NCBI RefSeq assembly: GCF_009389715.1
Contig: NC_052399.1
Coordinates: 19,347,646 to 19,411,645 of the forward strand
From: Phoenix dactylifera
Lineage: Eukaryota; Streptophyta; Magnoliopsida; Arecales; Arecaceae
Length of the DNA stretch: 64,000 nt
Direction: 5' to 3'
In this document: piece by piece, positions 1 to 64,000 of the stretch
How positions within the stretch are numbered: position 1 is the first letter of the stretch
Layout of the letters: the number at the start of each line of letters is the position of its first letter
Notes under the pieces: model-generated
The model's input: only the letters and a program-made list of their open reading frames with translations
Database searches by the model: none
What the model was told of the DNA's origin: nothing
Program-made: the position numbers and the translations under genes

Positions 1-870
1 TATCCAGATCGCAGATCAATCTTTGAAAACACCTGGGCACCCTGAAGCTGATCAAACAAGTCATCAATCCGGGGTAGGAGGTACCTGTTCTTGATAGTCA
101 CTTTGTTAATTTCCCGAAAATCAATGCATAGCCTCATACTGCCGTCCTTCTTCCTCACAAATAACACTGGTGCACCCCAAGGAGAGACACTGGGTCGAAT
201 GAAACCCAGATCCAATAGCTCCTGCAACTGTTCCTTCAGTTCTTTTAGTTCAGCCGGGGCCATTCTGTAAGGAGGTCTAGATATGGGTGCCGTACCAGGG
301 TTTAGATCAATGGCAAATTCCACCTCTCTAACTGGTGGTAAACCAGGAAGCTCATCAGGAAAAACATCAGGGTATTCCCTGACCACGGTTATGTCTTCAA
401 TTTTCTGTTCCGACTGCTCAGAATCCATGACAGCTGCCATATACACAGAGCACCCCTTCCTGAGAGACCGAATACCCTGTAAGGCTGCCACTATCTGAGG
501 GGAGACACACTCTCCATCACCCACAAAATAAAACTCTTCAATGTCAGGGATTCGGAAAGTCACCCGCTTCGAGAAGCAGTCAATGGTAGCGTGATATATA
601 GCTAACCAATCCATACCCAGAATTAAATCAAATTCATGTAAGTCCATGACAATAAGGTCAGCTTTCAAGTCTCTACCCTCTACAATTACTGGGCAAGACT
701 TGCATATCAGTGAGGTGATCATCTTACCCCCAGCTGGGGTACTCACACATAATTCCCTCTCCAAGGGTGAGCAAAATATATCATGCTTATGCACATATGT
801 AGATGAAATAAAAGAGTGTGTGGCCCCTGAGTCGAATAGTGCATATGCATAAGTAGAATGTACTAATAAG
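1..870 (-). mobile_element. pol region: aspartic protease and start of reverse transcriptase
   Basis: Minus-strand translation shows the retroviral-type protease signature [10 protein letters not shown] near 810-842. Closer to the window edge are typical Ty3/gypsy RT motifs: a segment with RKKDG, then [11 protein letters not shown], and KIDLRSGY at bases 1-35. This is the usual order for the family. The integrase and RNase H domains would lie to the left of the window. Confidence 0.85.
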
Positions 871-932
871 GTACCTGTCACTGCCGTGTTGGATGCCTGA
901 GCATCCTGCTGTGTCAGTGCATATACCCGTCC

Positions 933-2171
933 CTAGGTGCGAGACCCTCCTCCTGTCTGCTGTCTGGGAGCGGCTGGCTGAGAAATCTGTGCTGGATCAG
1001 GGGGAATCTGCCGCTGAGGAGCCCTAGCGCTCGGTGGCCTCTGCACAAATCCGGCCCGGGGACAACTAGAAATCCTGTGGCCCGGCTGACCACACCCATA
1101 ACAGACAATAGTCCTAGACTGGGTCTGAGGACACTGAGCCATCTTGTGGCCCTGTTGGCCACATCTGTAACATGCCCCGATACCAGGCCGTGTCTGAAGA
1201 CACTCAACAGCTCTATGTCCAGTCTGGCCACACTTGAAGCACATTCCTGATATCCCCCTGCGATCCGGTGCAGTCCTCCCATATGGAACTCGCTGCCCTG
1301 CTCCTGGACGGAACTGCATAGGTCGGCGCAGATGCCGCTCACTGTCAGAGTCAAAGTCCCTGTTCCTCTTTGACTTCCCTTTCTGAGCATCCTGTGTCTC
1401 CTTCCAGATGATCTCCATATTTTTAGCTCTGTCAACTAGGTCATCATAATCAGTCGAGTGAACAGCAGCTAAACCCTGACGCAGGCGAGGCCTCAGTCCT
1501 TCCTCAAATCTACTCATCCTAGATTTAGGGTCTTGGACAAGAGATGGTGCAAAACGTGACAGTCGATCGAACTCAGCCTCATAATCCTCCACAGTCATAC
1601 TCCCCTGAGAGAGACTCAGAAACTCCCTCTCCAACTCCCTGATACGACTGGAAGGGAAATACTTGGAGTAGAAGGCCATGCGGAATCCCGGCCAGGTCAC
1701 ATATCCTGCATCCTGCATCATAGTCCTCTCCACAGACTCCCACCAATGATGAGCCCGGTCCTGAAGCATATAGGTGGCAAATCTGATCTTCTCCTCCTCA
1801 GTACAACCCATGGCCCTGAAAGCCTTCTCCATCTCATCTATCCACCATTCGGCCTCTTGGGGATCGGTAGTTCCCTTGAAGGCCGGAGGAGCCAACTTCC
1901 GGAATTCTGCAATGCTCCTCCCCTGATCCGACGAGCTAGCAGAGGGATGCTGTGGATGTGGGTCCCTCTGCTGTCTGACCAGCTCAATCACCTCCCTGAC
2001 CAGTTCCAATACTGGGGTCGATCCTTCCGCCTGATCCTGTTCTGGTCGGTCTAAAACTGTCGGAGCAATCTCCTCTTCCTGAACTCGCTCAGCTGGGCGA
2101 GGAGTCGCCGGATCATCTCCCATCGTCTCAATCAGACGACGAGGTGGTATACGAGTACGGCGGGGCGGCAT
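933..2171 (-). mobile_element. gag polyprotein with three CCHC zinc knuckles
   Basis: This is an open gag frame of about 412 residues, starting at the Met of MPPRRTR. The middle part carries the gypsy gag capsid-like segment (PPAFKGTTDPQEAEWWIDEMEKAF splits across about residues 95-120; WWESV and FYSKYFP follow). The C-terminal part has three CCHC knuckles of pattern CxxCGxxGHxxxxC, beginning CFKCG, CYRCG and CYGCG. A Pro/Gln-rich tail ends the frame. Gag packages element RNA in virus-like particles. An in-frame Met eight codons further upstream also exists, but MPPRR is the more usual start. Confidence 0.9.
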
Positions 2172-2333
2172 CCTGATACAGACATAATACCACAAGTTAG
2201 GGTTAAGTCAAAAATCTTCCTATGAGTTTACTACCCCACTCTCATTTCCTCACATGTGTCCCTATGCTCCTAGGGTTTTCATTAGTTATTTTTTTTTTTT
2301 TTTTTTTGATGTCCCTAGTGATCGTTAACCTAA

Positions 2334-2345
2334 GCTCTGATACCA
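2334..2345 (-). mobile_element. primer-binding site, initiator-tRNA-Met type
   Basis: On the minus strand this reads TGGTATCAGAGC, the classic plant retrotransposon site complementary to the 3' end of initiator tRNA-Met. It lies seven bases from the inner LTR end at 2353. This fixes both the element's orientation and the LTR boundary. Confidence 0.9.
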
Positions 2346-2829
2346 ATAAATCTGTCACGCCCCGAACCCGGGGCCCGGGGCGCGAGCAGACGCCGCGCAC
2401 CTGCAGGGCGGACCCCGCAGGCGCGCAAGGCAGATAAATCAGATTTAACATCAATAACTAAACAAAGATAATTTCCAGTTTTCATATCAAATGTCCACAT
2501 ATATACATAAGACAAAAGAAAATCCATATCTACTAGCTAACTACATCATGATCACTCCATCCCGTAATCCCTACAATCATATGTCATCACCTGCAAAAAA
2601 ATAAATAATAGGAGTGAGCTAACAGCTCAGTAGGCGACATCATGCAATAAAGTCATCATATAACATGTCATAATGCATATAAAAGCAGCTAAACTCATAA
2701 ATCCAAAAATCCACACAATAATCTGTAAACCCGATCCGAGACTCAAAATATCTCAACCGCATGACTACGGCCACATCACCCAGTGGCATGGTTACACCGA
2801 AGTGCCAATACAACTCTCCGAAGAGCCGC

Positions 2830-2990
2830 TCCACTGAGCCAACGCACCACTGTGCCGCACCCCCTGGTGCCAATCTCACGCTCCGCAGAGCCAACGCACC
2901 ACTGTGCCGCACCCCCTGGTGCCAATCTCACGCTCCACTGAGCCGCTCCGCAGAGCAAAACGCACCCCTGTGCCGCCACTATTCTATCAC
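2830..2990. repeat. 52-bp tandem repeat inside the LTR
   Basis: The string GAGCCAACGCACCACTGTG begins at 2836 and again at 2888, followed in both cases by the same GCCGCACCCCCTGGTG segment. This gives a period of 52 bp. A third, shuffled partial copy follows to about 2985. The repeat is GC-rich in an AT-rich setting. Confidence 0.85.
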
Positions 2991-3912
2991 CGGTGGTCAC
3001 GGTGTCGGAACCAGTTCCTCAGTACAAGTCGACAGGGCCAACGTATCATCCCATTGGCGGGGTCTAGACTATAGTCACGCGGTCTTTAAAAATCAATAAA
3101 TAAATTTTCCACATCGTGAATTTCCAAATCAAAGCCATGAACATGCTCCCAATAATAAGTCACATAACAGTTTATTAAAAAAAAAAAAATAAATATTTAA
3201 TTCTAATTCTAACACATAATGCCAAGAATAAATCATAACATCAAGATATGCAAGATACATGTTATAATTCGATTTTAAAGCAATAAGTCACCTACCTGGG
3301 TTCGCTTAAAAGATCCCTGCCACAGATATCACGAACCCCTGATTAAACACAAATATTAATTATTTAATTAATTAAGAAACATAATTTAAACTAATTTCAA
3401 CCCCTTAAACTCCTAAGTTCATAAATCCAAGAATGGGCCCCCAAGATCAAACATATACCCTAAAATCAGAATCCTTTAGACCCAAGTCAATTGTGGCCCA
3501 AAACGATTAGGCCCAATTGAACCAAACCAGGTATCAGGTCCAAATCGGATTTCGGGCCCAAACCAACCCAGCCCACATATCCAATTAGGTTCAACTCAGC
3601 CCAACCCAGATTAGGCCCAATTGAACCAAACCACATTACAGATCTAGATCAAACCGGCCCACACCAAACCAGCTCTGATCAGCCCAGATTAGATCAAGCT
3701 TAACAAACCAGATTACACTCAAATTAGACCAACCCAAGTCTAGACCAAATCCACAGTCAGAAGATGGTTCAATCAAATCAAAGTTCATTTGCGTCTGGTT
3801 TGTGACACCAACAGAGCACGGAAATTGATGCAAGGGAAACACCCAAAGTTCATTTGTGTGGTTTGAGACACCAATAGGGCACGGAAAACGATGCAAGGAA
3901 AACACCCAGCCG

Positions 3913-3990
3913 GAAGAAGAAGAAGAAGAAGAAGAAGAAGAAGAAAAAGAAGGAGAAGAGGAAGAAGAAGGAGAGAAGAAGAAGAAAGGA
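3913..3990. repeat. GAA-rich purine tract followed by poly-G
   Basis: A (GAA)n run with GGA interruptions is followed near 3997-4009 by an uninterrupted G run. It lies within the LTR. Confidence 0.9.
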
Positions 3991-4630
3991 AGAAGGGGGG
4001 GGGGGGGGGTGGCTGGTGGCTCCGGTCGGCCCTCGGCGGCGGCGCTCGGCCAGCCGCCGTCGGTCACCCCACGGTCACAGGCGACGGAAGGGAAGAAGAA
4101 GAGAAGAAGGAGAGAGAGAGAGGAAGAAAAGGAAGGAAGAGAGGGAGCTCGGGGCTGGGAAGCCCGGCCCCCCGTTCGTCCATCTCCGGCCGAACCCGTT
4201 TCGGCCGGATTGACCCCGGCCGGCCACCGTCGGCCGACCGGATTTCACAAAAAAAAAAACTTCCCCGAAACAGAGGAAGGAAAACCCACTAACAACCCTC
4301 ATTTCTTCCCCTTTAAATCCGATCTTTCTCACCTCCGGTCGTCGACGTGAGGCTTCCCGACGGCGATGGCGGCTCCGGCGGTGACGGGGCTCCGGTGACG
4401 GCAGCGGCAGCTGCTCTCAAGGAAGGGGAAGAAGATGAAGGAAGGGAAAAAAACCCAATTTTTTTTTTGAGGGGTGGGCTCTCAGGGAAGAGAGAAAGAG
4501 AGGGAGAGAGAGAGATAGAGAGGGAGAGGGAAGAGGGGAAGAGGGAAGAGGGAAGAGGTGGGGGGTGGTGTGCGGAGATCCCGCTGGCCGTTCGGCCGGC
4601 GTGGTCTTCGTGGGGAGACCACGAAGAGAA

Positions 4631-4663
4631 AACTGAAGTCGGCATCCATTGCCGACTTCAGTT
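4631..4663. repeat. Perfect 14-bp-stem hairpin near the LTR end
   Basis: The left arm AACTGAAGTCGGCA (4631-4644) is exactly complementary to the right arm at 4650-4663, with a 5-base loop. Its core GAAGTCGGCA...TGCCGACTTC recurs in the foldback element at 63.2 kb. Confidence 0.9.
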
Positions 4664-4702
4664 CTTTGGGCCCAATAACGGGCCCAAATTCAGATCCTTA
4701 CA

Positions 4703-6302
4703 GGACCAGTTTGGTGCTGATGGGGAACTGCTCTGTGAAGGGCGTCACTGTGAGCTGTCAGTGCTGCCAAGGTAACATTGGCAATGCTATTAATATCATC
4801 ACATAATCTTGCAGATAATGGTGTTTAGTCGTCAATACAAGTTGAGAGATCATCAGTAACGTCCCAAGGCATGGAAACTTAAAACAAGGCCATATCCGGT
4901 CACCATTTCTCTGCCACGGGCAGTTCTTTTTTCTTTCATTTTTTGATGCAAACCACCATGTTACCACTTACCAGTATAACAACCTCAAGCAGCCTAGTCC
5001 TGAGTCTGCAATTTGTCTTCAAAATGCAATTATATCGTGCAAGTGAGTTTTTAGCATTGTCCAAGCTACTTTGTGCAAGTCTGCCTTGGATTGCCAGTTC
5101 TCTAATTGCTGGGGTTTTTGTGATTTTGCTCTTCAATGAGTCTTTCACTCACTTGGGAATTATTTATTCACAATTGCAGCATTTACCACAAATAAACTTC
5201 TTTCTTTAAAACCTTGTAAACTTGTTATAAACTTTGATATCATGTATTACTTCGTTGTATCTTATTGAGGTAAGGCCAAAATTACAAAAGCCATCTATAA
5301 CGACCAACTTTGCTGGGTTTAAATAATCGTAGATATGATCTACTTTGTCTTTGACAATGAATATTGGCTTTAATGTCAGCATTCAGATCAAGCTGGCGAT
5401 AGTACAACATGAGATGCTATGAAATTAGTAGTCTGATCACTGTGAAGGCAATTAGACTGTATGACTGGACATTGTTCAGAGTTATTAAAATTAACATGAC
5501 AGCCCATAAAAAACTGAACAGAGATCCCTGAGATGAACTAGGAACATGGAAGACTGTAGAAAAGTCCCCGAAAACCTAGAATTAGGTAGAACACGAGCAT
5601 CCCATTTGAAAAATTGAAACTACGGCTTCATGTGAAGCTTTTCCCCTTCAAAATTGAAGTGAACAACGTATTTGGTTTCTAATTTCAACCGAAAACGGGT
5701 CATTGGCTGCTCTAAACCCAACCGTGAGGTTTTGAAAATATCTCAGGATCTCTTATTACCTACTAATCAGTGAAATAGCAAGAAAAATACAAATCTGAAT
5801 TTAGGAAAAAAATTTCATGCCTGAACTTGAACTTGTTTGACACTAGAAAGGCAAAGAAACAATCTACAATGAAAAAAAAATAAGATGATCTTCTTCTTCC
5901 TCCTAGACCTCCGGTGGGATTAGAGATGAATCTTCGTCAATACGAGGAATCGAGTGGGTAGGGGAGGAGAAATGTGGAAGAGGAGTCGCCGTGAAAGGCA
6001 AAGGCGGAGGAGGGGAGTGGTTGAGGAGAGCTGATTGTTCCTTGCCTCCCGTCTTCCGAGATTGATAATCTTTTAACAAGAAAGGGAGAGGCCTAATATG
6101 TTTGAGAGTCAGAAAGAAAACAAACATACAAACGAGGGGCAGTGTACGTATATATATAACATTTCCCAGCTACTTCTTCCAGCTTGCAGACTGAAATAAA
6201 ACAACCTGAATATCCACGTTACCTTGTACATTCTTCTATTTATCAATGAGCACTTATATATTTCAAGACAGAAAATTATTTTGAGCTTTACCCCGAAAAA
6301 GG
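4703..6302. other. Flank between the LTR and the Nudix gene
   Basis: Mostly AT-rich sequence without a recognisable gene. An open minus-strand stretch at 5903-6127 (74 codons, Pro-rich, ending in DEDSSLIPPEV) could be an exon of something unidentified or 3' flank of the Nudix gene. I could not match it to a family. Confidence 0.4.
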
Positions 6303-7774
6303 TTAGATCTTAAATCTAGGATATTGCTCGGAGAAGGAAGGTGGTCGCTGAAATACAACTGATGCAGCACGAATTAAGATGCTCGCAGTTAAACCCCATA
6401 TCATAAATTTCTGATTCTCTGTATGAAAATCAAAGAAATGGACCAAATACTTAACCCCCAACCATTCTCGTTCCTCTGACCGCCGATTCTCATCCTGCGT
6501 ATACCACAAACTGAAAATTTAGAAAAAGACAGGAAATAAGAATGTTGTGATGGAAATTCTGACCTTCAAGAACATCTCCAGGGGTGCATCAAATATCTCT
6601 TCCACTTCAGCTGTGTTTGCAACAGGTTTGAATGCTTGCTTATCAGGAAGTATGCCGATAACAGGAACAACGCTGAGAAGATGCTGCAAAGTAGATAGAA
6701 TTTAAATAACAGAGACGAAATGCTACACCATTACTTTTCAATACGAAATCAAATGTTTAAACCAGCTATTGCTTCTGCTAGTGTTTTCATTTTTAACACT
6801 TGATGTGTTGAGTTTTAGCCAGAGAAGCATAAACAGAATATAACATTCAGAAATTTGGATCATCTTCACATGTTGCATTCTGCTTTAACAAAGAGGATGA
6901 ACATTATTTAGACCAAGTAAGGAAGTACTAATTTCTTTCTTTCTTTTTTTTTTCCTGATATCTCATTGAGGGTGTCAAGACCAACTAGTTAGCATTATCA
7001 GGTTTGACATCAAATGGCAACACTCAAAATCTTACTCCCCAAAAAACTGCGAGACTTAAATATTCGCAATTCCATTAGAAAGTACGAGTCGATCAACGTA
7101 GGTAAAAATAATTTATTGGATTTCATCTGGAAATAACAGAGATCCGAATTGGAGCTGTAATACCTTGGACAAGAAGGGTTCAAGAACGGTGACGACCGTA
7201 ACGAGGGATGGATCCAGCCCTATCTCTTCTTTGGCCTCCCTCATGGCCGTCTCGCGATCGTCCGCGTCGCCCTCCTCCGCCTTCCCCCCCGGCAACGACA
7301 CTTCACCTAATTAATAATACCCAGCAGCGAATTAAAGCAAAAGCCCGAATCTCGGCAATCCCTTTGGATCAGAGTAAGGAATGGAGACTTTAGTTGGAGA
7401 TGGAACGAACCTGAGTGGGTGGAGAGGTTGGAGGAGCGCTTGGTGAGGATGACGCGGAGATCGCCGCGGTCGCCCTCGAAGAGGCACACGAGGACGGAGG
7501 CCCTCTTGGGCTGGAACCGCTCGGACCGATGGAGGGCGGGCGGCACGGCGGACTCGGCCAGCCCCATCCCGGAGAAGACCTTTCCCCGCGCGTCCACGGC
7601 GTCGTCGTCGTCGGTGTCGGCCGGGGAGGGAGGGGGCTTGTAGAGGCGGAGCTGCTGGACCAGGTTATTGAGCCTCTGGCTTCCGGACACGATCAGATTG
7701 GGGACCGGATTGCTGCTGTTCTTCGGGCTGGGAGGAGAGCCCATGGCTGAAACTCTTCTCAGAATGGCTTTCAT
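6303..7774 (-). CDS. NUDT15: Nudix hydrolase, CoA-pyrophosphatase type (four exons)
   Basis: The exons read 7411-7774, 7164-7306, 6564-6683 and 6303-6494, all with GT/AG borders and consistent phase, giving 272 residues. Residues about 110-129 match the CoA-Nudix signature: LTKRSSNL, then H120, then GEVSLPGG across the exon 1-2 junction. The Nudix box runs from G128 with the metal-binding core REAKEEIGL (R144 to L152). Known members cleave CoA and acyl-CoA to phosphopantetheine and 3',5'-ADP, using Mg or Mn. The N-terminus (MKAILRRVSAMGS) is basic and could be an organelle-targeting sequence, as in Arabidopsis NUDT15; a second Met at residue 11 could give a cytosolic form. Nothing essential looks missing. 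The exact Arabidopsis counterpart (NUDT11, 15 or 22) is an inference. Confidence 0.92.
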
Positions 7775-9480
7775 CTCATCTTAAGATCTCATCTTAAGGT
7801 TGTCGGTCTCCGCCTTCTCTCCCCCCTCGTTCGCAGACCTGGGTTTTTTTTTTTTTTATCATTTTGATGGCAGGTAAATTCTTAAAAAATAATTAAAACG
7901 TATGCACAATACTTGCGCGTCCGCGGGGCTGCGTTTTGGGCCTTTCGTGCCTACCGGCGGTGTTAGTTGTTTGTAATAGAATGATTAATACATGGCTAGG
8001 ATTATTATTCTGAATAACATAAATAATTTTAGTGTATGCTTGGTACATGATTGATATAGGATCAAAATTAAAATCAAAATAAATTTTAAATATTAGAAGA
8101 AGTCCGGATTAAATTTTGAGAAATTAGAATATTTCTACTTCTTTCCAAATTGGAATGGAATAAGGCTCCCCACAAGTATGTAACTGCAATAGAAGTTGCT
8201 CATTTCCATTCACATTTCAAAGACCAACTCTTTCTAGCTAAATAAGCCCTCGGATCTCAAAATTTTTATAAAATCATCAAAATATGTCAAGGATTATTAG
8301 CTCAAAGTATGTAAATAAATTATTATAGAACTCCTATACAAATTGTTTGTGAATATCTACAGTCTGAGAATCAAATGAATTGGTTTGATTACAAAACAAG
8401 CTAAGCTTGAGTTAAATCTATCTTGCTCAAGATTGAATGTTTACATCCATAAATTTACTTAGATTTCTTTCTTAAAGACAAATCATACTATTTGCTATTT
8501 GAGTATTAGCATCTAATCTATGATTTTTCAAATTTATCTTTATCTAAACTCTTTACTAGTGGCCATGAGTTTGCTGTTACGAATGACTTAATCATGGAAG
8601 AGAAAAATCTTTCAATTGAAAAACATTAGACCACAAGTTTTCAAAAAACAAGATACAGAAATCACATTTTGCGTTAATCAAGTAAACCTAGACTTTTGAG
8701 ATTTTGGAGTCTTGAGTGAATTTGGTAAAGCTAATCTTTTATATTTTTGGGGTCGTGCAAGTTATGATAGAGTGCTTACTGTCATGATTTTTTTTCTCTT
8801 TATTCCACACCACACTTGCATCTAAACATATCACATAATTATTTAATTTATGTAGATAATTATTAGACTACTTATAGGATTATCAACATGGAATATGATA
8901 TTTGTCAATTCTTGCCAACTATTAATAACTTTCTCTCAACATAGATACTTCAAATATTAAGGCCAATTTCATATAAAGTTTGTAATTGAGAAATATGTAA
9001 ATAATTTATTATGAAACTAGGGATGTATATAGATACTTTTTTTTTGGCAAAATTCAAGTAAATATGAAGCTGGCAAGCTTAATTAGTGACTTATATATAA
9101 TTTCTTGACGAAGATGAGGTTTTTGAATAACTTGACTAGTATCGAATAATACATATACATATATATCTAGAGTAAATTATAAATTTTTTTCTGAAGTTTA
9201 TGTTTATTATATTTGTAAAATTTACATTTATATTTAGTTAAATTAAAGCGTTAGTAAAATTATTTATTTTATATAAAAAAATTAAAATTATTTTTAAATA
9301 AGAGGGAAAATTATTCGTTGTCTTATATTTTTGAATGGTTGTTTTGTTAATTATTTTTTTTTTATTTTTAAAATATTTTTGATATGATATTTAGATTCTA
9401 TTTAGAATTAATGGGGTGACTAAAGTTGGTTTAAAAATTAACGTGTTGGATAAAAATGAACCTAAAATAATAAATATAGA
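7775..9480. other. AT-rich intergenic DNA upstream of the Nudix gene
   Basis: This stretch must hold the Nudix promoter (minus strand), but I see no convincing TATA element. The rest is AT-rich and I see no gene or clear transposon in it. Confidence 0.4.
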
Positions 9481-9487
9481 TTTTCAA

Positions 9488-9690
9488 ATTGTTGGATTAA
9501 CGGGCCCACTGGCGACCGAGAAGCCGAGCGCCGTGGCGATGCCATCGGTTTCCCGGCTGTGCACGAAGGCGTAACTCGTCCGTGCCTTCGCCGGCCTCGG
9601 CCACATCGACATCGCCCTTGTCGCAGCCGATCGAGTCCCCGGCGCCTTCCTCCGCTTGCCCGACCTCAGGTTCTTTTCCTTCCACCACGG
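9488..9690 (+). other. GC-rich exon-like block, unidentified
   Basis: An abrupt GC-rich block in AT-rich surroundings. One plus frame reads a stretch beginning RAFAGLGHIDIALVAADRV and ending with a GT donor-like site near 9690, but a stop codon lies upstream in the same frame. It could be a first exon with a long intron, a pseudogene piece or a non-coding leader. I do not recognise the product. Confidence 0.25.
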
Positions 9691-9959
9691 TATTCACTCC
9701 CGCTTCTTTCCGTAAGCCAAATCCCTTGCTCTTACCTTTCACAGCGTTTCTTGATCGTTTTCGGTTCCTTTGTTGAAACCCTCGCTGCTCTCTGCAGCCG
9801 AGAAGGTTATCAAAGCAATTGGTCTCTGATCAAGAACCTCGCTCAACAAGGACGGACATCCGCTTGTCGAGGCGATCATCTATCTACTTGCTCTTTTTTT
9901 TCTCCCTGGATTTTAGCCATTTATTTCGTCAAGATTTGTTCTTGTTCTTGATATCATGC

Positions 9960-12060
9960 TACTTTCTCAAGGAGTTAACCGAAACCCTAGCGAATTTAGT
10001 CGCAACGGCTTTTAAACTTGTTCAAACGTGGTGCTTTTAGTTCTTCTCTTCTCTTTTTCGTTTACTTTTTTTTTTTTTTGATTGTTTCGTCTATATCTTC
10101 TTGGAATCGGGTTGCTCTGCTCGCTTCTGCTTGCAAAAAGTAAAAAGGTTCTGTCGGTTTCCTTTCTTCTCTATCAAAATTTTTGCTTTTCTACTGTTTG
10201 TTTTTTTTCGAAATATTTTATGCGATCATAATTTCACTGTCTGTTTTGTTCATTATATTAGTTGGATTCTCTGAATTTTAAGTTATTGGCCTTTGTTTAT
10301 TTGTTGGGCTTTCTCTGTTTATTTGATCAGTCCATTTTCTTATATCGGTATTTTGTCTTTTTTATTCTTTAATAACATTTATGTAGGTTTTGTTTGGTAT
10401 AAGCGGTCTACCTAATGTTATATTTATTTGCATTCCATCTAATGTTATATTTATCGTTTTTGAATTTTTGTAAATCTTAAGTTTGCCTTGTAAATTCTCC
10501 ATTCAGTTTCTTTCTCTTATTTTAAATTCATATATTCTCTAACTTTATTTTCTCAATATATTAAGCTGCGCTCAGTGTCCTAGGTCTTTTATGTTATAAT
10601 TTTTATGTCTGACTGTTCAACTTTTATGAATCTTGAGGTGATCTTTTGTTTTGTCTGTCTTTGGCCTGTTATTTTATCATTTTCTTGGTTTATGTTATCA
10701 TGATCTCTGTGAGTCTTAAGTTAATCCTTGGTTTCCCCTGTTCCTTTAATCAGATTATGTTCTTAATTCATATGTACTCTCTTTGGTATTGTTTTATTTT
10801 TTAGTTTTTGATATATTGGATGTTGGCTTTTCTTAGTATGTTTGGTCTTCATTATTTGATTTAAAATTTAGCATTGCCTTTCTTGCTTCTTGAGTCTTCA
10901 GTTAATCTTTGGTTTCCTCTGTTTGATATTCTTTTCTTGTTTTCAATAACATTGATCAAGCCTATTTTAAAAATCTCAGGCCATCATTATTTGTGTTGGA
11001 TTTAGAAATTTATTTGTTATTGCTTGCTTTTTGTGAATGTCAATTAATCCTTGTGTTTTCTTTGTTTGGCCAATCAATTTATTTTCTTTTCTTAGTATTT
11101 TCCATTTTATTTTTTTTAATTTTTTAGTATATTAATGTGGGATTAACTTACATATCTGATGTCTTCATTAATTGAGATGAATTTATTGTTACAATTCTTG
11201 CCTCTTCATTCTCTGTGCAAATATGAAGGTTAGCCTTAGGTTTTCTCCATCCTCTTTACATTTTATTTTTTATGTTTTTTTTATTTTTTGTATTTTTATG
11301 TTCATTATTCCTTCTTTTTATTTTTCAATATCTTGATATGGGCTGATTTTTGATATCCGAGGTCTTCATTGTTTTAGTTGGATCTAGCATTTTTATTTTT
11401 ATTCTTTTGTATTTTTTAGGTTCATTAATCCTTCTTTTTATTTTTTAATATCTTGATATGGGCTGATTTTTGATATCCGAGGTCCTCATTGTTTTAGTTG
11501 GATCTAGTGTTTCATCTGTTGGCTTCTGATCTTTAGTGATCCTAATTTAGCCTTGGTTGTTTGATCAATTCATTGTTTGCTTTTTATGGTGGTATCCGTT
11601 TCATATTCTTTTATTTTATTTTTATTATTTTAATGTGGACTTAGTTTCATTTTCTGAGATCTAATTATTTGGCTTGGGTTTCTTGTTATAATAATTCTCA
11701 AATCTTTATTTTTTGTTATTTTAGCCATGGGTCTTCTCTATTCCTTCATTCAGTTCCCCCTCCAAAAGAAAATCATGTTTACTTTGTTTGATGTTTTTAA
11801 TTTTTCAATGTATGTGATGCGAGATTGCTTCTTGTTTATTTTATTTTATTTTTATTTTTTGAATCTTAAGTCAGCCTTGGGTTTCCTTTGTTCCATTGAT
11901 TATTTTTTACCTCTTTATTTTTGCTATTTGGTAATAATTTCCATCTTTTAGCAAAGTTTTGATGCAGGCTTAAATTGGATTTTTTGGGTTTTCTTTAAGT
12001 GATCTTTTTTTTTTTCGAATTTTAAGTCAGCCATGTCTCTATTACTTGCCTCTTTGTGAC
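9960..12060. repeat. T-rich degenerate tandem repeat array
   Basis: About 2 kb of T-rich DNA in which a block recurs roughly every 100-200 bp: a form of GAATCTTAAGT, then CAGCCTTGGGTTTCC or close variants, then TTTGTTCC. Examples are near 10710, 10900, 11040, 11230, 11535 and 11865. It looks like an old tandem expansion, perhaps inside a long intron. There is no coding signal. Confidence 0.55.
11301..11540. repeat. 120-bp tandem duplication, nearly identical
   Basis: Two copies (11301-11420 and 11421-11540) share TTGATATGGGCTGATTTTTG followed by ATATCCGAGGTC and GTTTTAGTTGGATCTAG with very few changes. It is the youngest-looking unit within the degenerate array. Confidence 0.85.
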
Positions 12061-13700
12061 GAAGTGAAACCTATTGAAAGTGTTTGAACATCTCATAATT
12101 GAGGTCCAGCAAACTTTTTCCCCCTAATTGGTTCCTTGTTTTTTATACTTTCTTTATCTCAATATATTTGTTCTGAATTAATAGACTGAGATGCTTGAAA
12201 ACGGCTTATTTGAAAGGCCAAAACGATAGTATTGCCTGAATTAGGACATTAAGCTCTGCCTTTAGGCTGCTCTATGGGCTTTTGATCTCACCAAATATAT
12301 GTTTTTAACTCCATTCATCTTCAAGATTTTGTAACTGGGTAGTCAGCCAGAGTCTTCATTTTTTCTTCTCTTTTCGTATATGTATAGATGAAATGTTTAT
12401 ATTATCTGTATTTTGCAATAAAAGGAGCCATTTTGGGTTTTTTGGTGACTATGGTATAGTATGTTTCTTTTTCTGGCGTTTCTATATATGCTTCAATTAA
12501 CTCTCATTAGTGTTGTTTAAGTGAATAAGCTGCTGTGAAGTTGACGGTACAAATGCATTGAAACAACACAAATAACGGCCAGCAGATCCAGAGCTGCTTT
12601 CATAATTGGTAACTCAAATTAGTATAGTGGCGTAGTGTAATACAATGACCTCTGAGAATCTATAGTGAAACCAGATACTACTTTATTTAAAAAAAATGAA
12701 CGCAATCCAAATACATTCTTAGCAATTATTAGAAAATTACCATATTTAAAAATTGAGTAATTTGAGTCATGAGTCATGCAATATTTGACTCATGAACAAA
12801 AGAAGCTTGAGCTTTCGTAACGTGAATCCACAACAAGTCTTAACATGAAGGGCATTCCTTTAGAATCTCTGAATCCTGTGAAACAGAAGCAGATAGATCA
12901 TGTAAACGTAAAACAGAGCTTTAATATACCTCAGGGTGTGGGGGTCCGAAAACCGCTAATGAGTAGAGACTTAGTATTTTAATATGAAATAGTGATCATA
13001 TAAGGGAAAGCAGTAGAACAGAGTTCATGTTAGGCTACTAGGCTGGAAAAGATTGTTAGTCCTCCCTGTTAACATGGGCGACTGGAGAGTGGAAGGGAAA
13101 GGAAATTGTTGAAACTTGTGATGATGGTTGTTGCTTTGTGGCAAAGGAGGGAGGAAAGGAGAGACATATATTAATAACCCATTTTTGAAATCATATTTAT
13201 GTATTGTATGGCACAGATAAAAGCAACCACTTCATCTGCGGACGAAGGCAAGGTTAGAAAAATGTTTAAAGTGGACATCACAGTCAATAGTTGGATCAAA
13301 ATGATAACTTTCAACTGTTATTAATATAAGAAACTAGAAAAAGTGTTAGAAATATGAGAAGTAGAATTTTTTTTTGAAAAATCATTCTAAATCATGGAAC
13401 AATTGAGTGCACCCATATTTGTCTCTTGACAACATCACATAGGATTTTCCAAGAATTGTAATATATTGACAGGCTATGGTACCAATGACATGCAATTTCT
13501 CGTGAAAGTTCATCAATTTTTAAACTATGTGGTTTCCAAGCTGCTTCAAAATATTTTTGCAATTTTAGTCAAGGTTCTGCATATTCAACCATCACTATTT
13601 CTAGTTTTAGTGCTAGATATTTTTTAACATTTTTTAGAAGTTTAAACCTTTAATATGACTGGCCTTATGTCAACTTATAATAACAAACAGTTTTGGTTTC
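12061..13700. other. AT-rich stretch without recognisable feature
   Basis: No convincing exon, repeat structure or RNA gene was seen. Confidence 0.4.
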
Positions 13701-15373
13701 TGTTAAATATTTATAGAAGAAGAGGAAAATAAAAGAAAAAGAGAGAAAAAAATTATTTCTCTGTTCTCTCACATTTGGTATATCTCAGAGGTTATATATG
13801 CTCGTGTACATATTTCATATAAGAAAAATAATATACGCTGATATATAATCACGCTAAAAAAGAAAAATATTATGGGCGATGTAGGTTGTTACGTGTCCCT
13901 AAAAAATTATGCTGACATCTCTACTCAAACTCAAGATGGTACTATAAGTGCCATCTTGAGTTTGAAAATTAGATCACGAATGTACCCAAAAATTGACGTA
14001 CTAGATCAAGATCTGGAGTAGTAGCTCAGAAGCTAACGTGATAGACTAGGTGCCGACATAGCAGCTTAAAGGCTGACGTGGTGGTGAATTAAAAGTTGAT
14101 GTGGCAGCACAGAGCTTGATGTGGTAGAACACAAGTTGTTATAGCAGCTCAGAGGCTGATGTAGCAAATTAGGAGTTGACATAACAACTTAGAATCCGAT
14201 ATGGCAGATTGATGTGTCAGGCTGAGGTGACAATACAAAATTTGATATGGTAGGACAAAAGTTGATATAACAGCTTAGAAATTGATGCGGCAGATTAGGA
14301 AGCTAATGCTGCAAACTGATGTATTTGGTAATGCTGACGTAGCTAACTGACGTGGTAGACTAATGCTTCCACTGATATGACTGACCAATATAGCAAACTG
14401 GTGTGTCTGTCGATATGTCTGACTGATGTCACAAACTGACATGTCTGCTTGTCTAATGATGCGGCAACAAGAAGATACATAGAAGATTACAATTGTAGTG
14501 AGGACAAGCTCAAAGAAAAGGCAATCGGAGGTCGATAATTCTCGTAAACGGAGGCGCCATGGAAAAGGAGCAATTGACTGATTGATTTGTCTGATGATGT
14601 GACAACAAGAAGATACAAAAGATAGAGGATAACAGTTGTAGCAAGGACAGAGCTAAGAGAGAAAGCAATCGAAGGTCGACGATCCTCGTAGATGGAGGCA
14701 CCATGGAAGAGGGGCAAGAGACCTCGAACTGGATGGTGGAGTCGGAGGCAGCAAATAAAATTGGAGATGGAGAGAAAGGGGCTGAGTGATGGTGAGGAGA
14801 GATGACCGAAGATCTGAAGCTGAGAAGAAAAGCAGTGTAGAGGAGCTGCAGATCCATGAAAAATAAAGAATCTTCGGGTATTAATCTACCAGAAATATAA
14901 GATATGCAGATCTACTAAGAAATATGATATTTTTGAATGTTGATTTACTAGAAAAAGAGAATTTGTGGAAAATAGAGGATCTGTGGATCCACCGAAAAAT
15001 AGAGAATCTTCGGATGTTGATTCACCTGGAAACAGAGATCGATAGGTCGGTAATGGGGGTCTTCAAAGCTTCTAGACATGGCAACGACAACCACAACAAT
15101 GACGGAAGAGATGGTGGCAACAGATTTGGTGATTGGTGGCTCTGATGATACTATGTTAAAATATTTACAGAAGAAGAGAAAAACAAAAAAGAAGAAGAGA
15201 AAAAGAATTTTATTTCTATGTTTCCTCACATTCGGTATGTTTTAGGGGTTATATATACTCGTGTATAGACTCCATATAAGAAAAATAATATAGGTTGATA
15301 TATGATCATGCTAATAAAGAAAAATATTATGGGTGATGTGGGTTGTTACGTGATCCCTAAAATTATGCTAACA
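13701..15373 (-). mobile_element. Short non-autonomous LTR retrotransposon (TRIM/LARD-like), old
   Basis: Direct repeats of 217 and 220 bp, at 13701-13917 and 15154-15373, begin TGTTAAA and end GCT(G/A)ACA. A primer-site-like stretch next to the right repeat (about 15138-15153, resembling GGCTCTGATACCA) places the element on the minus strand. The 1.2-kb interior has no recognisable gag or pol. It holds repeated TGATGTGGCA-like words and a doubled 125-bp block at 14460-14715. By eye the two LTRs differ at roughly 15% of sites, so the insertion is old. No clean target-site duplication was found. It looks like a fossil. Confidence 0.7.
13925..13965. repeat. 15-bp-stem perfect inverted repeat
   Basis: TCAAACTCAAGATGG (13925-13939) pairs exactly with 13951-13965 across an 11-base loop. 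It lies just inside the plus-left LTR of the short LTR element. Confidence 0.9.
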
Positions 15374-15729
15374 CTTTGCAATATTGATTTTAATTTTATT
15401 TTAGTTTCTAAAAAAATACTAGTCATTTTCATTTATAGCGAGCTACAAGTGGTCTGGAATGTATATTCTTCTTCTTGGCAGGTTGGGAGCCAATTATGTT
15501 ACTGGATTTTTGTGATCTATACTGATTTCATGATTGTTGGGTAATGGAGGGTGGCTTCATAATGATTTCCCTGTATTCTGTATCTTGTCACATATCAAAC
15601 TGAGCTGTGCAAATATAACAAATATATGCATGTAATGTGCATCATAATGTTTCATGAAACTCGCTTTGCTCTATATATATATATGTAGTCAAGGGAAAGT
15701 TGTTGCTCAATAAGGTTGGATAAGGTGTA

Positions 15730-16290
15730 TTTGGATATGTAATGGATGGACTTAGTTTAATACTTTGATGTAAATATATATGTAGTTCTTTTGTTGATCA
15801 TGTCTCAAGGACTATACTGTTCATGCTTTTCAGTTTGTAGTCCAATTACTAGTGACTAGTCACTTGTTTTAAACATTGATATCTAAATTATCTTTCTTCC
15901 AAAATTTTATTCTCTTACAAAGTTTCAGAGTGAAGCCAGTACGTGTTGTTTAAGCTCCTTATCCGGCGACATCTGGAACTGAGATTGCAATTTAACAAAT
16001 TGATACAAGTAATGGATGAGCTAATTAAAAATGGCATTTGTTAGATTTCTATATTTGAACTGTATTTGCATTCTTTTTGTTGGTTCTCTCTCAAGGATTT
16101 TGATTGTTTAGCCTTCTCAGTTCATACTTCATAGTCCAATTACTAGTGACCAGTCACTTCTTTCAAACATCAATGTCAAAATGCGGCTGGTTTAATGTTC
16201 ATTTATTATGTATTAGGTATCCATTTGACTTGTTTTCAGAAAGTATCTGCTTTATCTTCTTAGTGGCAAAATGGTGGAAGGGTATGTTTT
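15730..16290. repeat. Tandem duplication, period about 285 bp
   Basis: The segment with CTCAAGGA, TTTTCAGTTT and GTCCAATTACTAGTGAC(T/C)AG near 15790-15895 recurs near 16075-16180 in the same order and orientation. Flanking words (AAGTAATGGATG-like) also recur. Divergence is moderate. Confidence 0.7.
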
Positions 16291-16299
16291 GTGACTGAT

Positions 16300-19200
16300 T
16301 CTTTATCCACTGTCAATGCTTTTCTTCCTTTTTTTTTTTGTTTTGAAAAACTCTTTTACCTTCTATGAGGCCTTTCCTGTTCGCCATGCATCTTCAATTA
16401 CTACTTTCTCCCGAAGAGTTGATGTTTTCATGCCAAGACATCTTAAAAATCAGAGTACACAAAGCGATTGTCATGTACTAAGGAGTGGCAGCAACACCAT
16501 TTCCAGGAAGTCTTGGCTTTAGTCTGTGCTTTCTGCTTTCAATGATACAATTTTTCAAGTAACTAATAATTGCAGATATTGACCACTTGATCAACTTGGA
16601 GTTAGGCATGCAGTGAAGTATCTGTCATGTAGATGGATAGTTCCTCCTTTGGTATGTTGTTTTCAATTAAAAATCTATTTGATATTTTGAATCTCTAGAG
16701 TTTATGGTATCTCCTGATATGCTTAACTTTGTTTTATTGCCTTTTTTACTTTTAATAAAATACGTGTAGATTGATCTACAGTTTTGGATTATGACTGTCT
16801 CAAATAGATTTAGAAAAGATATAGTTTACCAACTTATTAGTGTTTAATATTTTTTTTGGTCCTGTGATCACTTGAACAATTATGCCTTTTAGTTTTTCAT
16901 TGTTATGTCAGATTCCGTTGGTAGTTTCTTATCAACTCTGTGGAATGTGGATAATCTACTTCCCTCACCTTATTGTTGTTATTCTCAGATGAAGCAAGTT
17001 TTTATTATGTCTTAAATTGATTATTTGGTTATTAATAAATCAGCTGTTAAAGCTTGATAAATTCAATGTTTTTGTCAATCATCTTAGTTTATCAGTCTAT
17101 TGGCATGTTCACTGAAACTTCAGAGTCATAATTCATAAAACAACTAAGTTAAAATCAAAAGTTTGACACATAAATCACTGACTTTTGGGAAACTTCTGAC
17201 TTCTGAGAACAGATAGGCAGCTGTGCCCAGCTTTTCCCTGCCAGCCGACCTCGCCTTGTCGTTGGTTGTTCCTATGGTCAGCATTGGGACTTGGAACAAA
17301 AACTGGATGATTTACCTACTTCTTGGAAGTACTGCCCTTATCCATTCGAATCCCTAAGCCCACTTTCTCTAGTGCTCTATCTACCTGCAGGAATTCCTAC
17401 TCCGTCCACCTCTTCTTTATGTTTCACTTGTTTTCCCTTATCCTCTCCCTCTTTCCAGTCTCCTAAAGTCTTCTTCAGTTTTTGCTCCACAGTCTATTGC
17501 AGAGGATGACTTGCTCTTGACCCAGCCTTTTCTGTTATAAGATGGAGGTCGGTATGGAGGATAAGTATTTTTAAGGAGAAAACTGGGAGAGCCAATTTCC
17601 TTGGCATGTTGGGGGCGTGGGAAGCTAGGCATGGCCGGCTGGCCCCTTTTTTAATTTTTTAAACCAAGGGATGGAGACCTACTGTACTATAATTAAGTCC
17701 CAATGCTTGGAGATGCACCACCAAGATCCAAACCCAGAACCTTTGGTTGCTAAGCAGAGCAGTATGACCACTGGGGAAAGCTCCAATCATTGTGTGGTGC
17801 CTAGCTTTCCTCTTGATTGTTTTATTGGTAATGTGAATAGATGCCAAAGAACACAATATTTGCATAGTTATTAGATCATCTTTATGGAAGTAATAGGCAG
17901 TCATCTGACTCATAAAATTTGGACAAGCCATCTTGATCATAATTACATAGCCAAGGTATGATGTATACATTTAATTTGCTTTTTCATTCTGAAGATGTTG
18001 CAACACCGAAATCTGCTACAGCCAACAGTTATGATTTTACGTTAGCAAGCTGACAGAAAACAAAGGAGTTAAAGCAAACACAGATGGGTTGCCACCACAT
18101 ATATTGGCAGTAGCGTGTAAGTTCTGTCTATGTATTTATATGGGCAAGATATTTCTATCTAAAGGTAATAATAATTTTAAGAAAATGTGCATGTAATATT
18201 GCTATGTGCTCAGCTTTGATGTTTGCACTTAAAATTCCAGTAAAATTTTCAGCCGTTGCGCATTATTCATAGTGAAAATTCTAATGGATATATAAAGGAG
18301 GGTCTCATTTTCTGACTGACATGTGGATCACTATTTTCAGCTTTGAATATGTTAAAATCATAAAGCATGACCATTTCTTAAAAGGCCTTTCCCCACATGA
18401 CGCACACAACTAGCTTAGCAATTTCTTCTTTAGTTTTTATCATTTTATGTATTCTCAAAACCTTAATCCCATCTAAGCATTGTCTTCCTACCATCCTTTT
18501 GTCTCTCTTCTCATCTGTTATTTCAGATTCTTTATTTTTTTTAGTCATCCTCATCTCAATCTGCTTTCTTAGTCAATATTTGTTTGCTTGCAACATTCAA
18601 GGTTCTAAAGTTGGTTTACACCTTCAGAATAGATATATATACAGGGCATCCAGTTGCCTAACAATTGTGGTCAGCTAAATGAGAAGGTGCTTGCTAGACA
18701 ACAGATAACCAGGTTAGTCATGTCTAATAAAAAGAGGAGTTTTACACCCTATGAAGTGCTTTATTCTGTTCTCTCTCTACAAGCAAGTGCGGGATTCATG
18801 ATCTATTAACAGACGATGGAAAATTATAGGCTGTAACTTTACATCTCTTCTTTTACAGTGTATTTCTCCAGTCCTCTCATGTATGTTGGACATTTTATCA
18901 TAAAGTTGGAGTTTGAATAGGTTGTGGGCTGTCTTTAATGCTAACTGCTTACTCGCCCAAGAAGTTGGTCAATATGGTCATAAAATTATCTCACAATCAA
19001 AAAATATAAACAATCATGCTCTTCTATCTGTTGAAAGCATATGAACTTATGACCGCTCTTCCCAATCACCTTGCATTTATGATTCACTGAACTTCTTTAT
19101 CTACTTGTTGTCCTTAAAAAACGTCATATTTCTTTGTTTGTTCTCCCAATTTCCCCTCAAAAACACCTCTCACCTCCTTCTATCCCTCCCTCCCTCTGAA

Positions 19201-20100
19201 ATTATACTATTTAACAATGATTTACGTCAGCATATTGACAACTGCTCCGGTACATTTCTTCTGTTTGACTGCATGGGTTCCTTAGAATGGCATTAATCCT
19301 TCTCAGTAGATATTGTACCCCTCAGGTTTCAGTGCCAAGTTTGTAAATGATTTCATCTTAGTTACGTATCTCCAAACTATAGTATCTCTTTGAGTAGATA
19401 CTAAATCACATTTTTCATCTTTCATATGCGACGAACCACCCTAGACAATTGTGTTTACACTTTCATGGATCCCCTCATCTCTCTGAACTGTAGTAACAGG
19501 AATTTCCACCTTTTATCAAGCAATCAAGCCACCGTATACCCTTGTGGCTTTTTCACTTCAAATCTTTCAATGTTCATATCCTTTCTCAGTTTTGGGACTT
19601 CATAAGCTCAAGATCGATGGTGGCATCTTGATTCAGTTCTATTATCCGAATTAACGGTCCTTGTAGGTGCAAATGCAAAGGATCTATAGACTTGTCATAA
19701 TTTGATTACTTGACAGTTTCAGAGCTGCTTGGGTGTCATTTTCCTAAAGCTACAAAACTGCAAGATGTATAGCTTCAAAATGTAAGAAAGAACTAAAGCA
19801 ACCTTTTACCTTATTGGCCATTATCCAACATTCTCCAAGTAACAAGGAGAAAAACTATGCAGACACTTGGATGGTTATCTGAAAATATGATTAGATGTTT
19901 GCTATCTTCATCACTACTTATCCTATTTATACTTCTTTGGACCATTGCCCTTTCCAACTCTGTTTCAGCACTTCTGCTTTCTTTTTCTTTTTTTTTTGTA
20001 TAAATCAAATCAAACTTTAAGAAAAGATCATACAATTCTAATATATATATATATCCTACAAAATCAAAAAATAAAATATCATAAAATGAAAAAAAGAATA
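16300..20100. other. AT-rich DNA, no assignable gene
   Basis: Several short ORFs occur, none with a recognisable domain. A block at 17660-17800 (text such as CCAAACCCAGAACCTTTGG) resembles dispersed repeat sequence common in plant genomes, but I cannot name its family. Confidence 0.35.
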
Positions 20101-20109
20101 GATACACAA

Positions 20110-20560
20110 TTAGTCCATAGAGTGTCACCAAAGTGCTCAATTGCTCGGCCACGTAGAAAGCTACCTAATCCGTAGTAGTATTTGCCTCTTGATAGATATG
20201 AACAACTTGAAATGCAGTGCAACTTGTAGCTATCTTTAAGATATCCATCCATTGGCTAGGCTTGCCTCGAAATCCACCAAATAATGATCATCAAGTTGCC
20301 CACGGTATGAATATGGTCAGCTCGAGGATGAACCTTACATAACTAATATCCTTCCATCCTGCTCTTAATTCTGCTCTAGAAATTGAGATGCCATAAATTT
20401 GTCTGCCAGTAACAATAAATTTAGAATCAAGGCTTTTGATCACAAATATTGTACCTCATTTACAGCCTCTAGTAGCCATATTGTCCTTAAAGTTTACCTT
20501 GAGGAAGTTATCCCAAGTGAAGAGGAATATTTGGGATGTAGTTGATGCTGAGGAGTCCCG
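20110..20560 (-). mobile_element. LINE fragment, RNase H domain remnant
   Basis: The minus strand reads a decayed plant L1-type RNase H domain: WDNFLKVNFKDNMATRGC, then a segment with SISRAELRAGWKD, then CTAFQVVHIYQEANTTTD and VAFYVAEQLSTL. These match the order W-KvNfDGs, AEL-A-w, H-yREaN-aAD known from LINE ORF2 tails. Several in-frame stops show it is dead. The 5' part is missing. Confidence 0.7.
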
Positions 20561-23530
20561 GGTATCTCTAGTTATCCCAGATTCTCCAACTGCAAGTGGG
20601 TGAATTATCTTGGTTGCTTGTGAGAATGCCCTCTCTACGACAAGTCTTGATGATTGGATGTTACTCTCAAAGACCGTGGCATTTCTAGCCAGCCTAAAAG
20701 TCCCTTAGAATCCAAGCACGACTGCACGAGTCCAATGCACAAGTAATTTGCTTGCCTGGGCCTGGATTTTATCAGGCTGGGCCATTGGCTAATTCATCTG
20801 GGCCAGTCCATTGACAACCCTAAAATATCACCTGTCCTGTGCAGAATGGAGGACGCTGTGATGGGCGGGTACTGATGGAAGAACGCAGTCGCATGCCAGA
20901 AAGAAGTGGATCTATGAATCGTTCTGCACTCTAATGAGGTCTTGTTATTGTTGAGGATCTGAGTGCAGATCCTCCGTATTATCAAACCAGAGTTGCCCGC
21001 TGCCAATAGCTTTTTGATCAAAAGCATGCAATGAATCCGAGATAATGATTTTGGTTGGTGAGACAAAGGCACCAACCACATCTCACCAATGGATCACTGC
21101 TGTCAACAGGTGACTCCATGGAGGCCCACTGGGATGGATGTTGGAGACCACACCAATGAAAGACAACGGAGTTTGGTTGGTACTTTTTGATACATGCCTT
21201 GTGTGTTTGGAGGTCTTTGATTAGGTCCCAAGTGTATTCTAGCAAAAAAAAAAGGTCCCGAGTGTATCAGTGGGGCGCCACAAAGTAAACTGGCTTCTCT
21301 AATGAAGTCCTGTTACGTCCACCGTCGATGAACAGAAGACCAACCTAGATTATAATCCTGCTACAAGCTAAACCTAGTTACCACTTGTTCCCATCAAATT
21401 GTCATGGAAATATAGTTTTAGCTAATTAAGTTTATTATAGAGAACACGTCAAAATTGAATTCCGTCGGGCTCATATTTATGTTGACATATAGCTGGCTTA
21501 ACGTCCTCATGGCATGGGGAGTGAGGAATTGCCACTTTTTTCGAAGCAAGAAATAGAATCTCTCTCCAGCGAGCAAAGAGAGGTGCCAACTTGCGGATCG
21601 AAGTGCCATTGTAGGCTTTATGTGAGACCATTTGGCCCAAAGGCTTGAAGACCTTGCTTAGAAAATATAGATTTAGATGTAAGAGTATACAATCATGTTG
21701 CAGATTTGCAGTGGAGCCAATGGATTGCGAAACTGGTCTCTCAAGTTCGGGGAGCGAACTTGAGAGACTTACTATGTGTACTCTTACGTATTCTTAAATA
21801 ATTTAGGTTGTCGGGCTTTAAGAAATCATAACATGGTATAATACAAGCCTGACAATAAGCATGCAACAATCCAAAATCTTATCCGAAAAAGGTTGGTTAA
21901 AAAATGTTGTTTGGAATCTTTGGCCCCTATATGGATACCCAATATCTATCCAAGGATATAGCTGATATATAACTAACAATAAGCACGCACAGGTCCTCAC
22001 CAAACAAGATCAGGACAAAGTTGGCCATTGCATAATGGATCAGTTTGAAGCTAGATCGTGATCCGAACTTGGTGATTGTGGTCCCAAGGTGCATTAGTGC
22101 ATACTTGTCTCTACCTTATAATTGTCGGCAGGATCATCTTACATATTCAAGACAACTAGGTAGCGTCGCAATATTGTCTTGAAGCTAACTTGGAAATGGG
22201 TGGAATTGGGTTAATTGCATGATTTTGATCTTGTGGATTAGATTGTGCCGGACCGGTGATGATATATTATAAATATTTTCATCTTTCACGATTCATCCAT
22301 TTATAGTATGCTAATATTTTAATAAATTGAAATATAAAAGTATAAACATGAATTCTATGCGTTGCATGAGTGGCACTGTAGAGTGCTATATAGTCTTGAT
22401 GGCCGCTATTAGATAATAGACATCCATCAAATAAGATGGCCTACAAGTTTGTACCATATCATATACGACATATATTATTTGATGGCCATCAATCTCCTGT
22501 CGGCCGTTCAGGGATGCACAATACTATGTACTGTAGCCCATGCATTCCACGGCATTCTGGTTGAAAGAAAAAATGCTGTGTACTCTGGAGCACGGCCGCT
22601 AGGGTAAAAATAGGCCTTAAATGCCCTCAATGAATGGACGCCTACCTCACTTGGATGGCATAAGTCCAGTTTGGCACTCAGGGAGAACTCAAGGTACACA
22701 AGGCAATGAAAGAAAGATGCTTCATGTGTGTGAGAACAGAGTTACAACCCAGTAAACGCACTATTCCTATACATGGGCACAGGTTATGTCTGAAACCCTT
22801 TTTCTTTTCTCTCCCTTCTTGTTTTTTTTTGAAAGACCGGAAAGATCAGAGCACTCCACTAGTACACTGCTAGAGAGGACTGGACAGTCCGAGTTATATT
22901 GCCCGCGAGATCAAGATATTTTCACTCCGAAAAACTCCTGTGTGGGGCAGGGTTGAAGTCTTGGGAGACAACGTTGCTTTAAGACTCAAAACCCCTGATG
23001 TTTACTTGGAAACTAGAGGACATAGCGCCAAGCAAATGCTCAGGTAAAGTCTATGTCCAAAATTATTTTTGTGCTACATCTTTTTTGAAATATTCTCTTA
23101 AAAGTTAAATATGATTGAAGCATATGATGTCCTGTTTACTATTCAACTGTCATGCAGTTCTGAAAAGAAAAAATACTGCATAACAGATCAGCCCCGCCTT
23201 CGACCTGTGCCTCAGTTGCAATCAACCTCTTTAATAACTGAAGGATTGCAACTTTGTCTCCTTTAGCTACAACTCTTATTCGTCATCTTATGTCTTTTAG
23301 CATATTGTATTATGCTTCAGAGGAGGTATCAGACATGGCAATGAATGCTACTGCCATTGGTCTGGATAAGGTTCTTTTCTCCACTGCTTCTTCTTATGAG
23401 CGTCAACATTTTTGTCATGATTATCAGACACTTGGTTTGGAACCATTTAGCTTCTTTTTCTCGCATCTGTTTTTTTCATCTCTTGACAATGTAACTCATC
23501 TCTGCTCTTCATCTCTGTTGTAAATACGAT
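20561..23530. other. Intergenic DNA, no assignable gene
   Basis: Mixed-composition DNA. Apart from the hairpin at 21737 I see no gene, clear element or RNA gene. Confidence 0.35.
21737..21767. repeat. Perfect 13-bp-stem hairpin
   Basis: TCTCTCAAGTTCG pairs exactly with CGAACTTGAGAGA across the 5-base loop GGGAG. It stands alone in unannotated DNA, with no T-run to make it a terminator. Confidence 0.9.
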
Positions 23531-23534
23531 TAAT

Positions 23535-23590
23535 TTTTAATGAAAGCCGGGGGGGCTCCTTTGCCTTCCATTTTACATAAAAAAAAAACT
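23535..23590 (+). mobile_element. Possible LINE 3' tail with poly-A
   Basis: The sequence AATGAAAGCCGGGGGGGCTC, then a CTTTGCC-containing stretch, ends in an A-run. This resembles the 3' ends of plant LINEs, which often close with an AAAGCCGGGGG-like word and poly-A. The DNA upstream has no recognisable ORF2 domain, so the call rests on the tail alone. Confidence 0.4.
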
Positions 23591-25340
23591 ATTTTCGTGC
23601 ATCGGTGCATGTATGTGTGTGTGTGTGTGAGAGAGAGAGAGAGGTGGGAGGAGGTGTATAATGCCACAAAGAATTATAACCTAATCCAGTTTTGCATTAT
23701 ATATAATGATTCCTGAACGTTTTCTACTGTTAAATAACTACTGAATCTGAACACCTTGATTATTTGCAAAAATATAACCTGACATAGCAATTGCCCGGAG
23801 TTCTTTAATACCATACTATGTGCCCCCACTCAAAAAATCGGGAAGGAAATCGTTCGAGGAAACATCCATAGGCCCCTATCAGTGTGCTCATTGATTAATT
23901 AGCATGGGAAGTTCTCGATTTAGGACTATGATTGTGGTTGTGAGCGCAACTCTAAAGGTTTGAGGGACTGGATTTTAAAGGTGACAATCCACAAAAGCTC
24001 CCAAACTAGCTTTTCAAGAATGAAATCCATCAAGCAAACAAGTAAAACGTAGCTTTTGAAAATGAGCAACGAACATAGCTTTCAAAAAGACTCATCTATG
24101 AGTAGTCTTCGCGGACTAATAAATTCATTTATATATACCATAAAGTTATGAATTGTAAAATATTCCAACTAAATGACTGTTCATGAAAGGGGGAGAAATA
24201 ACGCTTGTCATCCATTTAGCATCCCCTATATTTGCCATAGCGAAAAGGTCACATGGAAGCACCTGCTTGCGAATCTTATTCATAGCTTTTGCTTTTATCC
24301 ATTAGAAAAGAAGAAAACAACGAAGCCCAAGGTGGTGTTGCAGTTGACTAATCCTGAGAGATGCCCAACAAATTGGACGGTTTGGAGTTGTTGATGTTAA
24401 TAAAAATAGCTCGAGTAGGGCAGGATAGAGTGCCAATTTGTTGGGATTCTTCTGAAAAGACGGTCGGATACCATCTTTCTTTAATCCTGATTCATAAGGT
24501 CCATGGATAAGCGGATCGTAATATGATTCCAGCATGCGGAGAGTTGTCTAATCTGAAGCCTAATTCCTTGGTTATCAGCTCTGTTCATAGTTGAAACATC
24601 GTTTTTTCCCTTGCGACTCGGTACATACATCATTATCAAATATCTCCAAGGTAAAATGATGATGGAATTTGATAGCATCCGCCTTGAAAGCAAAAAGGAT
24701 CAGGGATGCACGATTACCATATTTTTTGAGCTCTGCAACTACAGTCAATATTGAGGCATCCAAGAACTTTGGAAGCTTTCGTGTGTAAGGTGCCATTTGG
24801 GGTTCAATATATTAACTATCTTTCTTCGAGATTCATATTTCAAGAAGAATGATAGAATAACTTGCTCGTGCTTGTCACGCTCCACAGTTCTTCATGGACT
24901 TTTGGGCCCACAAATCTTAGTAATTGATGTGTGCAAATGAAGAAACACGGTAGTGTGCACGAACTAAATGCCCACAATCTCAACCTAACCAACCAGAAAG
25001 AACGCGCAACAACCCTAAATTATTACAAAATTTGCATGCCCATGCTTCTTGGCTTAATCAAGGCCATATATATGTATCTTTGAGTAATAAGATAACTCTC
25101 CTTGAGAGAGTTCCGCAAGGGAAGTCCATGTGCCAGTGTGTGACAAAGTCTTCAGTCAAGTGATTCTTGCAATGTCTCTCACCTTGGTGATCAATGCGTA
25201 TCATCTTCCCATGTTTCCAATGTGGCAGCCACGACGGTCCCTTTTAGATGGTTTGAGGATGCGGATGGATCATATGCCAAAGAATGTAGCGTTTATGCCC
25301 CTTTGTGTGTGTCTTGTGTAGGTTTTATTTTGTTTTGTTT
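23591..25340. other. Intergenic DNA with a (GT)n(GA)n microsatellite
   Basis: A GT run followed by a GA run lies at about 23611-23643. The rest shows no recognisable feature. Confidence 0.4.
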
Positions 25341-25620
25341 TTTTTTTTTTTGGTGAAAACGGCAATTCATATAGCTCTAACGTAAGTCCATCTTGCAAAG
25401 TCAGAAGAAAGCGAAAAATACAATGAGGACGGGAGCTCTACTGTGGATGTCCAGCAAATCTCTCCAGAGTGCCGTGCAATATAGGAGACGACCCAGTTTA
25501 TGTTTTGTTTTATTTTTTGGGGGGCATTGTGTATGTTTAACAAGTTATTTGGCAAGAAACCTAAGCCGTTGTTGCTAATGAAAGCCGAGCAACATGCCAT
25601 TTTACACCATTATACTACAA
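25341..25620 (-). mobile_element. 5'-truncated LINE, C-terminus of ORF2 plus poly-A
   Basis: On the plus strand a T-run (25339-25352) marks a minus-strand poly-A tail. Upstream on the minus strand is a reading frame containing WVVSYIARHSGEICW and ending in SSDFARWTYVRAI. This is close to the usual end of plant LINE ORF2 RNase H domains (ADWLAsyga..., then SDa.g..y.R). Heavy 5' truncation is typical of LINE insertion. Confidence 0.65.
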
Positions 25621-28220
25621 GACATCTTGCACGTCGCAACCACTTTATATCAGTATAACAACACCATCAGGATCACACTTTTTCATTTTGCTGTTGCTTT
25701 TGCCTCCACAATGCAAAACCATCGCGCACCCTCTTATGCTTCTTTTTTAGTGCCTTGGTTGGATTGCCAAAGGCATTATTACCATGCGCGATTGGCTAAT
25801 GTCCATCTCATTTTTTAGGTACAGACTATGAACTGCACCCCACTTGAAATCGAGTGTTGAACCCTTATCCTGTCGTAGCTACCCACTGACTTATTCTGAT
25901 AGCTTTGAAGTTGCCCAGTGTTTCAACAGTAGGATCGTGTTCGAGGCCATAAAAGCAAAACCATGTGAGAGAGTCTGTTATTCCTTTTTTACACAAGTAA
26001 ATTTCGAAATGCAACCTTTTATGTTGAATCTTTACATGATGCTTGCTGCCATTCATGTTTGGCCAAAAATCAGCTGAAATGCTTTTAAATGTTTGAGCAC
26101 TCAAGCATGCATGCCATAGTCGGTTTATCTGCATGATATAATTAACAGTGATCAAACACGTCCAAGGACATGAAGTAATGAGGTGATTCTTTGGAAGACA
26201 TGGCCCAAGCCTTTGCAAGATGAAGGTAGAGTACAAGCATACATTAATTGTTAGGGTTCCGCTTCCCTTACACATGAAATGAAGCTACCGTTTCGTTCTA
26301 CGGAATGTTTCCTGCAACTTATAGTACTAGTTCATTGTAACTAGCATTGTTTTTAATAATATGCGGACATCGAAACTAATCATGACATACAAGAGGCTTA
26401 CATAGAAATAATTATGTATTTTGGGAATAATAGTGCACTAATAATCAACAACTTTCTTTTTAGAAGTTGGTGAACCTCGGGATAGATGGCTTGGCAGACG
26501 GATCGGGTTGTATCTTTTGCACGAATCAATCATGAGATCATGCACCACACATACCTCAAAATACTTCAAACTCCATTATTAATCTGCTTGCATAGCTCTC
26601 AAAGCCACTAGTGGATGGTCCAACGGTGAACTTGCACTAGGAAATGGAAGATACACTCCTGACCCTCGGCAGACCCCTAGTATCTGTAGATAAAACCCAA
26701 AAAACCACCTCTATGTCATCACTCAAAACCCAGCACCTAAAAACAATAAAACCTACTAAGAAAGCCGGCCCCTAGTAGTTACATCTGTACCACATATGTG
26801 GAAAATAATATCGCCAAGATGCATGCAAACCCGGCGTATAATCCAAGTTACTATAATCAAATACATGTGGTTGTCCATCATTAATTAGCTCCAGACTGCC
26901 CATAAACTGTGAGAAGACTATATGGCAACCTCATTGAAGACAACCATCAGGAATGTTCGCCTCATTCATTTATTTCCATTCGAATGTCCCGTCCCCACGT
27001 ATTGACGGATCCTGGTGGTGGTGAGATGGCGAAGGGTACTTTAGGCGTGGAAGCCAGCCCTCCCCTCCCATCAAGATCAAAATCCGGTCATTGACGCTTG
27101 ACGCCGTGGAGGGACGACTCCGCAGTGGTGGGGCGACCGAGAAATGTCTCCATTATTTTCCCTCGTCACCAGCTCGAGTCTTCGATTTGACTCGCGCCAA
27201 GCCCTTCCGGCCTTACCTGTACCCGCCTTAGAAACGAAAGAGGCAGGGCATGGACTTACTTCCCTTGCCTTTAATGATTTAAAGCGACTGGCCTTCCCTT
27301 TCTACGTAAATTCTTCGCGTTATGTTACAAGTTCTGTGCTGGCTTTTTCTCTCTCTTTCAATCGTTTTGGCCGGCGGTGTTGGTCGTAGGTGTTGCACCG
27401 CCTAACGTGCCCCCAACATACAAAAGGCCGGTGGTTGCACGCACGAAACAGCCTACCTTTTCTCTCTCCTCTTGCAAATATAGTTGGACAGCTCATCCTA
27501 CCACTCATTGCCACGCGTACTCGGCGCCCATGTGACCCCTAATCATGCCGGTGCGACATAGATACGGAGAGATAATCATAGGCTTGGACTCGGAGCGTTT
27601 GCATAGGCATGATGTAAACTAGACCTAGCGTAAAAAGGGTGTTGGAATAATAATATCTAAAAATTACTATACCGCTATTGTTATATAATTTTAAAATAAT
27701 TATTAAAAAAATTATTAGAATAAAAAAAATCAAAAAAGTACTATTTATGTTTTGAAATAATAAATTAAAATAAAAAATTATATCTATAAAATCTTGAAAA
27801 TCAATTGGTTGAAAGTTTGCTTGGACTGAGATATGTGATCAATACTGTTCTAAGAACGCGATCCGCTTCGTACATACGAGTTTGTAGTGCTCTCGTCCTC
27901 AGAGTACAATTATCTTATCTAGCTCGATTCTTCTCTAATGAACACGGTCGCTGAATGGCTTGATTCAAATGACTCTTGTAGATGCCCAGAAAGAAAAAGG
28001 AAAGCATCTCAGAGTGAAAGAATCTCTCGGAAGATATTTCAGAAATATTGTAACCTATTGGAAACCAACATGTATGGGGTATGCATACATATTGATGCAC
28101 CCATATAACACAACACAATTGGTTGAGCTGAGCGCACACACGTGTGGTCATCATCCTACTTTCCTCAAAGCACAACTTGGATTTCTTGAGAAAGGATTTC
28201 CATTGATGCAAGAAGTTTTG
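25621..28220. other. Intergenic DNA, no assignable gene
   Basis: The block at 26960-27540 is more GC-rich and carries short plus-strand ORFs without recognisable domains. Nothing here can be named with confidence. Confidence 0.35.
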
Positions 28221-28222
28221 TG

Positions 28223-28970
28223 TTGATGCCAAAATCCTGCCCGACTATAGAATCTAAGGGGTGCTAGTAAATCCGCGGAGAGATACTCATATGCATACAA
28301 AAAGAAAAAAGAAAGGCTCGTTAGATTGGCTCTAACCGAATCCTCCGATGCTTAAATCAGAAAGACTTTGAAAAAACAGTAGAAAATAGAAAAGATAAGA
28401 GAAAAAATTAGTGCAGAATATTGCTTTCTTTTGGTCGGCCTTCATCTTGGTCTTTTTCGCTCGGCCTTGTCACCTTGGCCTTTTTAGGCTAGCCTTCTCA
28501 TCTCGGCCTTCTCAGATCAGCATTCTTACCTCGACAATCTCACCTCGGCCTTCTTATCTCAGCCTTCTCAGATTAGTCTTTTGGTTTTGGTTGGCTTTCT
28601 AGCCAGCTTTGAAAGCTCGGCCTCAGGCTCCTCACCTCGACCTCGTGCTTGATCATGCTGATCTACCAAAAAAGAAGAGCAGAATAATAGATGGGGGCTT
28701 GAGAGTTTCACACCATGAGAGCTTTAAGTTATGAGTGCTTCTAACTATGAGAGCTCCTTTCTTTTGGATACCTTGACCTTATTTATAATGGCATCAGAGC
28801 AAGAATCCATTATATTTATAGGTGAAAATTAAAGAATGAGCCATAATTCATTTGTTATGAGCCATAACCATCCTTCCTAATAAGTTATAACCACTTTTCT
28901 TGCCAGCAATAACCATCCTTTTCACTTATTGATCCCCTTAGTTGTAGAGCTATAATTATTCAAAATTTAA
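28223..28970 (+). mobile_element. LTR-like fragment of a dispersed element
   Basis: The fragment carries the word TCCTCCGATGCTTAAATCAG at 28341-28360, near-identical to a word at 59152-59171 in another LTR-like block. This word is typical of certain gypsy LTRs in monocots. It also carries a 14-bp minisatellite and an A/T-rich end. No coding region or partner LTR is in view, and the boundaries are estimates. Confidence 0.4.
28434..28610. repeat. 14-bp minisatellite
   Basis: Consecutive 14-base units such as CTTCTCATCTCGGC, CTTCTCAGATCAGC, ATTCTTACCTCGAC, AATCTCACCTCGGC and CTTCTTATCTCAGC run head to tail, with more diverged units on both sides. Confidence 0.85.
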
Positions 28971-31080
28971 ATCTTTTTAACATTATTTGCGGCGCATGAT
29001 AGACAGGTAAAACCGTATCCACTTGCTTTTGATGCGAGACTAATTTTTTTAAAAAATATTTGAAACAACTAATAAATAGAGAATATGATTGATTTTTTAT
29101 TTTAAAAATTTAATTTTTTTATAAATAAAAAAAATCCAAAAGAGCAAGCAAGCTATAAAAGACTGCCTGCGACCCAGCATAAACTGAAGAGAGAGAATGA
29201 GAGCGGCCGCTCCTTCTGCTCTTTTCTGCTCCTGCTGGCTGCAGCTGGTGCTGCCGCTTCTGATGCCGTTGCTGCCCGCTGACAATTGAGCAATAGAGAG
29301 AGAAAGAGGAGTAAGGAGAGAAACTTATGACAGACGGAGATGGATGGGGTTCCGGGGCGGCAAGGGATGGAAAGCGACGCCACGCATCCCATTCACGCAC
29401 AAAAATGCTCCTCCCCTTTCCCATGTCGCAGTCCCCACCAATTCCTCCACCCAACCACCCCCCCGTCCTCCATCCTATATACAAAGGAAAAAAAAAAAGA
29501 AACCGAGAATAATAAACAAATGCAAGGAAACCCGGCTCTGGTGCTCTTTTCCTGCGGCCAATTTGCATGGGCGCGGGAAGTTCCCGCTGCGGTGGGGTGG
29601 GATGCCGTCACGAGCGCCGGGATTCCGGCTTTCACAGAAGCGGTATAGATATGATGCTTGGATTCCGCTTGCTGAGGTGGTGCGTGCTGAGTTTGTAACC
29701 ATCGGGCCATCGCATCGAGCGCAATCAAATCAAAGTGACGCGTGGGATGACACGAAGCCATTCTCTACTTGCCACTTTTGTACAAGGTAGATTGGGGGAA
29801 TCTTAGATATTTGCTAGATTTCAGGAACAAAAATACAGAAAGATTTGGGGTGGAGAAATGGAATGGGGGCATACTGGGAATTCCAGTAGGGGCCATCATC
29901 GATCCGTATGAAGGCGTCCGGTCACTGTCGTGGCAATAACTGATCCGCCTCGCCGGAGGTACCACACTAGAAACAGCCTCCTCCGTTCTAGCTCTTTACC
30001 AACATGCTCCAACTTATCGCCTGGATTAACTTCATTGGGACAAATGTAACAGCGACAACTACAGCTGCTCATGGTAATAAAAAACATGGTATCGGGGGGA
30101 TTAAATAATTATTGAAATGTGAATGCGTGATGTGGGAGGTGAAGTAGCCGCTTATTCCAGGAACGTCTCTGTCTGGCTGGATGTGAGGCAGCAGAAGGGA
30201 TGTCGTGTTGAAGTTAGATTGAGTTACAGTGGCTGAGTGGCTCATGGAGATGAGCGGGCGGAGGGAAAACCAGATGGATTAGAAGAAATTATATGCTGCA
30301 AGGCGGGCGCTGTGGATTATCTTGATGATAGATCCTACAGAAACGAGCGACAGTGATTGCGGCGTGCAGAGCCACGTGATGCACGTAGCGTGGGGTGTAA
30401 GTTATCAAGGACGAAGGGGTAATTTGGCAACACCGTGGGTGGAAAAGGGGATGTTGCTTTTAGCAAAGCAATAAAGGAGCCAAGAAAACCAAAAGCTGTG
30501 GGAGTCGCTGTCCGGACTCTAAAGAAAGAGAGAGAAATAGCTTGACAAACGGGCAGGAGAAGAAGGGACGAGGGAGGTAGAGCGTTGTTTGCAACTTGTG
30601 GGGTTTTTTTTTTGCTTGCCTGTTTGCTTTTCCTATCTCCCAACAGGACACCGAGCCGGGAGGGCTGCTGCTGGGGCTGAGGTTTTATTTCCGGGGGACG
30701 GAGCGGGCCGCTGAGATCACCACGATCTAAATAATCCCTGAGGCATGTCTGTCCGCGGCACACCATCTACCATGGTACCCTCATCCGGCTCCTATTTTCT
30801 ATAGGGCCCGGCCCAACTTGTCCCCCCTTTCTCTCTCCTCCTTCCTCCCACCCCCACCACTAAAACCCAAACCCTTTTTCTCTTTTTATTATGTCTCCTT
30901 GCCCTGGTCCTTCTTCTCTCTCTTCCCAAGCCTATGCTCCCCCCTGTGCTTGCTATAATGTGATGGGGGAGATTGCCAACTTGTTTTGGGGTTTTTGGTT
31001 CCAAGAGAAAGAAGCGGGTCCGGTTCTCTGATTGGGCTATTGGTGGCTTTGCAGGAGGAGGAGGGTTGAGGCCTTGAGGG
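28971..31080. other. Upstream region of the TCP gene
   Basis: Partly GC-rich DNA. A TATAAAAG string lies at 29154 on the plus strand, but with no recognised gene behind it. The stretch after about 30750 is probably promoter and leader of the TCP gene; a precise transcription start is not visible. Confidence 0.35.
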
Positions 31081-31213
31081 GTAAGCAGTGGTACGTACGA
31101 GCGAGTAGGTTCTTTCCTTGCCTTTACCTATAGCTCGTTCCATTCCTTCTCTTTGAATTTTTGATTTTTTTTTTCTTTCTTGTAAAGACTTTGTGGCTTG
31201 TGTTCGTTGTCAG
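31081..31213 (+). other. Candidate 5'-UTR intron of the TCP gene
   Basis: GAGGG|GTAAGCAG forms a strong donor at 31081 and a T-rich tract precedes TTGTCAG at 31207-31213. Removing this 133-base stretch also removes the upstream in-frame Met at 31161, which supports the start at 31662. This is an inference from splice-site shape only. Confidence 0.35.
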
Positions 31214-31239
31214 ACCCAGCCGAGGTGGTGGAGCTGGTG

Positions 31240-31377
31240 ATGGAATTCTGGGAGTTGGATGGCCAAGCCTTTTGGAAGCGGAGGCAAGAGGAGCACCACC
31301 ACATACTACTTCCAAAACAGCAGCAGGAGAGGAAAGAGAAGCGGCAAGAGGGAACAGAGAGAAAGGAATCCAACTAG
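31240..31377 (+). CDS. Upstream ORF in the TCP leader (45 codons)
   Basis: ATG at 31240 opens a 45-residue frame (starts [11 protein letters not shown], basic C-terminal half) that ends well before the main TCP start. A second out-of-frame ATG at 31259 opens a 171-residue frame that overlaps the main start and ends at 31774. Both would be met by scanning ribosomes before the TCP ATG if the leader is as long as it appears. Whether either is translated or conserved is unknown. Confidence 0.3.
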
Positions 31378-31661
31378 CGGCAACGACAAAGCTGGACGGA
31401 AGACAGAAGAGGGCGGCCAAGGATCTGGATCCTCGGAGGACTCCGTACCATCCAATTCCGAACCCAAGAGAAAGCGAAAGAGAAGAAAGAAGAGAGCAAC
31501 CCCAAGAAGAAGAACAGCAACTCCAAGGCTTCCAGCTTCATCCCCTCCAGCACCACCCACACCCACCACCCGGGGGTCGCTCCTGTTTCCCTTCCCCTTC
31601 CTCCTCCTCCTCCTCGCCTGCCACGGCTTCCTCCTCCGACTATGCCCTTCTCTCCGACCGG

Positions 31662-32930
31662 ATGGCCGAGGCCCACGGCCACGGCCACGGCCACGGCCAC
31701 CTTTCCCTCCACCACGGCCACGAGCAGCAGCACCAGCGGCCGAGATTCGGTGCAGGGCTGAGGGGCGCCGGTGAGATCGTGGAGGTCCAGGGGGGCCACA
31801 TTGTGCGCTCCACCGGGCGCAAGGACCGCCACAGCAAAGTGTGCACTGCCAAGGGCACCCGAGACCGCCGCGTCCGCCTCTCCGCCCACACCGCCATCCA
31901 GTTCTACGACGTCCAGGACCGCCTCGGCTACGACCGCCCTAGCAAGGCCGTCGACTGGCTCATCAAGAACGCCAAGGCCGCCATCGACGAGCTTGCCGAG
32001 CTTCCCGCCTGGCACCCGAGCTCCACCTCCGCCGCCTCCGCCTCCAACCCTCCTCCCGCCTCCAATCCTCAGGAAACCCAGGCTGCCGTCGCTGCCAACC
32101 AGCCCGTCGGAGATTCTAGCAAGAAAACGATTCCAGTTGCGCAACCGGTTGCTTCTGCCGCCTTCAGCTTCGGCGGTGGCAGTGGAGGTGGCAGCGGCAG
32201 TGCTAGTTTTCTCCCGCCGTCGCTCGATTCCGATGCTATCGCCGACACCATCAAATCCTTCTTTCCAATGGGTGCCGCCGCCGCCGCCGCCGCAACCGCA
32301 ACCGCGCCCCCTTCGAGCCCTCCGATCGGCTTTCAGAATTACCCGCCGGACCTCTTGTCGCGCACTAGCAGCCAGGACCTCCGCCTCTCCCTCCAATCCT
32401 TCCGAGACCCAATCTTTCACAACCCCAGCACCAGCCACCACCACCAGCGCCACCATCCCCGAAGCCAACATCACCACCAGAACCCCGCTCCTTCCGCCCA
32501 GCAGGCCATTTTCTCCGGCTCCGCCCATTTGGCCTTCGACACGGCCTCCGCCGGCTGGTCCGAGCAGAGCCACAGGATGTTTCCGTGGAATGTGGCGGAG
32601 GCGGGAGGCAGCGGCGGGGGATACGTGTTCCATGTGCCGCCGCCGCAGGCTGTGCCGCTGCACCCGGTGCTCGGCCAAAGCCAGTTTTTTACTCAGAGGG
32701 GACCCCTTCAGTCCAGTAACTCGCCCGCCATTCGTGCTTGGGCGGATCCCATTGCTTCGGCAACCGACCAGCAGATGCACCCTGCGATCCATCCCTCGAT
32801 TTCGTCTATTGGATTCGCATCCGGTGCTGGCTTCTCGGGGTTTCGCATTCCGGCACGGATACAGGGTGAAGAGGAGCATGACGGCATCTCCGACAAGCCG
32901 CCGTCTGCTTCCTCTGCTTCTCACCATTGA
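31662..32930 (+). CDS. TCP4: CIN-class TCP transcription factor, TCP4-like, miR319-regulated
   Basis: Single-exon coding region of 422 residues. Residues about 53-111 form the TCP basic helix-loop-helix domain ([20 protein letters not shown], then [20 protein letters not shown], then [19 protein letters not shown]). A His-rich N-terminus precedes it. Conserved CIN-TCP text [14 protein letters not shown] follows near residue 235, and His/Gln-, Ala- and Gly-rich linkers fill the rest. CIN-TCPs bind GGACCA-type sites in the nucleus and restrain leaf cell proliferation. The in-frame miR319 target site confirms the miR319-regulated subgroup (TCP2/3/4/10/24). The 31662 ATG is chosen because the frame upstream has no Met after the likely leader intron. 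The subgroup is secure; TCP4 rather than TCP3 or TCP10 is an inference. Confidence 0.93.
32696..32716 (+). promoter_or_regulatory. miR319 target site in the TCP coding region
   Basis: The stretch contains CCCCTTCAGTCCAG preceded by GAGGGGA, the arrangement seen in Arabidopsis TCP3/TCP4 targets. The 3' part pairs with the miR319 5' seed region; mismatches sit in the 5' part as in known targets. Cleavage here is the established control of this TCP subgroup. Confidence 0.92.
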
Positions 32931-35094
32931 TGAAGCGGAAGATGAGAACTGACAACAACCAATATCCACCTGCCCTGGTAATTCCCACTCATTCTCTATT
33001 TAAACTTCTCCCTTTGCTCAGGTCATCAGCATTTACCCTGAAAAAGCTGTCACCTGTCACCTTTTTCCTCCGTAGGATTGCTTGGCTTTTGTCGAGGTAG
33101 GTGATGTGAAGGAAGCAACACTTCTGATGCTATGCATGAGGTCATTTCACTTGATTCTCTGGTTGGTCGGTTCCTCTCTTCTCTCTTTCTCTTGGTTTTC
33201 TTCAAATGGGCTCTAGTAGCTCTTTCTTTGTTTGCCATGGTTAGTCTTGGTTCTGTTGTAGTCGTAGTACTTTGTTGAATTTGCTTCATGCTGCTGCTGT
33301 TGTTGTTATTGCTACTGCTGCTGTGTTGTGATGTTTTACCCTTTTGGCTGTCATCAAAAGGGAGAGGTCTCTGGATTATGGTCACCTGGAAATAGCTCCA
33401 GAGAGTGGTTCTGTTTTGAGTTGTGGAGAAGAATAAAAGGAGGTGTTCCACAGATGACTGAGCAATTGAGTGGAGCAAAAACTGCTAAGCTTTTGACATG
33501 GAAGCCATATGCTGCTTTCACTTTGATTGGAAATGAATGGTCCTTTTCGCACTTCCTTGGTTATATTATGTTTATTATTGTGTTAAAAAGAGAAGCCATG
33601 GCACTGCTGATGCTTCAACTTCCTCAAACGAGCAAAAAAGATGGATTTAATATACACTTTCATGATTGCACATCCCCATCCCATTTGAAGATGCTGAGGA
33701 TAGGTCTCTTTCCCTCCACAGTGGTTGCTGCTTTCGTTGCCCAGCCACTTTTATTTTATTGCTCACAAGCCAAACTTCCAGTTCAAGCAGCGAAAGGACT
33801 TGAAAAAAGAAGCCAGAAACATAACCAGATTACTTACGGCCCTTTCCTTCTCACTGTTCAAACATTGCTTTCAGAAGATCTCCTTTATCATTTTGAGTTT
33901 GTTTTCCCATATGATAGATGCCTTGATTTCATTATATTATTATTATTATTATTATTAATTTGATTGGCTTCCACTATGGCTCTCTAGTCTGTACCACCTT
34001 TGCTCTTTGGAACTCTGCTTTTGGCGGGGGAACCTTATCGGGGACTTCTCTTTGGCTGGAATCAGCATCAGGCCTTTGGAGAAAATCCTTTTGCCTTTGT
34101 TTCCTGTTGATTCCGTAGAAGAAGCTCAAACCCAGGTGCATCTTCCGACAATAATGCTTCTCAATTATATCGAGCATGAAAAGTAAACGACCAACTTAAC
34201 AGTAGCCTCTATCATTGCTAGTTTTTACAGTGAGTATATCTCTGGCATTAAATTATTCAGTTTTATATTGGAGGGGGCAATATGATGTGAAGTGGCCTAA
34301 AGGCGATCTGGAAGTAAAAAAAAAAAAAGCAGCACTTTGGGCTGTCCTTCTTGTCTGCGTGAAAAATAAAGGGAAAGCAACCGCTTTGAAACGGGACAGG
34401 GCCCTTTAAAAGCCACTCATGATCTAACCTCAGGTTATATGCACCGCTAAACTGGCACAAACCTATGCAAGTCCTCGTTCACGAACGTCACCTATACAGG
34501 TGACGCAGGGAGAATCGTCGAGTACAGGCATTTAATAATATTTTGTTTCAGGAATTCACTCTCCATTAAATTTCGAGCCTTGGTTCTGGCAAGGCCAACC
34601 GGTTGTGTTTTTGGTAGTATGGCATGGTTCCCATTCTCCATCCCATCTAGGGTTCAGCCAAGGGCACTGCCGCGCATACCCCTTTGTATGTCCCAGATGA
34701 GAGCCAAACTCTGTTTTTGTGCATCATGCATGAGCATCGAACTTTTGTAGTGCATGTTTGGATCACTACCATATTGCCAACTCCGGAGAAAGAAGGCTCA
34801 TTCTCATCTTGGAAATAGAGAATGTTGCGGTGGAAAATGCGAGAGCCTTTCGTTTTTGTTTTCGAGATGGGCGGTATAGTAGCGGTTCGAGCGTGTAGTA
34901 TAAAAAATGTGCAATGTGGATGATCTGGAATCATCATATATAAGTGACTCATGAAGTGTTCTATTGCCCATTTTATCCTTGATGACTCGTAAAAACCAGG
35001 TCAAAATGTGCTAAGGCCTTTGAGCAATCACCTCATAAAGCAGATTAATGGAAGTATGTCCTGTAGAATGTCACGCTACGTAAAGTAGATTGAT
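32931..35094. other. TCP 3' UTR and downstream DNA
   Basis: The first few hundred bases are probably 3' UTR; a GT donor-like site at 32979 hints at a 3'-UTR intron. A 211-codon open stretch at 33328-33963 shows no recognisable domain and is treated as chance. An (ATT)n microsatellite lies at about 33936-33957. Confidence 0.4.
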
Positions 35095-35470
35095 TGTGCC
35101 GGCCAAAGATCTAGAACAAACACCAAACAAAAAACAGAAAAGAAATATTGGAAGAAAAATAATTAGGAGAGATGTAAAAATATTTTATGAGAAAAAATTG
35201 GGCCATGCAAAGGGCGAGATCTCACCCCTACCAAGAATGATGACTCTCAGTCTCTCCTTCTCTCTTCTTACACCACATTAAAGGAGATACTAAAGGTTTC
35301 TTTAAATAGATATAGGTGGGATATTTGATTTCTACTCAAATTTAAAAAGTACGCCCATTAAAAAATTGATAACTATTATAGAAGGAATAACTAAGTAGAA
35401 TAAAACTAGAAATAAAATTTTAGAGTCATTAAAACTAATGACCAACTAAACAAAGCAATAGAATTCATCG
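35095..35470. repeat. Dispersed repeat, copy 1
   Basis: Shares a run of matching words, in order, with 57905-58178: AGATCTA, CCAAACAAAAAACA or variants, AATATT, AAAATAATTA, AAAATATTTTAT, TACTCAAAT, TTGATAAC, TAGAA, and ATTAAAACTAAT near the end. This copy has extra sequence in the middle. The family is unknown; it has no coding capacity. Confidence 0.6.
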
Positions 35471-36104
35471 ATATTGGAGATCATTCCATGCCACCTGGAG
35501 TCCAATTTGCATTTTCTAATGCGAGATGAACTCCCCTTCTATGAACTAGGAATAGGCACTGGACCGAGCTAAGTAGGCAATACCCTACTGCCTCACCGTT
35601 GTAATAAGCTTTCACTTCAACCTAGCCAAAACTAAGATTTATCATTAGTATCGTAATGATGATTTTATAATTTCTATGTAGGTTCAAAATAATTTGCATT
35701 ATCATATTTGTCAGCATCTTTTCTAGTAAATTTCTTTGAAGCATAAAACTATCTGAGAAATAACAAAAAAAAAAAAGAATTACTCGATGAATTTCCAGTA
35801 GCTATAAAAACCCAAGAAAGGGATTTGCCACGACGCATGAGGGTTGGCTTTGGCTACTTTGGCAGCAGTCGACACCGAGGATGAGATGGCTCCAGCTCAT
35901 GGACGGCATAACTGCACCTCCAAATGATTGAAAACAGGAAAGCATCCTTAGGTAGGTATATAAAGGTTACATAGAGGTCAACGAATTCTAAAGAAAGTTT
36001 TGGAGCTCTTCCACAGCTTAAGCTTTTGAACCAATTAAATTCGATATTGTTTGTGTTTTAATAAATTTTAACATATTAGTATAATTTTAAAAATCATGTA
36101 ACAA

Positions 36105-36190
<86 letters not shown>

Positions 36191-36983
36191 AGTATAATTC
36201 TGTATCGGTTAGTATTATTTTTCTTTGTTAGCGTAATCTTATTAGAGTGATTTTAGGAATCACATAACAACTTATATCAGCGAGTATTATTTTATATTAT
36301 TTTATATTATTTTTTATATAAAGTTTGTATATAAATATATGTAATTCTGAAGATGTACAGAATATGATGAATTTTTTTTTTTTTGCAAATATTTTACCAC
36401 AACATATGATCTAAGGTTTGTGAACGACCTTTTAGGTCCTGTGGCATGAGCAAGAAGCATGGCATAAACATAAGAATGCTGTTAGTTAATATTCCGCATG
36501 CCGACGAATCCCCTACTTTGCCACATGCGACAAAAAACACAGGAAAAAAAAACCGATGACCCGTTAAGGATTATATGGACACTGGATTTTAGGGTTTTAC
36601 AGCCAAGGCCAACAAAGGGCATGTCGAGTCCCCATCAGCCAGGCGGTCATGACAAGCTTATTGAAAGAAGACAGCAGGAACAAACGGCCCACTGACAGCC
36701 AACCTACAACATTTCTTCACATGAAAGCACAAGCATATATGCATTTAATAATTTTCACAACTTCAACGGAGAATTAATGGCCAATTTTATTCTGCATAAT
36801 GAATGGTAAAGAAAAGAAAAAAGACAAAAAAACGACAGAAAATTATCACTTCATACCATCATTTCCTTCAATTTTTTTTTTTGAGATACTTCACGCCATT
36901 TCTTTATAAATATATACCATCATGGATCTCACTAGTGCAAACAATGAATTAATTTGATTTTGGCACATAATCTCCAGCCAGAC
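35471..36983. other. Intergenic DNA with a long AT microsatellite
   Basis: Apart from the AT run at 36109 and short AT-rich direct repeats after it, no feature was recognised. Both flanking genes end here (TCP plus, IQD minus), so it is a convergent 3' region. Confidence 0.45.
36109..36185. repeat. (TA)n microsatellite, about 77 bp
   Basis: An uninterrupted alternating TA run. Confidence 0.98.
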
Positions 36984-39900
36984 TCAGCCAGTAATTTCAC
37001 TGGTTTGTGAAGGACGCTGCTGCTCCTGCTTCATCTTTGCGTTCTTGGTTTTCTGATGAGTTGCTGCTGCCTTGGCATGTTGCTCTCGGTTAACTAAGTT
37101 ATCGCCATTTGACTGAGATGATCTCTTTGTAGAGCCTTTCCCGTCAGCAGCTGCAGGTTTAACTGACTCTGATACTTTCTGGGCTGACGGATCTGTATCG
37201 TTGCCAACTTTGCTTGTTGCCTTGGTCTGTTCTTTCTTGGGGATCACAGAACGAGTGGGCAGTCTGGTTTCCCATGGACGAGCAGCAATCCACCGATCCA
37301 TCCAGCTCCACCCCCAATTACCTTTCCCACATTCATAAACAAACGGCCCCTGGTTCAAGCCAGGGTTGGCCCTCCACTACAGGCAAAAAAGAACATTGCA
37401 TGAGTCCCATGGCAAGGCCGCATTAGTTACATGCTTAAGATACGGAGCAAGTTCTTCTAAACCCCAGACCTGATGCGAAAATGCATATGCCAAAGTTCGT
37501 TCACGCTTGATTGCTGCTTCTTCTCTTTGTTGAATCCGGGCAATTATTTCCTCCATCGTTTCAGAGCCTCCGCACCATTCCACCTGTTAGGAAATGAAAG
37601 GTCAGTTCCACGGCTCTAAATAACACAAAGTGTGATGGCCCGGTCTACTTGACCGGCCTGACTTGAGCCCAAGCTCCCATCAGGAAAAAAAAGAGAATCG
37701 TGATCCTTGCCCGAACTACTCGGCTGCCATTGAGGTGCCGCTGGCACAAACTCCTCGGGTCCGAAGTGAACGGCCCATCACCGCTCACTTCCCCATCTTC
37801 TTCCTCCTTCCTCTTCCTTCTTCGGTGGCCGGCGAGCCACCATGATCGACCACCACCGCCTTTTTCTCCTCTTTCTTTCTCTTTTCTCGCTTCAAAATCA
37901 TGACATTCTGTTATTGTGCTCGCCAAAAATCAGAGTCCACGACGTCGTCTGAGCTAAGGTAATGCCCTAGCATTCTTCCCCTTTATCCTCTCTTCCTTTC
38001 AAGGCCTCAAACCACTGTTGTAGGTGAAGAAATTTGCCGATTGTCAGCCGAACTCTACTTCCCCTATTTCTGGTTTGTTACTCCCTTTTCCAGCCATCTC
38101 CATTGCCGACGTTCATCGCCGAAGCCCTCGACCGCTCCCTCATGTTGGTCCTTGGTTGGAGCCAGACTCCCAGCCATCGGTGAGCGGGTTGGATCCGAAT
38201 ACAACCGAGCCAAGAATCACTCTTCTCGGCCTTGTTTTTGTGTTGAATTCGGCCGGCCCGCCGCCACCACAGGCTACTCTTCACTGCCGCCACCTCTACC
38301 TGCTACCGCCTCACCAGATCATCATGGCTAGCCACCGTCCATTCCCATCCTCCCTTGTTTACCAAGAAAGAAAGAAATAAAGAAGAAGAGCAAGAAGGAG
38401 AGAGGGGAGAGAGAGCCCATCCCTCTCTTTCTCTCTCTTATTTTCTCTTTCTTCTTTCTCTCTCATCTCCATGTTTCTCTTTCTAAATAGATATATGAAT
38501 CCTAGGATGGGGTCGTCCACCTGTTCTACAGACTTGAGTTGACCCTACAAAGAGGCCCTTAATTGCTCGAATGCTCAGGCATCTTATCGAAACGACCATC
38601 CCAACTTTGTAGAGTGTTTCTAAAATCCATGAATGATAAACCCTATTGAATGACTTTGACCGTGATCGAGTTCATGTCTCATGAGTCATTGTTTAGGTCG
38701 TCTAGGCCTGGTCCACCCAAAATCATCGAACATTATCATTCGGTTAATTGTCCCCGTTCCTTATTATTTTTAATTCCATTCAAGTCATTGAATAGAAATT
38801 AATTTTGCTTTAAATATTTTAAATAGGTCTAATGGAGTCTTCTAGCGAAGTATGACAGTCTAAGTCAAAAGAGGTAAGTAGATCTTACGCTTCTTATTAT
38901 TTTTTAAATTATCATGTTTTCTTTGCATCAAACTTGCTTGTGAAGATATCATGCTTTTCTTAAAATTATGGATCAATATATATATCATAAAAATTATGCT
39001 TTATTATAAAAAATAGTTTCATAAATATTTTAATGAAATAGTTTTGTTATGAAAGATAAATTTGATCATGCTATTTAGTATTTTTCATCTATTTATGTGT
39101 ATGTTTTAAGAAAAAGATATGAATATTTCAAAGGCTCTCACATAGTTATATATGATCCCTAAAATTAGAAAGATCGACGCCCGAAGCTAGCATGCATACG
39201 AACATAGACCTTGCGAGTAGGTATAAAATCGGTATACGAAACATGAATATATGTCGATTGCGAGCACGAGCTCTGTCATAGGTATAAGTGACAATAGCAC
39301 GAATATTTGTGAACAATGGTTTGAAGGATGATTTATAAATTTATTTGCAAAATGAACTTGAAACCATGTTTATGAAATATGGATGATTTATGCATGCATG
39401 ATTGGTTTTATGACTTGTTTTAATATACCGTACTATGAAATGTTTTATTTTGTAATATCTATTATTTTTTTTAAAATGATGCATCAACATGAAAAAATTT
39501 ATGCTTGATCCGGTAAAGTAGTGTAAGATTTACTTACTGAGTTGTGTCACTCACATATCTTTATTTTTATTTTTCTGTCCCTAGACAAATAGGGTCAGTA
39601 AGAACGAAGGATGGTTCGGCATGAAAATCGTGCTAGCAAGCTTGGCGATTTGTAGCAGAACATTAATTCTTTAGTGATTATGAATATGTAGCTTAGTATA
39701 TTGAAGATTATAGGTTTGGTATTTATGTTTGGATTTTGACGCTCTTAGTTTCATTTAATGGATGATGAAATTGGACATTTATATTTTATTTAAGATGAAT
39801 TTAGAAGTTAAATAAAATATTTAGTTTTGTGTTATCGTGGGCTGTACCCCTCGATAACATAGCCATATTATGTCCTGAATTTGGGACACGACAGGAAGGT

Positions 39901-42900
39901 AGTTTAATTTGTTGGCTTCTGACTTAACCATATGGATATGTGCCCAAACAGCACAAATTGATAAAATTTTGTAACATAGTGCAAGAGATGAAAGGTCCAA
40001 AATGTTCTGGTGCTATCATTAGTGCTCGGTTCTATATGTCTAGCTCTATACATCGAAGACTAGAAGTGGTGACTCGCATCATCCGAAAGGAGTACTGTTA
40101 AGATTATTGACACGTGAGACTAACTCAATGAGCAAGCAGCTAGAATAAAAATCTTCAGCACATAACCCCTCAGCCGGTCATCTAACATGAAAGCTCTTTA
40201 CCAGCATTAGATTATCTTCTATCGATAAAGACAACTCAGAAGGAAAAGCAGACAAAATAACAATATCTAAAACCAGTAAACCATGAAAAAAGCTGCAGCA
40301 TTCATCACCAAAACCAAAATCATCAACTGATATCCCAACTATGTTCACAGAGCCACTATTATCAGCTGCATATGCAGTAAGCTATGATCAAGTTTTTTGC
40401 AATTTTACCTCAAATTCTAATAGAACAGGGAAAAGCAAATAAGATGATGGACGTCACTTACCTCTAAGTCATGAAGCTTAGCCTCCAGTTTTAATTGATT
40501 GTCTTGTTTCTTCTGCCTAATGCGGCCTTCAGTTACCATACAAATACGGCGAGCTCTAATTTGTGCCTGTATTTTGCCCCATGATTGGAGATAACTCAAA
40601 GTGGTTGATGCCTGCTGCTTAACAGAATGGCCTTGGGCAAGGACTTGTAGTCTTTGTATCCCTTTCAACGAACGAAGCTTTTTCCTAGCCTGCATAGATA
40701 TTTCTGCAGATCAACAAGGAAGTTGCATGCTGTGCCAGATGAATGCAATTTCATGATCTTTTCAAGAATCAGTATATGTATATATGAAATAGATTAGTAG
40801 CATATATAATGGCCAATTAACAAAAGTCATAGTAAGAGAAAAATATTGTTTATAAATACTAAATACATAATTGGAGGTGGGCCTCCGGGGAGGAGAAAGA
40901 AAAGGACATCGGACATTATAATATAAAGCTACTGAGCAGTAGATACCGTAATGGCCCCTTCACTAAGAGTTGGCCTTTGCAAAATTGTGGAAAATGAAGA
41001 TTATAATTCATTGCAAATGCTTAAGATCTCAACATGCATGTCATAATGAGGTTTCTGAAGATCGGACCAACCAAAGTTGCATTTTGAGGAGCTGGAAAGA
41101 CGCCATGCTAAAATGCAATAGATCCACCAATAGAGAAATTGCCAGATAAAATAAAAGAGGGGATAATATGAATCTTGATAAGAAATTCTGGAAGTTATTA
41201 TATAGACTGGATATCGTATGAAGGGAAAGAATTGGTAACAGTAGCAGCAACCAATCATATTGTGCTTTCTCATATTGAGGGAAAACTCCATATTGTTACA
41301 AGCATAGCACTTCAACTATCATAATATATCAAAGTATCGGGTACTAAGTGTTATGCCAGAGTCATTAGCAAGGTAACACGTTAACAGCTTGAGATTTCAC
41401 AGAATGCATGGCTCTGGCATTTAAGCAACACATTAATGTGCTTCTTGCTTTTCAAGGAGATGAGAGTATCTCCAGCGGACATGTGGAAGCCAGTAGTGAA
41501 GAGTTGATTACAACATTCACCAGCTAAATAAGGTGATTGTAGTCTAGGAGTGAGGTGGACAAGGACAGGAAAACAAATGATAGTACCATGGAGGTACTAA
41601 TGAAAGCACAAGATGATCATGAAATTACTTAATCTAGGGAAAATGCCAATGGATTGTTAGATGAATGGCAGAGTCTGATATTTTGTTGTTGCATACTGTA
41701 ACATCTATGATATTTTATAATGGCAAAGGGTTTTGGATCTGGCAATGAGTAGTGGTTGGATGTCATGACGCTTCCTTAATATAAAATTCTGGCATCTCAC
41801 ATCCATGCATCCACATATCTCCCTCCACTTTTATTTAATATAAATACGAGCAGACATATAGGTTTTATAATATTCCTTCAGGAATTACTTGCCTACAGAT
41901 ATCTTACTATGCGGAGTGCTTCTCCATTGGTGATGCTTCTCGATGATCAACCTTTCTAATGGATGAGCCTACCACAGGCATCCATCAAATGCTCTATCGT
42001 GATTAAAGCTTATGCATGGCACACGCCAAATAGCAGTCTCTTTCATGCAAATGCACTCATTTTCATGTCAACATGGCTTGACACATTTGTTTAGCCCTGA
42101 GATGAGAGGTATCAATAATCTCTTTTTACTTCTTCATCCCTTTTCCACAGACCAAAAAAACAAAAGCTCTAGACCTAAGCAACCTGCCCCTGCCTACCTC
42201 TTTTTGATAATTTACAGCACTGCTTGCTGCACAAATAGGAATGAAGTTGGTTATACAATTTAAAATGTTTTCATCAAACAACTTACAGACAAAATTTCAT
42301 TGCACGGACACAATAGAAGTACAATTAAGATAAAATTATGCTGCACAGTGAATTTAACAAAGAATCATATCAAATTGAATGGCATTGTACTATGTATATA
42401 ATCTAAAGGTAAAACATTAAAAAAAACAAACACATGGATAGACATATTGGATAAAAGTATTCATATATACCCTGAAGCCTCGGAAAGCTGTTTGAATCCG
42501 AATGGCTGCTGAGTCCTCAATCCTCACGCTACCATAATCAGTTTTCCCACTGGAAGCACCATTATATAATTTATGAGACTTCCTGTGAGATTGATTTCTC
42601 AACTTGAACCCATTTGATTGTTCACTAGAATTGCCCTGTTCCGAGGCAGCATATACGTGAAACATGAATAAGTTGACATGCAAGACGTAATTGCTGATTG
42701 TAGTAAAAAAATTGAAAGTGAACATTACATAACCAAAACATCAATGTCAACCAGTTCATCCAACAGCAGCAATTTAAAGACCATCATCCTTTAATATACT
42801 AGTTATACAACAATGTTGTATAACTAGTATATGGAATTTTGACTAGACAAAGGAATAAGTACAGTTGAGCAATTTTTTGTTTAAGTGGGATTATTTCCTC

Positions 42901-43596
42901 TCCTTCTTACTGAGCCTCGTCCTTTTTGGAGAATGATTGGCAATTGCAGCCAACAGCGGCAGCTTAGTTGTAAAAAATAACATTCTTATGTCATGCTACC
43001 CATAGAGTTTGTTCCTTGTAGTATTCACGACTGCATCTCTCCTTGTCACATCCAACTCTCTCATTAGTTTAAGCTTAACTTATGATCCCCAGTTTGCATT
43101 ACCAACTGTAGATCTACCAAAGCAAACCATAAATTAGATGTTCAACTTTTGAATCAACTATTATATGCTGTTTTTCAAGTTTCCCTCAACGTTTATATGT
43201 AGCCCTTAGCTATTGCTAAGCTTACTTCATATTTTCCAGGCATTACCAACTATAGTTCTACCAAAGCAAAACATTATTAAACATTCAACTTTCAAGTCAA
43301 TTATTATATGCTGTTTTTCATGTTTCCGTATAAGTTGATATCTAGCACTTCACTATTGCTAAGAGCATTTCATTTTTTTCCAGACATTCCAATTTTCGGA
43401 TATTCTGAGAATCTCTATTCATTCCTCCATATGCCTGCACCTCTACTCGTTAAAGCTAGATAAAGTAAGAACATAGTCAAAATAAGAAGCAGATGATCAA
43501 TCAAATAAGATAATCAGCTACCTTCACTTGCTTTGACTGATCTTTCTTTGTTTTCTTCCTGCCGATAATTGTTTTGAACCAATACCCAGAACCCAT
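36984..43596 (-). CDS. IQ67-domain (IQD) calmodulin-binding protein, five exons
   Basis: Coding exons are 43522-43596, 42471-42635, 40462-40689, 37470-37583 and 36984-37376, all phase 0 with GT/AG borders, giving 324 residues. The short N-terminus (MGSGYWFKTIIGRKKTKKDQ) is basic, as in IQD proteins. The IQ67 domain begins at about residue 66: the IQ motif I72-Q73-xxx-R77-G78-xxx-R82, then LRSLKGIQRLQVLAQGH, and the Trp/Arg-rich YLQSWGKIQAQIRARR. The intron splits the IQ motif after R80, at the conserved phase-0 position known for this family. Later conserved blocks are RERTLAYAFSHQ and WGWSWMDRWIAARPWE. The C-terminal 90 residues are Lys/Ser/Gln-rich. IQD proteins bind calmodulin and associate with microtubules or the nucleus. 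A non-coding leader exon probably lies upstream, near 45 kb. The specific IQD number cannot be assigned. Confidence 0.95.
37631..39893 (+). mobile_element. Solo LTR (gypsy-like) inside IQD intron 3
   Basis: About 2.26 kb with a TGTGATGGCCCG start and a GGGACACGACA end, no internal gag or pol and no second copy in the window. It contains GC-rich and GA/CT-rich stretches like the LTR at 2.4-4.7 kb, and the TTACTGAG...CACTCAC word typical of such LTRs. It lies on the strand opposite to the host gene. The flanking 5-mers (CAAAG and GGAAG) do not match cleanly, so the insertion is old or the ends are off by a few bases. Confidence 0.65.
42794..42832. repeat. 39-bp perfect palindrome in IQD intron 1-2 region
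   Basis: The arm ATATACTAGTTATACAACA (42794-42812) is exactly complementary to 42814-42832 around a single A. It lies in the intron between coding exons 1 and 2. Confidence 0.92.
43098..43385. repeat. 144-bp tandem duplication in IQD intron 1
   Basis: The words ACCAACTGTAGATCTACCAA at 43101 and ACCAACTATAGTTCTACCAA at 43245 start two units. Both also share CAACTTT, ATTATATGCTGTTTTTCA, and CACTATTGCTAAG or a variant. The period is 144 bp. Confidence 0.85.
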
Positions 43597-43599
43597 TCT

Positions 43600-46160
43600 C
43601 CTTTTTTTTTGCAGTATGCTTAGTGGTTATGACATCAAACATGAAACCTGGCAGAAAACTTGTGTTAATGTAACCTTGATAACAAATGATAAACGCATCA
43701 TCATGCAAACATGCCATAGAACCATATTGTGGTAGAATGTGGAGACAGGGTAAGAGGCAAAAGTATGCTGGATCGATATGTCCAGCTAAAATGATACATA
43801 AACTTAAGGTATACGTACGGGATACATGGCATGAAGATTTAACAACTAACGTGCTCCTAATATGGTGACCTCCTAGTGAAATTTTGTTGGAACTACAGAT
43901 TAGCTGGTATTGTGTTGTTTCATATTGCTTATTTAACTCCAAGAAATTTGAACAGGCATGGATGAAAATAAGTACTAGGTCTGATTCTTCAAAACAATGA
44001 GGCTATTTACTCCATAAAACCTTTTTATGATAGCAAAAAGGGAATACAGGCTGAATAAATACTTAAATTTCACAAAAGGATACAACCTAAAGATGTGATA
44101 CCTTAGTTACACTGGTAAGTAAACAATGTTGGCATCTCCTTAACTCAGTGCAGACAACCTGTAAAACAAACTCTCAGAATCCAGAATACTGGAGTCTTGA
44201 TGAATAGCGTGCATATGCACAAGAGTACATCATCCAGTGCACACACCTGTAAAAACGAACTCAGATCCAGAATACCCTACTCTTGATAAATAGCTATAAC
44301 TTGAAATCCACAAAGCCTGCCTAGGATTTGAGTCAAACAACAATCATTACACTCTTCTACACAACTCAGATCCTAGCAACTGTTTTAAAACTCATATGAT
44401 TGAAGAAGTTTCATAGGTAAGGGACATAAGAATGTTAAAACATCCATCCATAATCATTCCTGGTTTCTTTTTAAAATGAAGTATCCTCCCAAGTGCTAAG
44501 TACGTCAGTTGATCCCATTCCTTTTAATTATTCGTGAATTTAAGGCCTGTTGATGCATCAAACCGACCACTTTTATTAAACCAAATCAAACAGTTACTGA
44601 ATAACGACAATCACGTAGATACTTAATTGCCAAAACTTCAGAGAGAACAATTATAATAAATTTCACAAGAAAAAAGGTCACAGTACAACCCAGTTATAAA
44701 ACACATGGACTACCAATCTCTAACAAACTAAGATCCCATTTCCAGCACCAAAGAAATTTCATCAAAAGTCTAACAAGTCTATAATCTATAAGGGAACCAT
44801 CAAGAGAGAAGTCTAAATGGAAAACATATCATGGCTCGGTTCACAAAACAGCCAACCAAATGATACAAACTATGTATAGACAAGAATTGTCGATCGCAAG
44901 ATTATACCAAACACCAAGACCATGAAAACATGAGAACTAATCCAGCCTCTCAGTCGAAGCACATAAAAACAAACCCATGACTCCTACATCATGGATCCTC
45001 ACTAACCTCCGTCAAGAACGCTCCGAGGAAAATCTACAAAAACATCGTGCGGATCGACTCCACTGTAGAATAAGAAAGGAAAGCGGCGATACCACCCGAG
45101 GTAAAGGCCTGTAAAGACGGAGGAAAAGAGGCTAAAGGTGGTGTGGGGCTTTCAGAGGAGGAGAAGTCGGTGTATAAGAAGATAGAAGCCACCCGGACGA
45201 AGCAATGTAGATTAGCAGTCAGAAAAGAAGGGTGCGGGTGGAGGCGATATGATATCTATTGCCATGGCCCAGCTCCGATGCCTTCTCTATTAGCCTTCTC
45301 ATTTTTTCGCTCTTTTATCTCCTTTTTCTCTCCTCAAAAAGGATCAAAAGGTGGGAAGAAGATCTCAATTCGAGTACAACCAACGCACCTCCAATGATCG
45401 TTGGGACGGGTGGTTGTTGCCGGGTTCCGACTCCAACAAACGGATACAGCGACCCGGGAACCAACTAAGGGAAAGGATTTTAAACGTTTGATGCCGCTCC
45501 CGTGGGTCCGCGTGGCCTGTTTTTATTAATGGATTATAAGAAGATCAAAAACGATCCTGCCACAATAATTTGATCCGTTGATGTGGAATAAATACATGCT
45601 TGTTTGGATCAAGTGGATACAGCCAAAGTGTTGACGATCATAACAAAAATATTGCATGTTCCTCTTATTAACGACACTTGTAGGAAAGATGTACACTTGA
45701 TGACGCTTGAGTGTAGTCAGCTGTGGATCTCCTGTTCCCTAAAGGGTAATCAAGAAGTAACGCATAGATTTTACGTAAAAGAAGTTGCATAAATAACGTG
45801 CAACTCGATTGGTGACCCCCTTAAGGACAACCTGTAAGGTATCAGATACGGACTGTCTGTTAATGAAAGTGAAAAGGTAAATTACGTAACACTTATATAT
45901 AACTTTTCAATGAGCCTTCCACCTACCTAGGACAACTCACCCACACGTACAATAAATAAATAAAACAAAGGAATAAGGATGATGTTAATGATAAATACTG
46001 CAACCAAAATTTTGCTATCTTACAATCTTTTGTTGCTAATTAAAGACAAACATGTATTATTCATATGTCATTATTGTCAGATATGATACTACCTAAGGAG
46101 GCAGGAGTTGAAAGAGGTCATGTTGTTGGAGGTTCTAACGAGCATGTGGCAAAAGAAGGC
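43600..46160. other. IQD leader, promoter and upstream intergenic DNA
   Basis: The first 1.4 kb is probably a leader intron and 5' UTR of the IQD gene; the GC-richer part near 45000-45300 is a plausible leader exon and promoter. No independent gene was recognised up to 46160. Confidence 0.4.
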
Positions 46161-46166
46161 GCTTCA

Positions 46167-46621
46167 TAGAGGCGCAAATGAGTGGAGCAGCTCGTGAGCT
46201 ACTTGAGCTACTGTTATCGAGCTTGAGTCAGTCGAGTCGAGCTCGACTAGCTTGAACAGTTTTTCAAGTTGAGCTCTAATAGCAGAATACTCAACTCGAA
46301 AACTTGTGAGCCTAGTCAAGTGTGTGTGTATATAGATATATAATAATATTATATTTTATTTATAGTATATATTATGGTAATATTTTAAGATATAATATAA
46401 TATAATATTTTTTAACCATTTTTTTAAATTATGATCGAGGTTCGAATTCGAGCTCGAGCTAAACCAATCTCAAGTACTACGTTTTTCTTTATGAAGTTCA
46501 GTTTGAGCTTGGATATTAAGGCTCGATCTATCTCGAGTCGAGTTTCAAGCCTCTGTACTTTGAATTGAGTCGAGCTCGAGCCTCTAGCTACTCAATTCAG
46601 CTTGGCTCGATTGCACCCCCA
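46167..46621. mobile_element. MITE-like element rich in GAGCTCGAG
   Basis: Both ends carry inverted copies of a TAG(A/G)GG(C/T)GCAA(A)TNGAG-type terminus, and GAGCTCGAGCTC, GAGTCGAG and TCGAGC words recur inwards from both ends. The centre is AT-rich. Such GAGCTCGAG-rich foldback repeats are common in plant genomes and non-autonomous. Flanking 8-mers (GCGCTTCA and GTCTTTCA) match at only 5 positions, so a target-site duplication is not shown. Confidence 0.55.
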
Positions 46622-46865
46622 GTCTTTCATATGAAATGTGCAAAAAGGTTCAATACTTTTAAAATTAAAAAAATTAAAACAATTTATTTGATAGTCTAAT
46701 TAATGAAGCCTTATACAAATAATAATGCTTTTTAGAAGAAAAAGAGTAATATTACTATAAAGGTTGTAGATATCATTATAGATCATAAAAATGTAGCAAG
46801 TTGAATAGGTAAATTGATTTGAAACTTGTATAATATCACTAGCTTTAAAATAATAGCGCTCCATG

Positions 46866-47210
46866 AGAAGATGTACCTATGATCTCTATGTCCTTCCAAA
46901 TTTGATGGGAAGTGGTTGAACATTGTAGATTTTTTAAACTTTTATATATGAGAAAATATAAGTTATGAGATTATTGCAGAAGGGAAGAAAAATTAAATTC
47001 TAAAATTTGAAATGGGAAGACGTAACTATGATCTCTATGTCCTACCAAAATTGACCTTTGAGACAAGGACACTGTAGCGTTTTTGTATTTTTATATACGA
47101 AGAAAGACAAGTTATGAAAGTATTGCAAGAGGAATGAAAAATTAAACTTTAAAATTTCAAAAAAAAATGGTCTTTGTATTCTTATATATGAGAAAAAATA
47201 AATTTGACAA
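46866..47210. repeat. 149-bp tandem repeat beside the tRNA gene
   Basis: GATCTCTATGTCCT(T/A)CC at 46881 and 47030 starts equivalent positions of two units, which share TTTTATATA(T/C)GA, AAGTTATGA, ATTGCA and AAAATTAAA in order. A third partial unit (TTATATATGAGAAAA) precedes the tRNA. Confidence 0.8.
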
Positions 47211-47215
47211 AATAT

Positions 47216-47288
47216 GGTCCCGGCGGGGCTCGAACCCGCGACCTTCGGCTCATAAGACCAACGCTCTAACCAACTGAGCTACGGGACC
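47216..47288 (-). tRNA. trnI-UAU: tRNA-Ile (anticodon UAU), intronless
   Basis: The minus strand folds into a complete 73-base cloverleaf. The acceptor stem GGTCCCG/CGGGACC is perfect, the D stem is GCTC/GAGC, the T stem GCGGG/CCCGC is perfect with loop TTCGAGC, and the anticodon stem is TTGGT/GCCGA with two G-T pairs. The loop CTTATGA places T-A-T at positions 34-36, giving UAU (Ile, AUA codon). Internal A box (TAGCTCAGTTGG) and B box (GGTTCGAGCCC) are present, and a T-run follows at the 3' side for Pol III termination. In plants introns occur mainly in tRNA-Tyr and elongator tRNA-Met, so an intronless form is expected. Confidence 0.93.
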
Positions 47289-47299
47289 AAGATTAATTA

Positions 47300-49394
47300 C
47301 GAGTTTCTATCACCTATAATCTATCCTCTATGTAGCAATTGCTATATAATGGAAATAAGGGTCTTTATGTGAAAAATGCAATATTTTTTAAATAAAATGA
47401 TATTTTTAAAATTTTAATTTTTTATACTTTTTTTCTCTAAAGATGTGGTGCCACTTAACAAAAAATGATTTATAAGAAAACAGTAATTTGAATAGTAGCA
47501 TTATTATTCTTCAATTATTATTTGGTGCTGCATAATTTTAAATCATAAAAGTGGGGTTAAATACTAGCTGTTATAATCGTTATATTGGTAGATAATGATT
47601 TAGTAGAGGTTCGTTTTTATGGAGTAATGTCATTAATGAAATCTTGCTCGAAATTGATACAAGCACTTAATTTTACACATACATTAAATTGCTCACAGTG
47701 TTACTAAAAATAGCAGTAAATATATTAGTTTGCTTCTCTATTGTATTATCAGCATTTAAATCATTTTTTACTAAATGAATATAAAGTAGCAAGATGTATG
47801 GCCTCTAAGTCATCACATGACTATGCAACTCAAAAATATTGATTTCTTCCTCTCGATACAAGGATGTAGCTTAGGTATTTATTTGCAAAAGTTTTACCCC
47901 AATAGACAATGAAAAGTCTATAGGTTTATTCACAAATCCAATGTTCTTGATGGCGTACTTTAAACAAATAACTCAAAGCAATAGGACGAGGTCAAATTAC
48001 CCTTTTACATATGTACTTACTAGTCTTGGCTTTAGATAATTGAGACAAGATGAGATGGTAATTGACTATGATCATGCATTAGATAACCATCAAGAAATTT
48101 TACATAATCTACAGCATCACCAAACTGAGAAACAGACTAGGTTTCCCTGGATTGCGTGCACAATCTTTTGTTAATTGGAGGACGAGAGGTGAAAATGAGA
48201 TTTGGTGATCTATCATGTATCATAGACAATGCAGTCCATCATGTATCATAGATGGTGCAAACAAAAATAATTATCACCATATGCAACGGCCTAAGCTAAT
48301 TCCTACGAATGGGTGCAAGCCATCCCATGCTTCAAAGCTAGATTGGATCTACACCAATCTAGATAATAACACAGCCAATTGTAGATCTAATTTAGGAGTA
48401 TATAAGGATTCGTGCATGCGTATGTTTAGTCATCCTACATTGACTATATTCTAAATAGATCTTGGATATTTATACAAGTTAGAAAGGGTAACCGAGAGTA
48501 CTCGACTTGGATTGCACAACATGTGTCGATCATGCAAGGGCCCTTTGTTTCCAAGATGAGCGATATAGCGGCTACCCAAGTATGTACATCTCTTTACGGT
48601 GCAAAATATCCAACATAGAGGATCTAGTGTGCAGCCTTCTCTTGGATTTTCCAGATCCAGAATTCTTTGTGGTACATTTTATATTGCATGCACACTTGTT
48701 GCTTTGGGTGCCAAACAAAGAGGGTAGGAAGATGAGCTACAATCATCTATTTTTGCGATAGGTGACATGGCAGCTATTTAAGGATGCACAACTCTCTACA
48801 GTGCAAAAGATGACGTGCAAAGGATCCTCTTTGAATTTTCCAAATGATTGACTCAGCGATTATGATAGCCCTAGGTGGCCCATGTGTTACACGGCAGAAG
48901 GCTTTATAGTCCTAGATAGCCGCTATCCATCTTGAAGTTGAATGGCTGCCATAACATATTGTATTTGGCACCCAATAAGGTGCACTTTATATTTTGAATG
49001 GATGATACGACCGAACCCACCTCCCCCACGTCTACTTAACAAACTGGCGACCCCCACCTTCCTGCTCCCCTCCATGCTTCCAAATCGGTTCTCCAATTAT
49101 TTGTACCACCCATCCGTTTAACAACGCAATCACCACTATAGGTTCTCCATCGGTCGTTCCTCTCCAAGACAAATAGCTCGTCCGATAGGTAGTCAAATGA
49201 AAAAAAAGAGCCCCTGAGAAACCTAGGCATTCATGTTACATTATTTGCATATCTATCAGAAATTGCAAATCTGATCGTTGAAGTAATTGCAGGAGGATGG
49301 GAAGGAGGACGAAGGGAAGAATGCACCTCCAACCCCTAGCATCCACCAGCATCATGTCCACCAAGGGCCTATAATATTGGGGGGTGGGGGCATA
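47300..49394. other. AT-rich DNA with an old duplication
   Basis: A block near 48549-48655 (ATAGCGGCTA, ACATCTCTTTACGGTGCAAAA, GGATTTTCC) recurs in diverged form near 48757-48850 (ATGGCAGCTA, CTCTCTACAGTGCAAAA, GAATTTTCC), about 205 bp apart. No gene was recognised. Confidence 0.5.
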
Positions 49395-49720
49395 ACAACA
49401 AGAGAACCATGACCGTGATCATACCTTTATGCCTGTTACGTACATTCTTCTGGCATAGCCCATCGACATGGCCATGCGACCATCGTTGGGCTGTTTCGTA
49501 GTAGCAGCACCATCGACACCTCCAGCGAGGCTTGCACCAGGCTCAACAAATCCGCCATTATTGCCCTGCCTACTTTTACTTACTGTAAATGCACCACTGA
49601 TGATGGAGAGGACATGATGGAGGTGTCTGTGGAGTGAGCGACGTGTTTGAGCATCATGGAGGAAGGACAGATAGTGAGGCTGCTGCCTAATTGCAAGCAT
49701 GTGTTTTACTAGTGTCATAG
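49395..49720 (+). pseudogene. ATL-like RING-H2 pseudogene
   Basis: The plus strand reads SAIIALPTFTYC near 49549, then ATCLSIMEEGQIVRLLPNC and KHVFY before a stop codon. These match SAISALPTFAYR and VCMSLVEEGEMVRLLPNCRHVFH in the ATL-like gene at 51.9 kb. The codon at the first RING Cys position is TGA. A hydrophobic stretch near the 5' end (TVIIPLCLLRTFFW) may be the remnant of the transmembrane segment. Stops show it is dead. The rest of the RING domain is absent. Confidence 0.75.
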
Positions 49721-49799
49721 TCCCATATTGATTAATAAAAAGACGACGTATGGATTTGTAAGTTTGGGCCAATATATCCTAAGCTCTTGGGTCAAAGTT

Positions 49800-51010
49800 A
49801 GATTCATCGTGCATCACAATATTTATTTGCGACTTGGCAAGCCACCAATTTTATTATCTTAAAACTTAGTTCCGGATTAGTATCTCGAACGATGAAACCA
49901 ACATCAGCACGCCTATCTACCTTGTAAGAGCCATCAAAGTTCAGTTTAATCCAATTAGATTGAGGGGAAGATGAGCAAATAATGGAAAAGGATGATGGCA
50001 TAATGCTATACAAAAGATACATTAATTTCCCCGGTGACCAAGACTTCATTCATTTTTTCTAAATTAAGGAAAAGTTGCCATGTTCATCAAATAAATACCT
50101 ACACTCATAAAGGGGTTCACTACCTCATCTTGGAAATACTTCCTATTCTTTACATCCCATAATAGCCTTAAAATATAGACAATAAGTGTCTACATACGAC
50201 AAGCCTAGCTTATCATACTTCCAATGGCTTGGCGTCGTGGCTATCTGAGAGCTATTATTTAAGGAAGCTAATTCATGGCTCAAACCAAAAAAGAGCCGCA
50301 TAGCAATAGGGAGATGGCTTCTAAAGAACGTATGTTCCAAATCCTCACAAGCACCTGTGCATCAGCTACAATAGGATTGGCCTAAGCCTTTCCTACTTGG
50401 CAGAGCATTACATAGTAACTTGCCTCGACATCCAGATGCCAAATTCAATTCTGATCATTTTCAGTATTAGCTTTATTTGTGAGAAGTTATTTGGAGAGTT
50501 TGAACATTAACGTTACGCAAGACCAGATCACAACATTGCACGTCCTTCCATCTCGAGCCTACCCTAAAAATATCAATAATCTTGCAAGTCATCTCTACAG
50601 GGAAAAGTTGATGCACCTTAGTCACATCCTGGACACCTGAACTAGCAATCGAATAACTCACTTTCAGCTCATCCCCCACTATATCTATATATGTTCCATA
50701 TATATCATGGCACTTCTTGACAATGGATCGATCGGAGTACTACCAAACCATATGTGTCCCGAAGCAATGAGATGTTATGATCCCTAGAGCCACTTGCCCA
50801 CTGAAATTGATCTTTTATAGCACTATTGCAATGAAATATGTCTCGCTAAGTTCGTGAATATCATTGTAGAAGGATATAACTGCTCCAACTTCCATGGCAA
50901 AAAAACTATATTTCTCCGTAATTACAATGCTCCAAAGGTTTTCTTGCTGAACCACCACTTTAGCAGTTGGCTTGCTCGTAATTGCCAGAAGCTTGGGAAG
51001 TAACAAGGTG
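49800..51010 (-). mobile_element. LINE ORF2 3' portion, decayed
   Basis: In minus-strand order, the pieces follow the layout of a plant L1 ORF2. A segment with KLLAITSKPTAKVV and ENLWSIVITEKY (post-RT region) comes first, then a linker with DVTKVHQLFPVEMTCK. A zinc-binding region follows (NALPSRKGLG, CTGACEDLEHTFFRSH), and last the start of RNase H (WIKLNFDGSYKVDRRADVGF, IVRDTNPE). Stops and frame changes separate them. The fragment lies between two ATL family members. Confidence 0.75.
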
Positions 51011-51834
51011 GCCGCTGGGAGCGAGTCATATAAATATGTGGGTTTATATATATTTAATGTGGTTCGAATGAATGATCAGGTAGCAGTTGGTTACCAACAT
51101 CGATCAATGCACTCACTTTCCCAAAAATATCACTTTTACATTTGATAAATTATCTTAAGCAACTTTCATTGTTGGACATATGCAATCACTACTCTAATAA
51201 GGCAGCCATTGTGTTATGAATTTGAAATGATGTGCATGATCCAAATGATCATAATGCATCCCATCTAAAGAAAGATTTCTAGTGGTAAGAACGAGTTGCA
51301 AAACCCGACAGTCAGCCCTCCTCTTCTTACCGCCTGCTATTAAAAAAGTCTATGGGTAGAAAATTTGGCCTTTTACTTGATTGGCATTTAACAATTAACT
51401 CTTACATGTCCCTTGAATAAAATTTAGTCTTTTTTTATGCAAATTTATGTCTGTTTCTTAATGTAGTTGTTGTCATACATGAGCTAATTAAGAAGTGGAC
51501 ATGAAATTGCTATCAAAATAAAGAAAACCTAAAATGTAATTTCTAATTTACAAAGATTAAAATAAAATAACGGTCAATTTAAGCACCGGATCTCACGTTT
51601 CCGTGAACGAACTGGCATGGTGCAGCCTGTACAAACTAGGCTGAGCCGGCCGGTTTCAAAAGCTAATCCAACCGCCATAGATCTTGTCAAACCCGATCTC
51701 CGAACACTGCAGGCTACTATCGTCATTGCAATACAGTTCCAAGTCAACCGCTGAGGAAAGCTACACCCACAACTTTCTCTTACACTCGATGTTTAACAAA
51801 TACTAATTGTGGCGGTCTTCAAGAGATGAGGGCG

Positions 51835-51836
<2 letters not shown>

Positions 51837-51868
<32 letters not shown>
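51837..51868. repeat. (GA)n microsatellite in the ATL leader
   Basis: An uninterrupted GA run directly upstream of the chosen start codon at 51873. The in-frame Met at 51807 would translate it as an Arg-Glu repeat, which argues for the downstream start. Confidence 0.95.
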
Positions 51869-51871
<3 letters not shown>

Positions 51872-51872
51872 A

Positions 51873-52397
51873 ATGGCCGCCACCACCACCATGACCACGG
51901 ACTCAGAGAGTTCCCCGGCGCAACATGCGAAACTTGGCATAGTGGCTGCGGAGGTCGCGATCTTCACCATCGCCACCTACGCCGTCTCTACTGTCGTCAT
52001 CATTTTCTGTGTCAATATCTGGGACCGACTTTGGGGCCGGCGCCGTGTCCTCCACACCCCACCCGCGAGCAGGCCTACCGAGGCCCTCAGAACCGGGCTG
52101 CGGCCATCCGCCATCTCTGCCCTGCCGACTTTCGCCTACCGGAGAGTCGGGGATGGCAGTGGAAGCGAAAATACCGGCACTTCGGAACAGAGAACCGTCT
52201 GTATGAGTCTGGTGGAGGAAGGGGAGATGGTGAGGCTGCTGCCCAACTGTAGACATGTCTTCCATGTCGATTGTGTCGACGTATGGTTTCGCTCCCACTC
52301 GACGTGTCCCCACTGTCATTCCAGTGTCGAGGCACAAGAAATGGTCCGGAAGGTGGAGTTTGGCGAGGCGTCGGCGCCACTGCCCCCATCGGTGTAA
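51873..52397 (+). CDS. ATL-like RING-H2 membrane protein with a variant RING
   Basis: Intronless ORF of 174 residues, as usual for ATL E3 ligases. It has a transmembrane segment at about residues 21-48, a GLD-like motif (GLRPSAISALPTFAY, about 75-89) and a RING-H2 domain at about 107-148. Spacing follows the ATL rule exactly: C110, C126, H128, H131, C134, C145, C148, with the conserved Pro after C145. The first zinc ligand is replaced by R107. A protein of this kind would normally pass ubiquitin to membrane-associated targets. With one ligand of the first zinc site lost, activity is doubtful, though a variant fold cannot be excluded. The start at 51873 is chosen over 51807 because the longer form reads through the GA microsatellite. 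It is the only full-length member of a local family. Confidence 0.8.
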   Translation: MAATTTMTTDSESSPAQHAKLGIVAAEVAIFTIATYAVSTVVIIFCVNIWDRLWGRRRVLHTPPASRPTEALRTGLRPSAISALPTFAYRRVGDGSGSENTGTSEQRTVCMSLVEEGEMVRLLPNCRHVFHVDCVDVWFRSHSTCPHCHSSVEAQEMVRKVEFGEASAPLPPSV

Positions 52398-52499
52398 AAT
52401 TTGGTGGTGGCGCCTCCTCCCTCCATCGCGTTTTCTCTAGTTTTTTCCTCCAAAAATAACCGGTGGGAGAGCCGCCTGTCCAAATTTAAACTCGAAATC

Positions 52500-53554
52500 T
52501 CTCTCCATCACAAGCACTGGGGAGGGAGGTGCCAACCAGCTGACCGAAGCCTCATTAGCAGTTTGGTGGCGGTGCCTCTTTGATTTGGCGGAGGAAGGTA
52601 TTTTGGGATTGAAGATCTGGAGTGTAAATATCTATTATTTTCTTGATTAGTTCTCTGGTTGTATGAGGTGATATATGTATGTGATTGAAATGGAAAGATT
52701 AAACCATTGTAGAAGAATATTTGTGATGATTGAAATTTCGTAAAATTGTTCAATCTCTGTAGCCACTCTCGTCGTAGTTTGGTTGGTGATACGATCATTG
52801 GGGAGGAGTGGAAAGTTTTAATCGGTTTCGGTGGCGAGGGTTGTGTGACTTTATTTACCACCTCTTGGTGTCTGGTGTGAGCTTAGCTCGATAAATTAAA
52901 TTGGAAAACTTGACAACCTTTGGGAACATATAACAAGGCTTTAGCTGGTACATTTAGGTAGTTTATCTTTCAAGGGTTGACTATCACGGATTATTGATGC
53001 TAATTAAATGAGGTTTTAAGAAGGATGCGGAGCCAACAACAAGTGGTTGGGGTCCCTTGCCCCGAGTTTGCAGAGTAAGCATGATGAACCAAATTTGAAT
53101 CTGTAAAGCGGAAGCAATCAATTAAATAACGGAAAAGCCGAGGTAAATTAGTTCAATAAAAATTGATGACTATTACGATTTACAAAAAAAAGGTCTTGTT
53201 CATATAACCAAAAAAAATATATCTCACATCTCTCTTGTTATTTTAATTATTGGATTTTCATCTTTGCTCTTGCACCGCGGTTTTCTCATATTATCTGACA
53301 CCTTTCAAGAGGCAATTTAGACAGCTTGAACTTAGATTTATTCATTGATATAATTTGTGAAGAGTAGCTGAGTACCTGCAGTTTTCCAAAACTCTTTGCT
53401 TTAAATTCTGATCTTGTTATAATTCTATATATCCTCCTTGTTGATGCAGTACATGAATAACGCTTACCAATCATCACATACAATAACTTAAATTTTTCCA
53501 TTTGTGAAGTGTTTTATTTATATTTTTTTATGAATTTTATTAATTTGGTAATGG

Positions 53555-53608
<54 letters not shown>

Positions 53609-54050
53609 CCGGGTCTTCACACGTTACTCCCAAACCTCCCAAGCTCCTGTTCAACCAGCAAGAAAACTTTCGCTGTATGCTAATTGTTTTGCTGCTGATA
53701 TTGCTATACTATATGCTCCCCATAATGATGCATATAGCTGGAGCCTGCGTGAGTTCAACATAGGAAGTAGCCACCAACTCTTTACACATGAAAACCAAGT
53801 CTGCTACTTGCCTACTTACATACCTTATTAATTTTAAATGACGGTCATAGTGTTAAAAAAAAAAAAAAGACTAGTTGTTTTTCGAGGGGAAGGAAAAGAA
53901 AAAGGACTGGCCGGTGTTAAGTTTTTCAAACATTTTTTTATATGATTGTTGTCCAGTTAGTTTTCTTCTCCCTCACTTTAATGGAAATGCAGGGGTGCCA
54001 TCCAGCTGACCCGAGTCTCGTTGGCGGTTCGGTGTCCCCTTATCGGGTAA
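52500..54050. other. Region downstream of the ATL-like gene
   Basis: The 3' flank segment near 52524-52580 (GGTGCCAACCAGCTGACC, then CTCATTAGCAGTTTGGTG) recurs near 53994-54045 (GGTGCCATCCAGCTGACCCG, then CTCGTTGGCGGTTCGGTG). The latter is therefore probably the 3' remnant of another duplicated copy. No separate gene was recognised in between. Confidence 0.5.
53557..53605. repeat. (TA)n microsatellite, about 49 bp
   Basis: An uninterrupted alternating TA run. Confidence 0.97.
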
Positions 54051-54461
54051 CATTTATATAATTATAACTCGAAAACCTGATACGAACTACGAGTTAAGTT
54101 ATGTTGCCCAATATTCACCCGACTTTCATCTCAGATTTCATCCGGCAAATTTCTGTGGGCGCTACAAACAAAAGCAAATTAAAATAGCACAAGTACAGAG
54201 ATGATACGGACAAATCGAGGCAAGAAATTTTTAATCATTGAAGCAAAATAAAAAAAAACACAGGTACAGAGATGATACGGACAGATGGAGGCATGATTCC
54301 AATTTTCTTTTAAAAACGAAATATTCGATTCAGGTCAACTCTCGAAGGAAGTTACGTCCCCATTACGTGTAATCTGAATTGGCCAACCCGAAGCCTGATA
54401 AGATAGCTCCTGCGGAAGGGGAAGAAGAGAGAGAGCGTCCCAGCCCAACGGAGCCGCCACC

Positions 54462-54704
54462 ATGTCTACCAGCTCATGGGTTTTCAGGAAACAAAGAGGC
54501 TGCGACGATGACACGTCTTGTAAACTTGTGGGCGTGGCCGTCATACTGGGCATCACCTTCATCTTCTGTGTCCTTCTGGTGCTCTGCGGCCGACGCCGCC
54601 ACCGTATCGCTGCAGCTGCCGCACCGGACGACCAGACCACCAACAACGAGCTCAGTGCATCCACCTTCGTCTGCCAAAAACTCATAAACCAAAGCGACAG
54701 GTAG
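54462..54704 (+). pseudogene. ATL-like N-terminal fragment without RING
   Basis: The 80-codon frame starts MSTSSWVF and carries one hydrophobic segment (KLVGVAVILGITFIFCVLL region) followed by a basic RRRHR stop-transfer. The start and layout match the fragment at 57686, which begins MSTSSWIF. No RING motif follows within the next kilobase. It is either a truncated copy or a small membrane protein; the former is more likely given the family around it. Confidence 0.55.
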
Positions 54705-56700
54705 AGCCTGCCACCCCCAACCGGTGCAGTTCCCGCGGTGATGGCGCCCCTTAACGCTGTAGTGCTGGGGGTGGAGACCTTATCGGGCTTGGGAGGGGAG
54801 TCAGATCATTTCGGAGAACACTAAAGTAGGGACGACGGACAGAGAGGGGAATTGAAGATTTTAACGACAAACTGTTTTTCCCCATTCTTTTTTTTCCTAT
54901 TTTACCAGTTATCCTCGTGGGAATGGATGCATCATGTATTTTACTCATAGACTTGCATAAATGAATCTATTTGTTTTTATGTATGTATGGCCTAAATTAC
55001 TTGCAAGATGTGTTCTCATGATTTTGGTAGGTGATGGGTTAGTAAGAAAGGAATGGAAATTTTTTCAAGGTTGGTTTGGTTGGGATAAGGAAAAACAAAT
55101 GCCGTGTTCGATTACCATGTTGAATACAAAAATAATGGATAAGATAAAATAATGGTGGATCCTACACTTATATTTTACTAAGAGAGAAAGTAAAATAAAT
55201 AATACTAAAAGGGTTATACTTTTTTTCTCTCACATCAGATTACCAAATGGAGCTAATCTGAAATTGTCATTGCTTGTTGTAAATAATTCTACTTTTTTTG
55301 TTGAAGCTGATGCAGTTATACCATCAGAATTTTTACAAGATACCAATTTATATTAGAAAATATAATACACGGTAGCTTAAAATACAATTATGCTAAACTC
55401 AAATTCCTAATTTTGTATCTAATGATTTAATTTTTTTCCAAATTAATCTATTAGCAGTATGGTTGTGTTTAAATATATTTACTTAATAATAAATCAAAAA
55501 ATACATGGATGGTAGCTTATATTGGTTATTTTCATATACGTAGGTCATAAATGGCCAAAAATAAATTAAAAAAATTATTGATTGAATTGTTTATTCAAAA
55601 ACATGGTTGGAAATTTGACAATATTTTCATGCAAGATTACCTACAACCGAATATATAGTAATATTTTTTACTGTTAATTTTTGAAAAAAAATTTCCACCA
55701 ACCAAATATCGTAAAATTTATTTCTTCTGCAATTATATTCTCAGATAAATAATTTTCAAGAATCGCCAAATTATTTCACAATCTAATATATCTTAATGAA
55801 ACAAATCTTAAATTTATTGAAGGCAGCATGTGACTTTGTTTACTTTATTATCACAAACATTATGACGGTCCATTTGTTTGTGATTATTTTGGTAGGGGAA
55901 GGGTTAGTTTCAATGGAAGGGAAGTTGCTTAAACTTAATGAAGATAGCCAGCGACTTTGTTGACTTTATTATAACAAAACTTGTGATGGCCCATTTGCTC
56001 AATAAATTTGTTTAGCATGATTTCACATGCACTGACTTGAATTGGAATCATTTGGTAGGCCGTCCATTTCAAAGCTTTCCGGGGCTGACTACGGATGCCA
56101 CGTTAGCCGGATTCATTTCTTGACACAATCTCTGAGTTGGGGTTCTCTCTCTTAAGTGTCTTTAGAGCGAGAGTCCAGCGAAAGGTTTTTCCCTTGTTTG
56201 GCCGTCGTCCTTCTTGGCCGGGTGCCACCCCTATTATCCATGCTCCGGTCATCTTGGCCTAGTTTTGGGACTGTTTGCAGCCGTTTACAGGCGTTCCGGC
56301 TGGCTGCCCAGTTTTTTCAGCCGCCAAGACCATGCACAGGTTGAAGAGTGCTCTGCCACTTAGCCGGTCCGTCAATCTCCATATCTGATCTCGCTTCTTC
56401 ATCCTTGTTTGATTTCAGTTGGCCATGATCTCTCCCAGCTGGAGTTTGGCCGATATCCACGTAGCCCCAGAGCAGCGAGCCAAGGGAGCGCTCCAAAATG
56501 GCGCTTGAGGAAGGGTGAGCGGGGACCCAAGATTCCGTGCTTCAGTTTGTGGCTGTGGTTCTGGTCCACCAGCTCAATGGTAGATCATTCTAATGAGAAC
56601 CCACCACGTCAGCTAAGATCTGAAGTTAATAAAATAATAAAAAATAAATCAAACAAATCCTATTGGCCCCGATAGACGAACACCTCGTCGGGGGTAGCAA
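54705..56700. other. AT-rich DNA with an old 120-bp duplication
   Basis: Text near 55820-55885 (GAAGGCAGCATGTGACTTTG, TTTATTAT, then CATTTGTTTG) recurs near 55939-56002 (GAAGATAGCCAGCGACTTTG, TTTATTAT, CATTTGCTC). A 25-bp block (ATAGACGAACACCTCGTCGG plus GGGTAGC or AGGCAGC) is doubled at 56671 and 56718, next to the F-box pseudogene. Confidence 0.5.
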
Positions 56701-56739
56701 AACCTATTGCCCTCAATAGACGAACACCTCGTCGGAGGC

Positions 56740-57110
56740 AGCCACCTGACGACAGCTAGCTGATGGAAGAGCGAGAGGCTGTGGCGGAGGCCGGTGATGG
56801 GCGGGACCAGGGCCCACATGGTGGAGGAGGGGTCGAAGAGAGCGAGGCAGTAGAGCTGGGTGAGGGTGGCGTACGTGGTTCTTGGTGGCGAGCGGGGGTA
56901 GCGCGGGCTCGGCCTTGAGCGAGGAAGACGATGGGGTTGGCGAGGTCGGTGGATTTGCCGAGGAGGTGGAAGGGGGACGACTCCACCTCCTGCTTCCAGA
57001 GCTTGCAGACGGAGCGGGCCGGGGGAACGGCGTCATGCAGGACAAGGAGTCTGCAAATTACAAGAATTTTGATATACGAGGAGCTTAGTAGTAGATCATA
57101 TTCTACAGTT
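56740..57110 (-). pseudogene. F-box/kelch pseudogene, KISS ME DEADLY-like
   Basis: The minus strand reads RSVCKLWKQEVESSPFH and LANPIVFLAQ, then in another frame AEPALPP, and in a third YATLTQLYCLALFD and ALVPPITGLRHSLSLFHQLAVV. These are consecutive conserved blocks of KMD-type F-box/kelch proteins, which target type-B ARRs and PAL for degradation. The F-box start and the later kelch repeats are missing, and at least two frame changes are present. The high GC content differs from the surroundings. Its lack of introns does not tell a processed copy from a fragment, as KMD genes are intronless. Confidence 0.7.
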
Positions 57111-57685
57111 CGAGTCATCGACGTAGAATCTCCATCGTTCAATATGTATTTGATCGGATTTGCATGGAGGTAGACTCGATGAAAGTCTTATCTCCCTGCG
57201 CGCGCGCGCAAGTTCATATAGTTTATAAAAATATACTTATAAAAAATATAGAGATAAGCTTTAAACTTTTTAATTAATGTCGACGCATCGAAACTTGATC
57301 TCGTCAGTTCGCAGCGAGGTATGATAAACAATCTTTTTCTGATTGAAAACAAATGTTTATCAGGTGACGGGGTATCGCTTATACATCTAAAACTTCACAA
57401 ACTACTGGCTCAGTCGGCCGTGCTTTTCTTTTCTACAAAAAGAAGTCAGCCGTATTGAGGTGATCGTTACCCAACCAAAGAGCAAATTCCATCACCCAAT
57501 GTTCTACAGGACGCTAGAGTCAATACCGTACAAGCCAAGCCAATCTGTGGGAAAGCGAAGGCCAAAGGCTCAACCACATTACAATGCGGCTATGTCCGCT
57601 AAACCTAATTCTGACAGTGAGGTGACTAGAGGAAAGAGAGACACAGAGAGTCCCTCCACCAACATCCATTGTCAAGGCCGCTACC

Positions 57686-58449
57686 ATGTCCACTAGCTCA
57701 TGGATCTTCCTGTCCCGAGATTCAAACAACGACAATATAGGAGCTAAGCTCGTGGTCTTGGCTCTCTCCTTCGCTGCCTCTCTTATCATATTCTTCGGTC
57801 GACACCTACTCCGTGGCTGGCGCCACCACCGGTGCATAACCACAGCATCTACATCCTCACCTACCAAAAAGTTGCCCAATGGGACGCTATATGGAGCAGA
57901 TCGATCGTACTAGCTCAAGATCTAAAAAAAAATCAAACAAAAAACAAAAAAAATATTAAAAAAATAATTAAAAAATATTTTATTACAAATTGACCGTATA
58001 AAATAATTTTTGTTGGATGGAATGTTCGATTCGTACTCAAATAAAAGATAAAATTTGATAACCACTAAATGATAAAAATAACTATTTAAAAAAAATAATT
58101 AAGTGGAATAGAAGTAGAATTGAAATCCTAAAATTATTAAAACTAATAACTAAATAAACAAAAATCCTCAAAACTCGGAAGAGAGAAATGTACGGCTTTT
58201 GTCCAAATGTAATAAACACCAATTTCATGTCGAGTGTATCGACATGTGGTTGTACTCCCACTCGACTTGCCTTTGGGCCGGCCTGACATCGTCGATTCAC
58301 CAAAAGTGGTCAAGAAAGTGGAGCTCGGTGAGGTGTCGGCCCCACCGAAATTGCAGGTTAAGCTCAGCAGGTGGTGGGTTCAAGGGGACAAATTGCCAGG
58401 GTCACCCCAGATGGCAGCTGGGATCTTCGTTCCAGAGAACGTCATGTAG
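57686..58449 (+). pseudogene. ATL-like RING-H2 pseudogene split by a repeat
   Basis: The first part (57686-57904) starts MSTSSWIFLSRD and has a hydrophobic segment (LVVLALSFAASLIIFFG). The second part (about 58179-58400) reads NVRLLSKCNKHQFHVECIDM and WLYSHSTC, the second half of a RING-H2 domain. It then continues in another frame as VVKKVELGEVSAPP, matching MVRKVEFGEASAPL of the 51.9-kb gene. The last RING Cys is not kept in frame. About 270 bp of a dispersed repeat separates the two parts. Confidence 0.75.
57905..58178. repeat. Dispersed repeat, copy 2, inside the ATL pseudogene
   Basis: A/T-rich insert matching 35095-35470 in a series of ordered words (AGATCTA, AAACAAAAAACA, AAAATATTTTAT, TACTCAAAT, TTGATAAC, ATTAAAACTAAT). 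It interrupts the RING-H2 pseudogene between its membrane segment and the RING. Confidence 0.6.
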
Positions 58450-58639
58450 AAAAATGATTGAACAGTTGAAAAATTACCAAGGATGCTATTGAAGATTTAG
58501 TGGGACATTGGTATACCACTTCCATTGTCCTAATTGTTTTTTTGCTTCCCTTGTTTCTGTTGATGCATACGTAAAACTTATGCATAAATGTTTTTGTGTG
58601 CATATTAAAATCATAAGAAAACATGGAGAATTAGCCGTT

Positions 58640-59680
58640 GGAGAGGGAATAAGCGCATGTGCTACGATGGGCCTTGCCGCTAGAATCCGTACTAAGGTCG
58701 GACACCATCCGAACTACAATGAGATCGGCTGGAACCAACGTAAAGGCATATCGGCTGAGAGCTGAGGAGTAGCTTTAAGACACCAATGGACCAACATTGC
58801 TTCTTTGGAAGGTGAGCATGACCTGTAAGCAAGGTCCGCCGTACCGGTACCGGTCGGCATACCGGTGGCCGGCCGGACCGGTACCGGGTAGTTTCAAAAA
58901 CCACAGCGTCTTTCAAAAACCACAGCGCGAGGCGCTGTGGTTCTAAAAAAAAAAAATCGTACCGGTGCGAACCGGCCGGTTCGCATCGGTACGAGGCCAA
59001 ACCGGCCGGTACGGGCTCCGAACCGGCCGGTTCGGCTAAAAAACCGGAAAATACCGATTTTTTTGTGGTTCCGGTACCGGTCTAGGACCGGACCGATACG
59101 GCATTCAATGCCTGTAAGGAAGTCCGCTTGCCAGAAGGTTTCAGTAGGGGATCCTCTAATGCTTAAATTAGTGAAAATCTAGAGCGATAAGGGAAAAAGA
59201 GAGTGTGTGAGAATGGAAAAGTGCTCAAGAGTGGCTACCTAGGGGTTCTTTGGTCACCCCTATACATAGACTGAGATGAGTATCTGTATTTTATTCATCA
59301 AGAGACACAATAATTAAATAGTGATAATTGGCCTCATTTACCTAATGCATGGTAACGACTCTTCGCGATACATCCACAATATTAATTATGCTGATTGTGT
59401 ATTTATAGCCAAATTGGATCAACTGTTGTTGAGACCATAATTGTAACTCCTTCAATGATCCTTGGCGTTACTCCATGGCTGAACTGACCAACAGAACACT
59501 TCGGCCAATACTGAAATTATTTACCTTGATCAAGGTCTAAGTCAGGTAGATTGGATTACTCCGAAATCGAGACAGCCAATATTCTCCCCATCAATAGAAA
59601 TAATGTCAAGTTAAGCATTATTTTCCCCTGCATATCAACTTCTTTTGGACAAGATAATGGTTAGGTCCAGATCATTAAGT
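58640..59680 (+). mobile_element. LTR-like fragment hosting a hAT-like insertion
   Basis: Contains TCCTCTAATGCTTAAATTAG, matching the LTR-like block at 28.3 kb, and downstream text in the style of gypsy LTRs. A 281-bp DNA element sits inside it at 58830-59110. Boundaries are estimates; no coding domains or partner LTR were seen. Confidence 0.4.
58822..59118. mobile_element. hAT-like foldback element with perfect 8-bp TSD
   Basis: The element (58830-59110, 281 bp) starts CAAGGTCCGCCGTACCGG and ends CGGCATTCAATG, so it has hAT-style CA...TG ends. It is flanked on both sides by CCTGTAAG (58822-58829 and 59111-59118). The interior is GC-rich, dominated by CCGGTACCGG-type words running inward from both ends. 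The centre holds the hairpin AACCACAGCGC/GCGCTGTGGTT (58917-58941). It has no coding capacity. The 8-bp duplication fits the hAT superfamily. Confidence 0.88.
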
Positions 59681-59876
59681 TAAAAAAATGGGGGCGTGGG
59701 TTAATTTTAAATTGCAAGTGGACTTGCCATGGTTCCTTTTGCTATTGGGATTACGGGGAGTGGAAAGTGCCAGAGCGCACGCGACGTTGTTTATTTTATT
59801 ACCTTTAATTTTGCAATGGCCTCACCTTGTTTGGCGTGGGATGTTTTTGGAGAGTTTGTCCTTTTCGGCTTTCCGC
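59200..59876. other. Flank between the hAT-like and Mutator-like elements
   Basis: Mostly the tail of the LTR-like fragment, then ordinary DNA. No gene was recognised. Confidence 0.4.
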
Positions 59877-60747
59877 ATAGAATAGGGGTGGTTCTATATA
59901 CACCCCCCTATTGCTCAGGACACCCCCCAAAAATTAAAAAAAAATTAAATACTCTCTACACCCCCCCCATTTGCTAAGGACACCCCTAAAAAATTAAAAA
60001 TTCCTAAATTACCCCCCACCCTCCCCACCCCCTCACTTAAATTGCTCTCTACACCCCCCAAACCCCCCCCACCCCGCTCTTCCCCTCCAAAACACCTCGC
60101 CAACGCCCAAAACCCCCCCGTTCCCCCTTCTCCCTCTCGTCGCCGGCATTCTCCCGATCTCCGACCACCTCGCCGGCTTCTCCCGGAACCACCTCGCCGG
60201 CTTCTTCCGAAATTTTTTTTTTCACGGTTCGTGCTCCGTTCGGCACTGGATCGCCGAACAAAAGGCTTCTGTTCGGCTGAACAGTGCCGGACAGAAGCCT
60301 TCTGTTCGGCACTGTGCAGCCGAACAGATCTGTTCGGTTGAGGGTTGCCGAACAGAAGGCTTCTGTTCGGCACTGTTCAGCCGAACAGAAGCCTTTTGTT
60401 CGGCGATCCAGTGCCGAACGGAGCACGAACCGTGAAAAAAAAAAAATTCGGGAGAAGCCGGCGAGGTGGTTCCGGGAGAAGCCGGCGAGGTGGTCGGAGA
60501 TCGGGAGAATGCCGGCGACGAGAGGGAGAAGGGGGAACGGGGGAGGAGGGGTTTAAGGGGGGTTTGAGGGGGTTTTTTTTTTTTTTCTTTTCAAAACGAA
60601 ACGGAGGAGGAGGAAGGGGGGTGTATGAGAAAATTTTAAGGGCAATATGGTAATTACACTAAAGGTTAGTTTGGGCATTTTTTTTTTGGTTTTTGGGGGG
60701 TGTCCTGAGCAATAGGGGGGGTGTATATAGAACTACCCATAGAATAG
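59877..60747. mobile_element. Mutator-like foldback element with perfect 9-bp TSD
   Basis: The element spans 59886-60738 (853 bp) with terminal inverted repeats GGGTGGTTCTATATACACCC and GGGTAGTTCTATATACACCC. It is flanked by ATAGAATAG on both sides (59877-59885 and 60739-60747). The inverted repeat continues almost to the middle: GCCGGCGAGGTGG and GGAGAAGCCGG copies, TTCACGGTTCGTGCTCCG and CTTCTGTTCGGC copies occur on both arms. The arms meet near the 18-bp palindrome CCGAACAGATCTGTTCGG (60320-60337). Nine-base duplications are the hallmark of the Mutator superfamily. It is non-autonomous; the ORFs on both strands are by-products of the GC-rich arms. Confidence 0.9.
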
Positions 60748-61494
60748 CGGGCGATTTATGGCAGCTCAGACTTTTGTTTACCACACAAACTACAAAGTGA
60801 TAAGGTTTTGTGAGAGATTACCAAACCACTCATGTTCTTAAGCAAGCAGGGGATTTAGATCAAGGGGATAAACTATTTGGCAAGTGAAAGGTTTCAGCCT
60901 TTTATATTTTTTCCCCCTTCTCTGTCTCGTAAGCTAAAGGGGAGTAGTCGTATTGAATCCTTCTAAAGTCAACATCTTTTGCATCTGCTAGCATAAGCTG
61001 GTTTAATCATAACTAAAAACTAAAAATTGCTTCCTTAGAGAAGGTTAGAGCATTGAAAATTCAAAAATGACATGAAAATAGACAAGTAGCCTTGAAGAAT
61101 AAAGATTAGGAGGGGTTTAGGAGGTTGTCTGGGTGGAAAGTCTCTCTATACGCAAAAGAATTTTGGTGCTGACCTCGACTCTTCAGTATTGTTTATTTAC
61201 ACTTATTTTAGCATTGTTCTGCAGTTGTTATTTATCCGTTGATTTGACGCTACTGATAAATAAGTTGGCTTGTTGCAGGGAAAATGAATCATCAAAAGAT
61301 AAGGATGGGAAAGATTTTCCTATATTATCATCTTGCTCATTAGGTGAACCTGATTGCAGTTAATTGCAATCCAGAGTCCTCTCAGTTAAAGTAGCAAACA
61401 GACCATGTGACATTATCCTGGGTGGCTTGGAGCTACCCTAAAACCATATTAAATCATAAATGAAATAAACTACACCAACCCCCCCACCCCACAC

Positions 61495-61526
<32 letters not shown>

Positions 61527-62281
61527 TTCCTTCTCTTAATACTCTACACCACATCATCATGCACCACGCCAATTATTATCTAGTCTTCTTTCTGTGAGCT
61601 CTGTTCATTATGCGCTCGTCTCGATGATTGATTCCCAACAAGGAGATAAGATAATTGGCATGATGTATGGCCATATTTATACATACGGTATACAGCTCCA
61701 ACATGTGCTCTGACAACGAAGCTGATTTTCCTGAAGTCTGCTGCAGAAAAAGTTATATAACTTCAACTCTACTTCAGATTTATCTAGCTATACCAAGTCT
61801 CCATAAGTTCATAAAATCTGGATTAGAAAGATGCCACCAACTTGTAGCCTTTTGAATTACCTTATAGGGGTCATTGAACTCCTTGTTAGGCTCACTGAAT
61901 AGGCTTTTGTTGGAAGCTAAAAGCCTACGTTACATTCTACACTAAGTTTTGAATGCCCTAGTATCTTAATGATTAGATTATTTAGCCCAAATAACTATAA
62001 TTAGACTACCCAACCATAAAAGAGGGAGCATTTAGATCAAGAATTTGAAGGAATCATCATCACTCGTGCAAGAAAAATAAATGATTATTCCGTTACTTCA
62101 ATAATAAACAGGGGACAGGGAAGGGACAAAACAATACTGGAGCATGTGAACTGGCTAAGTATACAAATCCCAAAAAGACAGGTTGAATAGAACTTCTTAA
62201 ATTGCTTCGCTTTCTCTGTCGAGGCCTCAGAATATCATATATATGGAATACCATTTCAACATCGCTAATCCTTGCTTTACA
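60748..62281. other. AT-rich DNA with one exon-like stretch
   Basis: A short plus-strand stretch at 61280-61363 follows an acceptor-like TTGTTGCAG and reads RENESSKDKDGKDFP and on to a stop after EPDCS. It could be a terminal exon, but no other exon was found. A 31-base poly-C run lies at 61496-61526. Confidence 0.3.
61496..61526. repeat. Poly-C run of 31 bases
   Basis: Uninterrupted C run preceded by C-rich DNA (CCCCCCACCCCACACA). Confidence 0.97.
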
Positions 62282-62459
62282 CTACCGAAATAACGTACCA
62301 GTTGCGGCCACCATTAGGATCGCAAAAATAGCCATGCTTGATGGCTGCATTGTCTTGACCAGCAACAAATGTCCACCGCTGATATCGGTCCCAGCAGGGC
62401 CTAGTCCAGCTATGGATCCTGTTGTCGATCCGCTGAAGTTGCCATTTCTCGTGGATGAG
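62282..62459 (-). CDS. Possible terminal exon of a GPI-anchored protein
   Basis: A minus-strand stretch begins after an acceptor-like ATGTAG at 62460-62465 and reads SSTRNGNFSGSTTG, a Gly/Ser-rich linker, then HLLLVKTMQPSSMAIFAILM and ends ATGTLFR plus stop. A Gly/Ser-rich spacer followed by a C-terminal hydrophobic tail is the usual layout of plant GPI-anchored wall proteins such as X8-domain proteins. No upstream exon was found within the window; the next 1.5 kb contains a foldback element. This may be a partial gene running off the right edge, or chance. Confidence 0.35.
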
Positions 62460-62816
62460 CTACATACATGCATTACATCGAAACGCAATGTATATTGGAA
62501 TCAGCAAAGATTTTAACTATTCAGCAGTTAAAAAACTTAACTCGGGCAGTGTATAACCTAGTCCTGTAACTGGAACATTAGCAGGTCAATACAATTACAT
62601 TCAACTTGGCATGTTGTCAAGCCATGGTCTAGTATAGGAAATCCTAGAGTGTTACTGCTTACAAGATCACGAATTTTAACTCCAAGAAAATCTTGGGACG
62701 GCAAGACAAAAATTCTTTAGAGATAAACACCATTCAAGACTCAAATCCCCAATTTCTAGCTCATGAAGCAAGAGCGTGCCACTGAGCTACTTGGTCAAGT
62801 ATATCAAAGTTATGCA

Positions 62817-63564
62817 CATGAAACCAAGAAATGCGGAACTGTCTCAGACCGTCCGGTTTGGAGCGTACCGAGCCGTGCCAGCGGCGGACCAGGACGGTTT
62901 CGACATTGAAAATAGTAAATTGGCAAGTGGGAAGAGGGAGAAGGAAAGAGAGAAAAAGAAAGAGAGAGAGAGAGTGTGTGGAGGGAAGAAGGGGGAAGGA
63001 GAGGGAGCAAAGGCCGCCGAAGGCCTCTAAAGGGCACCGGAGGGGCGCGAAAGGGTTGGAGCAGGGCTTTGCCCCCCGGACCCTCTTTTAAACAAAATTG
63101 GGGTCCGTTGGAGCTCCTCTTTTTATTTTAAAAATTTTAAGTAAAGTCAACCTTTTTTTATTTTAAAAATTTTAAGTGAAGTCGGCCAGGGGTCGGCAAA
63201 CCTCTTGCCGACTTCACTTAAAATTTTCAAACCAAAAAAGAACCCAAATTTTAAGGAAGGTTGGAATATTTCTTGCCAACTTCACTTAAAATTTTCAAAA
63301 TAAAAAAGAAGGCCCCGACGGACCCTATTTCGTTCGAAACAAGGTCTAAAGGGGCTCTGCCTCTCTGCGGCCCTCCGATGCCCTCTGGCGACCCTCCTTC
63401 CGCTCCCCCTCTCTCTCTCTCTCTTTTTCTCTCTCCCATTCTTCCTCGCCCTCTTTGCTGTGTCGGTACGGGGACGACATGGAACGGCACATAGGCATAC
63501 CGAACCGAGCTGCCGATTGACCGATACGGACTTCGGTACTGGCACGGAAGACCTTGCATAAAAC
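62817..63564. mobile_element. hAT-like foldback element, 732 bp
   Basis: The element (62825-63556) starts CAAGAAATGCGGAAC and ends GGCACGGAAGACCTTG. It is flanked by CATGAAAC (62817-62824) and CATAAAAC (63557-63564), a duplication with one mismatch. The right end, read inward, CAAGGTCTTCCGTGCCAGTA, resembles the left end of the 281-bp element at 58830, so both belong to one family. The arms include matching GA-rich and CT-rich blocks, GGGTCCGT(T/C)GG-type words, and a perfect 21-bp-stem hairpin at 63166-63227 with core GAAGTCGGC. It has no coding capacity. Confidence 0.82.
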
Positions 63565-64000
63565 CATTACACTCACCAACAATAATTAGCCCTAGTTGAT
63601 TGACACCTCATCTCCAAGAGCTTGCCCTTCATGAAGTTGAAGGTTCACTCCATAAAAACAAAAATAAATTAAACAAAACCATAAATCATCCATTAGTTTC
63701 ATAAGCTAATATGATAATGGTATGACAATGTCATGATCCAATCAACATTTTGCAAACATTCCTAACCTTAAGTTGGACAGGCCTCCTTGTGCTCTCTTCA
63801 TATGAATTGACTAAGCCGATACGGTAGTAGTTGACCTAATGCTTGACTGCTCAAAGAATTACTTGTACCCTTGTTCTTGCATGATAAGGATAGTCATGCA
63901 CATAATCCCATTTACCAGCCCACTACACAAGCAACCGCATATGCAGCACAAAGGAGGCCGCAGGGCCCACAACAAAGGGGCAAAGAGAAAATTAGTTTGA
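63565..64000. other. Right-edge DNA without recognisable feature
   Basis: No gene, repeat or RNA was recognised. If the exon at 62282 is real, its upstream exons would lie here or beyond. Confidence 0.35.

Follow-up and report, generated by a model that had tools for sequence, protein, structure and literature searches.

What kind of element is the short segment of DNA that lies between two copies of a 9-bp word in the 64,000-nt stretch analysed here (the window), does it form one inverted repeat from end to end, and how did the palindrome in its centre arise? An earlier note on this DNA described it as a recent Mutator-like insertion built entirely as a hairpin. The element, its layered structure, its class and its possible history are considered below.

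Extent of the element and its flanking repeats

The segment at positions 59886-60738 is a real element of 853 bp, with the ends GGGTGGTTCTATATACACC and GGTGTATATAGAACTACCC, and is placed, as the earlier note had claimed, between perfect 9-bp direct repeats (ATAGAATAG) abutting both ends. In the window, this word occurs on the plus strand only at the two flanks and once on the minus strand (at 2979), and an exact 9-mer match at the element's spacing was found at 2 of 63080 window positions, the element's own site being one of the two. Because the flanking 9-mers are direct and not inverted, they do not count as a continuation of the terminal inverted repeat. A 10-bp duplication (CATAGAATAG) was also considered, as a C precedes both copies; with this delimitation, however, the ends would no longer match as GGG/CCC.

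Local alignment of the two halves of the element gave a score of 374, whereas 300 dinucleotide shuffles averaged 21 and never exceeded 29. The terminal pattern, with at most three mismatches, occurs twice in the window, each time at an end of the element (shuffle mean 0.00). No second copy of the element was seen in the window, either with this pattern or among the matches listed in a BLAST comparison of the element with the window, where the rows outside the element are short and low-scoring (best 31.9 bits).

Three-layered organization of the element

The proposal of a single long inverted repeat spanning the element was not confirmed: matching between the arms is confined to 59/60 bp on the outside and 214/215 bp on the inside. 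Three layers were distinguished (Table 1): (i) terminal repeats of ~60 bp, (ii) unmatched middle zones and (iii) a core palindrome of 429 bp. The transition from matching to non-matching zones in the arm alignment is abrupt, and the unmatched middle zones rule out that the element is a single full-length palindrome today.

Table 1. Features of the 853-bp element and their positions in the window.
Feature	Position	Strand	Remarks
Left target-site duplication ATAGAATAG	59877..59885	+	Identical to 60739-60747; abuts the element
Left outer terminal inverted repeat	59886..59944	+	56/59 aligned bases equal the reverse complement of 60679-60738, 1 gap
Five inward-pointing ACACCCC motifs	59900..60057 (starts 59900, 59920, 59958, 59980, 60051)	+	As many in 0/1000 dinucleotide shuffles
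Left middle zone, C-rich (170 bp)	59945..60114	+	Homology with the right arm not detectable
Left terminal repeat, second copy (tandem, degenerate)	59953..60012	+	46/60 identical to 59893-59952
Core left arm	60115..60328	+	Matches the right arm at 205/214 aligned positions, with 1 gap; GC 0.598, CpG O/E 1.24
Six hairpin units, ~33 bp apart	60235..60422	+	TRF period 33, 5.2 copies, 69% matches; restricted fold
18-bp perfect palindrome CCGAACAGATCTGTTCGG	60320..60337	.	Axis 60328/60329; direct reading and arm alignment
Core right arm	60329..60543	-	Pairs with the left arm; GC 0.591, CpG O/E 1.31
Right middle zone (135 bp)	60544..60678	-	No detectable homology with the left arm
Three inward-pointing ACACCCC motifs	60618..60724 (at 60618, 60697, 60718)	-	As many in 0/1000 dinucleotide shuffles
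Right outer terminal inverted repeat	60679..60738	-	Terminal pattern scan and arm alignment
Right target-site duplication ATAGAATAG	60739..60747	+	Abuts the element

The ends are composite. On the left, the terminal repeat and its tandem copy align with a score of 56 (1000 dinucleotide shuffles gave 32 at most), and the inward-pointing ACACCCC motifs by far exceed their means in shuffles that preserve dinucleotides and not C-tracts (0.21 on the left, with five observed, and 0.08 on the right, with three observed). The rest of the window holds three copies of this motif. Four of the eight motifs sit in the matching outer repeats, and thus the eight do not represent independent events. The ACACCCC modules may be regarded as candidate transposase-binding sites. 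The left outer repeat also includes a TATA-like sequence (CTATATACA), for which a promoter role is a candidate only.

Two earlier statements on the centre of the element were confirmed: it carries an 18-bp palindrome, perfect about its axis, and it is composed of a repeated motif and its complement (CTTCTGTTCGGC-type words). These words form the stems (7-13 bp) of the six array units, which in a fold restricted to pair spans of at most 34 nt have 8-nt loops in five cases and a 6-nt loop in one. Each unit is nearly palindromic, and for this reason direct and inverted amplification of the array are indistinguishable. The two core arms differ by nine mismatches and one gap; six of the mismatches fall within an 8-nt patch near the axis (60312-60319), which looks as if it had been replaced in a single event, and outside this patch there are only three mismatches and the gap over 206 positions. 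The core is GC-rich (0.59-0.60, compared with 0.405 for the window).

Classification and coding content

The anatomy of the element was compared with that of two classes of DNA transposons. As would be expected of a Mutator-like element (MULE), a putative target-site duplication of ~9 bp (ATAGAATAG) appears on either side, and terminal inverted repeats are present, with 56/59 matching bases over ~60 bp; many MULEs have long TIRs that exceed this length. A Foldback trait is seen in the ends, which are composite and carry an iterated short motif (ACACCCC, five times on the left, three times on the right). In contrast to Foldback elements, the inverted repeats do not account for nearly all of the element, since its two middle zones (170 and 135 bp) show no detectable homology. 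This combination is best read as a Mutator-like DNA element that is non-autonomous and has composite ends in the style of Foldback; we consider this reading probable, with a confidence that extends to the nature of the element and neither to a later origin of its core nor to dicing of its transcripts. The Mutator-like class named in the earlier note is thereby retained, and the element probably belongs to the Mutator superfamily, an assignment drawn from the length of the duplication and the anatomy of the ends. Duplications of 9 bp are also made by elements other than Mutator-like ones. Most likely, we are dealing with an ordinary non-autonomous transposon, a known kind of element.

No Pfam match at an E-value of 0.1 was found in seven of the ten ORFs (each of at least 75 codons) overlapping with the element (59711-59974, 60342-60650 and 60380-60658 were left out of the scan), and on this result a protein-coding element was rejected. 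The window yielded no Mutator transposase in the 30 ORFs scanned of the 331 with at least 60 codons, a search that a degraded copy could escape; the MURA transposase domain is not required of a non-autonomous copy. Matches to Lentivirus_VIF (E 0.019) and Reovirus_L2_4th (E 0.05), both outside the element, and to M_smaller_dom (E 0.0029) were below the curated cut-offs and were attributed to chance.

Predicted folding of element RNA

RNA of either strand of the element is predicted to fold into a rod (-654.9 and -650.3 kcal/mol; z-scores of -44.0 and -42.6, respectively; 0 of 20 shuffles in each case). Perfect pairing runs of at least 10 bp are present both in the core (91, 77 and 21 bp) and in the outer repeats (31 and 12 bp), and 260 of the 830 24-nt windows of the element have an exact reverse complement within it. 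For the core array, the form with six small hairpins (-108.7 kcal/mol, pair span of at most 34 nt) is disfavoured as RNA in comparison with a single long hairpin (-182.8 kcal/mol, free folding). What stands of the earlier claim of a long double-stranded RNA serving as a Dicer substrate is therefore the folding potential (the rod-like fold with its 91- and 77-bp runs), and nothing beyond this potential is supported.

A read-through RNA would form a long duplex that could be diced by DCL enzymes, as proposed for Mu killer in maize, and the core hairpin could in this way feed the plant small-RNA silencing system. If transcribed, the element would be a natural inverted-repeat trigger of small RNAs, including those of the terminal repeats of its family. 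A much more specific proposal, namely that the core grew from the 33-bp array, that its arms were kept alike by conversion and that siRNAs from the core and the terminal repeats silence the element's own transposase source in trans, i.e., a self-made silencing locus, appears to us very improbable. A microRNA gene was ruled out: no Rfam match at 59400-61200 reached its gathering score, and the 18 matches found there were all sub-threshold, the best near the element being MIR839 (61.5 bits vs. a gathering score of 200).

Age and origin of the core

The core arms (95.8%, 205/214) and the outer repeats (94.9%, 56/59) show a similar divergence. With so small a difference between the two, divergence does not date the core relative to the ends, and the contrast in arm similarity is one between the core and the middle zones only. 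The intact flanking repeat and the low divergence of the core suggest either a recent origin or a recent homogenization. Grasses accumulate substitutions at a rate of 1.3e-8 per site per year, which may not fit this host. With this rate, the age would be roughly 0.6 to 1.6 million years, an estimate that may differ for the host and is too low if conversion occurred between the arms. A "fairly recent" insertion, as put forward in the earlier note, is thus compatible with the intact duplication and the similar core arms, but conversion between the arms could equally have preserved their likeness. The CpG O/E is 1.24 and 1.31 in the core arms and 0.67 in the window; this undepleted core does not seem to fit a long period of heavy methylation, which is weak evidence, because the 2 kb to the left are likewise undepleted (0.98), with depletion in the 2 kb to the right (0.44).

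The following course of events can be proposed for a Mutator-like element with composite ends. A MURA-like transposase made elsewhere would bind the ends in trans, with the ACACCCC modules as candidate sites, and would insert the element at ATAGAATAG. As for the core, a GC-rich internal segment would have been duplicated in inverted orientation, e.g., by template switching during gap repair following excision, at a time when the middle zones of the element were already asymmetric; we give this step about even chances. The formation of foldback transposons is recorded in elements of this type, in which a hairpin core is set apart from composite ends; should some copies carry the core and others lack it, the order of these steps could be tested.

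An alternative history, in which the element was once a full-length classic foldback, would also be compatible with the Mutator-like class. The middle zones would then have diverged by indels and by slippage in tracts rich in C or A, while selection maintained the ends and conversion between the arms maintained the core. Such a decay agrees with the ACACCCC modules present on both sides, with the comparable divergence of the outer repeats and the core, and with a stretch common to both middle zones, CTTAAA...TACACCCCCC (21 of 24 aligned bases, one gap). This stretch gives the best local score of the two zones against each other, 28, which was reached in 17 of 1000 mononucleotide shuffles. Measured against dinucleotide shuffles, however, the similarity is ordinary (151 of 1000 reach this score), so that homology of the middle zones is not demonstrated, and the abrupt boundary between matching and non-matching zones also speaks against this history. 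We give it clearly less than even chances. The GC content of the core, so much higher than that of the window, would in turn be explained if a captured segment of a host gene had been duplicated in inverted orientation, as in a Pack-MULE, in which case small RNAs could target the parent gene; given that the seven scanned ORFs of the element gave no Pfam match and that short repeats arranged in an array occupy much of the core, this is unlikely.

Other readings concern the nature of the element as a whole. A class assignment made from duplication length and end anatomy, and not from a linked transposase, would leave room for a TIR element from a different superfamily whose duplications happen to be 9 bp long. 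In plants, however, this combination of ends and duplication length usually marks a Mutator-like element, and we hold this reading for quite improbable. Near-perfect palindromes are sometimes artefacts of sequencing or assembly, produced by false inverted joining. Here, the core arms differ at nine positions and by a gap, the middle zones differ as well, and a direct 9-bp repeat abuts the matching ends, so that the chance of an artefact is virtually negligible.

Neighbouring features in the window

The window is most likely nuclear DNA of a flowering plant, perhaps of a monocot. Its coding features include ORFs with (i) a TCP transcription-factor domain (31134-32927; PF03634, E 5.7e-32), (ii) a retrotransposon gag domain (933-2204; PF03732, E 1.4e-22) and (iii) a RING-type zinc finger (51807-52394). 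The TCP ORF contains AGGGGACCCCTTCAGTCCAG at 32697-32716, an apparent miR319 target site. Another RING-type ORF (58154-58489; zf-RING_2, 25.3 bits vs. a cut-off of 27.3 bits) ends ~1.4 kb to the left of the element. A tRNA-Ile gene with the anticodon TAT is located on the minus strand at 47214-47289, and the only match in the window at Rfam gathering score is a tRNA.

Two further repeat structures were noted. Short inverted and tandem repeats of the CGGTACG / AAACCGGC type are found near the left flank of the element (58957-59047). To its right, a second nested inverted-repeat structure occupies 62860-63540; it is more diverged, with a 35-bp tandem repeat inside and with arms of 77% (62923-62986/63395-63458), 79% (63096-63147/63279-63330) and 88% (63154-63193/63200-63239) identity. 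This structure could be another, older foldback-type element.

Comparison with known systems

The exact terminal pattern GGGTRGTTCTATATACACC had no matches in viral contigs and none in bacterial or archaeal contigs, a result that is uninformative for a plant element, and the whole element had no match in plasmids in the distant search mode. When the terminal and core words were looked up in the literature (supplements and repeat libraries being outside the scope), only CTTCTGTTCGGC was found, once in each of two papers that are bacterial by title. Among the matches listed, no published description of the element was recognised by title or abstract start, which does not show that the family is undescribed. 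Mutator-like MITEs of plants are short, without recognised coding capacity, and have terminal inverted repeats and a 9-bp duplication. The element shares all these traits, and differs from them by its nested core palindrome with the 33-bp hairpin array. MITEs typically occur in many near-identical genomic copies; in the window, a single copy of the element was seen.

Plant MULEs with multiple TIRs include a type 3 with one additional TIR at one end (PMC3310237). The present element resembles it in the second copy of the terminal repeat placed in tandem at one end and in the target duplication, but its extra copy is 60 bp long (46/60 identical), short of the similarity over at least 100 bp that defines external and internal TIRs in this system, and it has a large core palindrome (PMC3310237).

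The nearest published anatomy found is that of Tm1. Tm1 Mutator/Foldback elements of root-knot nematodes make 9-bp target duplications and have composite ends in which short motifs are iterated, not always in equal number at both ends of an element; MITE-like forms exist, and the two TIRs of one element are on average 93.15% identical (PMC3169594). Common to both are the 9-bp duplication, the composite ends and the unequal motif numbers. The motifs themselves are different, and the units are consecutive in Tm1 and spaced in the present element, which moreover resides in a plant host, has a separate central palindrome and has no known link to a transposase (PMC3169594).

With respect to function, the comparison is with Mu killer of maize, which carries mudrA transposase sequence and silences MuDR; plants in which silencing occurs are reported to express antisense transcripts and those in which it fails read-through transcripts, so that the read-through hairpin model is not simple even in maize (PMC3440606). 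No inverted duplication of a transposase gene was recognised in the present element, its seven scanned ORFs (of ten with at least 75 codons) being without a Pfam match. It differs from Mu killer in carrying no transposase sequence in the ORFs scanned and in being known here as a predicted hairpin only, and is similar to it in that terminal repeats form part of an inverted structure from which a long hairpin RNA could arise (PMC3440606). The self-silencing reading, to which we attach very little weight, would make the element a miniature, transposase-free counterpart of Mu killer. Mu killer may be taken as the closest functional model, that of a Mutator-derived hairpin silencing in trans (PMC3440606).
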